Shown one piece after another: positions 1 to 64,000 of a DNA stretch of 64,000 nucleotides. Source of the stretch: Alloascoidea africana. Lineage: Eukaryota; Ascomycota; Alloascoideomycetes; Alloascoideales; Alloascoideaceae. Numbering within the stretch: the first letter of the stretch is position 1; each line of letters begins with the position of its first letter. A program made the position numbers and the translations under genes. The notes beneath the pieces were generated by a model that had not been told where the DNA came from, did not search any database, and saw only the letters and a program-made list of their open reading frames with translations. The stretch lies in NCBI GenBank assembly GCA_030581615.1, contig JAKTTT010000027.1:62001-126000 (forward strand), read 5' to 3'.

Positions 1-899
1 CGTATTGACTTGATGGGGGCTTCTATTACATTGTAGCACGTGTCTACTATATCTTAGTGATACCAACATTAGCATTTGGAGGTTTTGCCATTTGTCAAAT
101 AAAAATAAAAATCTCTCGTTGTGTCGAGACAAAAAGGCCAAACCGTTAAAGTTGACAATCAGACCAGTCTTCCGTAGATTTTTACTGTCACTTTAAAAAG
201 TCGTTAATGCGTGTCTAAGACAAATTAAAAGAAAGACACCCCGAAAAAGATGAAATTCTAGATTTAATTACACCACAATGGGGATCAACTGCCCCAACTT
301 CAACAAAAAAACAGGGGCAAAAGAGCGAGCGATGTTCAGGTCCCGAATCCAAAATTCGAAATGTCTTACTGAGATCGACGGTCCTGGGGTTTTGGGTTTT
401 TCTTTTTTGGTTTGGGATCATACCGGAGCTTTACATTCCGGGAACACAAAGCAGAGTAGAAATTGGAAAGAAGGGCCGAAAACACCAAAATCGCGGAACA
501 GAGTCGCCAGTTCAACTGTATTAAAAGCAATTGTGGAACGAAGGGGGAAAAAGAAACCTAGTGCAAGGCCCCTTCTGTACTCTATGATGGTAACTCCTTT
601 TCGCGAGTTCCCAAGTCCCAGGATTCTGTACTCATTAGAAAATACGATATGCCCTTTTTATATTTCTGCAATTAGAAAGCTAGAAAAATTGTATTATCGG
701 CTTATCAAAAACTTTGGATCCTCAAAAGTTTTAATGGAAAAGAATAGGACAATTATCTTTTAGGCCCGCATTGAAAATACCCCTGTCCAAAATCATCACT
801 GACATCTACAATGCTGATATATACTTGTTGTTGTAAATTTCAGTACACAATGTGTACATCTCAGCTCAACTACTCATCATCTATTTACTAAAAACCAAA
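1..899. other. Left-edge non-coding stretch upstream of MED21
   Basis: I see no supportable gene here. A plus-strand open frame of about 160 codons (278-763) has no recognisable domain, an unusual composition and no start context. The final 100 bases are AT-rich and probably hold the MED21 promoter and leader. No tRNA-like B box was found by eye. Confidence 0.5.
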
Positions 900-1454
900 A
901 TGACTGATAGATTGACACAACTCCAGCTTTGCCTAGACCAGGTAGGTAAATTATTTAATCTGTTTATGAAAATATGCTTTATGAGTTTTGTTTGTTAACT
1001 TTTTTTTAATTCTTTCCAGCTTGTTGAACAATTCTGTGCAACACTCAACTACGTGGACAAGAATCATGATTTTGTGCCCGAACAAGGAGAACAAAAAATA
1101 ACAGATCCTCAAGGTAAGAACTTTTTAATCGTTTGTTTGTATCGGAAAGTTATCTAACCATGGTTTTTTTTAGCAACCGTCGCAAAGCCGGAGGAATTTG
1201 AATCAACAATAGATGAGTTGACCCAAGATATTATAACAAAATCTCAACAAATCTTGATGCTGATTATGTCATTACCTGGAGTTGGAGTCTCATCTGAACA
1301 ACAATTGGCAAAGATCGAAAGTTTGCATAAAGAGTTAATAGACGTGGAAAAAGAAAAAGAATTGGCCGTCCAGCGGAAAGACGAGCTGTTGATGTGGTGT
1401 AATGAGCTGATTCTTCAAGTCTCGAATGGAATAGCCGGTGCTCGATTACCCTAA
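900..1454 (+). CDS. MED21: Mediator complex subunit 21 (Srb7)
   Basis: Mediator middle-module subunit that bridges RNA polymerase II and activators in the nucleus. The gene has three exons: 900-941, 1020-1113 and 1174-1454, giving 138 aa (the S. cerevisiae protein is 140 aa). The first exon encodes MTDRLTQLQLCLDQ, and the second begins LVEQFCATLNYVDKNHDF, nearly identical to the invariant Srb7 N-terminus. The rest is a predicted long coiled-coil hairpin of the Med21/Med7 type (EEFESTIDELTQDI and an LPGVGVSSEQQLAKI stretch). Introns are 78 and 60 nt, with GTAGGT and GTAAGA donors, a CTAAC branch in the second and CAG/TAG acceptors. Reading phase is kept across both junctions. The start was chosen because the first 14 residues match the family exactly. 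Confidence 0.95.
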
Positions 1455-3138
1455 GACTTGTAACTTTGGAAGATACCTCTCGTTCTTTGCAGATTCAATT
1501 AGAAAGGCATATTTTTGTTAGACTTGGTTTACGATGAACAGTCTTGGTTCCTCCTGTTTACGATGTGTTTTTTTAGAAACCTATCATACACTGTAATGTG
1601 TATGCATCTTGCATTGACAAAAAGGGAGAAATTTGTTGTTCTGCAATGCTTTGGAACCATTTTTACGAATCTTGCGGTCTACTGGAGGTTGTATAATTGT
1701 CACAATGATGTTTGAGCATTTAAAAAAATATTTGCTTTTTCTTCAAGACACATAATATGACTCACGAATCTCATAGCAATTGAAAATTGGCTCGGTTTAT
1801 ATACAACTAAGCAAGGATTTATGATATGGAAGGGGAATAAAAATCAATTTTGTAAAGGAATAATAAGCCTCGTTTTGAAGCTTTCTTGCCAAAATAGAAA
1901 GTGAGGTTTGGGTGAAAGGTCAAGTGTCAATTGAGTGAAAAATTTCTTTGTCTGCACTAGAAGAAGACACAATAATACGTTCAATTGCTGGTGATAAATC
2001 ATAGAAATTGGGGCAATTGTACAAGGATGAAAAGATCCAACTGTTACTGGCGCTAGCACTACTACTGTTTGCGTGTACCTGCGCTATTTTATTTCTGTGG
2101 AAATGAGTAGCTCATAGTGTCAATGAAAAAACAATCTCTTTCTTTTTGAATATTTTTTTGATTGTTTTATTTACTCTCATGGCTTGACTCCTTTATGTGT
2201 TCTCTGTTGAGGTATACACACTTGTTGAATTTTTGTAATTGAACAAAGGCAATTGCATACTACATCAATACAACAAACCTCAAAAAGTGAAGAAGGTGGA
2301 TAATGCAAAAATGGTTCGATGGTTGTTGGCGTTTTACTTTTTCTTCTTGTTTTTTTTTTTTTTTTTGATCACGTCTGACAAATTCTAACTACATAGCCGC
2401 AGAGAAGAATGATTAGAAAACGGTTAATACATAACTTGTTTTAAATTATGAGAAAAATAGAAACCAGCCAAAATAACAGTTGATGGATTTGGGGACAATT
2501 GTGAGACTAGTTACTCAGGGTGTAGTAGGGAACTATTAAACACCAAAAATCAAAGCTATGAATCCTAGCTTTGTGGAACACTTGTGCAAATGTCTATTAT
2601 GAGCATAAACTTTTCTACGAAGACTGTTCATTGAAATTTTACTCAATTTTTGCTCATCCAATCCACATATTGCATGACAACCCGACTATTGTCCCTGATT
2701 TCCTTTGACATTTCTACTCTTTGATAAGGTTTAAGCTTTCACTTGTGCTGAACCAGAGTAGACTTGTAACTTTGAATATATCATTTAGCCGAAGTTACTG
2801 CAGAATGCAGATCAGGCACCTCTTTTATAAAGCATGTTTTCAACTCTCATATATTGACTAAAACTATGTAAGGGATTTGATTTTAGAAATTTTTAAAGGC
2901 ATATATAATTAAGGCTTAGTTAAAGCAATTAAAGATAAATCATAGGCATCATCAACTTCGTAATTAGAAAGTAGCTTTTTCATTCCAGCTTCTTTTTTTT
3001 TTTTTTTGTTTTTTTGTAAGTTGTTTACTTTCTTCATTTTTTTTTGACTCAACCCCCACTTCGATAAGAGGTATAAGCATAAAAGCTAACAGAAACAGTA
3101 AAAAAACATTTGTATGAATCATCAAATAATAATGGATG
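1455..3138. other. Non-coding stretch between MED21 and the F-box gene
   Basis: 1.7 kb, AT-rich, with long T runs near 2350-2366 and 2993-3007. Only short open frames without recognisable content are present. I see no tRNA, snoRNA or transposon signature. The MED21 and F-box genes converge here, so terminators for both are expected. Confidence 0.5.
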
Positions 3139-4449
3139 TTAGAACAACCAAAGCCCTCCACCAAGGCTGCTAAGCGTGTCGCCGAGGTCAATGACCTCAT
3201 CACTCTTAGTGTTCCAGTTTAGCTGACGGCTTATACTCACATTGCGAAGAGAGGGCAAGCGTCCCTCAAGCAAAGGGATCAAAATATCGTCAGGGTGCAA
3301 GTCACTGCTTCTCAGCATGATCATGCCACTGGCATCAATATAAAGAGTTTTCAAAGGGTGCGGGCAACTTGATTTTGACTTCGAAGGTATGTACATTTCG
3401 GACAACATGTCCTTTGTGAAGTAATCAACGCTGATGAACAAGTATCTCAGATGGGGGCATAATGCTAGAATGCTATCGAGGGAGTTTGAATGTAACTTCA
3501 ACAACGGGGATTTAATGGAGAGGTGGGTTAGTGAAGGTCCAAGTCTGTGGAGTAGAGACAGGAAAGTGTTTGCAGATAAAAACGGGCAATGTGCAATCTC
3601 CAAGTTTGTGATTGTCAGTGGGAACTTGGTACTCATCACAAAGTCGTCGGATAAACCACCAGCAAGACACAAATGGGAGAGGTTTGGAGGCCAGTCAAAG
3701 TTGTACTCAACACAAGACAATGAAGATCTCGGAAATGAAAGGCTGATCAAATCCTGCGAATTCTTGATCGCAAGGAATAACTGGTGCAAGTCAACGGTTT
3801 CCGATACCAAACTTAAATCCAATTTCCGGATTCTCTTACATTGACGAAGACTCACCAACGGAGAAAATCCGAAACTTCTTGGAGGTGCAATAAACTCCTC
3901 GAGTCTACAAGAGCAGCGACGGAGAAGTCTTGCGGTGGTCTTACCTGTATTTGTGACTTGGCTGAGATCCAACGATTGGACAAGCACCCCCAGATTCCTG
4001 TTCCTATTATGGCTGCTCAACGTTCTCATAAAAGCAGGAAAATTTTGAGAATTGAGCTCCGGCTTCTCGTACAACAAAGGCATTCCAATATGGTAAAAAA
4101 CCCTGTTGACAAGTAGGATGTTAGGATCAATTGGGGTAGGCAAGAAACTAAAGATTCGCTCAATGATTTCTGGTGGGAAATAGAGGCTTGACCCCTTGTT
4201 TCTGACCTCATCGTTCTTTGGAACGACAGGCGAAGATGCCATGTTATTAGTGACAGTTTGAATGAACTCTGAGGATGGTCGAAATTTGGATTGACCATCC
4301 TCACGTAATACACTCATCTTGTCGGAATCGTCTTCATCTTCATTGTTGTTTGTGGGGAGGACGGGTCCTTGTCCATACTTGTGCCTCCTGCATGGAGGCG
4401 TGAGCTTTCTCTGTCCGCGTTTATTAATGTTGAATAAATATAAGACCAA
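3139..4449 (-). CDS. F-box protein with C-terminal leucine-rich region
   Basis: Predicted 436-aa substrate adaptor of an SCF (Skp1-cullin-F-box) ubiquitin ligase. An F-box-like segment lies at about residues 89-131 (YFPPEIIERIFSFLP followed by an LLVNRVFYHIGMPLLYEKP block). After it come irregular leucine-rich repeats (for example KRIRKLDLS, HLCLAGG, LTHLSI, LRYLFIS) to the C-terminus. The N-terminal 45 residues are basic and then acidic (NNNEDEDDSDK) and look disordered; a second Met at residue 45 is a possible start. The closest family I can suggest is the fungal F-box proteins like S. cerevisiae YDR306C, but this is inference from architecture only. It is single-exon, convergent with MED21 and head-to-tail with the next minus-strand gene. 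Confidence 0.65.
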   Translation of the reverse strand: MVLYLFNINKRGQRKLTPPCRRHKYGQGPVLPTNNNEDEDDSDKMSVLREDGQSKFRPSSEFIQTVTNNMASSPVVPKNDEVRNKGSSLYFPPEIIERIFSFLPTPIDPNILLVNRVFYHIGMPLLYEKPELNSQNFPAFMRTLSSHNRNRNLGVLVQSLDLSQVTNTGKTTARLLRRCSCRLEEFIAPPRSFGFSPLVSLRQCKRIRKLDLSLVSETVDLHQLFLAIKNSQDLISLSFPRSSLSCVEYNFDWPPNLSHLCLAGGLSDDFVMSTKFPLTITNLEIAHCPFLSANTFLSLLHRLGPSLTHLSIKSPLLKLHSNSLDSILALCPHLRYLFISVDYFTKDMLSEMYIPSKSKSSCPHPLKTLYIDASGMIMLRSSDLHPDDILIPLLEGRLPSLRNVSISRQLNWNTKSDEVIDLGDTLSSLGGGLWLF

Positions 4450-4745
4450 CTAATGGGAAATGCACTAGTTGGGTTTTAGATCCTCAAGTTCCAAATGATC
4501 AGCCTGGCTGGAGAGGAGGGGAAGAAATAGGAGAGAGGGGGATATTCAGATGGAGGTTTTGTAACCTGGGGAAGCGTTTCTGAGGCGTTACCCTACGTCA
4601 TACGATGGCTCGTATCGCGTGCTGGTCATTGTTGATGAACCAAAACAAAATGCCCGATAACTCGAGGTTGGGAGGAATTTGGAAAAACATGTGCCTTGGT
4701 ACTAATCTTCTATTAACCGGTATTTAATGAAAATACAAAGGGGCT

Positions 4746-6149
4746 TTAATCTCTTTTATCCTTTAACAGCTCGTAGTGCTTTTGCTTCACCAGATCCCTT
4801 ATCGCCTCTATTGCGTGCTCTGGAATCATCCCCACACCAATCGCAAACACCTTTCTCACGAGCAGACTCGCTGCAAGCGATATAGGTCTGGTGATAGAAT
4901 ATGTAAGTGATACCACCAGCTTTATGGTCTTGAAAAGGGGGTTTTGAGAAAGCTGGTGAATAACTTCTTCTACTTCCGGTTTACACCCAATACGACCTAA
5001 TAAGGAGGCTATTTCAGCCTTAAAAGGATGTAAGAGGCTGTCATTGGAGAATAAATTTGACTCGCTGGACCTTCTCGAGTCTTTGGTATCTTTATATTTA
5101 GGAGAAGAAATGAACTGTGTTTCCTTCTCTGTTGACTTCCTGCGATCATGAGAGTTGGACTCGTATTCGAAAACGCTTCCCACAGATGAAATTGAAATCG
5201 AATGGGGTCGGCCGATCTTCCCTGGGAAACTAGTGCTTGGCTTTCTTGTGGCTGACTTTATGCTTTGTCTCTCATTCATTAAAGAAGCAAAACTTTCCAG
5301 ACGATTCTGGAAATCGCTTGATGTCTCTTCAGCATTGGCTTTCATCAAGTCTATACTCTTGTCTAGTTTCTTGGACATTTTAATAAGCGAATCATTGAGC
5401 TGGTTTGAATTCAACTGTCCCTGGTCAATTCTCTTGATCATTGAAGTGTATTTCTCCTCAACACTCTTTATTCTCTGATTTAAATTATCAATTTCTTCTT
5501 CTTGCTCTGCGTTGAGAAAGTCTGAAGTTGACTCTGCAAGTTGAGATCCATTTCCAATAGGTTCTGATATTCCTTTTGTTATCTGTGTGATAATTTTTCT
5601 TTCAAATCAAGCAATGTTAGTAATTTTGATGAAAAGTGGAAAACAGAGCGCAGTTCCTTACAGAGTCCCAATCCCAATGAAACTGAAAATGTTGATGTTC
5701 ATCAAGACGATACTTTTCTGGCTCTTTTGGATTACAACATTATCTCTGGCAACATTTATCAAGTATCCACAAAATAAAAGGAATGCAAAACAAGAGATTA
5801 AGGATTTTGCTTCTCGTCTTTTCATATCTGCAATTCGCTGTTCAACTAGCTTTTTTTCATCACTTTCTTCAGCTTGCCCTGCCACTTGGTTATTGACATC
5901 TTGATTACTTTTGTCGTCGCTTTCACTATACACTGCTTCCAGTTTTTTCCGATTGTATCTTTCTCTCTTGTACCAGTTCCAAGGTAGCTCTAGACAAAGT
6001 TTCATCACCCAGCCTGTCATTCCCAAGACAATCAGGTCTGCAATAATGTAGGTTAGCTCTTTTTGGTCTGATTTATTCTCGGGAAATAGAAGAGCTACCA
6101 GCGAAGGTGCCAGCGTCAATAGCAGATAGACATTGATCATTTTGATCAA
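4746..6149 (-). CDS. Unrecognised membrane protein with coiled coil (two exons)
   Basis: Two in-phase minus-strand frames, 6149-5662 and 5598-4746, join across a 63-nt intron to give 446 aa. The donor is GTAAGG, there is a perfect TACTAAC branch, and the acceptor is GAAAG. The better-looking CACACAG 16 nt further on would put a stop immediately after the junction. Visible features: an N-terminal hydrophobic segment (about residues 5-21), a second near 31-50 ending LELPWNWYKRE, a charged linker, a third near 115-132 and a fourth near 145-160. Then comes a coiled coil rich in E, K and N, a Ser-rich basic region, and a C-terminal amphipathic/hydrophobic stretch (SLTYSITRPISLAASLLV). This suggests an ER or other endomembrane protein. 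I do not recognise the family and assign no function. If the intron is wrong, these would be two separate short genes. Confidence 0.55.
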
Positions 6150-7511
6150 TTCGCCTGGGAATTCAAATGAGCACTTCTTTAGTTTTGTTGCTAGTACTGT
6201 ACTGGCGAAGCGGAGCGAACTCGTTTGACCTTTTTTGCTCCTTGCTTCTGCTTAATCCATATATTTATAGCTGACCTTTGTGATAAATTCCAGTCTCTAA
6301 AGTGCTATGCTGTATGCGACTCTTTCACTATTAAAGGTGTTGCACAAAGACCTTTATATGCTGCTCCACCTCTTTTATACCAAATGGTATTGTTCTTTGA
6401 TCGCGACAGATGTTTTTAGGCCAACAAAAAAGTTGAATTGGCTCCAAAAGTAGAATTATGAAGTCATTCAACTGTCAATCTTCAGAAGCGAGAGCGTAGC
6501 AATTTTGTTCTGCAAAGACTACAATATTTCAAGAACTGCATTTTTGTCATCATCAGTGAGTTTAGTATAGATTTATTAGTACTAATATTGTATTCTTGTC
6601 ATTGAGTAAAGTCATTGGCCTGGAATGAAAAGTGGCTTTTCAATCCAAACCAATTGTTGTCTCAACAGATACCCTTTTGAATTGTTTTTACACTTGCGAT
6701 TCAAATTACTCATAAGAGAGTACGTTTCTTTGTAAACGCCCTGAAAGTGCGAAATCGCCAATTGAAAAAAGATTTCTGTGAACCTTTCTAGCTTGTGACA
6801 CGAACACGTTCTTATCTCTACTGTAATGCTAGGGGGAGGCTTTAAATGTCTGAATCTGGTGTAATTCTGAATTTGTGCTTTCTATAGACCATTCGTTCGT
6901 TAATATCTGAAGCTCTAAATAGACAATTCATGTAGATGCTCGGGTTTTCATTCAGTATCCTAAGATGTGTCTTATCAAACAGACTTCCCACACAAAGGCG
7001 CAATAAACACTTCAACAATGAGAACCTAAATATGTTTGAACAATAAAAAAGTACATGTAATCGTAAACTCCGGAGATAAAAACAACAGTTTCTTGATCAT
7101 TTTGAGGTTCTATTGTAGGAGTGGGAGGCTTACGACCTTCTTTATTTGTTTAGGTAGCTAAAGGCACTACCACTAGTCAAGTACCAAATTCAATATGCTT
7201 AGAGCTATGCTCCTCAGCTTTTGTTTTGACTTTAGCAATTGTCAATTCTCTCTACATTCAGTGCTTTAGAGCATTTGAATATTATACTTGTTTGATTGAT
7301 GATTCTATAATAATTATTGAAAGTATTTTCCTTCTTTTTACTGCAACCTTGAATACCAAGTTTGATTTCTAGCTTGCCAAGAGTAACTTTTTGATTTCCA
7401 TCCAGATGAATGACAAATAAAAAAAGTGGAAACTGCTTCTTTACCATAAACTTGTATTTCAATTGTTTTCTTGGATCCTATAAACTCTGGCGCCCTTAAT
7501 TTCCTTATATC

Positions 7512-7870
7512 TGTCATGTTTCGGGCTGTAGGGGTCCATTTGGGATATTCTAATTGAGAAAGACCTGTCTTCCACCACTTCGCGTTGTTATTACCGCACC
7601 ATCAACCGGTTATCAACGGATTTAATGATTTTCATGACCATCTGTGGCCTTATTTACCCTACATTTATCTTGTCCGTGTATGTACCGGGCCATTTAGGCC
7701 CTCACAATCCTAAATAAGATGCTAATGTTAGCCTCGGATGGGTGATCTCCCCACTATCTAGTAGTAAAGCTTAGATATATCTATATAAGCAGCCCATCTG
7801 TTCCCCCTTATGGGGAGGAATCAACGATTCTAGTGTTGTTTGTAGCCTCTCGCCTTCTCGAACCCTTACA
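7512..7870 (+). mobile_element. Possible solo LTR (retrotransposon fossil)
   Basis: About 360 bp beginning TGTCATG and ending CTTACA. It contains a TATATAAGC promoter-like box at about 7780 and a pyrimidine-rich stretch after it, the general layout of a Ty-type long terminal repeat. No internal gag/pol coding sequence lies nearby, and I could not find a convincing flanking target duplication, so this would be an old solo LTR at most. The boundaries and the identification are tentative. Confidence 0.25.
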
Positions 7871-8241
7871 GCTAATAGGGTAATTAACAGGCCTAAAGTA
7901 CATAGAAAGAGCCAAACTAGTAGATATCAGAGTATTAGAGGCACAGAGACCACGCAAAGTGGTCCATGAGGAGACTTTTCCGATTTGATGGGCTTAGAAA
8001 TTCTACTGTTTATAAAAGGCTATAAAACGCATCTTCTACTACTTTGCACAAAGATTGCGCCCCCAATACTCAAGTATCCACAAGTTTGGTATTTTCTATG
8101 TAATTTAGGCCTATTAATTACCTTATTCCCATCTTACCTGGAATCTCAAACTTGGCGAGTGATTTCGAACCTCGGTTCAATCCTCCATAGTCAAACATGT
8201 TGAACTGTCCAACACTAGATTCCTATTTGGGACCAACACAC

Positions 8242-8264
8242 CACGTGATGCAATATCCGGGTAA
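8242..8264. promoter_or_regulatory. CACGTG box plus Reb1-like site in UTP15 promoter
   Basis: CACGTG (8242-8247, Cbf1-type E box) lies 11 nt from CGGGTAA (8258-8264, Reb1 consensus). Both are 80-105 nt upstream of the UTP15 ATG. In yeasts these general regulatory factors keep promoters free of nucleosomes. Binding here is inferred from the motif only. Confidence 0.45.
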
Positions 8265-8346
8265 GCATTGTACGACCCTGAAAATTTAAGAAAACTGCTG
8301 CTCATCTTACTGAAAATCTGAAAGTTCTCATTTCAGTGAATCCAAA

Positions 8347-9902
8347 ATGTCCTCTAATCTACCGAGGGTTCAGCCAATCCGAGAATCTACCTTACCTGCA
8401 CAGACTACTTCTGAGCAGAAATACTGGAGGGGCTTCATTGCATGTTTTTTTGGTGTAACCAACCTGAGAGAGTTTTCTACTAACCTTCCAGCCTTTAGAA
8501 TCCACTGATTGTTAAACAAAAATTTCCCATAAACCATATTCATTTCAATCCCAAGGCTCCTCATGATTTTGCAATCACCAGCGGAACACGGATAGAGCTG
8601 TTTTCATCGAAAACACGAGCGAGTGTCAATACAATTTCTAGATTTCAAGACACAGTCTATAGCGCAGAGTACAGCTGTGATGGTCAATTCTTAATTGCCG
8701 GTGATGCTAAGGGTAATGTAAAGCTATTCAAAACCGATACTTCTAGACAGCAGCTGTTTAATGTTCAGCCGAGTGAATACCCTACTCAAGTCACCTCATT
8801 CCATCCAACAAACAGGAAAATTTTTATGACTGGTTCAGATGATAGAGTTGCAAGACTATACGATATCTCATCAATATCAAAAGAGCCAATAAATACATTT
8901 ACCAATCATACCGACTATATCAGGACCGGGTCATTCATTCCAGAATCAAATCTTGTATGCACAGGATGTTACGATGGGATAGTAAGAATATTTGATCCTC
9001 GAGCAGGAAACACAAACACTGTAGCAGAGTTTGACCACGAAGCTTCAGTTTATAGTGTTTTACCACTTAATTCCACAACGCTAGTCTCAGCTGGTGGTGG
9101 TTCCTCAATCAAAGTCTGGGATATGGTAGCTGGCAAACTTGTGAGAGCAATGTCAAATTTTCAGAAAGACATCACTTGCCTAGCAAATGCTGGACCCAGA
9201 GGATTATTGGCAGGCTCACTGGATGGCCATATTAAAGTTTTTGATACTACTTCGACAAATTGGGATGTCAAGTTTGGGTGGAAATTTGGTGGCCCTGTTT
9301 TAAGCTGCGGAATTTCGCCCAATTACAAACATTTTATAGCGGGACTTTCCTCGGGTAATATATATATGAGGACGAGAAAAACAGAGCCCAAGGTGAAGCA
9401 AGGCGTCAAAAAGCCCAAATCTGAAAGCTTTGCGAGGATTATAAAAGGCTCTGAATATCATGGAGAAGAAGAACATCGGATAGTCAAAGACTATCGTCAA
9501 CAATCCAAAAAGCTGAAACCGTTCGAGCGTCATTTGAGAGACTTCAGGTGGTCGGATGCCCTTGATGCCGCTTTTATGCCTAGTTCTTCTATGGGCCTAA
9601 CACAAACTGTATTGGAAGAACTAAAGAAGAGAGGAAAAGTGAGAATAAGTCTATACGGACGAGATGAAACGTCCCTAGAGCCCCTGTTAAAATGGTGCGT
9701 AAAGGCTATCGAAGACACAAAGTGTGTAGTGACTGTGGCCGACTGGGTGAGCGTTGTAATTGATCTATATGGTGAATTGATTGACAAATCTCCAATACTG
9801 GAGGAGCTCATGTATACTTTGAGGAAGAAAACAGCAAAAGAGGTAGAGCGGGCAAAGGAAGCTCAGCGAATAGAGGGGATGCTACAGTTGTTGATAAATT
9901 GA
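8347..9902 (+). CDS. UTP15: U3 snoRNP / t-UTP protein Utp15
   Basis: Nucleolar WD40 protein of the t-UTP (UtpA) complex, needed for Pol I pre-rRNA transcription and 18S processing. It has two exons, 8347-8439 and 8499-9902, giving 498 aa (513 in S. cerevisiae). Exon 1 encodes an N-terminal tail ending EQKYWRGFI; exon 2 resumes NPLIVKQKFPINHIHFNP, aligning without gaps to the Utp15 stretch YWRQYTSAQLVKEH. WD repeats follow (GSDDRVARLYD, GCYDGIVRIFDPR, SLDGHIKVFD), then the Utp15 C-terminal domain with KRGKVRISLYGRDE and the terminal EAQRIEGMLQLL. The intron (8440-8498, 59 nt) starts with GCATGT rather than GT, has a TACTAAC branch, and ends TTTAG. No GT donor nearby keeps the frame. Confidence 0.95.
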
Positions 9903-10611
9903 GGACAGTAAGCTGTTTTGAAATCACTGTCTCTATAATCTTTGTAAACTATGCTGGAAATATTCATCGGTAGATAGCATCTCTGGACGTTTGGCTGAGT
10001 CTTTAAATTTGCGTGCTGCATAGGAAATCACTACCTAGTGAGATGGCAAATGTATAATACAGACGTAAAAAGTTTAGCAGAATTTAACACTCTACATTAC
10101 CTATTGCGAAGATTGAAGATTTCATCTAACATTATGCTTTTAATTAATGTACTGTCGAACAATGGAAGGAAATATTGAGTGTCGAATTCAGAACAAGAAC
10201 TACTTTTGAAGGAGAGATCAATATCAAAAGTCCATTGGGGTATGAAAAAGACCATCCTGTAGATCTGAAGTTTGGTTTTTTCATTCCTAAACATGTCCAG
10301 TAAGCATGGCTTGCCCAAGTAGTGAAAGTGTCCAAAGTTAATTCCAAAATGGAGAAAATGTTTGTGTTGTTAGAACATGATGGCTTCTCAATGACCCCAA
10401 GTTTCAAGACCAGCAGCTAAAAGCTACGATGAATCATTAATCTCAAATCTTCAATGTCAAGACTAATAATCAACAGTGACAGCTCTCTTTGTGCATCGGA
10501 AGGTTGGAGCAGGGTACGTTGGGATTAAACTTCACCCTCCATCAAGTGTAAGGTTGTTTCGAGAAAAAGGTCAACTTCCAGACTGGCGACCAGTCTTCAA
10601 GAACGGGGAAA
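9903..10611. other. Stretch between UTP15 and ATP25, possible small gene
   Basis: 700 bp without a clear gene. A plus-strand frame from 10148 to 10420 reads like protein, with balanced charged and hydrophobic residues, but has no ATG at its start and one TAA at 10301-10303. It is discussed as a finding. The region also has to hold the UTP15 terminator and the ATP25 promoter. Confidence 0.4.
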
Positions 10612-12660
10612 ATGATCTTGTCAAAGTCTAGGTCTTTTATTTTGCCTTTTAGGCATTTGTATGGATCTGCTAGAAACACTGTTTTAACCCCCTTTTCTGT
10701 TCACAATCTTCGATCATATAGCGAGTATACCAGTGACTTGCGAAAAACCATCAATGAGGAAGATCAACGTGAAAATATTGAAAAAACGTCATCACAGTCT
10801 CAACCCCCGTCCGGATTGTCGGATAGAAATGAGGTTCCGTCGGATGAAGCTTTAGAATCTTTGAACTCTTCAAGCGAACTTCCTTGGTACCTCCGAAGTG
10901 ACAACTCCAGCTCATTGACTTCTCCAAGAATTGAAGAGCTAATACCTGAAATTCCAACCGATGCCCCAAGTTCACTAGAACCAACTCTTAAGTATATTGC
11001 GAAGGATCTAGGCTTGGTGGAAGTTAAACTTCTGGATGTAAGGAATAAAGAAACGTTGTTAAGACACGGAACACCACCAGTGATTGGCGACTTTATGATT
11101 TTGGCAACTGGCAAAAGCGATAAACATGTGAAAAAGGCTGGGATGCAGTTATACACCTGGGCAAAGAATGAATTTGGAGCAACGCCATTTATTGAAGGTC
11201 TAATGAAGTCAAATGGGACATGGTTGAAAAATCAACGGCGACTAAAGAAAAAAATTAGAAACAAGAGTACACCAGTATATGACGATTCATATTTGGATAT
11301 ACCGCCAAACAGTTGGATAATGACTGACTTGAAGGTTGATGGAATCTATGTACATGTCATGACAGAGGAGAGAAGACAAGAATTAGATTTAGAGGAGCTG
11401 TGGGGATTTAAAGAGGAGGAGCCATCTCAAGAAAGATCCACTACGAATCCTAGCTTTGCTGGCTGGAGGCAGACGAGATCATATTCAACCATTTCTGCTT
11501 CTAAATCCTCTGGTATTATAGATGCACAACAGTTTACCGAGACAGCAGACAGTTTCAAGACGCTAAAAGAGCAAGTGGATCTTGGTAAATACAAGGAGGC
11601 GATCAGAGCCGGAAACGCTCTACCAAAAGCTTTTAGAGAAGAGAATGATGTCACTTCATTGATACTAAAAGCCCACATTAACCATATTTTCAGCTGTCCC
11701 AATGGTGAAAAGCTGATACCGTTCAACTACGCCGATTCCGCTACTCCATTTGTTGCATCCTTCTTTAGTTCGCTACCAAATTATATGGAACCAGCTCATT
11801 GGAGGCTGAAATTCATATTTCTTCAAAAACTTCATATGATTAATTTTAGGTCTTATCCTTTAGAACTGATATTACGACACTTTGTCTTCCAACAAGCATC
11901 TGGAACTTTAGTCGAACCAGAAGATCTCAAAATGTTTATGAGACTACTTATGAAATCAAACCAATTCAACAGTCAAGGCGAAAACATTTTATCAAAAGAA
12001 AGTTCAGAGGGCATTGGCAGCGGGGATGATTATACGGTATTTATTTCTTCCAAGTTTAAACTATTGGCAAGCTTGCTTGAGCTCGTTTGGAGGCCTCAAT
12101 CCCTGAACTTTCTAGATGATAAAGGTTTGGTGTGGGAATTGCTAAGCATGTGCATAATGACAAAAGATCGGGTGAGTATACTAACACCAGAATCTGTTAT
12201 TTCCAACCCACTTCCTAGTTTTGATGCTCAAAACGTGGTTATTCCCAGCAAGAAAGTTTCTGTGGACCTGGCGTTCGATAGAATATCAAATGCTTACCAG
12301 TCAAGCGGAGGGAAATTAGGTCTCCCTTTGGCAGTCTTTATACTCACAACACATGCAAATGAACAATTGTGGAGATTGCTTTGGCAAAACTGGACAGACA
12401 TCAAAGTCGTTACTAGGATAGATTCGTCATTGAACGAAGAGCAATTACAGTGGCTTTGGGGTTATTTGTCATGCCTAATTTCTAAAACGGGAAACATCGC
12501 TTTGATGAATCACTTTTTAACAGAAGAGTGGGCTGATCTTGTGAGAAGATATGGGAAGTTTCCTGAACTGCCGGAGATAATGAAGTTGGGAATTAGGTCT
12601 CAGTTGAAAGTTATTGATCCTTTGGGCTTGTCGTTTGAGCATATTAGAGCTTGTTTGTAA
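10612..12660 (+). CDS. ATP25: Mitochondrial Atp25 (OLI1 mRNA stability / ATP synthase assembly)
   Basis: 682-aa mitochondrial protein of the Atp25 family. In S. cerevisiae the precursor is cleaved into an N-terminal part that helps assemble the Atp9 (subunit c) ring and a C-terminal part that stabilises OLI1/ATP9 mRNA. The first 40 residues are basic and hydroxylated without acidic residues, as in a mitochondrial presequence. A RsfS/Iojap-like domain is visible at about residues 115-265 (SSLEPTLKYIAKDLGLVEV, PPVIGDFMILATGKSDKHV, and a NSWIMTDLKVDGIYVHVMT strand). The large alpha-helical C-terminal half (about 300-682) matches the family in length and arrangement. It is a single exon. The start is the first ATG and gives a good presequence. 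Confidence 0.88.
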   Translation: MILSKSRSFILPFRHLYGSARNTVLTPFSVHNLRSYSEYTSDLRKTINEEDQRENIEKTSSQSQPPSGLSDRNEVPSDEALESLNSSSELPWYLRSDNSSSLTSPRIEELIPEIPTDAPSSLEPTLKYIAKDLGLVEVKLLDVRNKETLLRHGTPPVIGDFMILATGKSDKHVKKAGMQLYTWAKNEFGATPFIEGLMKSNGTWLKNQRRLKKKIRNKSTPVYDDSYLDIPPNSWIMTDLKVDGIYVHVMTEERRQELDLEELWGFKEEEPSQERSTTNPSFAGWRQTRSYSTISASKSSGIIDAQQFTETADSFKTLKEQVDLGKYKEAIRAGNALPKAFREENDVTSLILKAHINHIFSCPNGEKLIPFNYADSATPFVASFFSSLPNYMEPAHWRLKFIFLQKLHMINFRSYPLELILRHFVFQQASGTLVEPEDLKMFMRLLMKSNQFNSQGENILSKESSEGIGSGDDYTVFISSKFKLLASLLELVWRPQSLNFLDDKGLVWELLSMCIMTKDRVSILTPESVISNPLPSFDAQNVVIPSKKVSVDLAFDRISNAYQSSGGKLGLPLAVFILTTHANEQLWRLLWQNWTDIKVVTRIDSSLNEEQLQWLWGYLSCLISKTGNIALMNHFLTEEWADLVRRYGKFPELPEIMKLGIRSQLKVIDPLGLSFEHIRACL

Positions 12661-14162
12661 ATAAGAGAACCAAGAGTAATATTCAAAGTGTTTCAACCAG
12701 AATGAATATTGTTCTTTCGAGTTTCATCAGGGCCAAAACGCTGTTGAATGGCATTAACTATACGTTAAAATTTGTATGTTCCTGCCCTATCTCGGGTTCT
12801 GGAGAGACCACCTCATCCCTATAAGTAGCTCAGGCCTCCCTTCTCTTATGTTTGCCTGCCTGCGAATTAGCGAATCATTGGTTTGCAACTAGCCCCAAGT
12901 TTGGACAGGGTATGAGAGATTTGACAGGCTTGAAATCACAATAAAGAACCATTTTCTTGAACCATTAACTAGAATTTTCTAAATGTGCTGATTAGAGCAC
13001 TTGGCTAAGTTTTAGAGCGGAAAGCTCTTAAAACTTGCTCATAGCATCTCATTGGATTTTGGTTCCCAGAACGCTTTTGTAAACTGTTCTATGGGCAAAT
13101 AGTGATGCCCACAGAATCAACTAATGAGCATTGCCAAAACAACTGTTACAGCAACTCCATTGATACAAAAGCTGTGCCAATGTACATTCTGCTCTTAAAG
13201 TGATGATCATACACCTTGTCCGTCTTTTGTATACAACTAAAAATCCATTAGATAATAAATCGGACGCAGTATTGCTACTATACTACAGTAGAGATTTGCC
13301 ACGATCCTTCACTATTCGCTCGAACATTGGTTTTTGTTTACTGTTGGAACTACATGCCTGCTTATATAAAAGTTTAAAACAATTGGTCCAAGGGGCAGTA
13401 TAAGCAAGTAATAGAAAAGGCAAAGCTAACCGCAGAATTTAGTGAGGTAATAAAAAATTCCTCAGAACAGCGAAACATTTTTTATCTCTCATTTAAAAAT
13501 CCCATAGTATTAAGCTGCTCGTGGCGATGGCGATGCAATCTCCCCTGGATGTAAAAGCAAGGTCTCTCGGAACGTTAAACTTTTTACCATGGCACACGCT
13601 TTTGGCAAAAAGAGCTCTTACAAATTTTGCTGAACCCCATCGTCCAAAAGAGCAAAACTACTGAGGCATTAAAGATGTGAAATAGTCGCTCAGCATCGCT
13701 AAGCAAAGCAGCAAACTTCCTTCTCGCTTAAAGCCACTGTGAGGGACTTTTACCCAGTACACCATTTACTCGTGAAGCATTTTTCAGCACAAAACACTTT
13801 TTTTTCTTTCTGAAGTACACTAACCATCTGAAAATTACATAAATATCGCTCGAAATTCTCTTTCGCAGAATATTTATCTTTCAGTTTTCATACCTCTGTT
13901 CCATACTTGCTAGGAAATCCCCTTTATTTTCTAGCAAACCCTCTTCTTCGAAGACGCCATTTCATCCTACGAGAGCTGCCGCTTGACGGGGTCTAATTCT
14001 TTTTTCCTCTAGAGCTGGGGGAAACAAGAACTGGATATCCAGACTGTTAAGAATAATACAGAAACAAATCTAGCCTCGAAACGATTTCAGGTAGATTGTG
14101 CGACCGTGCTCCAATTCTTTCGACGTATCTGAAAATCTTTTTCCACTATCGCTTACATTGAG
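12661..14162. promoter_or_regulatory. Intergenic region and long leader upstream of SPE1
   Basis: 1.5 kb without a recognisable gene. The proximal 485 nt (13678-14162) contain no ATG at all and are pyrimidine-rich in places, consistent with a long 5' leader or an intron-bearing leader of the ornithine decarboxylase gene. I see no tRNA gene in the distal part. Confidence 0.45.
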
Positions 14163-15581
14163 ATGGCTCCATTGCTATTGGGGGAGAAAGCTGATCTATT
14201 CGCTAATGCTGCTCCGTTAAACGCCTATGACAATTATCAATTTATTGAAAATGAGTCATCTGTTTACCCAAACCTCAAACATTTGTCTGGTTACAAGAAC
14301 AAGAATTTGGATTCTGTTCTCCAGTTGATGAAGGGCAATGAGCAACGTGCGACAGAGTTGATTGGCCAGGCAATGTACAACCATATATCCAACATCGATT
14401 CGGAAAACTGTGAACCAGGCGTCGAAAACTCTTTTTACGTCTGTGACCTGGGTGAGGTTTTCCGACAGTTTGTCAAATGGAAGCTATACTTGCCAAGAGT
14501 GACTCCGTTCTATGCTGTAAAGTGCAATCCAAATCCTCAGCTTTTGTCTCTATTGGCCAAACTGGGAACAGGCTTTGATTGCGCTTCCAAAGCAGAGATT
14601 GACACTATCTTGAACCAAGGGGTTGAAGCCAATAGAATCATCTATGCTCACCCTTGCAAAATCAACTCCTATCTACGCTATGCAAACAGCAAAGGAGTTT
14701 ACAACATGACCTTTGACAATAGCGACGAACTTTTCAAAGTGAAAAAATTGTTTCCAGATGCTCGCTTGTTCTTAAGGATTGCAACTGATGATTCAACTGC
14801 CCAATGTCAGTTGAGCGTCAAGTACGGCGCTGCGATGTCAAACACGGAAGATTTGCTTCACTTGGCTAAGGAGCTGGGACTTAATGTTGTTGGAGTTTCC
14901 TTCCACGTAGGCTCGGGTGCCTCTGACTACAATGGATGGATTCAAGCTATTCTCGACGCTCGTAAAGTGTTTGACCAGGCTTCGCAGATTGGGTTCAACA
15001 TGAGCTGTTTGGACATTGGAGGAGGCTTTGTTGACTCGACTTTTGAGAAGACATGCCGTGTCATTTCGCCACTGCTGGAGTCTTACTTCCCCGAACATGA
15101 GAACGTCAAGATCATTGCCGAGCCTGGTAGATACTTTTCAGCAACAGCCTTTACGTTTGCCGCCCATGTAATTGGCAAAAGACGATTTGAGGAGGAAAGT
15201 GCTGCAATGATTTACTTGAACGATGGAGTTTATGGGAATTTGAATTGCATCCTTTTTGATCATCAAGTTCCAGAGGTCAAAGTTTTGACGTACAAGGGCC
15301 GATTCCTATACTCAAAGGAGATCGCCCATCCTTTTGGGGGGATATCCGACTCTGACCCTGGCTACACTTGTTCCGTTTGGGGCCCAACATGCGATGGACT
15401 AGACTGTATCTCAAAGTCTTGCAAGTTGAATTATCCTGTTGAAATTGGAGATTGGTTATTCTTCGAGCACTTGGGTGCCTACACCTCAAGCGCAACCACC
15501 CAATTCAATGGATTTGAAACAGGGGCAGAAGTGATCTACATTTGCTCAGAGCCAAGCGCCAAGACTATTGTTGGACTCTAA
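14163..15581 (+). CDS. SPE1: Ornithine decarboxylase
   Basis: PLP-dependent enzyme that converts ornithine to putrescine, the first committed step of polyamine synthesis; a cytosolic homodimer. The 472-aa protein shows the full alanine-racemase-fold ODC set: PFYAVKCNPNP with the PLP-binding lysine at K120, GFDCASKAEID, HVGSGASD, the glycine-rich CLDIGGGF loop, AEPGRYF, and WGPTCDGLD with the active-site cysteine at about C410 donated across the dimer interface. The roughly 75-residue N-terminal extension ahead of the barrel is typical of fungal ODCs. It is a single exon. Antizyme-type control is known for yeast ODC but cannot be read from this gene alone. The unusually long ATG-free upstream region may take part in translational control. 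Confidence 0.97.
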   Translation: MAPLLLGEKADLFANAAPLNAYDNYQFIENESSVYPNLKHLSGYKNKNLDSVLQLMKGNEQRATELIGQAMYNHISNIDSENCEPGVENSFYVCDLGEVFRQFVKWKLYLPRVTPFYAVKCNPNPQLLSLLAKLGTGFDCASKAEIDTILNQGVEANRIIYAHPCKINSYLRYANSKGVYNMTFDNSDELFKVKKLFPDARLFLRIATDDSTAQCQLSVKYGAAMSNTEDLLHLAKELGLNVVGVSFHVGSGASDYNGWIQAILDARKVFDQASQIGFNMSCLDIGGGFVDSTFEKTCRVISPLLESYFPEHENVKIIAEPGRYFSATAFTFAAHVIGKRRFEEESAAMIYLNDGVYGNLNCILFDHQVPEVKVLTYKGRFLYSKEIAHPFGGISDSDPGYTCSVWGPTCDGLDCISKSCKLNYPVEIGDWLFFEHLGAYTSSATTQFNGFETGAEVIYICSEPSAKTIVGL

Positions 15582-15765
15582 TCCCGGAATGGTTTTGTAT
15601 TTTCGACTTGTTTGGAATAGAGCTTTTTGGTTTTAAAAAAGTTGCTTTATGTTGACTTCTAAAATATTTCCTGATTGTTTACTTGCCTAGTTGGCACCGT
15701 AGTTTGGTCTGTGTTAATAGTTTCATCAATTTTCCAGCTTTCTTCTTACTCATTTGTGAGATAGC

Positions 15766-15772
15766 CGGGTAA
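15766..15772 (+). promoter_or_regulatory. Reb1-like site upstream of LOT5-like gene
   Basis: CGGGTAA, an exact match to the Reb1 core, lies 58 nt before the ATG of the next gene. Identified by motif only. Confidence 0.4.
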
Positions 15773-15829
15773 TACCATCTGAAGTATTGAAATTTCGCTC
15801 TCCATCAGGCAAGTCATCACAGGAAGTAA

Positions 15830-16864
15830 ATGGTAACAGCACCTGGCATCACAAAAATCACAACGAGCCCCATTTCTGGGGAGCAGGTTCCAGCTATTCC
15901 AAGCAATGCTCGGTTAGAGCCTGATTCCGATGATCCGACATCGTTTTCTTGTACAGAATGGACGAGCAAGGACTGGCTCGTTAATGTGAGCGCGAACCTG
16001 GTGCTTCAAGGTGACAACAGTTCGGATTGGCTTCTGCAATTGCTACAGAACGATCAATATTTAAAGCCCAAGCTGTTGGAATTTAATGGCAATGATGGAG
16101 TGAGAGTAGATCTTGTTGTGTTAACCACGTGAGTAACATGTTTCAACGGTTCTCTAACGTGCTCATGTTTAACCTATTTTCAAATGAATTTGAATAGATC
16201 TCTTATCATATGGTTTGAGCAATTGAAATTTGGCTATTCAATCCCATATTTTATGATACCTTTAATGGCGTTGCAAAGTTCGACAACCGAGGCTGGGAAG
16301 TCTATATATATGCAGCTGCGAAAGTCTGGACCACTTTTAAAGCTCTCATCTGGTGCCAATGATAACGATGTAGCAAACGGCAATGAAGAACATGATGAGG
16401 ACGACGAATCCGAGGATGAAAGTGAAGATGACGAGCTTATAACAATACCTATATCAACAAACGATGACGAACCAGAAGAGTTTGTGGAATTGTACCTCGC
16501 GACTTCACCAGAGACCAGTATTACATCCTATTATTCTCCAACCTCAGAAGATATTGACAAACCAACTGAGACATCAATACAACAAGTTTATGAATCGATA
16601 ATGGTTTGTTCCAACCTACATTCTGATTTTGATGAAGAAGATAGTGATGCAGACATGGATCTCTCAGGAGGAAAAGCTTTGAATTTGAGTACCCTAGATT
16701 TCGGATCGGAGTGGATAACAGAAGAGAACGTTGCTGATGTAGATCAAGCTGAGATACCAGAAGCTGTTGTAACTTTTAAAACTGAAAGTTACCAAGAGAG
16801 TAATGGTGAAAGGTTGGAGGATGACCAATCTGGTCAAAACACAAAGTATATCAGAACAAGTTAA
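15830..16864 (+). CDS. LOT5: LOT5 / pICln-like protein
   Basis: Two exons, 15830-16128 and 16198-16864, give 321 aa. The intron is 69 nt with a GTGAGT donor, a TCTAACG branch and a TAG acceptor; the junction codon (ACA) is completed in phase. The join gives VDLVVLTT-SLIIWFEQLKFGYSIPYFMIPLMAL, the PH-like strand pattern of the pICln/Lot5 family (nucleotide-sensitive chloride-conductance regulator-like). In other eukaryotes pICln is a methylosome subunit that chaperones Sm proteins; the role of yeast Lot5 is poorly known. The C-terminal half is strongly acidic (EEHDEDDESEDESEDDE), also typical of pICln. Family assignment is fairly secure; the functional role is inferred. Confidence 0.75.
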
Positions 16865-17183
16865 GATACGCTTGATCCCTTCTATTCCAATCGACTCTTA
16901 ATGCTTTTTACAAACATTGTGTAATAGATTTCAAAAACATGGCATTGAGTATAGCACTATATAACGATTTGAAGATAAAGGTTAAGATTACATGAATCCG
17001 GTGGTCAATAATAAGTACAAGCAAATCAGTATCAAGGAATAAAAAGTGGATACAGTTATCAATCTTATAACTCTATTCTAGATATTGTGTATTGCAACAG
17101 TTAATGGCCCCTGTACTCCAGCTCGCTTGACCGAATGAGATATAGAAAAAAAAAGGGAAGAATAATGCAACATCATACACCTC
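16865..17183. other. Convergent intergenic region, LOT5-like / CNA1
   Basis: About 320 bp of AT-rich sequence between two converging genes. It is expected to hold both terminators; nothing else is visible. Confidence 0.5.
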
Positions 17184-18944
17184 TTATTTCATGGAATTGC
17201 TCAATTTTCTAGCCAAAGTGATAAGCTTCTCATCACGCTCCGCTTCATTGATTTGTGATATCTTGCGTTGCAGTTCGCGATCGGCATCTGCTTGAGTTTT
17301 GGTTGGTGGCAAGGCCTCATTTTCTCTGTCAGCTTGCTTGGCGTCCGCGAATGAATGAATGGCCCTCCTTATACCTTCAGAGCCCAAGGCCAACGTGCCA
17401 GAAGGAAGCTTCCCTCCAGATGCAGACTTCAACTCATGGACATTCTCAGCTTCTTCACGTAGAACCGAGAACATACGGGAGACACGGCCAATTGCAATGA
17501 TCTTGTTGCGCAATGCGCGTCTCTTTGCCTCTTGTTCTGCACTATCATCAACTGCAAGGCCAGTTTCCTCGCCAAGTTCTTCCTCGGTGCAAATGTTCAA
17601 AATGGCCATCACCATGTCCACTACTTTTTCACCAACAAATGGAAGGGACCAAGTAAAGACATCCATGAAATTAGGTAACCAATAGGGATGTGGAGAGGCG
17701 TTGAATTGTCGAATGTTCATGACATTGTTTTCGTACTTCAAGACAGCAGCCTTATTGTTATAATAATCCAAATAGTTTGGGGCAGAGAACATTGTTAACA
17801 GACTAGGAAAGCCCATGGTCTTGGTGCGCTTGTACATCCTATAGCCGGCATCTTGTGCTTCATGTGCTCTAATTATAGAGAGAAGATTATTTCTTTCCAA
17901 GAATGCGCACGATGCTCTATAGGTGAAAAAATATGAGCACCCTCGAACGTCATTTTCCAGGAAAAAAGAGTCGGTGTTATCTTCATCATACTCTTCGAGG
18001 GGGTCTGCCCATAACAAATCGCACATAAGGCCCTTTGTAGGGGGCTCACGGAACCTATCAATTTTTCGAACATCGTCAAGCGTCCGTAACGCTGGCGAAA
18101 TGCCTCCATGCACACAGAAAAACTGGGTGTTCATTATAGCAGCAAGAGGTAAAGCGTTAAAAGACTCGATACATGTATTGTAGATACGGGAGCTGTACTT
18201 ATGGAGGCATTCGGTCTTGAATGTGAAATATTCTGTGAGGTGTCTGCATTCATGATTGCCCCTTAGTAGATGGATGGTGTTTGGGTAGGTGATCTTGAGA
18301 GAATAAAGATACAAAACGCATTCAATTGAAAAGTAACCACGGTCGACGTAGTCGCCCAAGAAGAGGTAATTTGTATTCTTTGGGTCTCCGCCCACCTCGA
18401 ACAGTTTCATAAGATCGTAGTACTGCCCATGCACATCACCGCAAACAGTGACAGGGGCAGGAATATCAAGGAGGTTTGGCTCTGCTGATAAGATCGTTGT
18501 AGCCCGATTGATGATTTTCAAAGCTTGAGACTGGCTCAGGCGGCCCTCATGAATGAAATGGTTCTTCAGAAAGGCCACATTTGGTGAGCCATTAGATAAA
18601 AAGACCTCTTCGTCGGTAGGGATCTTGGTCGCAGGAGGGGGAACCTCTACCAAAGAAAAAACACGTTGTTAGATCAACAATTTCACATTACGTAAATTGG
18701 ACAAACAAAAAAGGAATATAACAAAAAATAAGAAAAGTAAAAAAACTTGATGTTACTTACTCGTCGTCACTCGGTCTGTTGTCTTCACTTTGGTGCCATC
18801 ATCAGTTACAAAGACGGTCAAATCACTAGACGGTCCTCCTTCTTGCTTTTTCGTGCTGAGGATCTTGAGGGCGTTCTCCATCTTTTTGGAAGATGCAGGG
18901 GGGGCTTCTTCCCCGTTCTTTCGTGTGCCGGATCCTGAAGGCAT
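17184..18944 (-). CDS. CNA1: Calcineurin A, Ca2+/calmodulin-dependent protein phosphatase catalytic subunit
   Basis: Ser/Thr phosphatase of the PP2B class that dephosphorylates Crz1-type factors during calcium and stress signalling. Exon 1 (18944-18761) encodes an N-terminal tail starting [13 protein letters not shown]; exon 2 (18646-17184) carries the enzyme; together 548 aa. The 114-nt intron has a GTAAGT donor, a TCTAAC branch and a GTAG acceptor, and the junction codon AAG is in phase. Metallophosphatase motifs are intact: [30 protein letters not shown] and [10 protein letters not shown]. Downstream lie the calcineurin B-binding helix, a basic calmodulin-binding segment ([19 protein letters not shown]) and an autoinhibitory-type tail ([16 protein letters not shown]). 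An in-frame TAA sits immediately upstream of the start ATG. The gene is divergent from the PEX11-family gene. Confidence 0.96.
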
Positions 18945-19338
18945 GGCGGTTGCTTAAATATAGACTTGGTCAGATGAATGAGAGACAGGCATCTGGCGAC
19001 CAAGGAAGTTTCCAAAGGCGCTGTCGTTACCCGGCCCGCTTCCAATTAATGGGCGTGTTGGATCTAATTTGGCATGCGAGATCAGGAAGCGGATAAAGCA
19101 AGGCACCTGGGACCAATTCGATTTCAGAGCAGAAAAGGCAGAGAAACCCCAGATTGTGTATGCGAAAAGCACACTGGAGCTCTTTTCTTTGGATCTTGAA
19201 AAGGCGAGAAAGACCAACAGGCACGAACTTAAACACCAAAACTTTATGTAGTCCCCTAGGCTCTCTTCCCTTCCTCCTACTCAGATCTCTTCAACTCACC
19301 CTTTTGGTTTCTCTACCCATCACACTTTCTTTTGCCAA
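18945..19338. promoter_or_regulatory. Shared divergent promoter, CNA1 / PEX11-family gene
   Basis: 394 bp between two divergent start codons. It contains TTACCCG (19027-19033), the reverse complement of the Reb1 core CGGGTAA. A pyrimidine-rich stretch (about 19260-19330) precedes the PEX11-family ATG. The open frames here are short and unsupported. Confidence 0.45.
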
Positions 19339-20388
19339 ATGTCGGAAAAAGTTTCTGAGAATCAAACCAAGCTGGTTTATGTGTTGTCTCTTTTGGATAA
19401 CCGATATGGACGACGGACTGCAAGGGCAAATGTGTATGTATTTTTCAATCGTCATATTTGTGTCCACAAAACCGAGGTACTTTCAGGACAATATTAACAC
19501 AACACATTCAATTTCCCACTCCACAGGTTGTTATCAACAGCTGCGAGCCTTGATACTACATTGGCCTTGATCGGCTATTCTTCACAGGCTTTTTCCGAGC
19601 TTTTGAAAAGAGCTGGAAAGCATGATTGGACTTCGACAATCGCATATCTTACCCCACTCTTGAATGCACTTGGCAGAGATTCCAAAAGTTTTCTTAGAAT
19701 TAGACAAACACTCTTGAGCTTGACAAAGTCTGCAAATGGCTCGAATCCCGCTTCGATATCTCTGGGTACAGGTGCCGAAGACGCTATTCCTGTTCATCAA
19801 AGCCTCGGCACGCTTTCTAGCCTCATCAGTGACATCAGAATATTCAACCGATTATGGGGTATGATTCCACTGTTTGACTGGCTATTTGCCGAGCTCAAGG
19901 ACTACAAATCCAAGTCATCTGAAAAGCCTTCGGCATTGGCTCCCAAGTTTGACAGGTACATTCTTTACCTTAAATTGGCGTCTTTGATTATCTATCAGCC
20001 CCTTGAGAACATTGCTTATTTGGGATCCCACAAGATAATCAAAATGTCTGCATCCACCGAGATCAAATTATGGTGTTGGAGTTGCAGGTTTTGGGCCGCA
20101 TATGTTGTCCTAGAATTGATCCGATTGACCAATGATTATATCCGTGAGTATCGCAAGCAAAAATCAGATGGGTTGGGGTTAGTTCAGCGTACTTCTTCCA
20201 CCTTTAAAAACTTATCGGGCAGTTGGTACAAAGACTTAATCATCAACTTGTCGTACTTGCCACTCACTGCTCACTGGTCTCTTGAAACAGGCCTCCTTGG
20301 CACTTTGACAGTTGGAATTTTGGGTACCACGGCAGCGGCGGCTAATATCGGACCAAGATGGTTTAATGCTGTCAAAGGAACTTTCTGA
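19339..20388 (+). CDS. PEX11-family peroxisomal membrane protein (PEX11C-like)
   Basis: Two exons, 19339-19433 and 19527-20388, give 318 aa. The intron is 93 nt with a GTATGT donor and a CACAG acceptor, and the split Val codon is in phase. The N-terminus, MSEKVSENQTKLVYVLSLLD, continues into DNRYGRRTARANVLLSTAASLDTT-type sequence, then LGRDSKSFLRIRQTL and SDIRIFNRLWGMIPLFDWL, the pattern of Pex11/Pex11C proteins, which bend and elongate the peroxisomal membrane before fission. There is a predicted membrane segment near the C-terminus (LLGTLTVGILGTTAAAANIG). Methylotrophic yeasts use several Pex11 paralogues during peroxisome proliferation. I favour the Pex11C branch but cannot separate paralogues without an alignment. 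Confidence 0.8.
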
Positions 20389-20787
20389 ATTGATTGTAAT
20401 ATTTATAGATTGTTATTTGTATTTTGATAGAAAGAAGAAAATTGAAGTAAATTTGAATTTTTTAGGACATTATTTGGTAGGTTCTTGTTGGCATCATGAC
20501 AGCTGTGATCCATTTGGCCATAGTATTGAGAAATCAATGAAATACAACAGCCTTGCACAGAGGTTATTACAGAACCCCGGAACATGGTCTTTCCTTCAAA
20601 GAGAACTATAGGGCCAAGAAAACTTCACCAGCACTTTGATTTAACTTGTATTCTACGAAATTGAATCTTTCTAACCAAAACACTTTTAGCCCTTGAGAAT
20701 CATCAAGGGTTGAATCAATAGTGCAAGCAGTTGATAGAAAAAACATTATGAGAGGAAAATTGCATAAAATATTGTCATTACTCAGTA
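20389..20787. other. Convergent intergenic region, PEX11-family / KTI12
   Basis: About 400 bp of AT-rich sequence between converging genes, expected to contain both 3' ends. No coding signal is visible. Confidence 0.5.
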
Positions 20788-21696
20788 TCACAGATTATTC
20801 ATATTTGTATTTAAAAACTCAACAAATAGTGGTTGGATTCTAGCTGTATCCAATGTTCTCATTTTATTCAGTGAAATGAACGACCGCCGTATCCTCTGTA
20901 ACTGGGCTAAAGAAACCTGAGATACAGGGACTTCTATAATCATAGTTTCACCATCTTCTAGCTTTATGTTGACCTCATGAGGTCCCAAATTTGGCGATAG
21001 TTTCTGCATCTCTAAGATCTGCTTCACCACATTTTGTGTCAACCTATCCAACTCGTAAAGGAAATTGGTTGCGGTTGCTGCTTTAACCACTGTTGCTTGA
21101 TTCGGCGGTTTAGCCTTTTTGAGAATGAGACCATCCCAAATGTCATCCACTGGGATTGTACTATCTGGATCATCAAAAGCAATGTTGAATAGCGGAGAAT
21201 CCCATCTTGATCTTCCATCTGGCTCTTCATATCTAAATATTAAGGCATCTAGCAGATCATCTGGCCACGATTCATCAACCCCTTTTTCTTCTAACGACTT
21301 TTCTCTCTTTGCAGTATTGTACTGTTTGCAAATTGCCGGCGGTGCCATAACATGGAAAACGCATGAATTGGTCGTAAGAGCTTTGGCTTCACAAAAAAGT
21401 TGGTACCGGAATCCCTTGATGTATGTTAGATTGTCGAGAATCACAATGGTTGACTTGGAAAGGTTCTTTTTGACAGCTGTCATTTGCATTCCACGAGTCG
21501 CTTTTTCTGTTCTGCTTTCTCTATAGGTTTCCTTTGAAATCGACAGACTTTCATCATTAATAACAAGCACTGACAAAGTTGAATATGGCGAGCTGGCAGG
21601 TTCTGATTTTATTTTCTTCTCCAACAGAGAAGCCAAGACCTTTGCCCTCGTCGTTTTACCACTGGAAGGAAACCCCGTAATCAGAATTAATGGCAT
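20788..21696 (-). CDS. KTI12: Elongator-associated ATPase Kti12
   Basis: 302-aa P-loop protein related to the tRNA kinase PSTK. It binds Elongator and is needed for wobble-uridine modification of tRNA (mcm5/ncm5) and, in yeasts, for sensitivity to zymocin-type toxins. The N-terminus is MPLILITGFPSSGKTTRA with a clear Walker A (GFPSSGKT). The Kti12 motifs SKSTIVILDNLTYIKGFRYQ (Walker B-like) and RYEEPDGRSRWDSPLF follow, and the helical C-terminal domain ends the protein. Length and domain order match the family. It is a single exon, divergent from EST2 across 255 bp. Confidence 0.95.
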   Translation of the reverse strand: MPLILITGFPSSGKTTRAKVLASLLEKKIKSEPASSPYSTLSVLVINDESLSISKETYRESRTEKATRGMQMTAVKKNLSKSTIVILDNLTYIKGFRYQLFCEAKALTTNSCVFHVMAPPAICKQYNTAKREKSLEEKGVDESWPDDLLDALIFRYEEPDGRSRWDSPLFNIAFDDPDSTIPVDDIWDGLILKKAKPPNQATVVKAATATNFLYELDRLTQNVVKQILEMQKLSPNLGPHEVNIKLEDGETMIIEVPVSQVSLAQLQRIRRSFISLNKMRTLDTARIQPLFVEFLNTNMNNL

Positions 21697-21951
21697 TTTG
21701 GGCTATCAATCCGATTTTTTTGGTGAAAATTGAAGGTGTACCATGAAATCTAGAAAGCAAAGACCGCCTGCGTAAATACCGTCATAAGCGTTCCCCAGCG
21801 AGAACTTGTTCGTGAACCTTGAACCAAACAAAACCAATGTTTGTTTATGGCTGTCTTGTTCAGCTACAAACCAATCTATAACTATTCGATGTCTCTATTT
21901 TCCAAAGTTATTTTTGGTAAAATTGGTATTGCTTGAACTTGTTTTCCAGAT

Positions 21952-24900
21952 ATGAAAGGACAAACTTTAGAGTACTGCTCGCTCCAAGCGTACCTGAGTT
22001 CCACTATACCACAGTCTGAGGCTTCTAGATTGTTGAAAGAAGCCAACATTAATGACTCTGACCCGCGAGAATACATCGATTTGCTTAGAAATACCCTTAT
22101 TTCGTGTCCTATATATTCTCACGAGTTTTCGTTACAAAAAATTGGAATCGAGGACACAGATGGGATAACCCAAGACCAGGCAAGTTTCGCGAGTTTAAAG
22201 ATTTCCATTTCGTGTTCTAACAATTACTTAGATTGTTGATCGATGTGTTGAGGGGCTATTGAAAGACTTAAAGTATCGAAATGCCATTTCCAACGGATAC
22301 TACATGGTGAGCAAATAGCTATACATTATAGCTAGGTAATGTAGTTGCTAATACTTGTTAGGGCTCTGATTCAATTGATAGTTCGTCCAGTCTCTCGACC
22401 AATTCCATTAATTACTCTGCTCACCTACTAAAATCTCTGCCTTGGAGAATACTGTTGTCGAGGTATTTGACTTTAAATCTCGCTTTATGCCTTCTAGATA
22501 TGCTAACTCTTCCTCAAGAGTTGGCCCTCGATTAATGTCCTTCATAATTTTGAATGGAAAGATAATCCATAATGCTGGTCAGGGATCTATACATATCTCT
22601 AGTAAGTCGAAGTTTCCACTGGATTTTACGCGTCACAGCTTTTAATGGGGTAAAGAAACAACAAAAAGTTATAGCAACAGAGCCAGCTCTTCGAATACAT
22701 CCCTTAACACTGTAATAAATCGCAAGACTTTCATGTACAAAAAGTCCAATTTGAAAAATTTATGTTAGTGCTTTCTGTTTCTCGATTACAACAACTTCCC
22801 ATTAACCCTGCTTTACTTTTAGTTGATCGGGATATTGCGATGCTAATGTATCAAGTATTTCCTGCACAGCTTAAGAAAACTGACTTTAGAGACACTGGGA
22901 AACCTCAATTACCTAAAAGACTGCGAAAATTGCCCTTTGAGTTGTGCAAAAAGCTGCAAAAAAACTACTCAAAACATGCGGATTTTGACGTATTACTTGA
23001 AAAATACTGCCCATACGATAAGAGCAAGCTCAAAAACCCCAAGCTAGAGGAAGGAGCGTACTCCCCTCGAGAAAATGTTGCTCTGTTTTGCACAGAGGTG
23101 GTCGACCTACTTTTTCCTTTCAAGTTCTGGGGATGCTTGAAGAATAAGAGACTAGTATTTAAAAGTGAGCATCCATTTTCTTTTCTTTACTATTTTCCTG
23201 ACGAGTGATCTAATGAAAACAAGATATTTCCTCACTAATACAAGGCCATCAGGATGAGTTGATTCAAATGAAGGATCTTTTAAAGGGATTAAACTTGAAA
23301 AGCATTCCTTGGCTAGGACCTGAAACTGACAAAAAGTGGTGCCTCAGCGACTTCAAGAAAAGACAAGAATTGCTATGTGAATTCTTGAAATGGATGTTTA
23401 AAACTTTCCTTCCGACCTTGATATCTCGATATTTTTATTCTACAGAGAGCTATAACATTTCGTCGGGGATTTACTACTATCGGCACGATGTTTGGAAAGT
23501 TCTTGTTACCCCAACATTACACAAATATATGGCCACTAATCTTCAAAGATCAGGACATCTTACTGGAAAGGAAGGGGGCCGCATCAGGCTAATACCAAAA
23601 CCTATGAATTTTAGAGTTATTTGCAAACAGAATCAAACGTTGAAGGGAGAGGTATATATGTATTTGCTGTTGCAAAATGCTCATGTATTCTAATTGTTTT
23701 AGACATCTTATGAAAAATATGTTCGAAAAGCCCGTGTCAAGGAAGCTGCAAGCGTTGTACGCCAAGAAAGAGGAAAGAAAAGGGTCCATATCCAGGATGG
23801 GTCTGTTAGCCAGATCTATTCGCAACTGCAACAATTCAAACAAAAGATTCTCCTAGAAAACAACAATTCATTGTAAGCTTTCTTATCTTGAATTTACTGT
23901 GCCACAGACACTAATATTATTGCTAGACCCACTGTTTACTTTGTGAAATTCGACATCTCAAAATGTTTTGACACTTTACCCGTCCAAGATGCGATTAGAA
24001 TAGCCGGTGAGACAATGAGAAGCTCTGAGTATATAATTCGACAAATCCAGACAACTTCATCGGTTACATCTGCCCGGACCAAGACTTGTAATCTAGTTTT
24101 TCCATCGGACGAAGGTGCAAACATTATGGGTAAAATCGAATCTTTTGCAAACTCGAAAGAAGCCATAACTATAGATCGATCAAGGACTAAAGTTATTACT
24201 CGAGAACAAGTCTACCAAACTATTAAAGACCATGTTTCCAATGTAAAAATTAAGGTAAGATTGGCTTTGGCTTTGTGCTTCTTCAATTGCTTACAAAACT
24301 GGCATAGATTGGCCGCAAAACTTATCGTCGAGTTATGGGCGTTGCTCAGGGGTCTGAAGTTTCCCCACTTCTATGTCAACTCCTCTATGATGAATTGGTA
24401 GACCATTACTTCCCGTTTATCGATGGCAAAACCAGTGTTTTGCTCCGGTTTGTTGATGATTTTGTTATTGCCACTACCGACAAGAAAGTTGCCGTCATGG
24501 CTTACGAATCAGTGAAAATGGGTAAGACATTTCAGTTTCTATTTGTTTAACAACTTCTAACAAAAGGAATTTGACAAAGGATTCGAGACTTTCAATGCCC
24601 TCTCTAATCCAGAAAAGACCGTAACAAATTTTATGGGTGTGGGCAAGCAAAGATACATTCAATATTGTGGATTAACGATAGACACAGAAACCATGGACAT
24701 ATCAAAAGATGTTAGCGAATTTAGAGATGTTGGCTACAGAATAATGACGTACAAAAATTTGCATAAAAAACTGGATAAGTATGCACAACATTATTTGTGT
24801 CAACTTTTTATGACCCTAACTAATTAAATCTACCAGTTTGATAAATGTCAGAATGTCTCCTGTTCTACTAGATCTACAGCACAATTCCGAGAAAACAGTT

Positions 24901-25301
24901 CTTAACAACTTGTTGAATATCGTTCAAAGCATTGCTCGCACTTTCAGCCTGATGGCACGACAGTTTGACCGAAAATGTGTTGAAAAAATGATACAGGGTA
25001 AGCTTTTGACACTGACATGTGTTTTATCTAATGAATCTAACGATAATTGATAGTTTTATTCAATAAACTATTGATACTTGCAAACAGAAGGTTTGCAGGG
25101 AGAGTTGGCAAAAATTCGAATCAGGAATTCAAGAACAAAGTAAAAAGGTATGAGAATATTGCTTGAATGATAGGGGCAATCCTAACAGACATGCTTTTTC
25201 ATAGATCTTGTGTTCAGGGTTTTTTAAACGAGTTGAAGGAGTGTCCTGCACAGTTTGGACCTTCTGCGGCTTGGTTACAACTTTGTGCGCTACATTCATA
25301 G
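21952..25301 (+). CDS. EST2: Telomerase reverse transcriptase (Est2/TERT), 13 exons
   Basis: Catalytic subunit of telomerase. I assemble 13 exons: 21952-22179, 22232-22306, 22362-22462, 22519-22601, 22727-23164, 23224-23651, 23703-23872, 23927-24254, 24308-24521, 24580-24778, 24837-24997, 25054-25147, 25205-25301. They sum to 2616 nt, or 871 aa (Est2 is 884). Exons 1-4 give a TEN-like domain (IVDRCVEGLLKDLKYRNA, LLKSLPWRILLSRVG). Exons 5-6 give the RNA-binding domain (FPFKFWGCLKNKR) and T motif (SIPWL, YYYRHDVWKVL). Exons 6-9 carry RT motif 2 (GGRIRLIPKPMNFRVI), motif A FVKFDISKCFD (D517), motif B' GVAQGSEVSP and motif C LLRFVDDFV (D667, D668). Motif D/E sequence and a short thumb follow. Introns are 51-125 nt. 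Intron 1 has a GC donor; introns 3, 4, 5 and 9 end in AAG. Intron 4 boundaries are the least certain. Confidence 0.9.
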
Positions 25302-25891
25302 AGTATCTGGGATCAATATCCCAAGTTCGCAATTAACCACGTTATCAACACTAATCGGAAACTGCACTTTACTCCTAGATGAACTATTTAGCATGTTATT
25401 GTAACCTTTCGTAATAGCATTCCGACTCATTTTACCTGGTATAACGTCCCTTCATTTTTCACGAGCCCTGCGCTCTGCATTAAAGAACAAAAGAACTTGT
25501 GGAGTTCTATTCATCATTTAAAGTGCTACTGGAATAAATCGCCTGGTAATGCTCCGATACATGTTTTGTGCTGCTCAAACACAAGTGTCTTGGCATCTTC
25601 CGGTCTAAAACAGTCTAGAGTTATCACATTTGCCAGCTGGGTGGGTGGTGCTTTGACCGTTTAGAAAGCTCACCCTAAGACGTTTACCAAAAATGGCTCA
25701 AGTGCCTAATCGCCGAACTCCAGGGAAAAAAGTGTGTTCACATTGCTTCATCTCCACGGAAAACCTGTGTCCATGTTAGTAATGTTACGGATGTTGTGGA
25801 TATGAAAGCAGAATGTCTGGGGGATAAAGGGTGTCTGTCCTTTTCTTTTGTTCCTCCTCTTCAACCATCATCTCACGGAGAAATCAGCATC
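25302..25891. promoter_or_regulatory. EST2 terminator and SLA1 promoter region
   Basis: 590 bp without a separate gene. An in-frame ATG at 25799, upstream of the SLA1 start, would add about 31 residues without family similarity, so it is more likely leader. Nothing else is recognised. Confidence 0.45.
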
Positions 25892-28800
25892 ATGTCTGTT
25901 TTCCAGGGCGTGTATATTGCCCTGTATCCATATACAGCTAGGACGGATCAAGAATTAACCATCCAAAAGGATGATAAACTTTACCTGATTGAAAAATCAA
26001 CAACAGACGCTTGGTGGACTGTAAAGAAAGCTAACGCTGACGATGAAGCTCCAGGAATTGTACCCAGTAACTATATTGAAGAAGTAAGCAGGTTGCCTTT
26101 TTTTTGCTTTATGCTTAGTTGACTCAGATAACAATATGGATGATTCAAGAACATGATATCGTAGCTGATGCCATCTTTGCTCTGAAATCTGCCCTGCTAA
26201 CAATTTTAAGGCGAACCCCATAACAATCGCTACAGCTCTTTATAGCTACGATAATCAGACAAATGAAGAACTTTCCTTTCAAGCTGATGAGAGATTATCC
26301 ATATTTGACACCTCAGATCCTGATTGGTTTATGGCATTTTCTCCTAGCTCTGGAAGTTATGGGTTTGTGCCTTCCAACTATATACAAATCGAATCAGAAA
26401 CCTCAGTCCCTCCACCGGTCCCTGACAAGGTAGAGCGATCACCTGCTGCCGCTTCAATACCATCTCAAACCAGAAATATACAAGAGAGTCATCAAGTAGT
26501 TGAGAGGCAAACGGAAAAGCAAGCAAAAGCAAATTTGTCTGATGACGACGACTGGGACGTTTCTCCTCGTCCATCCCGACGGAATAATGTAACAAACGAC
26601 TACAGTCTACACAACATAAATCAAAACGTCTCCCAGGACAGTTCGCCCCAGCCATTCTCATGGTCAGTAGCAGAGATAGATGGAAGGCAAAGAACGCGCG
26701 GAACGTTGTTTATATCATCCTCGGCAATTTGGTTTGTACCCAGAAATGCCAAGGTTGATGATAAATGGTTACTACAGGACGTTACCGAGTATGCTGTAGA
26801 TGGACATTATCTGTTTTTACACCTTAGACGACCGACTGCCTCTTTGGAATTTCGCACTGCATCAAAGGATGTTGCAGAAGACATTATGGAAGTGTTGAAG
26901 GATCTAGGAGTGGCTTCGGATTCAGACTCGAATCCAAAAAAGGGAAGGGTATCCTATAGTTTTCATGCCAAAAGTGGCCCTGAAATATCTGTTTCAGAGG
27001 GAGAAACTGTTTACATCTTGGATAACAGTAGGGATGAGGAGTGGTGGCTAGTTCGAACTTCAAAAGGGAAAGAAGGAATAGTGCCCAGCGCATACATACA
27101 TGTTGACATAAATGGATCGGGTCCATCAAGTGGACGTCGAGAAAAAAGTTCGAGTTCAGGACATTCAAAGAAGATGTCAAAACCGAATCCTCAGAAAATG
27201 AGAACTTGGGTGGACAGATCTGGGGCTTTCAGAGTTGAAGCTGAGTTTTTGGGTCTAATGAATGGAAAGGTTCACTTGCATAAAGCCAACGGGGTTAAAA
27301 TTGCTGTTGAAGCATCAAAATTATCTATGGAGGATCTAGATTTTGTTGAAAGAGCAACAGGGGCATCCCTTCAAGACTACAAACCCCTTACGGGTAAACC
27401 ATCCTTTTCAAAACTTAGGAATAAAGATCGTCGAGAGCGAGAACGGGAACGGGAACGAGAGAGGGAGCGAGATCGCGCATACTCTACTTCACCTGGCCCA
27501 AGAATGCCAGTGAGACCCTCGAATCCTAGGCAGTCATCATCAAGGGGAACCATTCATTCTAAACCAGAGTACGACTGGTTTAATTTCTTCTTGGCTTGTG
27601 GTGTAGAGGTTAATAATTGCAACAGATATGCCCTTACTTTTGAAAGGGAGCAAATGGACGAAAACACTCTATCGGATGTCAATACGGATCTCCTTCGAAG
27701 TCTTGGCTTAAGAGAAGGCGACATTTTACGGGTTAAGAAGTATTTGGATAACAAATACAAAAGAGAAGAGCAGAAAGACCAGAGCGCTACTGGCCATAAA
27801 GGCGAAGGTAGCCTTTTTTCGGGTACTGATGGTGAACTCAAAACCACAAGGGGTAGGAGGACCAATACAAATGTGTCTTCTTCTATTCCTGCTCCTTCCA
27901 AAGCCCCAGAGGAAACCAAGAAACAAACACTTCAAGTCACCCCAGAGACAAAAGAAGAAGATTCTCCCCCTCTGCCCAGTATAGACGATTTTGATGATGA
28001 TGCCTGGACCGTAAAGCCTGCCATGACTAGAAGCCGCTCAAACACTTATAGTAGAAATGCATCATCGACATCAATTGACAAGCCGACAAGCTCCGATCTT
28101 CCTCCCCAGATCCCAGTCAGTGGGAACTTACGTGACTTGATGAGCATCAAGTCTAGTGACCAATCTCATTCTCAGCCTTCACCACCTCCTCCAGCAACAG
28201 TATCTTCTCAGGTCTCCACTGCTTCAGCACAATTGCAATCTACGCAACCATCGAACCCGTCTTTAGGGACGCCCACTACTAGTGGATTTGGGACGGGATC
28301 TCTCTCCCAACCATCACAGCAATATTCTGTCTTGAATCCTCAGGCAACTGGCGCAGTCGGCTTGACTTCATCAAGCATTTCGCTCCCTCTTCAGAGAACC
28401 GGAGGTGGTTCAAGCTTTGTTGGGACCCAGATCAGCGGTGGGCCATCTTCATTACTGCCTGTTCACCAGTCAGGACCTATCACAATTATTCAGCCAGTAA
28501 TGTCTGTTCAACCTTCATTAGTTCCAATTCAGCAATCACAGCAACCGCCACAACAATTAGGCCAATTCAATAGTGGACAGCAGCTGTTGTATCAGCAGCA
28601 ACAAGTTTTACCCCAGCCATCACACACCAGTCAAATGTCTTCTCAGCTTTCAGGGCAAATCTCAGGACTTTCAAATTATCTGCAATCAACGAGCATTTCT
28701 AATCCTCCTTCTCTCGCCAACACGGGCCAGTCCTTCTTATCTACTGGGTCCGCAACTTCTTATCAACTTCAAGCGAACCTGTCCAACATGCAGGCACCTT

Positions 28801-29129
28801 CGCCTTTTCCTGCTCAGCCCGCTCCTCAACAACAACCAAGAGGTGCCCTACAGCCTCAGCCAACTGGATTTGGATTTGGATTGGGGCCTGCGGGATTACC
28901 TACCAATCCGCTTCAAGCAAACCCTCTTCCGATGTTGCCCCAGCCTCCACAATATAGTGGCACTCAACCACAGTACAGTGGAGGCTCTGGGCTGGGAGGT
29001 CTAAACATGATGCCACCAAGCGTCAGTTTTGGTCAGCAGCACCAGCAGCAACAGCCATTGCAACCGACACCTACCGGGCGGGTGGCCAATCTTTCTGCTG
29101 CTACCCCAAGTAATCCTTTTGGCTTCTAG
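25892..29129 (+). CDS. SLA1: Endocytic adaptor Sla1
   Basis: Cortical actin-patch and clathrin adaptor that links NPFxD-bearing cargo, Las17/WASP and Pan1/End3. Exons 25892-26083 and 26211-29129 give 1036 aa. The 127-nt intron (GTAAGC donor, TGCTAAC branch, AAG acceptor) falls exactly between SH3-1 (about residues 4-64) and SH3-2 (about 66-125). SH3-3 lies near 308-362 (EEWWLVRTSKGKEGIVPSAY). SHD1, which binds NPFxD, is near 394-447 (RTWVDRSGAFRVEAEFLG). The SAM-like SHD2 is near 518-580 (YDWFNFFLACGVEVNNCNRY). An Arg/Glu run sits at about 472-485. The long C-terminal part is rich in Q, P and S with TG-type motifs (QATGAVG, QPTGFGFG) and ends NPFGF. The start was chosen at MSVFQGVYIALYPY, the conserved SH3-1 opening. 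Confidence 0.94.
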
Positions 29130-30610
29130 TCTTGTTTTTGATATTCCTAATGATGTATACATGAAGGTAAATGAATAGTTTGACGGAGGGTTGAATGGGT
29201 AGTTATCTGAATGGACTATCAGGCAAGGCATACATGCTGATATTTCAAATAGATGGTCTTTTTCATTTCCAATATATTCTCAAATATAAATGTATCCTTT
29301 ATATTTTGAAACTGTTCAAGCTCTAAAATGTGCTTTCAATAAAGAATTACATCTATTAAGTTCCGAAAGTTAAAGGAGGAGAAGCACAGCCCTGTCAACA
29401 TCTTTAAGCCTTTTGAACCTCAAATCTTATTTTACTTGAGAATATTTCACTTCCATACAATACGTATTTTTCAGAGGCTGGGGAGAAGCAAGTCTCATTG
29501 TTTTCTGTCAGATTTCAAAAAAGAGGAGGAATCGGGTCAATGTTTAACCCAAAAATGATCTTAAACACAAATTGGGTTAATGGTTTCGACACAAACAAGA
29601 GGCTTGGTCTTAGAAAGTGAGCGGAAACACCATGCCATGATTATTTCTTTACTCTGATTATTTCCTGATTTCCCGTTCTCATAGGATATAAAATGGATTT
29701 CTAATGCCCAGATATTAACCTCACGTTTTCTGAAGTTAATGAAGAAATTGGTATTACACGGCGTTCTAAGAATTTTAAACAGTTCCATTAGTTAAGAAGT
29801 ATGTAAACGTTATACATCCTCGAAGGAAGGCAGTGTAAACTGTACTCTCAGCCTTTCCCCTAGTATGGAGCCTTACTATGTGTAGCCTTACGTTTCTGAT
29901 GACGAATCTGGGGCTGTCTTTATTCAAGATCTCAATGCCCATTAGTTTTCTGAAATAGGAAAAGAACGGCTAAAAATATCTAATCTTATTGGATCTACTT
30001 TGTAGGTGTCTACATCCTCGCACTCTCGATTGCGCTTTGGAAACAATCCTTGAAAAAGCAATTACTCGTATCTCGCCGTTCGAAAGTATCACATAGCCAA
30101 ACTCTAATATGCTCTATTGCCATGCTTCAGTGGCCCTCCCCGCTCTTGGCCAGAAAACCGTTAGAAAAGTCTATAGGAGAGCAAAGTTTCCAGTAGTCAG
30201 AGCACGAATGGCGTGCTAAGTTAGACAGTGTAGGCTATGGCAAGGTTATAAAAAGAGGAGAGATCACTGTATTTAAGGTATTTGTTTCTTATCGGATTAA
30301 TTTGCACAACGTGCGAATGTCTTTCCCTTTCTGCTTGTCTTACTATTCAACCAAGTAGAGTAACCTTGCAGAAGCTTATAATGCAAGATCAAATCTAGCG
30401 CTGACTTTCTCTTATAAATCAGAGAGCGTATATATATTCACCTAAATCCCCTTCGATCTTCTTATTCTTTTCTCGGACTTATCTAGAAGTATTTCTCTTC
30501 TCTTTCTGCTCGTACTAAGGCTTTCACCACCGAAAACCCCCCGCAAAATTTGCGCCGTTCTCCTAAAAACAGTTCAATAGCCTGAAATTCGCGAGATCAA
30601 TACAAGCTCA
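29130..30610. promoter_or_regulatory. Long intergenic region upstream of AIM6-like gene
   Basis: 1.5 kb without a recognisable gene; short open frames only. The last 200 nt contain a TATATATAT box at 30429-30437 and pyrimidine-rich leader sequence, consistent with a TATA-type promoter for the gene starting at 30611. No tRNA or transposon signature seen. Confidence 0.45.
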
Positions 30611-31594
30611 ATGAAGTATCGAAACAAAGCCGAGAGGTTTAACTTCTTTGTGAAAGTTATTACTCTCACTTCGATCCCGATGATCATACTTCTTGGAGGC
30701 CTTTATATCACGTTAGCACTTCGATGGCATATTAAAACTCCAAATCCAGAACACATTGTTTCCAAAATCTTAAACTCAACGCTTAGCTCTCCATCTTCAG
30801 ATAGACGGTATCCAGGAGACACAAGGGGAGTAACAGTGAAAAAGATCCATTCGCATAATGATTACTGGAGAAGTAGGCCTCTTTTCGAAGCCCTCGAATT
30901 AGGAATTCAATCCGTGGAAGCAGATGTATGGCTTCATGACAATAACCTCCACGTGGGACATACAAAAAGAGATAAGACCTTTCACAAAACTCTTTCTGAA
31001 ATGTACATCGATCCAATAAAAACTTTGCTGGACAGAATAAATTACAGGTCAAATAATACGGGTACGAATGACATACAACAAAAATACAAGGGCGTGTTTG
31101 AATCGGACCCTTCAAAGACGCTGTTCTTACTCATCGATGTCAAGTCAAACGGCAGAGAAACGTGGGCAAAGGTCATCGAAACCCTAGAACCACTTCGAAA
31201 ACGTGGTTATCTTAGTTATGCTTCCAACAATACCATAGTCTATAACCAGGTCACGGTGGTGGGGACTGGTAACGCCCCGTTTGAGTTGATCAGATCCCAG
31301 CCGTATCGAGACTATTTTATGGACTGCGACTTGGCGAAGATGCATCTCTACCCTGACCTGATCAGCGAGTCGCTGTGCCCCCTAGCGAGCACGCGGCTGA
31401 GAACGAGGGTTCTGGGGCCCAAGGTTGCGAAGCAGATCGCGCTCGCCCACTCGCTTGGGATCGAGACCCGGTACTGGGGGTTCCCCGACCTCCCCAGGGC
31501 CAAACGAGACACCATCTGGGAGCACCTGAGGGAGGTCGGCGTGGACGTGTTGAACGCGAACGACCTGAGCAGCGCAGCCGCATTTTGGAGTTGA
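30611..31594 (+). CDS. AIM6: AIM6-like PLC-fold phosphodiesterase family protein
   Basis: 327-aa protein with an N-terminal signal anchor (about residues 14-35, LTSIPMIILLGGLYITLAL) and a lumenal/extracytosolic domain of the PLC-like phosphodiesterase (GDPD-related) fold. Motifs: KIHSHNDYWRSRPLFEAL with the HND pair, then GIQSVEADVWLHDNNLHVGH, as in Altered Inheritance of Mitochondria 6 proteins. Later strands LFLLIDVKSNG and the C-terminal IETRYWGFPDLP followed by VDVLNANDL also fit. Molecular substrate unknown. The last 80 codons (from about 31340) are conspicuously GC-rich compared with the rest of the gene, with no break in the reading frame. Single exon. Confidence 0.82.
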   Translation: MKYRNKAERFNFFVKVITLTSIPMIILLGGLYITLALRWHIKTPNPEHIVSKILNSTLSSPSSDRRYPGDTRGVTVKKIHSHNDYWRSRPLFEALELGIQSVEADVWLHDNNLHVGHTKRDKTFHKTLSEMYIDPIKTLLDRINYRSNNTGTNDIQQKYKGVFESDPSKTLFLLIDVKSNGRETWAKVIETLEPLRKRGYLSYASNNTIVYNQVTVVGTGNAPFELIRSQPYRDYFMDCDLAKMHLYPDLISESLCPLASTRLRTRVLGPKVAKQIALAHSLGIETRYWGFPDLPRAKRDTIWEHLREVGVDVLNANDLSSAAAFWS

Positions 31595-31699
31595 AATACA
31601 CTTAGTCACCGCTTAGTCACACGTAGTGCACCCGTACACCCTCCAGTTCTTCCTCCAAACCTTCGCCATCTCCGCCGGAGCCACAACACCAGACTAACG

Positions 31700-33808
31700 A
31701 TGAGACCTCTTCTCGGGTATCGCACGGCCTTCCCGGCCATGTCTGCCCAGCTCGGGAGAAACGTGCTGAGACGGTCACCCCCGGTGCCCGTTATAAGACT
31801 GGCGTCCTCTTTTATTTCCCGTTCGACGCTCTCTGCTAAAGAGCTTGCCGCAAACCGAGATCCCCAGAACGCAAGAGTTCAAGCTGATTTCTACAAAACT
31901 CTGATCGACGCAAACTATCCCCACATTGTTGTTTCTCGTTTTGAGACTCCGGGCATTTCTTCTTCGCCCGAGTGTTTGCACTACTATGCTTCCGCTTTGA
32001 ATTTGATTGGGCAACCGGAGAAAGCCCAGAAGGTGCTAGAACATGCTTCAAATGCCGTCGGTAGTGGCACGACAACTGGTATACTCGGAAGTGCTAGCTC
32101 GTTGAGATCATCAGCACTTGGAAAATTCAATGGCTTAAGTTCTGGATACAGTTCCAACACTAACGCTTGGTCTGCTGCTGGTTCAGGTGGTGGAGGCTCG
32201 AAGGCAAATCCGATACACGTAGTGGTTACGGAAACAACTTGGGCTTCAGTGTCTCGCTGGGTAAAGTATCTGATTCCCCTGGGCATATTTTTGTATGCTG
32301 CTTCACAGGGACTTACTTTCCTCTCAGAGTCTGGAACTATTCTGAAGGGCAGTGAAACAACCGAAAAATACAAGGGCGCCACCGAAAGCACTGTGAAGTT
32401 TTCCGATGTCCATGGGGTTGACGAAGCGAGAGCAGAGCTAGAAGAGATTGTTGATTTCTTAAAAGATCCTTCCAAATATACTGGGCTCGGTGGCAAACTT
32501 CCAAAAGGTGTATTACTAACCGGACCTCCTGGAACAGGTAAGACACTATTGGCAAGAGCTGTTGCCGGTGAGGCAGGTGTACCTTTCTTTTTCATGTCGG
32601 GTTCCGAGTTTGACGAACTTTATGTCGGCGTTGGCGCTAAACGAGTCCGAGAACTGTTCACGGCAGCCCGCGCAAAGTCTCCGGCTATAATTTTTATCGA
32701 TGAATTGGATGCTATTGGAGGGAAAAGAAACCCGAAAGATCAGGCTTACTCCAAACAGACTCTCAACCAGTTGCTGGTTGAGTTGGACGGCTTTTCACAA
32801 ACAACTGGAATCATCATTATTGGCGCTACAAATTTCCCGGAGATGTTGGATAAGGCCCTGACAAGGCCCGGAAGATTCGACAAGCTTGTCAATGTTGATT
32901 TACCTGATGTCCGCGGGAGAACAGCCATCCTGAAGCATCATATGAAGAATGTTGAGGTATCACCAACGGTTGACCCAAGTCTTATTGCAAGAGGAACGCC
33001 AGGGTTATCCGGTGCCGAGCTGTCTAACCTGGTCAACCAGGCTGCCATTTATGCGTCAATGCAAAACGCAGTCTATGTGGACATGAACCATTTAGAATGG
33101 GCTAAAGATAAGATTCTTATGGGCGCTGCTAGGAAAACTATGGTAATGACAGAGGAATCCAGAATCGCCACTGCATATCATGAAGCTGGCCATGCAGTGA
33201 TGGCCATGTTTACTCCAGGTGCAGTCTCGTTATACAAGGCAACAATTTTGCCTCGTGGGAGAGCACTCGGCATTACTTTCCAGCTTCCAGAAATGGATAA
33301 AATAGACACGACAAAACGAGAGTGCATCGCACGGCTTGATGTTTGTATGGGCGGTAAGGTTGCCGAGGAGATAATATATGGTAAAGACAATACCACTAGT
33401 GGATGCGCTTCCGACCTTCAAAATGCGACACACGTTGCGAGGTCGATGGTAACGCAGTATGGAATGTCCGAGAAGATTGGTCCTGTTCAGTTAGCTGATG
33501 AATGGGATTCTTGGTCGCCTAAGATACGTGACTTGGCTGATCAGGAGGTGAGGAGCCTTTTGATAGAGTCGGAGGAGAGAACACGACGGGTACTTGCAGA
33601 AAAGAAAATTGTTCTCGATCGAATAGCCCAGGGACTAATCGAGTATGAAACATTGACTCGAGAAGAGATGGAAAAGTTGAGCCGTGGAGAAAGCATAGAC
33701 AAGGCAAAAGTTGTCACGAATACAATAGTCAAAGGGTCTGGGACTACTGATGGGAGAAGGGAGATACTAGAAGGTAACCCACCATTTCCTGTGATGACAG
33801 ACTCATAA
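31700..33808 (+). CDS. YME1: Mitochondrial i-AAA protease Yme1
   Basis: Inner-membrane, intermembrane-space-facing ATP-dependent zinc metalloprotease that degrades unassembled inner-membrane proteins such as Cox2. 702 aa. The basic, acid-free N-terminus is a presequence (a second Met at residue 14 is an alternative start). One membrane span lies at about residues 188-207 ([19 protein letters not shown]). The AAA+ module has Walker A GPPGTGKT (about 275), Walker [10 protein letters not shown] and the second-region-of-homology signature TRPGRFD. The M41 peptidase motif HEAGH is at about 494-498, and the third zinc ligand lies in the later [10 protein letters not shown] region. Length and order match Yme1 rather than the two-span m-AAA proteases. 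The gene starts 105 nt after AIM6, in a GC-richer patch. Confidence 0.96.
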
Positions 33809-34050
33809 ATACAAAACAGAATCAGAAACTTTTGGATAGACTTACTTATAACAGTGACAACTTTTTTTTTGTTAATTTCCTATGGCTGTAGTTTTACTGT
33901 TTAGCATAACTTTTGTACATAGAGTAAACCAAAACTTTTTTTCTCATACAGTTTTCGGATAAATACATGATCATCATAACACAGACATAAAACTTTCGGA
34001 TAATAAATCAAAAAGCTCTACATAATGACTAGTAATTGTAAAAAACAACT

Positions 34051-37000
34051 TTACAATACCACGAACTCGGCCAGAGTAGGCCCATCATTAGCGCCAACGC
34101 CATTCCAAGATCCAAAAACATTGAGCACCACAAATCTGGCATTGATCTCTTGTCCAGAAAAGTTATCAAACGTTGTGGCATTACCATGGCGAAGTCTAAC
34201 TTCCACATCATGGCTTTCGTCATGCTCTTCTGAGATAGAAACTGTTGAGTTTGCAACAGCATAGGCAAGAACAGGGGACGATGTAGACTTCTCACCGTAA
34301 CGTAGAACCGAAAGCATTTCTTCGGGGGTACTGATTTGTGGGTCAGACACATACTGTATGCTAGCAGATGTTGGAGTTATCCCACCCCACACGGCAACAA
34401 TCTCGTTGATTCTTTTTGTGTAGCCCAAATCAACAACGAGCGAGTTTAATTTGTTGTTTTCGAATTTGTAAAAAGTACTGTTGTTGCCATCTACAGCAAG
34501 CTCTGGAACGACATTCGACTTGAGAGATGGAACCTCATCATTCTGAAAGTTTGAACTGGGAGCAGTTAGATCCACTATTGGTCGACACTCTGAAAGAGAG
34601 CCTTCTACAGCCAGGTCCGGTACAAACGTGCGCACTTTCAAAGTTTCTCCAGGCTTCAAAGAGTAAATCCCAGTATCTGGATTTCTTTCTCCAATTTCAA
34701 CGATAATCGCATCGTTTGAAGTTGAAAGCAAGCTTGAGGGGTTGTAAAAGATGCGTGTTTCGTTCAAGGTGATCGTAATGTCAAAGGAACGTTGCTTATG
34801 CTTAAAGCCCTTGATGCTGTAACCATTCGGTAACTGGGGTGTAATGGTAGGATCTAGATAGAGTCTGTCGGGTCTTGGGCGATAACCTGTGAAGCCATGA
34901 GTGTAAACTTGCAAATAGCCGCCATTTCCAGTCAAGAAGGGAAACGCAGGATGAGTTCCTCCGTTCGTGTTGAAATTACTGTTAACCTGTTCGGAAAACT
35001 GCGCAAATGGGTAGCGAATGTAAGGCTTGATGCTGTTGAGAGCGTACGAGTAACTTGAACAGCCCGTATCGAGAAGCTCTGCGGCATCTATCGCGTATAT
35101 CGCGTAGGTCATCCCAGGCCCATCAGGACTTTGGCGCTCAGAGTAATACGCGAGATTGTTCCGGGCCTGGGCGTGCGGCTGAGGATACTCTAGCGGATAG
35201 GTCATCATTACAACGTCTGCCTGCTTGACGGGGGCCGATCCGTTCATGTTCTCAAACTCTATAGTAATGTTATCGTATTCACTCTGTGGAATAAACATCT
35301 TTTCGTGGATATCGTGCCATTTTGGATCGATACTATCCTCTTTACCAAGGACATGTGCAGCCTCTGTGGCCCAGTCCATCAACATCACGATGCCTGCATT
35401 CGTGAAAGCACCATCGTTGATGAAGTTTGCATACTCGTCTGGATCGGTCAGATTGGTCGTGTGATACTGGTTTGTGGTTGAGTTGAATGATACAAAGTCT
35501 GCAAAGAAAACAGCAGCGTCGTGAATCAGAGGCCAGCCCTTGGATTCCAACCAAGCCAAGTCGCCCGTGCTCAAATAGTACTGCCAGGCAGCAAGAGCAA
35601 TGTCGGTATTGAGATGGTATTGATAGTCAACGCACGGTCCGGTAGCTGTGCAATTACCAAACCTGGCACTGGTCCAGGGATAAAGAGCTCCCACAGCACC
35701 GTTATCTTCTGCATTTTTGATGGCCTGCCCATGGAGCCGGGACCTATAATTGATTATGTTTTCCGCAAACTTGGGAAACAGCTGGAGTAGGCCAGGATAG
35801 ACCCAGACGTCCGCATCCCAGAAGACAAGCCCTGCATAAGAGTCCGAGGAGAGACCTCCAACTGTGATGGAGTTATCGCCAATACCAGGGCCATCTCTTG
35901 CGCTCCGCAGGTTTGCCAGAATGTGATACATAGTCGAGCGTACTGTCAACTCCAGGACTGGATCGTCTGGAATAGAAATATCAGCTTGATCCCACAGGTC
36001 TAGCCACGCCTCTTTGTGCAAAGAAATGAGACTTGATGATCCTGATGCTTTTGCCATGAACGCAATCCCTTGAGCCACTTCGGCAACGTAAGTGTGGAAT
36101 GCATCGCTTGAAGCCACACCTACAAACTTGTCAATACGGACCACAGAATCTTTTGAGGCTGCCAGGTCAAAAGTGGCAATCTTGGCAACTGTCTTATTCT
36201 CCAGTGAAATCTCATCTCTTTTGGAAATGCCTACAAGTGGTGTTCCATCGGACGAAATCTCCCAGGTTGAAAACAGCCTTGCAGAAACATCTTGAACACC
36301 ATCGGGACTGACATCAATCCATATCCCGTCCACATCTTCATCAACACCAACGCCATTAAAAGTCGATCGTTCGCAAGTCTCGAATGCAAAGGGACTCGAC
36401 ACCTGAACAGTGACATCTGTTGAGCTTTGCAGCTCCAGCGACACCATACCCAAAGTCGGATACAATCTGTGTGCCAACGTCATATATCGTACCTGAATTT
36501 GGAAGCTTGGGGTTTGAAGATCAGGCTGCCAAACAAATTTTGTCTCTACAATACCGTCGAGAAGCGATAAAGTTTGGGAATAGTTGGAGATTTGGCTCTC
36601 TGGGGTCTCTAGGTCCAGTGTCCAGGCTACTTTGCCATCATCTTGTAAAATGCTGAGTTCCAAAGATGTCCAAACAGGGACAGTAGAAATGACACTTTCA
36701 CCGCCCTTCTGCAACAATTCTGGGAAGTTGGTTCGAGTTGTGTTTGCTTGGTAGTCCCAAAATCCAGATATAAAGGCACCTGTAAACCTACGGTTGTCCA
36801 GAGGCCATCCATTAATGTTTGTTTCTCCATATTTTGCTTCATCTGAATTGTTTGAATCAAATGCAAATCCTTGACCCTGTGCTGGCAATCGAACTCCAAT
36901 ATATCCGTTCGCAACATATGGTTCGTTCCAATGTATGTTTTCTCTTTGGAATTGCTTCCTTGAGATCAATCTTGTAGCAGGTGTGTAAAAATTGTTTGAA

Positions 37001-37266
37001 CCTAGAGAGATGATTACACTTTCCGACTTTGTGTTATCTTTGCCATCATAGCTTCTCTTGCTAAAGCCATGATAAGGGCCGGAAGACTCTGTTGCAATAG
37101 CTTGTGAGTTTTGTATTCCTGACACCAAAAAACGCCAAAAAAGCCCTATTACAAACAAAACCAAAATAGGAATAAACACTTTGCGTAACTTCCGGTTGGC
37201 CTTGTGTTCCTCAGAGGAACTGGTTATAACAGGCGGCGCTATCACTGATTCTGGCATTATCATCAC
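34051..37266 (-). CDS. ATH1: Vacuolar acid trehalase (GH65)
   Basis: 1071-aa glycoside hydrolase family 65 acid trehalase, which hydrolyses trehalose to glucose in the vacuole/cell wall. It begins with a short cytosolic tail and a signal anchor (about residues 30-50, VFIPILVLFVIGLFWRFLV), like Ath1, which reaches the vacuole by the multivesicular-body route. The N-terminal GH65 domain carries YVANGYIGVRLPAQGQG. The (alpha/alpha)6 barrel includes GLVFWDADVWVYPGLLQLFP, the substrate-binding WDxD/E segment. DEYANFINDGAFTNAG contains the catalytic Glu/Asp region of the family, with NDGA conserved. Numerous N-x-S/T sites fit a secreted glycoprotein. Single exon; convergent with YME1 (242 bp between stop codons). 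Confidence 0.94.
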   Translation of the reverse strand: MMIMPESVIAPPVITSSSEEHKANRKLRKVFIPILVLFVIGLFWRFLVSGIQNSQAIATESSGPYHGFSKRSYDGKDNTKSESVIISLGSNNFYTPATRLISRKQFQRENIHWNEPYVANGYIGVRLPAQGQGFAFDSNNSDEAKYGETNINGWPLDNRRFTGAFISGFWDYQANTTRTNFPELLQKGGESVISTVPVWTSLELSILQDDGKVAWTLDLETPESQISNYSQTLSLLDGIVETKFVWQPDLQTPSFQIQVRYMTLAHRLYPTLGMVSLELQSSTDVTVQVSSPFAFETCERSTFNGVGVDEDVDGIWIDVSPDGVQDVSARLFSTWEISSDGTPLVGISKRDEISLENKTVAKIATFDLAASKDSVVRIDKFVGVASSDAFHTYVAEVAQGIAFMAKASGSSSLISLHKEAWLDLWDQADISIPDDPVLELTVRSTMYHILANLRSARDGPGIGDNSITVGGLSSDSYAGLVFWDADVWVYPGLLQLFPKFAENIINYRSRLHGQAIKNAEDNGAVGALYPWTSARFGNCTATGPCVDYQYHLNTDIALAAWQYYLSTGDLAWLESKGWPLIHDAAVFFADFVSFNSTTNQYHTTNLTDPDEYANFINDGAFTNAGIVMLMDWATEAAHVLGKEDSIDPKWHDIHEKMFIPQSEYDNITIEFENMNGSAPVKQADVVMMTYPLEYPQPHAQARNNLAYYSERQSPDGPGMTYAIYAIDAAELLDTGCSSYSYALNSIKPYIRYPFAQFSEQVNSNFNTNGGTHPAFPFLTGNGGYLQVYTHGFTGYRPRPDRLYLDPTITPQLPNGYSIKGFKHKQRSFDITITLNETRIFYNPSSLLSTSNDAIIVEIGERNPDTGIYSLKPGETLKVRTFVPDLAVEGSLSECRPIVDLTAPSSNFQNDEVPSLKSNVVPELAVDGNNSTFYKFENNKLNSLVVDLGYTKRINEIVAVWGGITPTSASIQYVSDPQISTPEEMLSVLRYGEKSTSSPVLAYAVANSTVSISEEHDESHDVEVRLRHGNATTFDNFSGQEINARFVVLNVFGSWNGVGANDGPTLAEFVVL

Positions 37267-38134
37267 TGTTTAACAGCTTTTGAAAAATGGAATTTGAAGA
37301 AAATAAAAGAAAGGAAAAGTTGTAAAGTTAAATATTGCCAAATGAAATGGTCTGCCTTTATTCTATGTCGCATTTTAATGTTTCCGCAACCCCCACTGAT
37401 TCCCACTTGCCCCACAATCAATGTACAAAAGTTTGTGGTTAAATGCTTATTTTCCTGCCGTTCTTCGGACCTACAGCTTGCAAAGGGATGCCTTTTCTTA
37501 CATCTTTTATAGTGTAAGAAATTACAGAGCTTAACAGCTGCAATATGCGCCTTTTTTCCCATTCATTATTTGTCTTTTTCCATTTTGGACCCCTTCAATT
37601 TTTCCGAATCGAAGTTTGTTTTTCCGGAAAATCTCAACCTTAAATCACACTACATACTGTACGTTCAGTATGAACTTACTCAAAGGGAAAAAGTGAAACC
37701 ATCCGAATTAAAAATTATAAAACTATAGATATTCTAACAGTATCTTAAATGCCTTGAAAAAAAAGCATAAGAATAAATGAAAAAGCCAACCTATTGTTGT
37801 TGCGAATTTTGAAGTACAAGGAAAACCAATTAGAGAAAAAGACAATAAGAGACGGAAAAGTCTCTTCTTTATGCAGAAAAAAAGAAGTTGTTAATGCAAA
37901 ATATATTCTGTAAGTTAATAGAAAACCAAGAAGTTGAAAAACTTGAACCCGAAACAATTCATGAATGAATATGAAAGTGCCAAAAAATGCAAAACCAATT
38001 ATGAAAAATAACCTCCTGGAACTGCAAGAGGATCAAAACAGAATGAAAACCAGAGAGAAATCAAATTCTAAGGTGAAATGCGAAAATTGAAACCAGACGA
38101 AATGAAAATGAGCTGCAAGTATGGTCAAAACAGC
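37267..38134. promoter_or_regulatory. ATH1 promoter / 3' flank of the wall-protein gene
   Basis: 870 bp of AT-rich sequence between two head-to-tail minus-strand genes. No coding, tRNA or repeat signal is recognised. A short upstream-frame extension at 37263-37562 does not resemble protein. Confidence 0.45.
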
Positions 38135-39322
38135 TTAAAGAAACAGAACGAAGAAGCCAAGAAGGCCAGCAACTCCTACAATTTGTGGGCCAGAGACCAC
38201 CAAATTAGCAGCAGCGCCCTCAAATCCTGTAATAGCAGGGGAAGTGGTGGAGGCGATGGGAGAAACCGTTGAAACGGTTGGCGTAGTGGCCACTGGAGCA
38301 GTGGTTCCCGTTGTTGGTGTCACCACAGGCACAGTTGGAGCAGTAGTAATAGGAACGTACTGTGTCTTGGAGGTGACAACAGGAATCTCTGTGCTGATGG
38401 TTTGTGAAGTGCTGATGACTACACTGCTTGGAATTGTAACAGTTCCTGGAGTTGGGACCTCAATTGTGCTTGAGCCAATTGTCAGAGTTGTGGGAGTTGG
38501 ACAGTAGGTCGTGTACTCTGTGGATGAGACAATGGTTGTGGGAACAACGGTCTTGGAGGAAATCACAGAGAGTGTAGATTTAGAAGTTGAAACGATAACG
38601 GTCACCTTGGTGGAAACCGCAGTGCTAGTCTCAACAGTGCACAATCCAGGACACTCTGTGATCGTCACTGTTCCTGGAGTAGGAACAACAATAGTAGTGT
38701 TTGCATGGGTCAGAGTGGTGGGCTCTGGGCAGTATGTTGTGTACTCGGTGACTTTGGTCTTGAAGGTTGTAAAGTAAGTAGTTGGGATGACTGTTGTGGA
38801 AGCGGACGTAATTACGGTCGACTTGGTGGAAACAGAGGTCTTAGTGATGGTGCAAGTTTCAGGACATTCGGTAATAGTCACTGTTCCAGCAGAGGTCACT
38901 GTGATGGTCTTGTTTCCGTAGGTCAAGGTGGTAGGCTCAGGGCAGTAGGTGGTGTATTCGGTGACTTCAGTGGTGTAGGTAGAAGTCACCTCAACCGGAA
39001 CAGTCGTCTCGGTCACCGTTTCCTTATCAGTGGAGCCGGGAGTGCTGGTAATCACAGTGCTCTTGGAAATAGTGCAAGGACAGTCAGTGATCGTGACGAG
39101 ACCAGTGCTTGTGACAGTGATCGTCTTGTTGCCATGGGTCAGAGTGGTAGGCTCTGGGCAAAAAGTCGTGTATTCTGTGACAACTTCAGTGGTGTAAGTC
39201 GTGATTACAGTCGGCTCAGCGCTTTCGGTCGAATTGCCGTAGCCCTTATGAGCCGAAGCATAACCTGTGAGCGTGGAGATGACAGCCACCGCGAGTGGAA
39301 GATAGCAATTGGGGAATCTCAT
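38135..39322 (-). CDS. Repeat-rich GPI-anchored cell-wall protein
   Basis: 395-aa predicted secreted mannoprotein. The N-terminus MRFPNCYLPLAVAVISTLTG ends in a typical signal peptidase site (GYASA). The C-terminus has a small-residue omega region and a hydrophobic tail (VVSGPQIVGVAGLLGFFVL), a GPI-anchor signal. Between them are four Thr/Ser-rich repeats of about 70 residues. Each opens with TEYTT(F/Y)CPxPTTLT and includes a strand-like ITVTSxGTVTIT block and, in three of them, a CP(x)nC pair, as in fungal flocculin/agglutinin-like walls. An upstream in-frame Met (39439) would add 39 basic residues and spoil the signal peptide, so I use 39322. The fungal adhesin class is inferred; no specific orthologue recognised. 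Confidence 0.85.
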   Translation of the reverse strand: MRFPNCYLPLAVAVISTLTGYASAHKGYGNSTESAEPTVITTYTTEVVTEYTTFCPEPTTLTHGNKTITVTSTGLVTITDCPCTISKSTVITSTPGSTDKETVTETTVPVEVTSTYTTEVTEYTTYCPEPTTLTYGNKTITVTSAGTVTITECPETCTITKTSVSTKSTVITSASTTVIPTTYFTTFKTKVTEYTTYCPEPTTLTHANTTIVVPTPGTVTITECPGLCTVETSTAVSTKVTVIVSTSKSTLSVISSKTVVPTTIVSSTEYTTYCPTPTTLTIGSSTIEVPTPGTVTIPSSVVISTSQTISTEIPVVTSKTQYVPITTAPTVPVVTPTTGTTAPVATTPTVSTVSPIASTTSPAITGFEGAAANLVVSGPQIVGVAGLLGFFVLFL

Positions 39323-39678
39323 TTGAGCAAAGTATGAAAAAGCGACAGTGAAAATGGAGAATTGAGGAGCGAAGGAATTGATTGATGAAGAAACAAAACA
39401 AAACGAAAGGAAAGGGGATCGTCGACGCTTTTTATACACTTCAATCTGATGAAGTAGAGATATTAATAATACAAATCACATTATATTTAAACCATGGGGA
39501 TTTATTCTTAGACGACGGAAAATCTACACATTCGGGAACGTTCGGTCTTTCTAGGATATTCAATCATGTTCTATTCACTCGTACTAAGACATGATAAATA
39601 GGTCAGTGGTCAAGGGAGTTGCTGTGGTACTAATGGCAATGGCTATGATGATAATGATGATGGCGTTAATTATGGTAC
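39323..39678 (-). promoter_or_regulatory. Promoter of GPI wall-protein gene, with TATA box
   Basis: A minus-strand TATAAAAA lies at 39436-39429, 107-114 nt upstream of the wall-protein ATG, a normal position in yeast. The remaining 240 bp is also the 3' flank of RPS26. Confidence 0.5.
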
Positions 39679-40041
39679 TTAGTAGGCAGCTTTAGCAGCA
39701 TCCTGGGGGTTAATCTTCTTGCCATCCCGGTTATAGCGAGCTCTGGGAGGAGGAGTCCTGACCTTTCTTCCTTCTCTGGAGCGGACACGGACAACCTTGC
39801 TGTGAATAGCACAACTGACACAGTAGTGTATCTTGACGTATAGCTTGGGCAGGGCGTACTCCTGGTACACAGAGGCTTCACTCAGATCACGGACCGCAGC
39901 AGCCTCAACCATGTTTCGGATGTTGAAACGTTTGATTGCCTTGTCCTTGGGCACCATGCGCGCACAGTTCACACATCTCACGCCAACAACGTGGCCTCGA
40001 CCCTTCTTGTTTCGTCCGTTGGAAGCTCTCTTCTTTGGCAT
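39679..40041 (-). CDS. RPS26: 40S ribosomal protein eS26
   Basis: 120-aa ribosomal protein of the small subunit, located at the mRNA exit channel and involved in the last steps of 18S 3'-end maturation. The sequence is highly conserved: [18 protein letters not shown], a zinc-ribbon pair [14 protein letters not shown] and [17 protein letters not shown], and a basic tail with [14 protein letters not shown]. Length equals that of other eS26 proteins. No intron interrupts the coding region; one in the leader cannot be excluded. Confidence 0.98.
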
Positions 40042-40732
40042 GTTGATACTAAAAACTTGTTAGCCAGCGATTTTTAGATATATATGGAGGAGAAAGAGAT
40101 GGCGAGAGATGGTATTCTGGGTTGCTTTTCCAAATGTCAAATCATGGAATCGATCTGCCTTTTTCATAGATTGTCACAGTGCACCTTCTAACGATTAACC
40201 TTCTTCTCTCACCATTCTTCTTCTAAGTCGACGAATTGGGTATAAGGCGAGGAAATACAAGCAACAAACATACGTTTTACTGAGTTGACGGGGATCTGTC
40301 TGCTTAGCAGTTTTCAACAAGATGCTGGGTATAGCCTCAAGTTGCACACTCTCGATGCTGGGTATGGAATATACGCGTGAACCAGAGTATATTGCGTACC
40401 GATGACGAGGTTTTCCATATTAGGAAACTGTTTTGGACATTTGTCACATGATTTACACGTGATATGAAGTGATAGTATTGTGAAAGTATGAATGCATCAA
40501 TACGACCTCTATTAATCATTTAGACATGATTAAAGCCAGTAAAAGGGGCGAACACTTAGGTTATCGTATAATCAATCATCGTTCGTTTCTTCGTCAGCTC
40601 ACTTGACTCTCAAATCAGAGATAAGATAAGCTGACTTTCTAAGTAGTATACATGTCATAACAAAAAGCCAACCAATAAAACTAAAACCTCATACATTATT
40701 ACAATTCTTCGAAATCGTTGTTCATCATGGAC
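40042..40732. promoter_or_regulatory. RPS26 promoter / JHD1 3' flank
   Basis: 690 bp with no coding gene. A TATATATA stretch lies at about 40078-40085, close to the RPS26 start. I find no clear Rap1 site by eye and no tRNA. Confidence 0.4.
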
Positions 40733-42493
40733 CTATTCCTTACGAGGTCTTTTGCAATGCGTTGCTGTCGTATGGTTGTCACTGTCGTTTTCATCTTCTC
40801 TTTTACCCAGATTCGTATGTTTCTCTTCTCCATATAACCAGCGTCCGAACCGAGACAAGAAATCATGCACATCTGGGATAAGGTCTCTCGGTATCGAACT
40901 TTTTATCCGTCGTTTCTTCTTATCGCTCTGGGAGTTTTCCATCTCGTCGATCTGACCTTTCAAATGTTTCAGCAGGGATGGCAGAGCTGCCCGTTCCATA
41001 TCATTAAGATCATCCTCCACGTTTTGTTTCATGACGTAAAACGCAGTCAGCCATATAACATTCTCAAACTCGGGAAACGTGAACTTCTTAGGAACCTTGG
41101 TATTTTCCTCAATTCGGGAAATTCTGAACTGCATCTCCAAATTCATCAACGTCAGAAAGTTTCCTCCGATCACAAGCGAATCGATAGGCGTATACACTGA
41201 ATGAATCCACCCAGAGGGGATAATTAGTGAATCGCCCTCTGTAAGGTCTACTCTAAACGCATTCTTCACAAGATCGCCCAAGAAAACTGTGTTCTGGTCG
41301 CTTTTCAAACACCATTTCTCATACTGTGAGAGGTTGTAATCCGTTGGAGGCACAAAGATAAAGGTCTTACTGCCCCGTATGAGGTGGTAGTAGACCGAGG
41401 AGCCACCAAAATCAATATGAAAGTCTGTGTACGAGTTCGCCACGGACATGAGACAATAAAGTGAAGTAGCTGGTTTTTCAAAGTCGGCGGCGGTGGCAGC
41501 GTCTTTGGAGTGATTGAAAGGCCAAATCCTATCCACAAGATCTATCTCTCTCACTAGACGTGGCCGCAACACCTTATTTCTCAATTTTGTCTTGCTAAAC
41601 TCCAAGCTGATAACGTTTCTAACTCGGTCCCTTTCTTCTGGTGACGTCTCGTAGTAGTCCCTCCAAGACCCTAGGGTCCAGCCAGGCGAATTGTTCTGCG
41701 ACAGAACGTCCATAACCTCCACCTTCTCATCTTCTCCAATTAATTCTGAAACCTCGGCCACAGTAAGGCTAGAGGGCATCTCCATGCCAAGGCCACCTGC
41801 AGAAGAAGCCGGGATGTAAACGGGGGCATTTAGTTTTGTCCGCTTCACAAAGTCAAGGTTCAATTCATGACCTTCGATTCTGTATGGGCCAACGCCATAA
41901 AAAACATGATCAGTGCAACTTTTGTGTCCAGAAGATCGAATTGATGTATGTGTGTCAGTGCCAGTGTCAGCCTTCCCATTAATGGACTCTTTTGTCGTTG
42001 ACGGGCTCTCCAGCTTAGTTTCTAGTCCCTGTTCAAATTGCTCGAGCATTCCCCAGTATGGATGTCTGTCGCAAGTAACGTTCTTCTTTCCCTCGTTCAG
42101 AGCAACATAATCGATTTTGGCCCTCTTTCGAGACGACTTTCGCTTCTCCACAGATGGCCCACTATCTGGGACACATCTATAGCAGTGGTACGATATAAGG
42201 TTCTGAGTCTCCGATTTCGACACTTTGACACAGATGTTATGATACCATTCTTCGCAAACATCACATTGAATCCAGTCTATTGTGTATTGCCGTTTTGTCA
42301 TTTGATCGGAAGTTGGACAGAGTGGGCATTTGTAGGTGGACCAATCTGGCTCGACGTCTTCCTCTTCTACTTTTACGTTTCGTGTCTGGCACTGAAGCTG
42401 CTCTTGCATCTGATCTTGCTGTTTGATCCAATTCAAATCTGAAGATGTAGTTAATCCGGTATTAAAATTGCTGGTTTCTGATCCCGCTGTCAT
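40733..42493 (-). CDS. JHD1: JmjC histone H3K36 demethylase Jhd1 with PHD finger
   Basis: 586-aa nuclear dioxygenase of the KDM2/Jhd1 type (Fe(II) and 2-oxoglutarate-dependent, removes H3K36me1/2). The PHD finger is at about residues 54-108 (CPLCPTSDQ, WIQCDVCEEWYHNICV, YHCYRCV). The JmjC core contains TDFHIDFGGSSVYYHLIRG, with the HxD iron ligands near H358/D360, and RVDLTEGDSLIIPSGWIHSVY, with the third ligand His. The C-terminal helical domain fits the family. Single exon as read; the weakly conserved first 50 residues leave the start slightly uncertain. Confidence 0.93.
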   Translation of the reverse strand: MTAGSETSNFNTGLTTSSDLNWIKQQDQMQEQLQCQTRNVKVEEEDVEPDWSTYKCPLCPTSDQMTKRQYTIDWIQCDVCEEWYHNICVKVSKSETQNLISYHCYRCVPDSGPSVEKRKSSRKRAKIDYVALNEGKKNVTCDRHPYWGMLEQFEQGLETKLESPSTTKESINGKADTGTDTHTSIRSSGHKSCTDHVFYGVGPYRIEGHELNLDFVKRTKLNAPVYIPASSAGGLGMEMPSSLTVAEVSELIGEDEKVEVMDVLSQNNSPGWTLGSWRDYYETSPEERDRVRNVISLEFSKTKLRNKVLRPRLVREIDLVDRIWPFNHSKDAATAADFEKPATSLYCLMSVANSYTDFHIDFGGSSVYYHLIRGSKTFIFVPPTDYNLSQYEKWCLKSDQNTVFLGDLVKNAFRVDLTEGDSLIIPSGWIHSVYTPIDSLVIGGNFLTLMNLEMQFRISRIEENTKVPKKFTFPEFENVIWLTAFYVMKQNVEDDLNDMERAALPSLLKHLKGQIDEMENSQSDKKKRRIKSSIPRDLIPDVHDFLSRFGRWLYGEEKHTNLGKREDENDSDNHTTATHCKRPRKE

Positions 42494-42690
42494 CTCTTGT
42501 ACATTGATGGTCCTGTCATGCCTTAACGTGAGTGTCTAAAACAACAGCCAGCAGTACTCTTGATCTTAACTACGAGTGTACGGGTGTGTGTCACCAAAAG
42601 ACGTTTTTATTAGCATAAGAAAGTCTAGTCATAAGATGCAATGCAGTTTCTTGCCTATTTTTACTTCCATTAAATTTCAGTTCCGTTAGG

Positions 42691-44228
42691 CTAACCGGTT
42701 AGTATATGGGAGAGATGTTCAGAACGTGAACCGTCGCCGTTTGTACTGCCATGTCCATATCTGGACACGTCCAATGCACTAGATGATTTGAAACCTCTTA
42801 GCGAAACACATGCTTTCCTCGGTGAAGGTCGTGGTGGTGGCGGTTTGGATTTTGTACCTGTGCTGTCTCTTACCACAATTTCCGGGGGTCTTGGTCCTTT
42901 TTTCCCATTTTGTATGGGTTGTGTGGCTTGCTGTTCTGGTGATGCTGCGACCCAGGGAACACTCAAACATCGGCCAGCCAGCCGACTTGTTCTTGGAGAA
43001 ACGTTAGAATGTGAGTATCTATTATCCCCTGAGAATGACTGCAGTAAAGAGTTGAGCTCTTTACTCTTGTACGGCATTTTGCTGAGTTCCGTTTTTAGTA
43101 GTAAAAGGTACAAAACTCGGAGGTAAGTGTCTTGTAGATTTTCATCCTCATCAGATAGATTGTTCAACTCTCTAATGAACACATCGACAAGGACATGTAG
43201 GTCATTAAGATAAAAAAGTTCACAAGCTTTTTCTTTAGTGAACATTAAGTATAACATTTTCAAAATCAAAATCTTCAAACAACTGTCTTCCTCCCTGTTA
43301 AAACACATTATAACATATTCTGCAAAGTTTCGAGGATTTGTCGCTATCAGTTCTTCCACCACAGAGCTGTCTAAGCGTGGCGTCTTGTTACCATCTAGAG
43401 TTTTGGTTGCTATCATGTACTGTTCATTGAGGGCAAACAGCACCTTTAATGTAGGGTATGTCAATGGATCTTCATATGTTCCAGATTCGATAGATGCGAA
43501 TAGTTGTTTCAAGAAAGGCGATTTAACAAGGGATAAATGAGAGGGAATCAATGTTTGTGATGTCAACAGTTGGTAAACCAGCTCGAGATATAGTCCGTAG
43601 ACCTTTCTTGTGATTAGCTTTCGCTCATTCCAAATAACCTTGAGGAATGCGGGAAATGCACCAAGATCGTTTAGTAGTGTCAACGAGTCCGGTTCCAGTC
43701 TGCCATGAAGCGAGAATATTAAACCTATTATTAGCTTGTAATCATTATGGAGGTTTTTCTATGTTTGGAAAAGTGTTAGATATATGGCAACGTGGTCACA
43801 GGACATGTAACAATGGGTCTACTTTTTGTAAAATATCAATCAGTTGTTGAGTGCAATATGTCTTGTTTGCTATAAATATTGAGGATTTGACAATAACCAA
43901 GCCCACTTTCATGAGATCATTTTCGGCTAAGACAAACTGGTCTTTGTAATAAAGATTGTTAGAAACCGTCGATTACGCACCATGCACTAGCTAAAGACTT
44001 ACCTAAGTAAGCACCAACAAACCGGATATATGTGAGTAGGGCTCTATTAACACCCGCGGTAGAGTCGTAGTCCCGCAAATTGACGATATTGGTTGCTTCT
44101 ACACATAAGGAAGCACTTGGAGGTTAGTTGTCATATAGACCAAAACAAGGCTTGCAAGGAAGCGCTATTGTTCACACACCTTTCCAAAAATGATCCACAT
44201 CTTGAATCTCAGCGTCTAAAGCATCCAT
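42691..44228 (-). CDS. LDB17: Ldb17 / SPIN90-like actin regulator
   Basis: Endocytic actin-patch protein; SPIN90-family members activate Arp2/3 to seed linear filaments. Four exons: 44228-44180, 44098-44003, 43941-43823, 43758-42691, giving 443 aa. Introns are 81, 61 and 64 nt with GTGTGT, GTAAGT and GTAGAC donors and TAG, AAG and TAG acceptors; all junctions keep phase. The weak GTAGAC donor is preferred because the only other in-phase choice leaves a 46-nt intron. The protein starts MDALDAEIQDVDHFWK and is largely armadillo-like helices (LGAFPAFLKVIWNERK, RNFAEYVIMCFNREED). It ends in Pro-rich SH3-binding segments (SKPPPPRPSPRK), which fits binding to Sla1-type SH3 domains. Confidence 0.85.
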
Positions 44229-44630
44229 GGCGTTCACTATATGTTTGTCTGGAGCACGCCCATACAATCAACGTTTGGCAGTTAGGAATATCACAATCAG
44301 GGGAGCGAGAAAGATAAATTGGTCATGCTGTGTGCATGGTGGTAGGCAAGTTATCTACTTGAAGCACTACAGCCCAGACACCTATTGTTAGTAGGATTTT
44401 TAATCTTGAATTTGTCAAAAGTTGTATCTTGTCCTTGGGAATAGTTGTGCACGATTCGGGTGAAAAGTGAGATTTCAAAATCAACATCGAGAAGACCATG
44501 CCATTTGTGCAAGAAAATCATACAATCTATGACAAGTACAAGACTAAAAACTAAAGCTTGAAAAGTTCAACTTATATACAATCAAACAATGCTAGAGATG
44601 CAATTATGCCAAATAAACAAGCACTCATGC
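44229..44630. promoter_or_regulatory. LDB17 promoter / BPL1 3' flank
   Basis: 400 bp between two minus-strand genes; no coding or RNA signal recognised. Confidence 0.45.
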
Positions 44631-47051
44631 TCATGTAATTTTCTTTCGGATAAGGCCTTTGAACATGTCAAAGGAATTTCCATCTGGTTGTAACTGATAC
44701 TTCATGCCACTGCTCTTGCCTTGAACGTTTATCTCCTCAGCCAACAGCAATCCCTCGGAAGAAATTCCCAAGATTCTGGCTCTGACATTTTCATAGTCCC
44801 GGAGATGAACTATCTGACCAGTATGAAGCCATCGGGAGTAGTACAACTCCTCAAATGGTTTAAAGCCCGCATATCGCATCTGATTAAACATCAACTCGTA
44901 TTGAGTGAGATAAATAGCAAGAAGTTTCTCCATTCCATATGGCTCCAGCCGGGGTTGGCCATTCTGAACTCGTCGCATATTAACAGATTCTAAAATTTGG
45001 TTCAGAGAGGTTGTAGGGGCGGCATTTGCAACGTTTACTCCACACCCGAAAGTAAGAATGTACTCATTGTTGAAAAAGCTTGTATTTACAATAAACCCAC
45101 CGATTTTCAAATACTTATCCTGCTCGATTTTTTGTCCATTATCCGTGTCCAGAAATTTCGGATTAAGAGCATAGATATCATTGGGCCATTTCAACTTTAC
45201 CGGCATGTCTTCGTATCCATCACCATAGGCACAGATTGCTTCCACCATGGCCAGACTCCCAATGTACTGCATAAACACTAGCGGTGCAGCCTCTACATCG
45301 TTTCTCGTCATTCGAATGATACCAGAAGTTGGAAGAACTCCCATTGGCGTGACCCACGCATTACCACCCCGTCCCCGTCCACTGACTTGGAGGGTTGCTG
45401 CGCTGACTAGTCCATGTGGTAAATGTTCCAAGATATTGTAGTTTTTTTCCAAAATTGTGGATGTTGACGTGAGAACCTCTCCGTATAGCAACGTCGTGCC
45501 AAACTGGCCATGTAGACTAAACTTTTTGTGGTAATCAGCCAGACTGGAATAGTACAGAGAGTGGTTGAAATGAGGGGTTGATGATTCTGAAGGAAGCTTT
45601 GAAAAGAAGACTTCCACTTTTTTTACTGCTTTTGCTGGATCTTCTTCTTCTTCTTCCTCTTGCTCTAGTAACCTGTTCAAAGTATCTCCCTTTGTCTTGT
45701 TCTCCGACTCTATGCTCCCAAACCTGTAACTTTTACTGAGCTCATCATCAGAGGAATCAAAAAACTGAAATACATCATTCGTACCGGTAAGAATATTTTT
45801 GTCAAGGCCAGTGAATCCAACCTTTTGACTAAGCCTATCGATTAAAGTCTGTAGCGCAGAGGACGAGAAAGAGGTTAGCTTTAGAGAAGTCAGCTTTGGA
45901 ATTGTGGTATCCTGAACTTTAACGCTTTGCACTTTCAACCCCAGCTTCTGCAACAGTGATCTCAAGAATTTGAATCTTTTGTTGTTGTTTAACTTCAACT
46001 CGTTGACGATTTCTGCGTATTTCTCTGGATCAAGGTTCCCCTTCTCAAGCTGGTTCTTCTTCATCAACCCAAAAGGGTTGAATTCGGGGTGGACTCCTGA
46101 TAAAATCACTTGCCCTTCTCCAACTGGACAATACACAACAGCAGCTCGAGAGCTGCCCGAATCCACATGCATCTTCTCAGGGCCATACTCAGCGAGAACT
46201 TCAACATTTTTAGAGTACTTGTCGGCATCCACAAATGTCCCTCCGCCGTTATAATAGCACGAAAAGTCTTCCACATCTCCCAGTATATCACTGTTGACTT
46301 CGATTTTGGCAGGATAAGCGCCTTCTTCAGTGTCATACGTAAATCCAGGATAGACACATCCACGGCAGATACCTGGGAAAAACTTTAGTTCTCGAGACCC
46401 AGAAACTTCCATGTTTGTTCCTACCTCCCATTCCACACGGGCTGAAGCATAATAGGCACCAGCGCAGATCCCTAAAAACTTCCCTCCTTTGCGAACGTAT
46501 TCGATTATCTTTTGATTTCCATCCCCATTAAACTCTTTGCAATAAGGGAGATCCGCGCCACCAGGAATAACAAACAAAGCTGTTGTGGCAGCCCAAGGCT
46601 CATTTCTAATCACTTGAGAGTCAACTGTGGAAACAACATAATGGGGAGTCAGAAAGCCTCGCAAAGTCCTTACTGTTTGGTTTACTGATTCTGAGCTTGT
46701 ACCTTCTCCATTATAGACGAGAACGTTCATTCTCAACCGCTTGTTGCCTTCGCCGTCTGTGCGTTTCTTACTGGTCGTGTTAAACCCGCTGAGCATTTCG
46801 TTAGGCTTTGAGTTAGGCAAATGAGTATATGAAGGAGACGGTTTGTAAAATCTTGGGAAGGCGTGATTAACTAGAAGCACACTTTTTCTCCAAAGTACGA
46901 AATTCAGATCAAGGGTGCGACAGTGAGCCAGATGACTCATATGACTCAATTGACTCAAAGCTGATTCGGCAGCATGCAAGCCAGAACGAAAATGGGAGTT
47001 TGGATGATACCTGAGGCTACTATCAGTTGTGAAGCTATTAGCGATATCCAT
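44631..47051 (-). CDS. BPL1: Biotin--protein ligase (holocarboxylase synthetase)
   Basis: Attaches biotin to acetyl-CoA carboxylase and pyruvate carboxylase. Two starts are possible: Met at 47051 (806 aa) or at 46730 (699 aa, MNVLVYNGEGTSSESV, matching the S. cerevisiae start MNVLVYNG). Both are followed by an N-terminal amidotransferase-like domain (PGGADLPYC, FLGICAGAYYASARVEW) and the C-terminal BPL/LplA catalytic domain. The latter includes EVLTSTSTILEKN, the biotin-binding SGRGRGGNAWV loop, VKLKWPNDIYAL and a lysine-containing KIGGFIVNT. The small C-terminal cap ends LQPDGNSFDMFKGL. The 107-residue extension is His/Ser-rich with few acids and could be a targeting tail or translated leader. 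The longer start leaves only 37 nt to the UTP3 stop. Confidence 0.93.
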   Translation of the reverse strand: MDIANSFTTDSSLRYHPNSHFRSGLHAAESALSQLSHMSHLAHCRTLDLNFVLWRKSVLLVNHAFPRFYKPSPSYTHLPNSKPNEMLSGFNTTSKKRTDGEGNKRLRMNVLVYNGEGTSSESVNQTVRTLRGFLTPHYVVSTVDSQVIRNEPWAATTALFVIPGGADLPYCKEFNGDGNQKIIEYVRKGGKFLGICAGAYYASARVEWEVGTNMEVSGSRELKFFPGICRGCVYPGFTYDTEEGAYPAKIEVNSDILGDVEDFSCYYNGGGTFVDADKYSKNVEVLAEYGPEKMHVDSGSSRAAVVYCPVGEGQVILSGVHPEFNPFGLMKKNQLEKGNLDPEKYAEIVNELKLNNNKRFKFLRSLLQKLGLKVQSVKVQDTTIPKLTSLKLTSFSSSALQTLIDRLSQKVGFTGLDKNILTGTNDVFQFFDSSDDELSKSYRFGSIESENKTKGDTLNRLLEQEEEEEEDPAKAVKKVEVFFSKLPSESSTPHFNHSLYYSSLADYHKKFSLHGQFGTTLLYGEVLTSTSTILEKNYNILEHLPHGLVSAATLQVSGRGRGGNAWVTPMGVLPTSGIIRMTRNDVEAAPLVFMQYIGSLAMVEAICAYGDGYEDMPVKLKWPNDIYALNPKFLDTDNGQKIEQDKYLKIGGFIVNTSFFNNEYILTFGCGVNVANAAPTTSLNQILESVNMRRVQNGQPRLEPYGMEKLLAIYLTQYELMFNQMRYAGFKPFEELYYSRWLHTGQIVHLRDYENVRARILGISSEGLLLAEEINVQGKSSGMKYQLQPDGNSFDMFKGLIRKKIT

Positions 47052-47088
47052 TCTACTTTTCAATTTAAAAGGAACAAGATGTATTAAA

Positions 47089-48816
47089 CTAAAATTTGAT
47101 ACTTTTAGAAACATTCTTATTGATACCTGTTGCCTCACCGCTATAGGCAGAAGTGGGCTGTTTATACACAGCTCTAATACTGCTGAGCTTCTTCTTTGCC
47201 TTTTCATACCTCTTTCTCTTCTTAACACGAGAGTTTCTGTTATCTTTCTTTCTATGAGGAGTGAGACCCTTATTCTTTTGGATTTGGTAATTGATTGCCC
47301 TTTTCCCGTCTTCACCAATGTGCTCTTGCAGCTCTGCGAGTTTCCCTTCCTTTGCTGCATTTCTAGCAGCCAGATGAGCTTCCTTCTTGTGCTGCTTCTG
47401 CTTTGCCTTTTGATTCTTTATTAAGTTGTAATAGTCGTCATCTTCTTCGTCGATAGCTCTAGTCCGACTGTTATCTTCCGTTTCTGATTCTCCTTCAGAA
47501 AGATCAAGATCAACACCTGCTGCTCCACGTTTTCGGGCTTCCTCATTTAGTCGATTAGCTCTCTCTATTTCACGTTCCTTGTATGGAAGATCCATATCAC
47601 CAGAAAAGTGTTCCGTCCTTTGTTGCTGCTTGTTAATTTTATGGGTATAGAATCCCAAAGTCTTTTTCCTGGCCTTCTTTTCTTCGAGATCTATATCATT
47701 AATTGCTGCTGCATCAACAAAATCATTTGTGCTTGATATCTTGGAAGGTTTAGACTTTTTCTTAGGTCTCTTTACAGGAAGTTCGATTTTAAATTCATCC
47801 TCGCTTTCTTCGTCGTCCGAAGCCCTCTCTCTTTTGGCGACCTTGCTTGTACTTGTAAAATCATTCTCTAATTCGCTTTCACTGGAATCTTCCGACTCTA
47901 CCATAGCGTTTGCTGATTCGTTATCACTTTCACTTTCAGAGGATACTGAATCTTCAACTTCCTCATGCTCGCTTCCAGTATCTTCCGCTGCGAGAAGCCT
48001 CTCATCTACATTCTCCCCTTCATGGCTCAACTCTTTTGCTTGCCGCCAAACCTCACGAGCTCTTAGAATTCCACTCATGACATCGTGAGTTTTCATTTGT
48101 GTAGTTTTCTCTTTCGCCGTCCGCAATAAAAATAGAGCGAAGTATGAGCTGAGGGCGCCTAGGTAAGAAGACAGGGCGATGAACTTTATATCGGATATCT
48201 CATCTTTTCCTCTATTCTCCTTCAGTTCGACAAGTTCTGGTTCAAGGGCAGCTAGTTCCTTAGTCAACGGGATGAATTCAGGGTGTGCAGTTTCGAGAAA
48301 CTTTAGTCGAGAGGCATCATCAAGCTGGGAAACATCTTGCTTCTTCTCTTCCATATCAACTACTTTTGCTTCTTTCGCTTTCTCAGACCAGTCTTCCAAA
48401 ATTTCTTCGTCAATATAGTCGTCCATATTCAACTCTACCAAGTGCTTTTTCTTCAGCCGGTTAGCCTCTTCCTCGTAAGCCTTTGCAGCCTCTTCATCTT
48501 CTAGTTCATCTGCTCCGTAGTAATTATCTCTTGAGGCACCCCATCCTGATTCATCATCATCATTCTGCTCATTTTCTTTCTTTGATATAAACTCTTCTTC
48601 GTAGTCATCGTCATCCATATCCTCCTCATCTTCATTATCGCTGCTTTCTTCCTCGTTTATTCCAAGCACTTCCTCATCGCTCTCTTCGTATTCATTTTGA
48701 TAACTTTTCCGCCCTTTCCGCGACTGTTCTAATAATATGGTTTCTCTCTGCTCATGAAATTCATCAACCTCATCTAATCCAATTTCCTCCAATGACGCAG
48801 GACGAGTTCGGCCCAT
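47089..48816 (-). CDS. UTP3: SSU processome protein Utp3/Sas10
   Basis: Nucleolar protein of the small-subunit processome, also studied as the silencing factor Sas10. 575 aa, extremely acidic in the N-terminal half (DDDDYEEEF and many ESSDNEDEED-type runs). A Sas10/Utp3/C1D domain lies around residues 180-260 (LKFLETAHPEFIPLTKEL, SYLGALSSYFALFLLRTA). The basic Sas10 C-terminal domain (about 490-575) has KGLTPHRKKDNRNSRVKKRK and ends SKSIKF. This C-terminal sequence is the family hallmark. Single exon. It shares a 163-bp divergent promoter with RPC53, another growth-regulated gene. Confidence 0.93.
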   Translation of the reverse strand: MGRTRPASLEEIGLDEVDEFHEQRETILLEQSRKGRKSYQNEYEESDEEVLGINEEESSDNEDEEDMDDDDYEEEFISKKENEQNDDDESGWGASRDNYYGADELEDEEAAKAYEEEANRLKKKHLVELNMDDYIDEEILEDWSEKAKEAKVVDMEEKKQDVSQLDDASRLKFLETAHPEFIPLTKELAALEPELVELKENRGKDEISDIKFIALSSYLGALSSYFALFLLRTAKEKTTQMKTHDVMSGILRAREVWRQAKELSHEGENVDERLLAAEDTGSEHEEVEDSVSSESESDNESANAMVESEDSSESELENDFTSTSKVAKRERASDDEESEDEFKIELPVKRPKKKSKPSKISSTNDFVDAAAINDIDLEEKKARKKTLGFYTHKINKQQQRTEHFSGDMDLPYKEREIERANRLNEEARKRGAAGVDLDLSEGESETEDNSRTRAIDEEDDDYYNLIKNQKAKQKQHKKEAHLAARNAAKEGKLAELQEHIGEDGKRAINYQIQKNKGLTPHRKKDNRNSRVKKRKRYEKAKKKLSSIRAVYKQPTSAYSGEATGINKNVSKSIKF

Positions 48817-48885
48817 CTTATCTTAATGGTTTTTGTCTGGAAAGACATTTTTTTCACTTTCCACCAAAGAAAAAAATATCACATC

Positions 48886-48892
48886 CGGGTAA
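48886..48892 (+). promoter_or_regulatory. Reb1-like site in UTP3/RPC53 divergent promoter
   Basis: CGGGTAA lies centrally in the 163-bp gap between the UTP3 and RPC53 start codons, a common arrangement for Reb1 at divergent yeast promoters. Motif evidence only. Confidence 0.5.
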
Positions 48893-48979
48893 CCAACATC
48901 TCTGGTTATGAACCTTTATCCTTCCAAAACGCCAAAATTAATGATACAAAAGTTTTTTTGAAAACATTTCAGGATTAAA

Positions 48980-50373
48980 ATGTCGGACCCTAAAGAGAAG
49001 AGAGCATCCTTAGGAGTTCCAAACACATCTGGAGACAGACTAGATTCATTATCTAGGAGATCCACCTTGGGAAGCGAAAGAAAACGAGGTGGTCTAAAGT
49101 TCAAGCCTAAACAAGTCACAAGAAGAAAAGATCATGCAAGCGATGCACCGGTAAGTAAAGAGTTTGAACAATAGTTACTACTGCCATTGGAGAAGGGCTA
49201 AGCATGGGACCTAACTATTTTCATGTTTTGCCTTCCTTAGACTGTGAAAAGTGAAGTAGAGGCTGGACCATCGAGGTTCAGTGAACGAGGGAGGGGAGGA
49301 AGAGGACGTGGAGCTGGACGAGGAGCTCGGGGACGAGGGCGAGGACGAGGAGGATCTTATGGAACAGTGATAAGCGCTGCTGGACCATTGGCAGCCCCAG
49401 TGATAATGGGTAGGCGTTTGAAAGAAAATGTTGATCTATTCTGTACTGACCTTTTGAAGATGATAGAAGAGGAGCAACACCAATATCAATCCCATCGACC
49501 ATGTCGGGATCGCCTACCCCGGAGTATATGAAGAGAATACGAGTGAAATCCGAAGCAGCAGGTCAGGGAGATGATAGCGATTCAGACTCAGATGATCCGT
49601 CCCGGATAAATATGGGCAAGGCCTACAAGTTTGAAGATGCAGCAACTGAACTGTTCCCCGTGAGACCTAATAGAAATCACAAGTCAGAGCAAGAATTGGC
49701 TGCTGAATTAGGAAGGTCGTTAGAGGCAATCAGAGTTAGTGAAGGTAAGGAAGGTGGGTCTGATCCATCAGAGAAAGAAGCCGACGTCTACATAAAGCCA
49801 GATCCAGAAAACGAAGAAAGCTTTTTGGAAAAGAAAGAAGTAAAGCCAAAACCCATAGCTCCAGTTGAGCTCATACCAGAGAATCAGGAAAGCATACGGA
49901 AACAACTCGATTACAATGCAATAATTGACCTGATCCACCATCGTGCGAACACCGAAAGCTCAAGTTCAAACGGTGAAAGACAAGAAAATGAAAATGAAAA
50001 TGAAAACGAAAACACAGAAAAAGCAAAGGAAGCTGAAGCTGAGCCCCCTTCAAAATTGCTTTTGGTCCAAGCACCCCATTTGTTCCCGCTTGTTGAGAAC
50101 AAGAAAGAACTAATCTCTAGCATGGGCGTTGCAGCACCTATTTTCCCCGAGTTAAAAGGGCAAATTGGTAAGCTGAGCATTCACAAGTCCGGTAAAGTTA
50201 CCGCTACAGTTGCAGGCGCCCTTATGGACGTAACTTTAGGAGCCAGGACCAGTTTTTTGCAAGATGTTGTATCGATGGATCCTTTAGAGGAAAAGCAAGC
50301 TTTTCTTCTGGGCCAGATATCTGAGAGAATTGTCCTTACTCCTAATGTTGATTGGCTTGTGAACTCAGACTGA
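48980..50373 (+). CDS. RPC53: RNA polymerase III subunit C53 (Rpc4)
   Basis: Pol III-specific subunit that pairs with C37 for initiation, termination and reinitiation. Three exons: 48980-49150, 49241-49409, 49460-50373, giving 417 aa (422 in S. cerevisiae). Intron 1 is 90 nt with GTAAGT and TAG. Intron 2 is 50 nt with GTAGGC, a TACTGAC branch and a TTTTGAAG acceptor; only this AAG puts exon 3 in frame. The N-terminus carries RRSTLGSERKRGGLKFKPK, the conserved Rpc4 basic motif, followed by an Arg/Gly block. The C-terminal Rpc4 domain includes LLLVQAPHLFPL and GQIGKLSIHKSGKVTATV, then an LGARTSFLQDVVSMD segment, all diagnostic. Acidic, phosphorylatable segments lie between. Confidence 0.93.
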
Positions 50374-50422
50374 TCTATATATATGAAAAGTGCGTAACTG
50401 TTTTATAAAATAACTATAATAC

Positions 50423-52926
50423 TCATTTCTTGTGCTTTCTAGATTGCTTCTCACGAATATATTTATTCTTCTCTGCTCCTTCTTCAGTGGCCACAGAGTT
50501 GATAAGTTTAGCAATCTTGTCATGATACGCACTATCCTCATCTCTCTTCTCTTTGAGTTTTGTCTCGGCGAGGAATTTGTTGTCCGCTCTTATCTCTCTC
50601 AAGTTGGATTTCTTGGCTTTCTTAATCAGAGCGTTCATCTTGTTAATTTCACGTCTTTCATCATCCAGATTTCCTTTCCTGTCTGGATTGTAGTTCATCT
50701 CAAACTTCGGTTCGTATGTGGCGAGTGCAACCGGCTTGTGCGTTTGAAGTGCTAGCGGTCTCCTCGAATTTTGAGATGAGCTCCGCAGATTTGTGAGTTG
50801 CGTCTTTAGAGATGCGAAGTAGTTTAGCTCTGCATCTGGAATTTGCTTTTCAAGTGCGTTCAAGTACACCGTGAAGGGCTCTGTAATTTCCAAAAATGCC
50901 TCTGATTGTCTCCATATTGACAGATAGGTCGTGATTAGACTAATCAACTTTTCGAAAAGAGGAGATATCAGAGTCCCGTCTACGTCGTCGTCATGTGCAT
51001 CTGGGTTGTAAGCAGAGACGCTTATCGCATGAGAATCTGCCTTCAGGGTTGTAGTTTTCAATTTGAACGAACCATTAAGGAACTCCTCTGGAATACCTAG
51101 CTTTTCATTTTCAAGTCCTTCAGGTAAGGTGAATACTGAGAGGGCCTTTTCAAGGAAGAGGACAACTTCAGGAACATATCGTTTTGAAATGCGATGGTAC
51201 TGGAAAAAAACTTGAGAGATAAACAGCCCAGCCAAAAGATTTGAAGTATTTGAGATTTGTATTTGAGTTAAATATTGACCCATTGCAAGTTGTGCTGCGA
51301 TTGTAACAAAATGCTCTTTGTCAGATGTTGAGAATATCATTCCAATTAAGGCAAATAGGATCAAGTCCGATCTTTTTAATGGTATATTTTCGCCTATACG
51401 TGATTCAGTTTTAAGCAAAGATCTTCGGCATGCTTGTGCTATAGGTTCCACATATTTGCTGCTCATGTTTGTCAGCTGGGAGATTAACTTTTCAATGGGC
51501 GCCTGAACATCAGAGCCATTTGAATCAGCAAGAACTAAAATGTGATAAAGTAGCAGTCCAGAAAAGACTGCAACTTTTTCTTTATTTCCAGCTTTCAGAC
51601 TCGGTTGATGTGCCTTGAGAATTCTCTCCACGATTAATGGATGATGCTGTACCGAGTATCTACTCATGATCTTGTTGAAGTCATCATACGTGCCAGGGAT
51701 GGGGAAAATAAAGGGTATTTTGTCTTCATCTGTCTCCAAAGAGCCAGGTTCTGCCGAATCAAGGTTGGAGGTTTGTCCATCAATGCCGTCAGGAAACTCG
51801 GCTTCAGAATTAACGTCTTCGCCTTCGTCTTCACTGCCCAGATCTTCCCAAAACTGATTATCTAGGTCGTCGCCATAAGCTTCCATGGAGTCACCTCTCA
51901 TTCTAGCTAGTCTTGCTTGCTCAAGCTTTTTCAGCTTCTCGGCTTCTTCTTTTTCAATTTCCTCTGCGCTCTTTGCCCGTTCACTTGGTTTCGCACGTTT
52001 ATCGAAAACAAGCTCTTTGACCATTGTATCATACTCTCTATCCTTTTCGCTCATGATAGGATTTGTCGAAGCAGATTTGGTGATATTTGGAGTTGCCTTT
52101 TGTAGCGGTCTCAAACTTGAAAAAAGATCTTCCATCCCAGCATTGAGCTCATGAATTTTTTCCACATCATTCATTTTGGCTTTTTGCCTTTCAGCTTTGT
52201 AGCGCTTTGATTTTGAAATAATTTCGCTCATGACCTCTGCCTTTGTTTTCTTTCGTTCGGGTTCCTCTACCTCCACATGCTTTCTCTTACGAACAAATCC
52301 ACCATCATCATTATCATCGCTAGCACCATCTCTCAGATCTTCTTCCTCTTCAAAATCGTCGTTTAGAGCAAGCGCTTGTCCATAATGAGTTAGTACATTG
52401 TCTTCATCATCGTCATCATCCAAGTTAAAAAGAGCTCTTTTGGAGGAACGGCTATGTCTCTCTGATCGAAATCGCTCGAGCATCTTTTCCTCGGGCGCCA
52501 AGGTAGGGTCATTTTCACCAAATCTCATATCACGAATAGCGCCTGATCTATTCTTTTGATGCTTTTCTTTCAAATAAGCTTCCCGCCTCTACAAATTAAA
52601 AATGGTTAGATTGTGATCTATTGGAAACAGCCATGTATTCTAAATCATACCAGCTCGCGGTCTCTTTGCTTATTCAAAGCTGGATGTCCAATCGTTCCAA
52701 TTCCAGGCTTTGTGTTCCCATCCCTCTTGTTTCTGTTTGATTTTGTGTCCAGAGGATTAATGCCATTTTCAATAGATTTCAAAAGCTCTGCTCTTTCCTC
52801 CCTGTTGTACTCTTTTGGAGATTTCTTCTTTCCTTTGCGCCCTTTTTTAGCCGTCTGAGCTCCAATCAATCCATGAGACTTTAAACTAGCCTTTAGCCTT
52901 CTCAAATGTGCTCCACCTCCAGCCAT
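50423..52926 (-). CDS. NOP14: Nucleolar SSU processome protein Nop14
   Basis: Needed for 40S maturation and nuclear export; binds Emg1/Nep1 and Noc4. Exon 1 (52926-52651) starts MAGGGAHLRRLKASLKSHGL, matching the Nop14 opening. Exon 2 (52588-50423) continues RREAYLKEKHQKNRSG. Total 813 aa (S. cerevisiae 810). The 62-nt intron has a GTATGA donor, a TCTAAC branch and a TAG acceptor. Family marks include IRDMRFGENDPTLAPEEKML, an acidic block, EDKIPFIFPIPGTYDDF, and the C-terminal FEMNYNPDRKGNLDDERREI followed by a Lys/Arg-rich end. A Met 12 codons upstream is possible but not conserved. The gene is divergent from RPN5. Confidence 0.95.
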
Positions 52927-52996
52927 TATGGATTCTTTTTGCAAGTAGACTGAGCTTTGCAAAAAAGTTCAAAAATTTCGCAGGTATAGATTTTTG

Positions 52997-53062
52997 CACG
53001 TGATCAGATGAGATACTGTAGGCGTGTGCACACAGTGCCGCGACGCTTATGCACTTGCCACT
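52997..53062. promoter_or_regulatory. Divergent promoter motifs NOP14/RPN5: CACGTG and PACE-like box
   Basis: CACGTG (52997-53002) and a nearby GATGAGAT (partial PAC motif of ribosome-biogenesis genes) lie on the NOP14 side. TTGCCACT (53055-53062), on the reverse strand AGTGGCAA, is close to the proteasome PACE element (GGTGGCAAA) bound by Rpn4 and sits about 60 nt upstream of the RPN5 ATG. It differs from consensus by two bases, so Rpn4 control is only suggested. Confidence 0.35.
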
Positions 53063-53122
53063 GGCCCTTTTTTCGCTGTGGTTTCTTTCTCTGTCTCTAG
53101 GTGTTTTGGAAAGATTGCCATC

Positions 53123-54650
53123 ATGTCGAGAGAAGCTCCTATCAAGGCCGAGAAGGATTTCACAGATATCCTGGATTCGCAATTCCCGGAGATTGACACC
53201 TTGTCAAAGGTATATGATGTTTTGTTACTCATATCATGCACATTGGAGTTGGCGATTAACATTGAATAATGTAGAGCGATGCTGGGGCTGCTCTTGACAA
53301 GTTGCTGGTTCTTGAAAAACAAACGCGGCAGGTAGGTGTTGTTTGATGATATCAATTGATCAAAAAGAGCTGGATTTGTGCTAATGCTAGTATTAGGCAT
53401 CTGACTTGGCCTCTTCGAAAAGAGTTCTGCAAAAGATAATCAACGTGATAAAGAATTCAAACGACTGGAAACTCTTGAATGAGCAACTCGTCGTGCTATC
53501 CAAGAAGCATGGCCAAATGAAAGCTGCAGTTACTGCCATGGTTCAAGAGGTTATCAAGTTTCTAGATGATACGCCCTCTCTTGAGGTCAAGATTGAGACG
53601 ATCGAGACCATAAGAACAGTTACTGAGAGCAAAGTGAGTGGTGCGGTACATGTACTTATTTCGAGATCTCTCTAACAGATTAATTTCTAGATATTTGTTG
53701 AAGTGGAGAGAGCTAGAGTTACGAGGACTTTGGCAAAAATCCGAGAGGATGAAGGTGACATTGCCAAAGCTACAGACTTGTTATGCGAGCTACAGGTCGA
53801 GACCTACGGATCTATGGAGCTTCAGGAAAAGATTGAATTCATTTTGGAGCAGATGGAGCTCTGTGTTAAGAAAGGCGATTTCAACCAGGCAAACATTCTC
53901 AGCCGTAAAATCTTGACAAAGACATTCAAAGGGGGCAAATACGAAGAACTAAAGATTCACTACTATGAGTTGATGATCAAAATCGCCACCCATGACAGTA
54001 GATACCTTGATATATGTCAATACTTCCAGGCTCTTTATGAAAGTGAAACTATTAAGAATGATGAAACAAAATGGAAAGATGTGCTAGCAAACATTGTCTA
54101 CTTTATTGTATTATCACCATACGATAATCTTCAGTCAGACCTGATCCACAAAATTTCATCGGATTCTAATCTTTCTTCGCTCCCTCTACAAGATCAGCTG
54201 CTGACGAGCTTTACAACGCCAGAGCTAAATAGATGGCCAATTGTTGAGAAGCTTTATGGCCCCGAATTGACCAAGATTGATATCTTTGATATCAACACAG
54301 AGAGCGGTAGGAAGCGATGGGGTGATCTAAGAAAGCGAGTTATTGAACACAACCTACGAGTTGTTTCCAAGTACTACACCCGGATTCGAAGTTCGCGACT
54401 CAATGTGCTGTTAGATTTGAATGAGCAAGAAACTGAATCCTTCATCTCCAATCTGGTGACCCAAGGGACTATTTATGCAAAAATCGACAGACCCAAGAAA
54501 ATCATCTCTTTTGCACCACCCAAGGATCCGAATGAGGTTATGAATGAATGGGGAAATAGCATTACTGATTTGTTGAACCATATTGAGACCATTGAGCATT
54601 TGATCACTAAGGAAGAGATGATGAAGGGCATCAGGCCATTGAAAGCTTAA
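53123..54650 (+). CDS. RPN5: 26S proteasome lid subunit Rpn5
   Basis: Non-ATPase PCI subunit of the proteasome regulatory particle lid. Four exons: 53123-53209, 53275-53331, 53397-53633, 53691-54650, giving 446 aa (445 in S. cerevisiae). All three introns (65, 65 and 57 nt) are phase 0 with GTATAT, GTAGGT and GTGAGT donors and TAG acceptors. The N-terminus (MSREAPIKAEKDFTDILDSQ) is followed by TPR-like helices, including VEVERARVTRTLAKIREDEG, a highly conserved Rpn5 stretch. The C-terminal PCI domain contains LRKRVIEHNLRVVSKYYTRI and ends in a helix with WGNSITDLLNHIETIEHLI. High confidence from length and conserved blocks. Confidence 0.96.
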
Positions 54651-54841
54651 GCCACCCGGATCGTTGAATAGAATAGAGCAAACAGTATATATGATATAAT
54701 TGATGCTGGAAAGTGCTGGAAGTATCAAAAGAAAGTAAAATGTTCTTCGTAGAAGACAAGGAGGAGAGTATTGTGGCCCGAGCTCGTGATCATGATTGTG
54801 TTCCTCCTCGTCTCTCCTTTTCGCATCATCAGCCAGGTATA

Positions 54842-54857
54842 GATAACCCGGGTTATC
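54842..54857. promoter_or_regulatory. 16-bp perfect palindrome in SEC31 promoter
   Basis: GATAACCCGGGTTATC reads identically on both strands, about 90 nt upstream of the SEC31 ATG. It combines two inverted CGGGTTA half-sites related to, but not identical with, the Reb1 core. A dimeric factor site is a reasonable guess; no binding evidence is available. Confidence 0.35.
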
Positions 54858-54944
54858 CTTAGTGGCAATTTGCACTCTACTTTCAGGGAATAGTAGGCGT
54901 GGCATTAACTTTCTTCTCCTATTCTACACCTTTCTTTTCCCTCT

Positions 54945-57900
54945 ATGCCGAAACTGAAAGAAATATCAAGAACCGCGACTTTTGCCTGGGGCCCAACTGT
55001 ACACCCCAAGATAGTTACAGGATCAGTCTCAGGAGCAGTGGATGCCAGCTTCTCTTCTAATTCTAACTTGGAGATTTGGGATCTTGGACTGCTGGATAAT
55101 GAGGAATGGTCAAAGAGTACGACAGAGACATCTGGCTCACAGATTAGTTCTCCTTTAGCCAAGGACGAACCCCTTTGCTCTGTCCACAGAGAGAGCAGGT
55201 ATGTGCTGCAGACAGACTTCTTGAGGTAATGAATGCTATTTACTAATAGGTCTTTATTTGGAATATAGGTTTAATCGGTTGGATTGGGGTTTGCCCTTTG
55301 GTTCTCACCGTGAGGGACTTATTGCCGGAGCTATGGAGAATAATGTAGTCGAGATATGGGACCCTATAGCATTACAACAGAAGAAAGACGAGTAAGTAAG
55401 GAGTATTTGATACAGGAAATGGAGCGATGCTAACTGGAATAGAGCTTCATCGCTTTTGTTTACTGGAACGCATTCGGGAGTGATAAAGGCACTACAATTT
55501 CATCCCCTAAAACAGAACCTATTGGCAACAGGAGGTGTTCGGAATGAACTATCCGTGTGGGACCTTGCGAGGCTCTCATCCCGTATATCAGCCGGGAGTG
55601 GGAATCGCCATGAAGACATCTCTGCGCTGGCATGGAACAAAAATGTAGAAAATATTCTGGCAACAGGATACTGCGGCGGGAGTAGTAGTGGTGGCTCTTC
55701 CAGTATAAAAGACTTGAGGACGAAGCGAGATGTTCTTAGTCTGCGCTATTCCGGTGCCCGCGATGACCCTTCCCTGGCGGTTAGTAGCATTTCGTGGCAT
55801 CCAGCAAACTCGACAACACTGATTACAGCCCTGGAGAGCGATGTGAACCCTGTGATGCTTGTCTGGGATTTGCGAAATTCGCACCAGCCCCATAAGATTC
55901 TGAATGCCGGAAACGTGGTGCTTTCCATAGATTGGTGTTTGCAAGATCCCCAATTGTTACTAGCGAGTGGGAAAGGCTGTCGAGCTTCTCTTTGGAATCC
56001 AGAGTCGGGCCAATTATTGGGTGAATTCCCATCTTCTACAAACTGGGAGTTTGAGACGAGGTTTAATCCAGTAGTCTCTAATTTCTTTGCAGTTGCTTCT
56101 TTCGATGGAAAAGTGTCACTAAGAACTCTGCAGAGTGTTAATACTATGGGGGGAAATGGAAATGAACCTGAGTATTCTTTAACGCAAGCTCCCAAATGGT
56201 TGAAACGACCTGTAACCGCCAAATTTGGATTCGGTGGGAAGCTAATTGAGGTTAAAAAGGAAAATAGCAAGGAAAAATCAACTGTTTCGATATCATCTTA
56301 TGTTCATGCAAATGGAGGTGAAACAAACACGGAGTTGGACCTCTTTGAAAAGGCCCTTGAATCAGAAGATATAGACTCGATTATACGGAGGAGATTGGAA
56401 AAGCTGAAAAATGCACCACCACAACTTGAGAAAAGCACTTTTGATTGGAATCTACTTTCTGACATTTCACATCTTTCTGAAAATAGAAAGGCCTTTTTGA
56501 TGGAAAAATTAGGGCTCTCTGGATCTACTACAAACGGCGGCATAAAAGCTAGAGACGATGAAACAATTGATTCTCGGTTGGATGGAGATCTCTTTTTTGG
56601 CGAATTGGCGGCCGAGAGCTCAAAATCAGAGCCTCTTACTAATGGCGTCAGCAATGTCCAGTTCAAGCTGGTTGATTCTAGTGCCTCTACGATGGAGCAG
56701 CTTGTTTCAGAGTGTCTTTTACGTGGAGACTTTGAGGCAGCTGTTGATAGACTACTGAAGGAGAACCGGCTGCTAGATGCTCTGATCATATCCCTTTCAG
56801 CTTCTGTCAGCTTACAGGAAAAAGTGAAAGCAGCATACTTTAAGGAAAGTTTGGACAGAGTTTCGTTTTCAAGACTCTTCTACAATATCTCAAAGAATGA
56901 TTTGGAGAGTATCGTCACAAATGTTGATTTGGACAATTGGAAAGATATCGTTCTCTCTATTTGCACATATAGCAAGTCTGATGTTGAGTTCGACAAGTTG
57001 TTGTCAAAACTGGGAGAGCGTTTGTTACATTCCACAGGCGATAAGAAGGAAGTACAAGTTTTGAATAACGCTACGCTGCTCTTTGCAATTTCAGGTTCTT
57101 CAAAACAGCTCTCATCGCTATGGCGCAAAGAGGTTATTTACAACGAGTCTGCTCTCCTTCAGTTGAAATCTACAAATAGCATTGTATCGGCACATGCTGA
57201 TGCTCTCCAGGAATTGATGGAGAAAGTTTCGGTTTACAGACATTTGCATACAAAGCTGGTATCTAACACGGCCACAAAAAGTTTAGATGATGAATCTTTG
57301 GGAGAAGTCTCTGATTTCTTCATAGAATATGCAACCAGCGTTTCCAGTCAGGGCCGGCTTAAGTTGGCGGACAAACTCCTGGGTTTTCTACCTTCTGATA
57401 ATAGTGAAATGAAACTAGAAAAAGATCGAATTTCCAAAGCGATTGGCACTGTCAAGGAAAGCCCATCGAAAAGACAGAGCAATCGATTTTTGCCTGGCTC
57501 TGAGACGGCCTTAAAGAACAGAAGCACTAATCCGTATCTACCTTCTCTTCCCACGCAGAGTAGCTCCCCAAATACTCCCAACTTTAGGAAAAAGACCTCT
57601 ACACCACCAGCAGGAGAGCCAGCTGTTTCATCAACTCCAGCAACTTCTTTAAAGCCAGCAAAGAAATCGGGTTGGAACGACCCTCCAAATGCGTTCCCTA
57701 GAAGACCTGTTACTCCGGCTGCTCATGTTAACGTGGCGCCTGCTACCACATTTGTAACTTCCTCGCCTGTTCAACGGACTTCATTGCCTGTGAAGCACCT
57801 TCCCCCTCCTTCGTCAGTATCAATAGGTGCCAGAACAGGTGCAGAGGGAGATGTTTCAACGACCCAACCCGCCAATCCATATATCCCTTCACATGGCTAT

Positions 57901-58926
57901 CAACCTTCTCCCGGTATATCCCAGGCCCCTATTCTGCCTCCGGCAAATGCCAGACCTCCATCAAGAGTGTCGTCTCGAGCAGGGAACAATGGCAGTGTCA
58001 AGCCCTCTCACTCCCACTCCAACGCTCAAACCCCTGCTCGAATTGGATCGCCTTCTAGTCGTATAGGATCCCCTCCACCACCGATGCCCCCACCACCTAC
58101 TTCAATCTCTCACACCCCAAGAGTAGGCAGTCCGTATCTTCCAGGAACAGGCCGAATGGGATCTCCATTACCGGCAATGGCTTCCCCTGCCTATCGAGTT
58201 TCTTCCCCAGCTAACCCTTATGCTCCTCCTCCTAATTCTACGTTGCCAAACCAGCAAATGGGTGTGCAAGCCAGGTTTGGCTCTCCTCTGCCAAATAACT
58301 TTGGATCGCCAATGATGGCTAGATCCCATCTTAATTTATCATCATCGTACCTGCCACAAAATTCGGTATCGCAATCCGATGTGGGCACTGGAGGAGGAAG
58401 CCCATATGGTCGTCCGCCTCGAAGACCTTCCTCATCGGCTAATCAATATGGCCGGAGGCCCTCGACACCGCTTTCTGGTTCGTCTTCTTCTTTTTTTGCG
58501 CCAATGCCTAATGAAAAGGACATACATTCGTCTCCTAGCAATCCCTCAAAGCCATGTTATCCACCTGGCGACCGCTCCCATATCCCCGACAAGGCAATGC
58601 CGATATATAAATTTATTGATTCTGAGCTGATTAGAATCAGACCGAGCATCCCCCCGCACTTTAGCAGACACTATGAAGATGCAGTGAAGCGGGTTGGCTT
58701 TCTCTTTGATAACTTGAACAACCTTGGCGGAAATGGGGAAGGAAGTATTTCGGAGTCCACGGTAGATGATCTCTTGGAAGTCTGTTCGCTGATGCAGAAA
58801 TCTGAGTTCGAGTCCGCAAGAGCTATCCTTGTGAAGATATCGACTGAAAGGACTCAAGAATGTGGACACTGGATGGCAGGACTAAGACGAATTGTCAATA
58901 TGAGTGCTGCTGCCTCTGGTCCATGA
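54945..58926 (+). CDS. SEC31: COPII outer-coat protein Sec31
   Basis: Forms the COPII cage with Sec13 and stimulates Sar1 GTP hydrolysis at ER exit sites. Three exons: 54945-55198, 55269-55391, 55443-58926, giving 1286 aa (S. cerevisiae 1273). Introns are 70 and 51 nt with GTATGT/GTAAGT donors and TAG acceptors. The N-terminus, MPKLKEISRTATFAWGP, opens a seven-bladed WD40 propeller (TGTHSGVIKALQFHP, GGVRNELSVWDL, SISWHPANSTTLITA). Next come the Sec13-binding insertion blade and the ACE1 alpha-solenoid (FEAAVDRLLKENRLLDALII), a long Pro/Ser-rich segment for Sec23/Sar1 contacts, and the C-terminal helical domain (ESTVDDLLEVCSLMQKSEFE). Domain order and length are fully typical. Confidence 0.96.
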
Positions 58927-59062
58927 ACTCCTTATACTAAATGTTTCTATTAATCGAATTACATAGAAGGTAAAGACTAATCTTTTTGAGTTTTTTATAC
59001 ACGCTTTGACGAATACATTTCCTTATATTGCACCTCCATCAAAGATGATGCTAATAGAACCA

Positions 59063-62000
59063 CTAAGGCTTGGATCGGGCAAGGACTCGTCTTCCAGACA
59101 AAATATTTGACACCTCCTTGATCCGGTTCCAATGCCGATTCTTAGGGATCCTTTTAACGCTGTCCGTCTCGAAATCCCATATCTGGCGTACTGGGCTAAG
59201 CACAAGCTCATCACCCTGAATTCCAATAATGACATGTAGTGGATCCTTTTCCATGAAGCCAGAACCATCCGCAACGTCTACAACAACAGGAGGGCGCGAG
59301 GCACGAGCCTCCTCCGAAAAGTGGTTCTCGATGAAATGGACGCCGCGGACTGCAAGTCTCGTTGCAAAGATTCTATCCATAGGTGATGGAGTTGTTCCCT
59401 GTTGGCCATGTCCCAAAACCGTAGTTCTACAGTCAAAGCGACCCTCTGCTTCCTCTTCTATAAGGTCGGAAATGACTTGTGTTGTGAATACATCGGAACA
59501 CTTTTCTGATCGTAGAATCAGCTTTCCGACTTTTCTGTAAGGTCCTCTCCGACGGCTATCGTTAAAAGACCTTTTCAGCGTGTCAATATCAAGTTCCAGT
59601 TGTGACAAATCAAGGCCCTCCTCTGGAGTGTAAACTGCCTGTGCACCACAGATCAGTCCGCCGTAGCATGGAACGTAGCCGCAATGGCCACCTTGGACGT
59701 CAACAATAAAGACGCGTCTCGTCGTAGCGGCGGCGCTGATCTTGATAACATCACAGGCATTGATTATTGAATTCAGACAGGTGTCGCTTCCAATTGAGTA
59801 CTCCGAGCCTGGAACATTGTTTGAAAGTGTGGCTGGGAGCAGGACCATTGGGATGTTGAAAGCGGCTGGATACTCATCTTTGTGTCTCTCCAATTGCTCC
59901 AACGAGGTAAGTGCCTCGAAGCCTCCAACGAGAATAAGTCCGTCAAACTTGTACTTTGTAAAGTAGTACGCAACCAAACCAATGTCTGCTTTCTCGGGTG
60001 TAGCACGGTTTGTTCCAATTTCGGACCCGCCCATAATGTTCCAGTCGTCAAGGTCCAACCATTTGAGCTCACGAACGGATTCATGTCTAGCAAGTCCTGC
60101 AAACCCGTTGAAAATAGCATAGGGTCTATGGCCCCTGGCCAAACAGTACATGGCGGCGGCTCGGTTGGCAGCGTTAGTACCTCCAGCTGGTGCACCAATG
60201 TTAATTATGGCAATCTTGAGATGGGTCCCAAGCATGTTCTTTACCTTTTGCTTCTCGAGTGAGGACGAATTCATGACCTTGAACATTCGCAACATCTCAC
60301 GGAAACCCGGTGGTCGCAGCGAAATTGCCTTTTCAAAGTCTTTCTCCGCAATTGCTGTTGCCACAGATCTCGTCACCTCGACTGCCGTCATTAAAGGTAC
60401 ACGGGAGATGGAGTTGTTATTGATACTAATCATCTGCGAAGGGGTGGATGGTGACGACTCCAATACACACTGGACAGCCTCCACTGCTTGCATTGTTGCC
60501 AAAACACGATCAAAGGCAACAGCGGTGCCTCCTCGTTGGACATGTCCCAGTGTTGTAACTCTTGTATCGAGTCCCAACTCGACAAGAACCTGTTTGACCA
60601 TTTCTGCGGAGATTGGCGAGAGATCATCCGAAATGGCTCCTTCCGCAACGATAATGATTGACTTTCTTCGACCCATTTTTCTGCTGGCACTGACATCTGT
60701 GCAGAGATCTTTTTTCCATTCCTCTACTTTGGGGGGATGCTCTGGAATGAAAATGTAGTCTGCTCCAGTGGCAATCCCCGCCATGAGTGCCAACCATCCA
60801 CAATGTCTTCCCATGACCTCGATAACAAAGGCTCGCGAATGCGATTGAGCGGTGGCATCAATGTAGTCGACAGCCTGACAAATCCTGTCAAGAGAGGAAA
60901 AAGAGCCAATTGTGTAGTCTGTCAAAGCCATGTCGTTATCAATTGAGCCCACAAGGCCGCAAATGTTTAGATGGCCGTACTTTACTGCCTCTTCTGGCGT
61001 AATCTTGCCATCTTTCTCAAGTTCTGCCACAAGAAGAGGCCAATCCGACCGAAGTATATCAGCTCCAGTAAGAGATCCATCACCACCACAGACAATTAGC
61101 GCATCTATCCCCCGTTTAATCAAATTCAAGGCTCCTTGAAGTCTTCCCTTTCGCTCTTTAAAAATCATACACCTTGCTGTCCCGATGTTAGTGCCGCCAT
61201 CCGCTAGCCATCCAGAAACATCAGTCCAGCCCATCTCCTTGATGTATTTTCCCCCTTCGTAGAGACCCTGATATCCCTCGCAGATAGCAAAAGCCTTACA
61301 GCCCTTGTATATAGCGGCCCTAACAACGGCTCTTACAGCAGCATTCATACCGGGGGAATCACCACCAGAGGTCATCACAGCAATGTTTTTCCCGAGCTCC
61401 CTGCCCTGCAATCCCGGCAGGTCCTTCGTTATTCCGCATACAGAGGGCCTGTGTCGGAATGATTCATGGAGGTTGTAAGCGGGCGGGCATTCGATGAATG
61501 CGTTTTTCAGAGAGGTGAACCCGATAAGCGTACCCAATGGATCAAGAGTATAGAGCTCCACCGGCGCCAATTCCGTCGGTGTTGTCTGGATCACGGATGA
61601 AGTACGATCCAAGAGCTGATAAACCACGTCAATCTTGGGGGTATAAAACACAATCGAAGGAGCCAGGCATCGCACGTCCTGTTTTCTCAGTCTTTCTAGC
61701 TTTTCAGCAATGTTCTGTTCTTCTTTGGCCTTGTCTTGAGCGGCTGAACCGTTGATAATTGATATTTTAATTGCTGGGACGGACTGCGAATGGCATGGCT
61801 CTTCAGTTCCATTGTTGGTGCATGAGAGCACAACCGTATCGTCCACCACAGGTGCCAAGGACCGAAGCCCCAAAAGCGAATAAAAGTCTATTGCCTTGCG
61901 GAAAATCTCTACATTTGCTGCAACAAGACTTAGGTAACTGGTACCATTGACTAGCGGAGTAGGACGAAGATTTGATCGCTCCGTCATTTTGATAGTAAGG

Positions 62001-62122
62001 TTTGATGGAAAAAGAGGAGGGCATGTTCCCTTCTTTGCAGCTTGGGCAGGATGGGGTGTCAGCTGATGACCCCCAACTCGTGTCGGTTCGTCACCATGTT
62101 CACCTTTTCTGTGTTCTCTCAT
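59063..62122 (-). CDS. PFK1: 6-phosphofructokinase alpha subunit
   Basis: Large, allosterically regulated fungal phosphofructokinase subunit that phosphorylates fructose-6-phosphate in glycolysis. 1019 aa from the first Met (62122), or 974 aa from Met at 61987 (MTERSNLRPTPLVNG). It has an N-terminal glyoxalase-like region (TSYLSLVAANVEIFRKAIDF) and a catalytic PFK half with MTSGGDSPGMNAAVRAVVR, CGGDGSLTGAD, GSIDNDM and EVMGRHCGWLALM. A linker leads to a regulatory half (GAPAGGTNAANRAAAMYCL, ILVGGFEALTSL, VDVQGGHCGYVPCYGG) with degenerate catalytic residues, as expected for the duplicated eukaryotic enzyme. The catalytic residues in the first half look intact, so this is an active subunit. Single exon, 136 bp from the convergent SEC31 stop. 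Confidence 0.95.
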   Translation of the reverse strand: MREHRKGEHGDEPTRVGGHQLTPHPAQAAKKGTCPPLFPSNLTIKMTERSNLRPTPLVNGTSYLSLVAANVEIFRKAIDFYSLLGLRSLAPVVDDTVVLSCTNNGTEEPCHSQSVPAIKISIINGSAAQDKAKEEQNIAEKLERLRKQDVRCLAPSIVFYTPKIDVVYQLLDRTSSVIQTTPTELAPVELYTLDPLGTLIGFTSLKNAFIECPPAYNLHESFRHRPSVCGITKDLPGLQGRELGKNIAVMTSGGDSPGMNAAVRAVVRAAIYKGCKAFAICEGYQGLYEGGKYIKEMGWTDVSGWLADGGTNIGTARCMIFKERKGRLQGALNLIKRGIDALIVCGGDGSLTGADILRSDWPLLVAELEKDGKITPEEAVKYGHLNICGLVGSIDNDMALTDYTIGSFSSLDRICQAVDYIDATAQSHSRAFVIEVMGRHCGWLALMAGIATGADYIFIPEHPPKVEEWKKDLCTDVSASRKMGRRKSIIIVAEGAISDDLSPISAEMVKQVLVELGLDTRVTTLGHVQRGGTAVAFDRVLATMQAVEAVQCVLESSPSTPSQMISINNNSISRVPLMTAVEVTRSVATAIAEKDFEKAISLRPPGFREMLRMFKVMNSSSLEKQKVKNMLGTHLKIAIINIGAPAGGTNAANRAAAMYCLARGHRPYAIFNGFAGLARHESVRELKWLDLDDWNIMGGSEIGTNRATPEKADIGLVAYYFTKYKFDGLILVGGFEALTSLEQLERHKDEYPAAFNIPMVLLPATLSNNVPGSEYSIGSDTCLNSIINACDVIKISAAATTRRVFIVDVQGGHCGYVPCYGGLICGAQAVYTPEEGLDLSQLELDIDTLKRSFNDSRRRGPYRKVGKLILRSEKCSDVFTTQVISDLIEEEAEGRFDCRTTVLGHGQQGTTPSPMDRIFATRLAVRGVHFIENHFSEEARASRPPVVVDVADGSGFMEKDPLHVIIGIQGDELVLSPVRQIWDFETDSVKRIPKNRHWNRIKEVSNILSGRRVLARSKP

Positions 62123-62572
62123 CTAGAATGTGTTTGCTTTGTTCATGTTGGATTATTCCAGCATGATCTATGTGACGATGTTTCCTTTTCGATTGTCGGG
62201 TTGTCCAATGTTGTTATTGTCTTGTCCAATGTTGTTATTGTCTTGTCCAATGTTGTATTGTCTTAGACGGATGTCCAAGTAAACTTTCTTGCACAACTTG
62301 CAAACGGTGCTTATCAACAGAGATGTGAACTGATTACTAGGAGGATTTTCTTCAGAAGTCTGAGTAATATTTGGAAAGATAGATATGCTTCGTAGGGCAC
62401 TATGTTTTCAGCTATAAGATGTATTTTGTATGGGTGGTTCCTGATCACACGGCATGGAAAAACGAAGCGAGAAATGAAAGGTATTATGAACCTTTATACC
62501 GAATCAAGTAGAAATTATTCCGGTATCAGGCAGGTATTATATTTATTATCGAGCAATTGTATACTGAATGAT
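62123..62572. promoter_or_regulatory. PFK1 promoter / ZIP4 3' flank
   Basis: 450 bp between two minus-strand genes, containing the 21-bp tandem repeat listed separately and otherwise no recognised signal. Confidence 0.45.
62201..62262. repeat. 21-bp tandem repeat, three copies, upstream of PFK1
   Basis: Two identical 21-nt units beginning TTGTCCAATG (62201-62221 and 62222-62242) are followed by a third copy one T shorter (62243-62262). They lie about 80-140 nt upstream of the longest PFK1 start, on the promoter side. Each unit carries an ATTGG/CCAAT pentamer. Confidence 0.85.
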
Positions 62573-64000
62573 TTACTCTTTATTTGAGATCAGCTCCCCG
62601 AATAATCGCTCTAATTTCTGTTCCAACCGTTCATTCACGAACTGAGAGAACATTATTGCCCTTTGACACCATTCACTTCCTTCTTTTTTCTGAAGAGAGC
62701 TACATAATGTAAATGTTAAAACCAAAACTTGGGGTAAATTACCAAAATTTTCTGACCAACCTTATCTGAGTAACTCCATGATTCCATAGAGAAGTCGCTT
62801 GGATTTGTTCGTTAGAAAAGAGCCATCGGTTTCCAATATTTTCTAACCATTGCTACCAATTGTCAATCTTACCTAGCCATAGGATTTCGTGTGGGGGGTA
62901 TTGGCCCTTTGGAATCCAAACAATGCGTTAGGATACACGAAAATAAGAGAAGCAAATTTTTGGCTTCTTCGTACTTTGCCAACCCTAATTCGGGTATATG
63001 CCTGGTCAAAGACCTTGACCAATTCTGTCTCCTTCTCAGGTAACTGGAGACCATTTTCCACTGTCAATCTCGTCCATCTTGCGAGCTTCTTCAAGTCAAT
63101 ATCTTCGTTGACGACCTTATCCAGGATGAGCTAAAACAAAAAATGTGGTCAGCGAACCCTCTCCACACATTGTTTGATTGAACGTACTATTAGGTTGTTG
63201 AACCGCTCTAAATGTTTCCCCAGCGTCAGTAGCTCATTTTTGATGCTCAAAATCCTTAAAAGAACGAACCTAGTGCTGGCATTTCCGATTTTTTAGCCCA
63301 CATAATGTTTATTACAAGTTCAAAGACGGAGAGGTAAGTTTTTTGGGACAAACAGAAACATTCCTATTGGTTAGCAATATATGGTTAGTCCACTGTGAAA
63401 ACATCAAAACGGACATAGTTTAGACATGCCCTGATTAAAGATCCAAGAACCCCCCATTGATTGTTATTCAAATTCACATCAAACTGAATTAGGAGTCCAT
63501 TCCTATACAGTGTTTCTTCCTCGTGGCTCAATTTAACCGTTCCCGTTTGCTCTATCCCGTCGAAAATCATATCCCGAAATTCAATAGCCAGTTGGTCTAT
63601 GGTACGCCAGGCATTTGGATCACTGTTTGACTCTTCTGACTGTTTGAGTTCCTTGTTGGCACACAACAGTCTTAACAATGAAGAGCGTGTCTTGTACTTC
63701 CTGAAATCCTGTCGATCTGGATGATCTTCGACAGGAACAAGAGAGTAGAACTGCTCATTTTTCCTTTGTCAGTTTTTCAAATAATTTGAAAAAGAGAAAG
63801 GAATGTACCTACTTTTAATGATTCGTCTGCAAGTTTTCTCCCTTCCGAATCCAAACCCAAATTTAAACATTTGAAACCGTAGTTGAAGGATTGGACCATG
63901 AACCATTTTAATTCGTCGATGGTGAAATCCTGTTTTGTGTTCTTGGTCGGCCTCTGTATTTGTGTTGTAGTATGTGTGACTTTAAACTTGCGAATCTGTG
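62573..64000 (-). CDS. ZIP4: Meiotic TPR protein ZIP4/SPO22-type, 3' part (truncated by window edge)
   Basis: Proposed exons on the minus strand: >64000-63813, 63750-63415, 63363-63302, 63254-63188, 63130-62975, 62906-62873, 62797-62761, 62699-62573; the 5' end lies beyond the window. The last four join to QYPPHEILWL-ATSLWNHGVTQI-SSLQKKEGSEWCQRAI, ending FGELISNKE. This is the C-terminal signature of the Spo22/Zip4/TEX11 family (YPxxE..WL....WN.G...G..WC..A). Upstream parts are helical and TPR-like (ELKWFMVQSFNYGFKCLNLG, LLRLLCANKEL). ZIP4 helps nucleate synaptonemal complex and class I crossovers. Junctions around 63255-63415 are the least certain; three acceptors are AAG. Two exons are only 34 and 37 nt. 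Confidence 0.65.

Follow-up and report, generated by a model that had tools for sequence, protein, structure and literature searches.

EST2, the telomerase reverse transcriptase (TERT) gene of Saccharomyces cerevisiae, is intronless. The trt1 gene of S. pombe, an intron-rich yeast TERT with about 15 short introns but one that belongs to a fission yeast, would be an exception to intronless TERTs in unicellular organisms, further to the two named next. According to a TERT gene-structure survey, the unicellular TERTs examined are intronless save those of Capsaspora and Theileria (PMC5405514). Human TERT holds 15 introns (PMC10003056, PMC5855555) in a gene of 40 kb (PMC5855555). Among titles and abstract openings of open-licence papers touching on yeast TERT introns, none describes a budding-yeast TERT with introns. 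As to the intron content of other yeasts, no gene among the 6449 of Yarrowia lipolytica has more than five introns (PMC2911113), G. candidum has 3830 introns in 2415 genes, or 35% of its genes (PMC13130702), and Lipomyces starkeyi has 1.1 introns per kb (PMC8476143).

The window, that is, the whole 64-kb stretch of DNA that was analysed, holds at 21952-25301 on the plus strand a gene that is confirmed, with corrections, as a predicted full TERT/Est2 orthologue. With 13 predicted introns it differs from the intronless EST2 and from the genes of Y. lipolytica, a budding yeast that branched early and in which a gene has five introns at most (PMC2911113), and it would correct the picture of budding-yeast telomerase genes as intronless. 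The surprise that a preliminary description of this DNA had drawn from the comparison with S. cerevisiae was overstated, as human TERT has 15 introns and S. pombe trt1 about 15, but it stands when confined to budding yeasts. It is highly probable that the locus is an intact, apparently single-copy EST2/TERT gene, and the gene, its domains and motifs, the splice-signal matches and the open frame are observed directly. From these it is inferred that the 13 introns would be removed constitutively, and that the gene would stand at the intron-rich end of a genome otherwise moderately poor in introns, its splicing playing no special regulatory part. On this model the TERT pre-mRNA would carry 13 very short spliceosomal introns, all of which would have to be removed to give the full enzyme; the TEN and RNA-binding domains would hold the telomere end and the RNA, and the reverse transcriptase core would copy the RNA template, as in a standard TERT. 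A budding yeast whose TERT is rich in introns may lend itself to experiments on whether telomerase is limited by splicing.

Identity and domains of the spliced product

At a threshold of 0.001 the spliced product of 875 aa hits 17 different sequences of solved structures, all of which bear the name telomerase reverse transcriptase. The top hit, chain 9swn, which we take to be Est2 of S. cerevisiae, is aligned over residues 72-810 at 1.4e-63; the order of TEN, RNA-binding domain (RBD) and reverse transcriptase (RT) motifs is the same in both, and Est2 is of similar length (884 aa). Chain 6zdp follows at 4.7e-48; with the 6zd1/6zdp TERT chains, presumably from Candida tropicalis, the product has in common the RBD, the RT and a portion of the putative C-terminal extension. 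The RT core is also shared with chain 7qxa (1.4e-35), which we assume to be human TERT. In Pfam searches of the spliced product, Telomerase_RBD (PF12009) covers residues 283-414 with 123.9 bits against a cut-off of 25 (6.2e-36), and RVT_1 scores 50.2 bits against a cut-off of 29.6 (3.5e-13). The product contains the full succession of motifs, T, 1, 2, A, B', C, D and E, in that order, and has its catalytic aspartates at Asp521, Asp671 and Asp672. The T motif, an FYxTE-like sequence before motif 1, reads RYFYSTES at residues 381-388 and is aligned to ffycte of 9swn.

For the TEN domain, residues 1-176, searched alone, match TERT chains 9swn (1.3e-4) and 5lgf (0.0024), the matched part being 72-160; the only further hits, at 0.7 and 0.9, are to a pair of unrelated chains. 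Residues 1-71 lie outside the TERT alignments, and Pfam named no TEN domain on the full spliced product. At E values up to 10, searches with the unspliced N-terminal open reading frames (ORFs) 21952-22236, 22412-22642 and 22362-22532 retrieved no TERT chain, and the two N-terminal unspliced ORFs submitted to Pfam returned no domain, whereas other unspliced ORFs do reveal the downstream domains: the RBD is recognized on the exon-7 ORF (2.9e-27) and on an ORF adjoining it (0.0053), RVT_1 on the ORF of exon 10 (3.7e-07) and on one further ORF (0.023). The earlier assertion that a TEN signature emerges only after the exons are joined is thus upheld, and such a gene model may easily be broken by automatic annotation, the TEN region being invisible to sequence search unless spliced. 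At the other end, the alignment of the putative C-terminal extension reaches residue 839 at most (chain 6d6v), leaving the final 36 residues unaligned. The preliminary description had called the gene a complete TERT, and the TEN, RBD and RT domains, the motifs and the three catalytic aspartates agree with it, with the proviso that the TEN domain is recognized through TERT chains and not by a Pfam match.

A profile search of the genome (23,180,953 bases in 138 contigs) scored two candidates and returned one Telomerase_RBD match, at exon 7; the second TERT gene that would have contradicted the earlier account was sought genome-wide, and the sole match belongs to the gene at 21952-25301. In a protein database the full TERT retrieved three plant TERTs and no fungal TERT among 5862 candidates, and the exon-7 ORF gave no match among 27 candidates. 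Rfam reported nothing at the gathering threshold in the 64-kb window.

The gene model and its intron count

The best splice model for 21952-25301 comprises 13 introns and 14 exons, all on the plus strand, and 876 codons including the stop. Unspliced, the frame is broken throughout, and no single ORF spans the region. The introns are uniformly 51-59 nt long (mean 55.5 nt, n=13); 12 have GT-AG ends and one GC-AG, and all 13 combine a positively scoring donor and an AG acceptor with a positive branch-point score (range 2.39 to 6.17), with eight intron pairs also being picked up by a stricter splice-pattern scan. Phase 0 occurs in four introns, phase 1 in five and phase 2 in four. The coding sequence (CDS) contains nine CTG codons; some of them fall within hydrophobic runs, LLKSLPWRILL for example, which fits the standard reading as leucine.

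Exon 1 (21952..22179) provides the ATG, identical at all five gene-finder penalties, and the N-terminal part of the product, in which the TEN domain begins. Intron 1 (22180..22231, 52 nt) is the GC-AG intron, reading GCAAGT ... CTAAC ... TTAG, and the 9swn alignment spans its junction. The TEN domain continues through exons 2 (22232..22306) and 3 (22362..22462) and ends in exon 4 (22519..22601); these exons, together with introns 2 (22307..22361, 55 nt) and 3 (22463..22518, 56 nt, branch TGCTAAC), are placed by the splice model and by alignment to TERT chains. Intron 4 (22602..22655, 54 nt) is supported by its splice-signal scores. Exon 5 (22656..22763), a linker containing INRKTFMY, is given by the splice model and the 9swn match, and intron 5 (22764..22822, 59 nt) by the splice model and splice-signal scores. 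The RBD starts in exon 6 (22823..23164), where Pfam recognizes it on the ORF and on the spliced product alike, and continues beyond intron 6 (23165..23223, 59 nt), which has an in-frame alternative acceptor 21 nt downstream at 23244, into exon 7 (23224..23651) with the T motif and motifs 1 and 2. Introns 7 (23652..23702, 51 nt), 8 (23873..23926, 54 nt), 11 (24779..24836, 58 nt) and 12 (24998..25053, 56 nt) are each backed by the splice model, the gene finder and splice-signal scores.

Exon 8 (23703..23872) is placed by the splice model and its match to TERT chains, while exon 9 (23927..24254), which bears motif A and Asp521, and exon 11 (24580..24778), which bears motifs D and E, are placed by the splice model and the motif positions. 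Between them, intron 9 (24255..24307, 53 nt) has the weakest branch-point score of the set, 2.39, and exon 10 (24308..24521) carries motifs B' and C with Asp671-Asp672. For intron 10 (24522..24579, 58 nt) the gene finder favours a later acceptor, in frame and 33 nt further on at 24612; its use would delete GFETFNALSNP, part of the stretch aligned with 9swn and 7qxa, and the acceptor at 24579 is therefore kept. The putative C-terminal extension occupies exon 12 (24837..24997; splice model and alignment) and exon 13 (25054..25147; splice model, partly aligned). Intron 13 (25148..25204, 57 nt) is missed, or given another acceptor, at strict gene-finder penalties, and exon 14 (25205..25301), placed by the splice model, closes with the stop codon TAG at 25299-25301. 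The full-length 9swn alignment ends before introns 12 and 13.

The location, strand, start and stop of this gene are as first described. The count is not: the earlier model had 12 introns, 13 exons and 872 codons, two short introns having been merged into one of 125 nt. If 22602-22726 is taken as a single intron, exactly 872 codons and an 871-aa product result, and the linker after the TEN domain reads NFHVQKVQFEKFMLVLS... in place of KTTKSYSNRASSS...FMYKKS; the first 71 nt of exon 5 then fall inside the intron, and the remainder of that exon is read in another frame. This 12-intron model is in frame and open, its coding score over the disputed stretch is slightly the higher (1.00 vs 0.43), and the 125-nt intron was chosen by the gene finder at strict penalties, namely -7 when trained with the window included and both -7 and -6 when trained without it. 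However, it was abandoned at looser penalties, it would be the only intron outside 51-59 nt, and the best TERT chain, 9swn, aligns with 209.4 bits to the 12-intron product as opposed to 218.8 bits to the 13-intron product, a loss of 9.4 bits. Most other TERT chains score both models almost alike, as their alignments begin downstream of the disputed stretch. It is unlikely, then, that the 12-intron model is the correct one, although both forms could exist, since the frame is kept by either.

The 13-intron model was compared with a gene finder in which generic fungal splice weights were entered by hand and codon usage was derived from 20 sampled 10-kb stretches, window excluded (43 ORFs). It returned exactly 9, 10, 12, 12 and 12 of the 13 introns at penalties of -7, -6, -5, -4 and -3, and the full set at none of the five: the intron 10 acceptor was set 33 nt further on throughout, the gene ended at 25166 at -7, and one extra intron was added at -3. 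At -5 the TERT scored 77.2, as compared with at most 6.5 in 60 dinucleotide-preserving shuffles of the region, in which no predicted gene had more than four introns. When trained on the window plus the sample, the finder returned 10, 12 and 13 of the 13 introns at -7, -5 and -3, with TERT fused to the downstream gene or genes at all three penalties, including -3, where every intron was recovered. Initial settings of the gene finder were set aside for fusing neighbouring genes.

Splicing, intron density and intron origin

Retention of any one of the 13 introns introduces a premature stop, in keeping with the earlier claim that each retained intron truncates the product, and the dependence of a full-length enzyme on many splicing events would likewise hold, with 13 predicted introns instead of 12. 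The length of nine introns is not a multiple of three. For the four 3n-length introns, the joint chance of an in-frame stop in all four was 0.61 when their middles were shuffled and the splice-signal ends fixed, and three of the four had a stop in every shuffle. Stops on retention are thus expected by chance and carry almost no information, which leaves the further inference in the preliminary description, that splicing limits or regulates telomerase, unsupported. In Y. lipolytica, almost all retained introns likewise produce premature stops (PMC2911113).

A regulatory bottleneck, in which intron retention or alternative acceptors set the amount of telomerase, might nonetheless be proposed, as all 13 introns need removal, each when retained truncates the protein, intron 1 has a GC donor, and in-frame alternative acceptors lie 21 nt past that of intron 6 and 33 nt past that of intron 10. 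Human TERT, a 40-kb gene with alternative splicing, is moreover regulated by splicing (PMC10003056). Against such a bottleneck stand the chance expectation of the retention stops and the positive donor and branch scores of all 13 introns. In addition, the codon bias of the TERT is weak (7th percentile) and may reflect low expression without any splicing control. A bottleneck is accordingly regarded as decidedly unlikely. Low expression was also considered as the reason for intron retention and was rejected, codon bias and intron density being uncorrelated (rho -0.07, p 0.52, n 87). A more elaborate form of the idea, that the telomerase level is set jointly by 13 splicing efficiencies and by the in-frame alternatives at introns 6 and 10 or in the choice at introns 4/5, is very unlikely; if true, TERT splicing would serve a unicellular fungus as a means of controlling the length of its telomeres, in parallel with the splicing of human TERT.

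Constitutive removal of a set of introns unusually large for the clade, the preferred reading, can be placed in the context of the genome. The gene sample consisted of the 20 stretches of 10 kb and the rest of the window, and was limited to predicted genes of at least 150 aa scoring at least 15; lower-scoring overlapping predictions were discarded before counting, and the count of 87 excludes the prediction that overlaps TERT in the window. At a penalty of -7, 50 of these 87 other genes had no intron, 20 had one, 11 two and four three, with single genes reaching 6 and 7; the finder's TERT prediction at this penalty had 11. At -5, 80 introns were predicted across 66 sampled genes, the maximum again being 7, and TERT had 13. 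The TERT is at the top of the sample in intron count, and not in density. Its 13 introns in 2.63 kb of CDS amount to 4.9 per kb, and higher predicted densities are seen in a YGR210-like Obg GTPase gene (3.9e-36; L015:7641-9281, minus strand; 7 predicted introns in 406 aa, 5.75 per kb) and in a gene for a TGS1-like RNA cap trimethylase (Methyltransf_15 5.9e-49; L008:2520-3798, minus strand; 6 predicted introns in 290 aa, 6.9 per kb). As these two sampled genes, with 6 and 7 introns, are denser, TERT appears to be the extreme of a tail. Yeast telomerase RNA is capped by Tgs1 (PMC5855555). Elsewhere in the window, a gene at 53123-54650 was predicted with 3 introns at each of the penalties -7, -5 and -3. 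This gene is presumably RPN5-like.

The introns of TERT could alternatively be recent related insertions of the introner type, or the gene may have gained introns in a burst. Their very uniform lengths of 51-59 nt would suit such an origin, as would the positions of introns 9, 10 and 11, which on the 7qxa alignment fall at residues 819/820, 890 and 976, where, judging from hTERT exon lengths, no hTERT intron would lie exactly. However, mean identity among the 13 introns is 0.404, compared with 0.403 in middle-shuffled controls, and in two other genes introns of 55-88 nt occur with comparable density per kb. The introner hypothesis was rejected on the former ground, the introns being no more alike than shuffled controls, and recent gain in general is considered distinctly improbable. 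Acquisition of the TERT from another fungus is possible. That the gene is a decayed, non-functional TERT in which apparent introns mask frameshifts, as the thoroughly interrupted unspliced frame might suggest, is extremely improbable, in that all 13 interruptions have a donor, an AG acceptor and a positive branch-point score, the catalytic motifs are intact, and the sole RBD match in the genome is in this gene.

Neighbouring genes and contig ends

TERT is flanked upstream by a divergent KTI12 orthologue, a single ORF at 20788..21696 on the minus strand; the two start codons are 255 bp apart, and the genes possibly share a promoter region. Among the best 120 of 699 matches, the KTI12 product is 73% identical to the top match, and its best named relatives are those of Nadsonia fulvescens (58%), Sugiyamaella lignohabitans (53%) and Trichomonascus vanleenenianus (52%); the host would be a budding yeast close to Nadsonia and allied genera, in the neighbourhood of the Dipodascales. 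Downstream on the plus strand lies an SLA1 orthologue (25892..29129), whose main ORF spans 26169-29129 and whose ATG at 25892 is our own placement.

Inspection by eye of the 40 ends of contigs C1-C20, 90 bases each, recognized no telomere-like array. The ends L034 and L040, and likewise L028 and L059, are identical over 90 bases on different contigs, so that dispersed repeats probably break the assembly. At the end of contig C1 (L023:1950-2000) a G-rich stretch is followed by adapter-like letters, presumably from an Illumina adapter and thus an assembly residue, perhaps beside a telomere; a tandem-repeat search on L023 came back empty. The start of contig C18 (L056:2-103) consists of a degenerate tandem array with a 20-nt unit in 5 copies and 92% matches.
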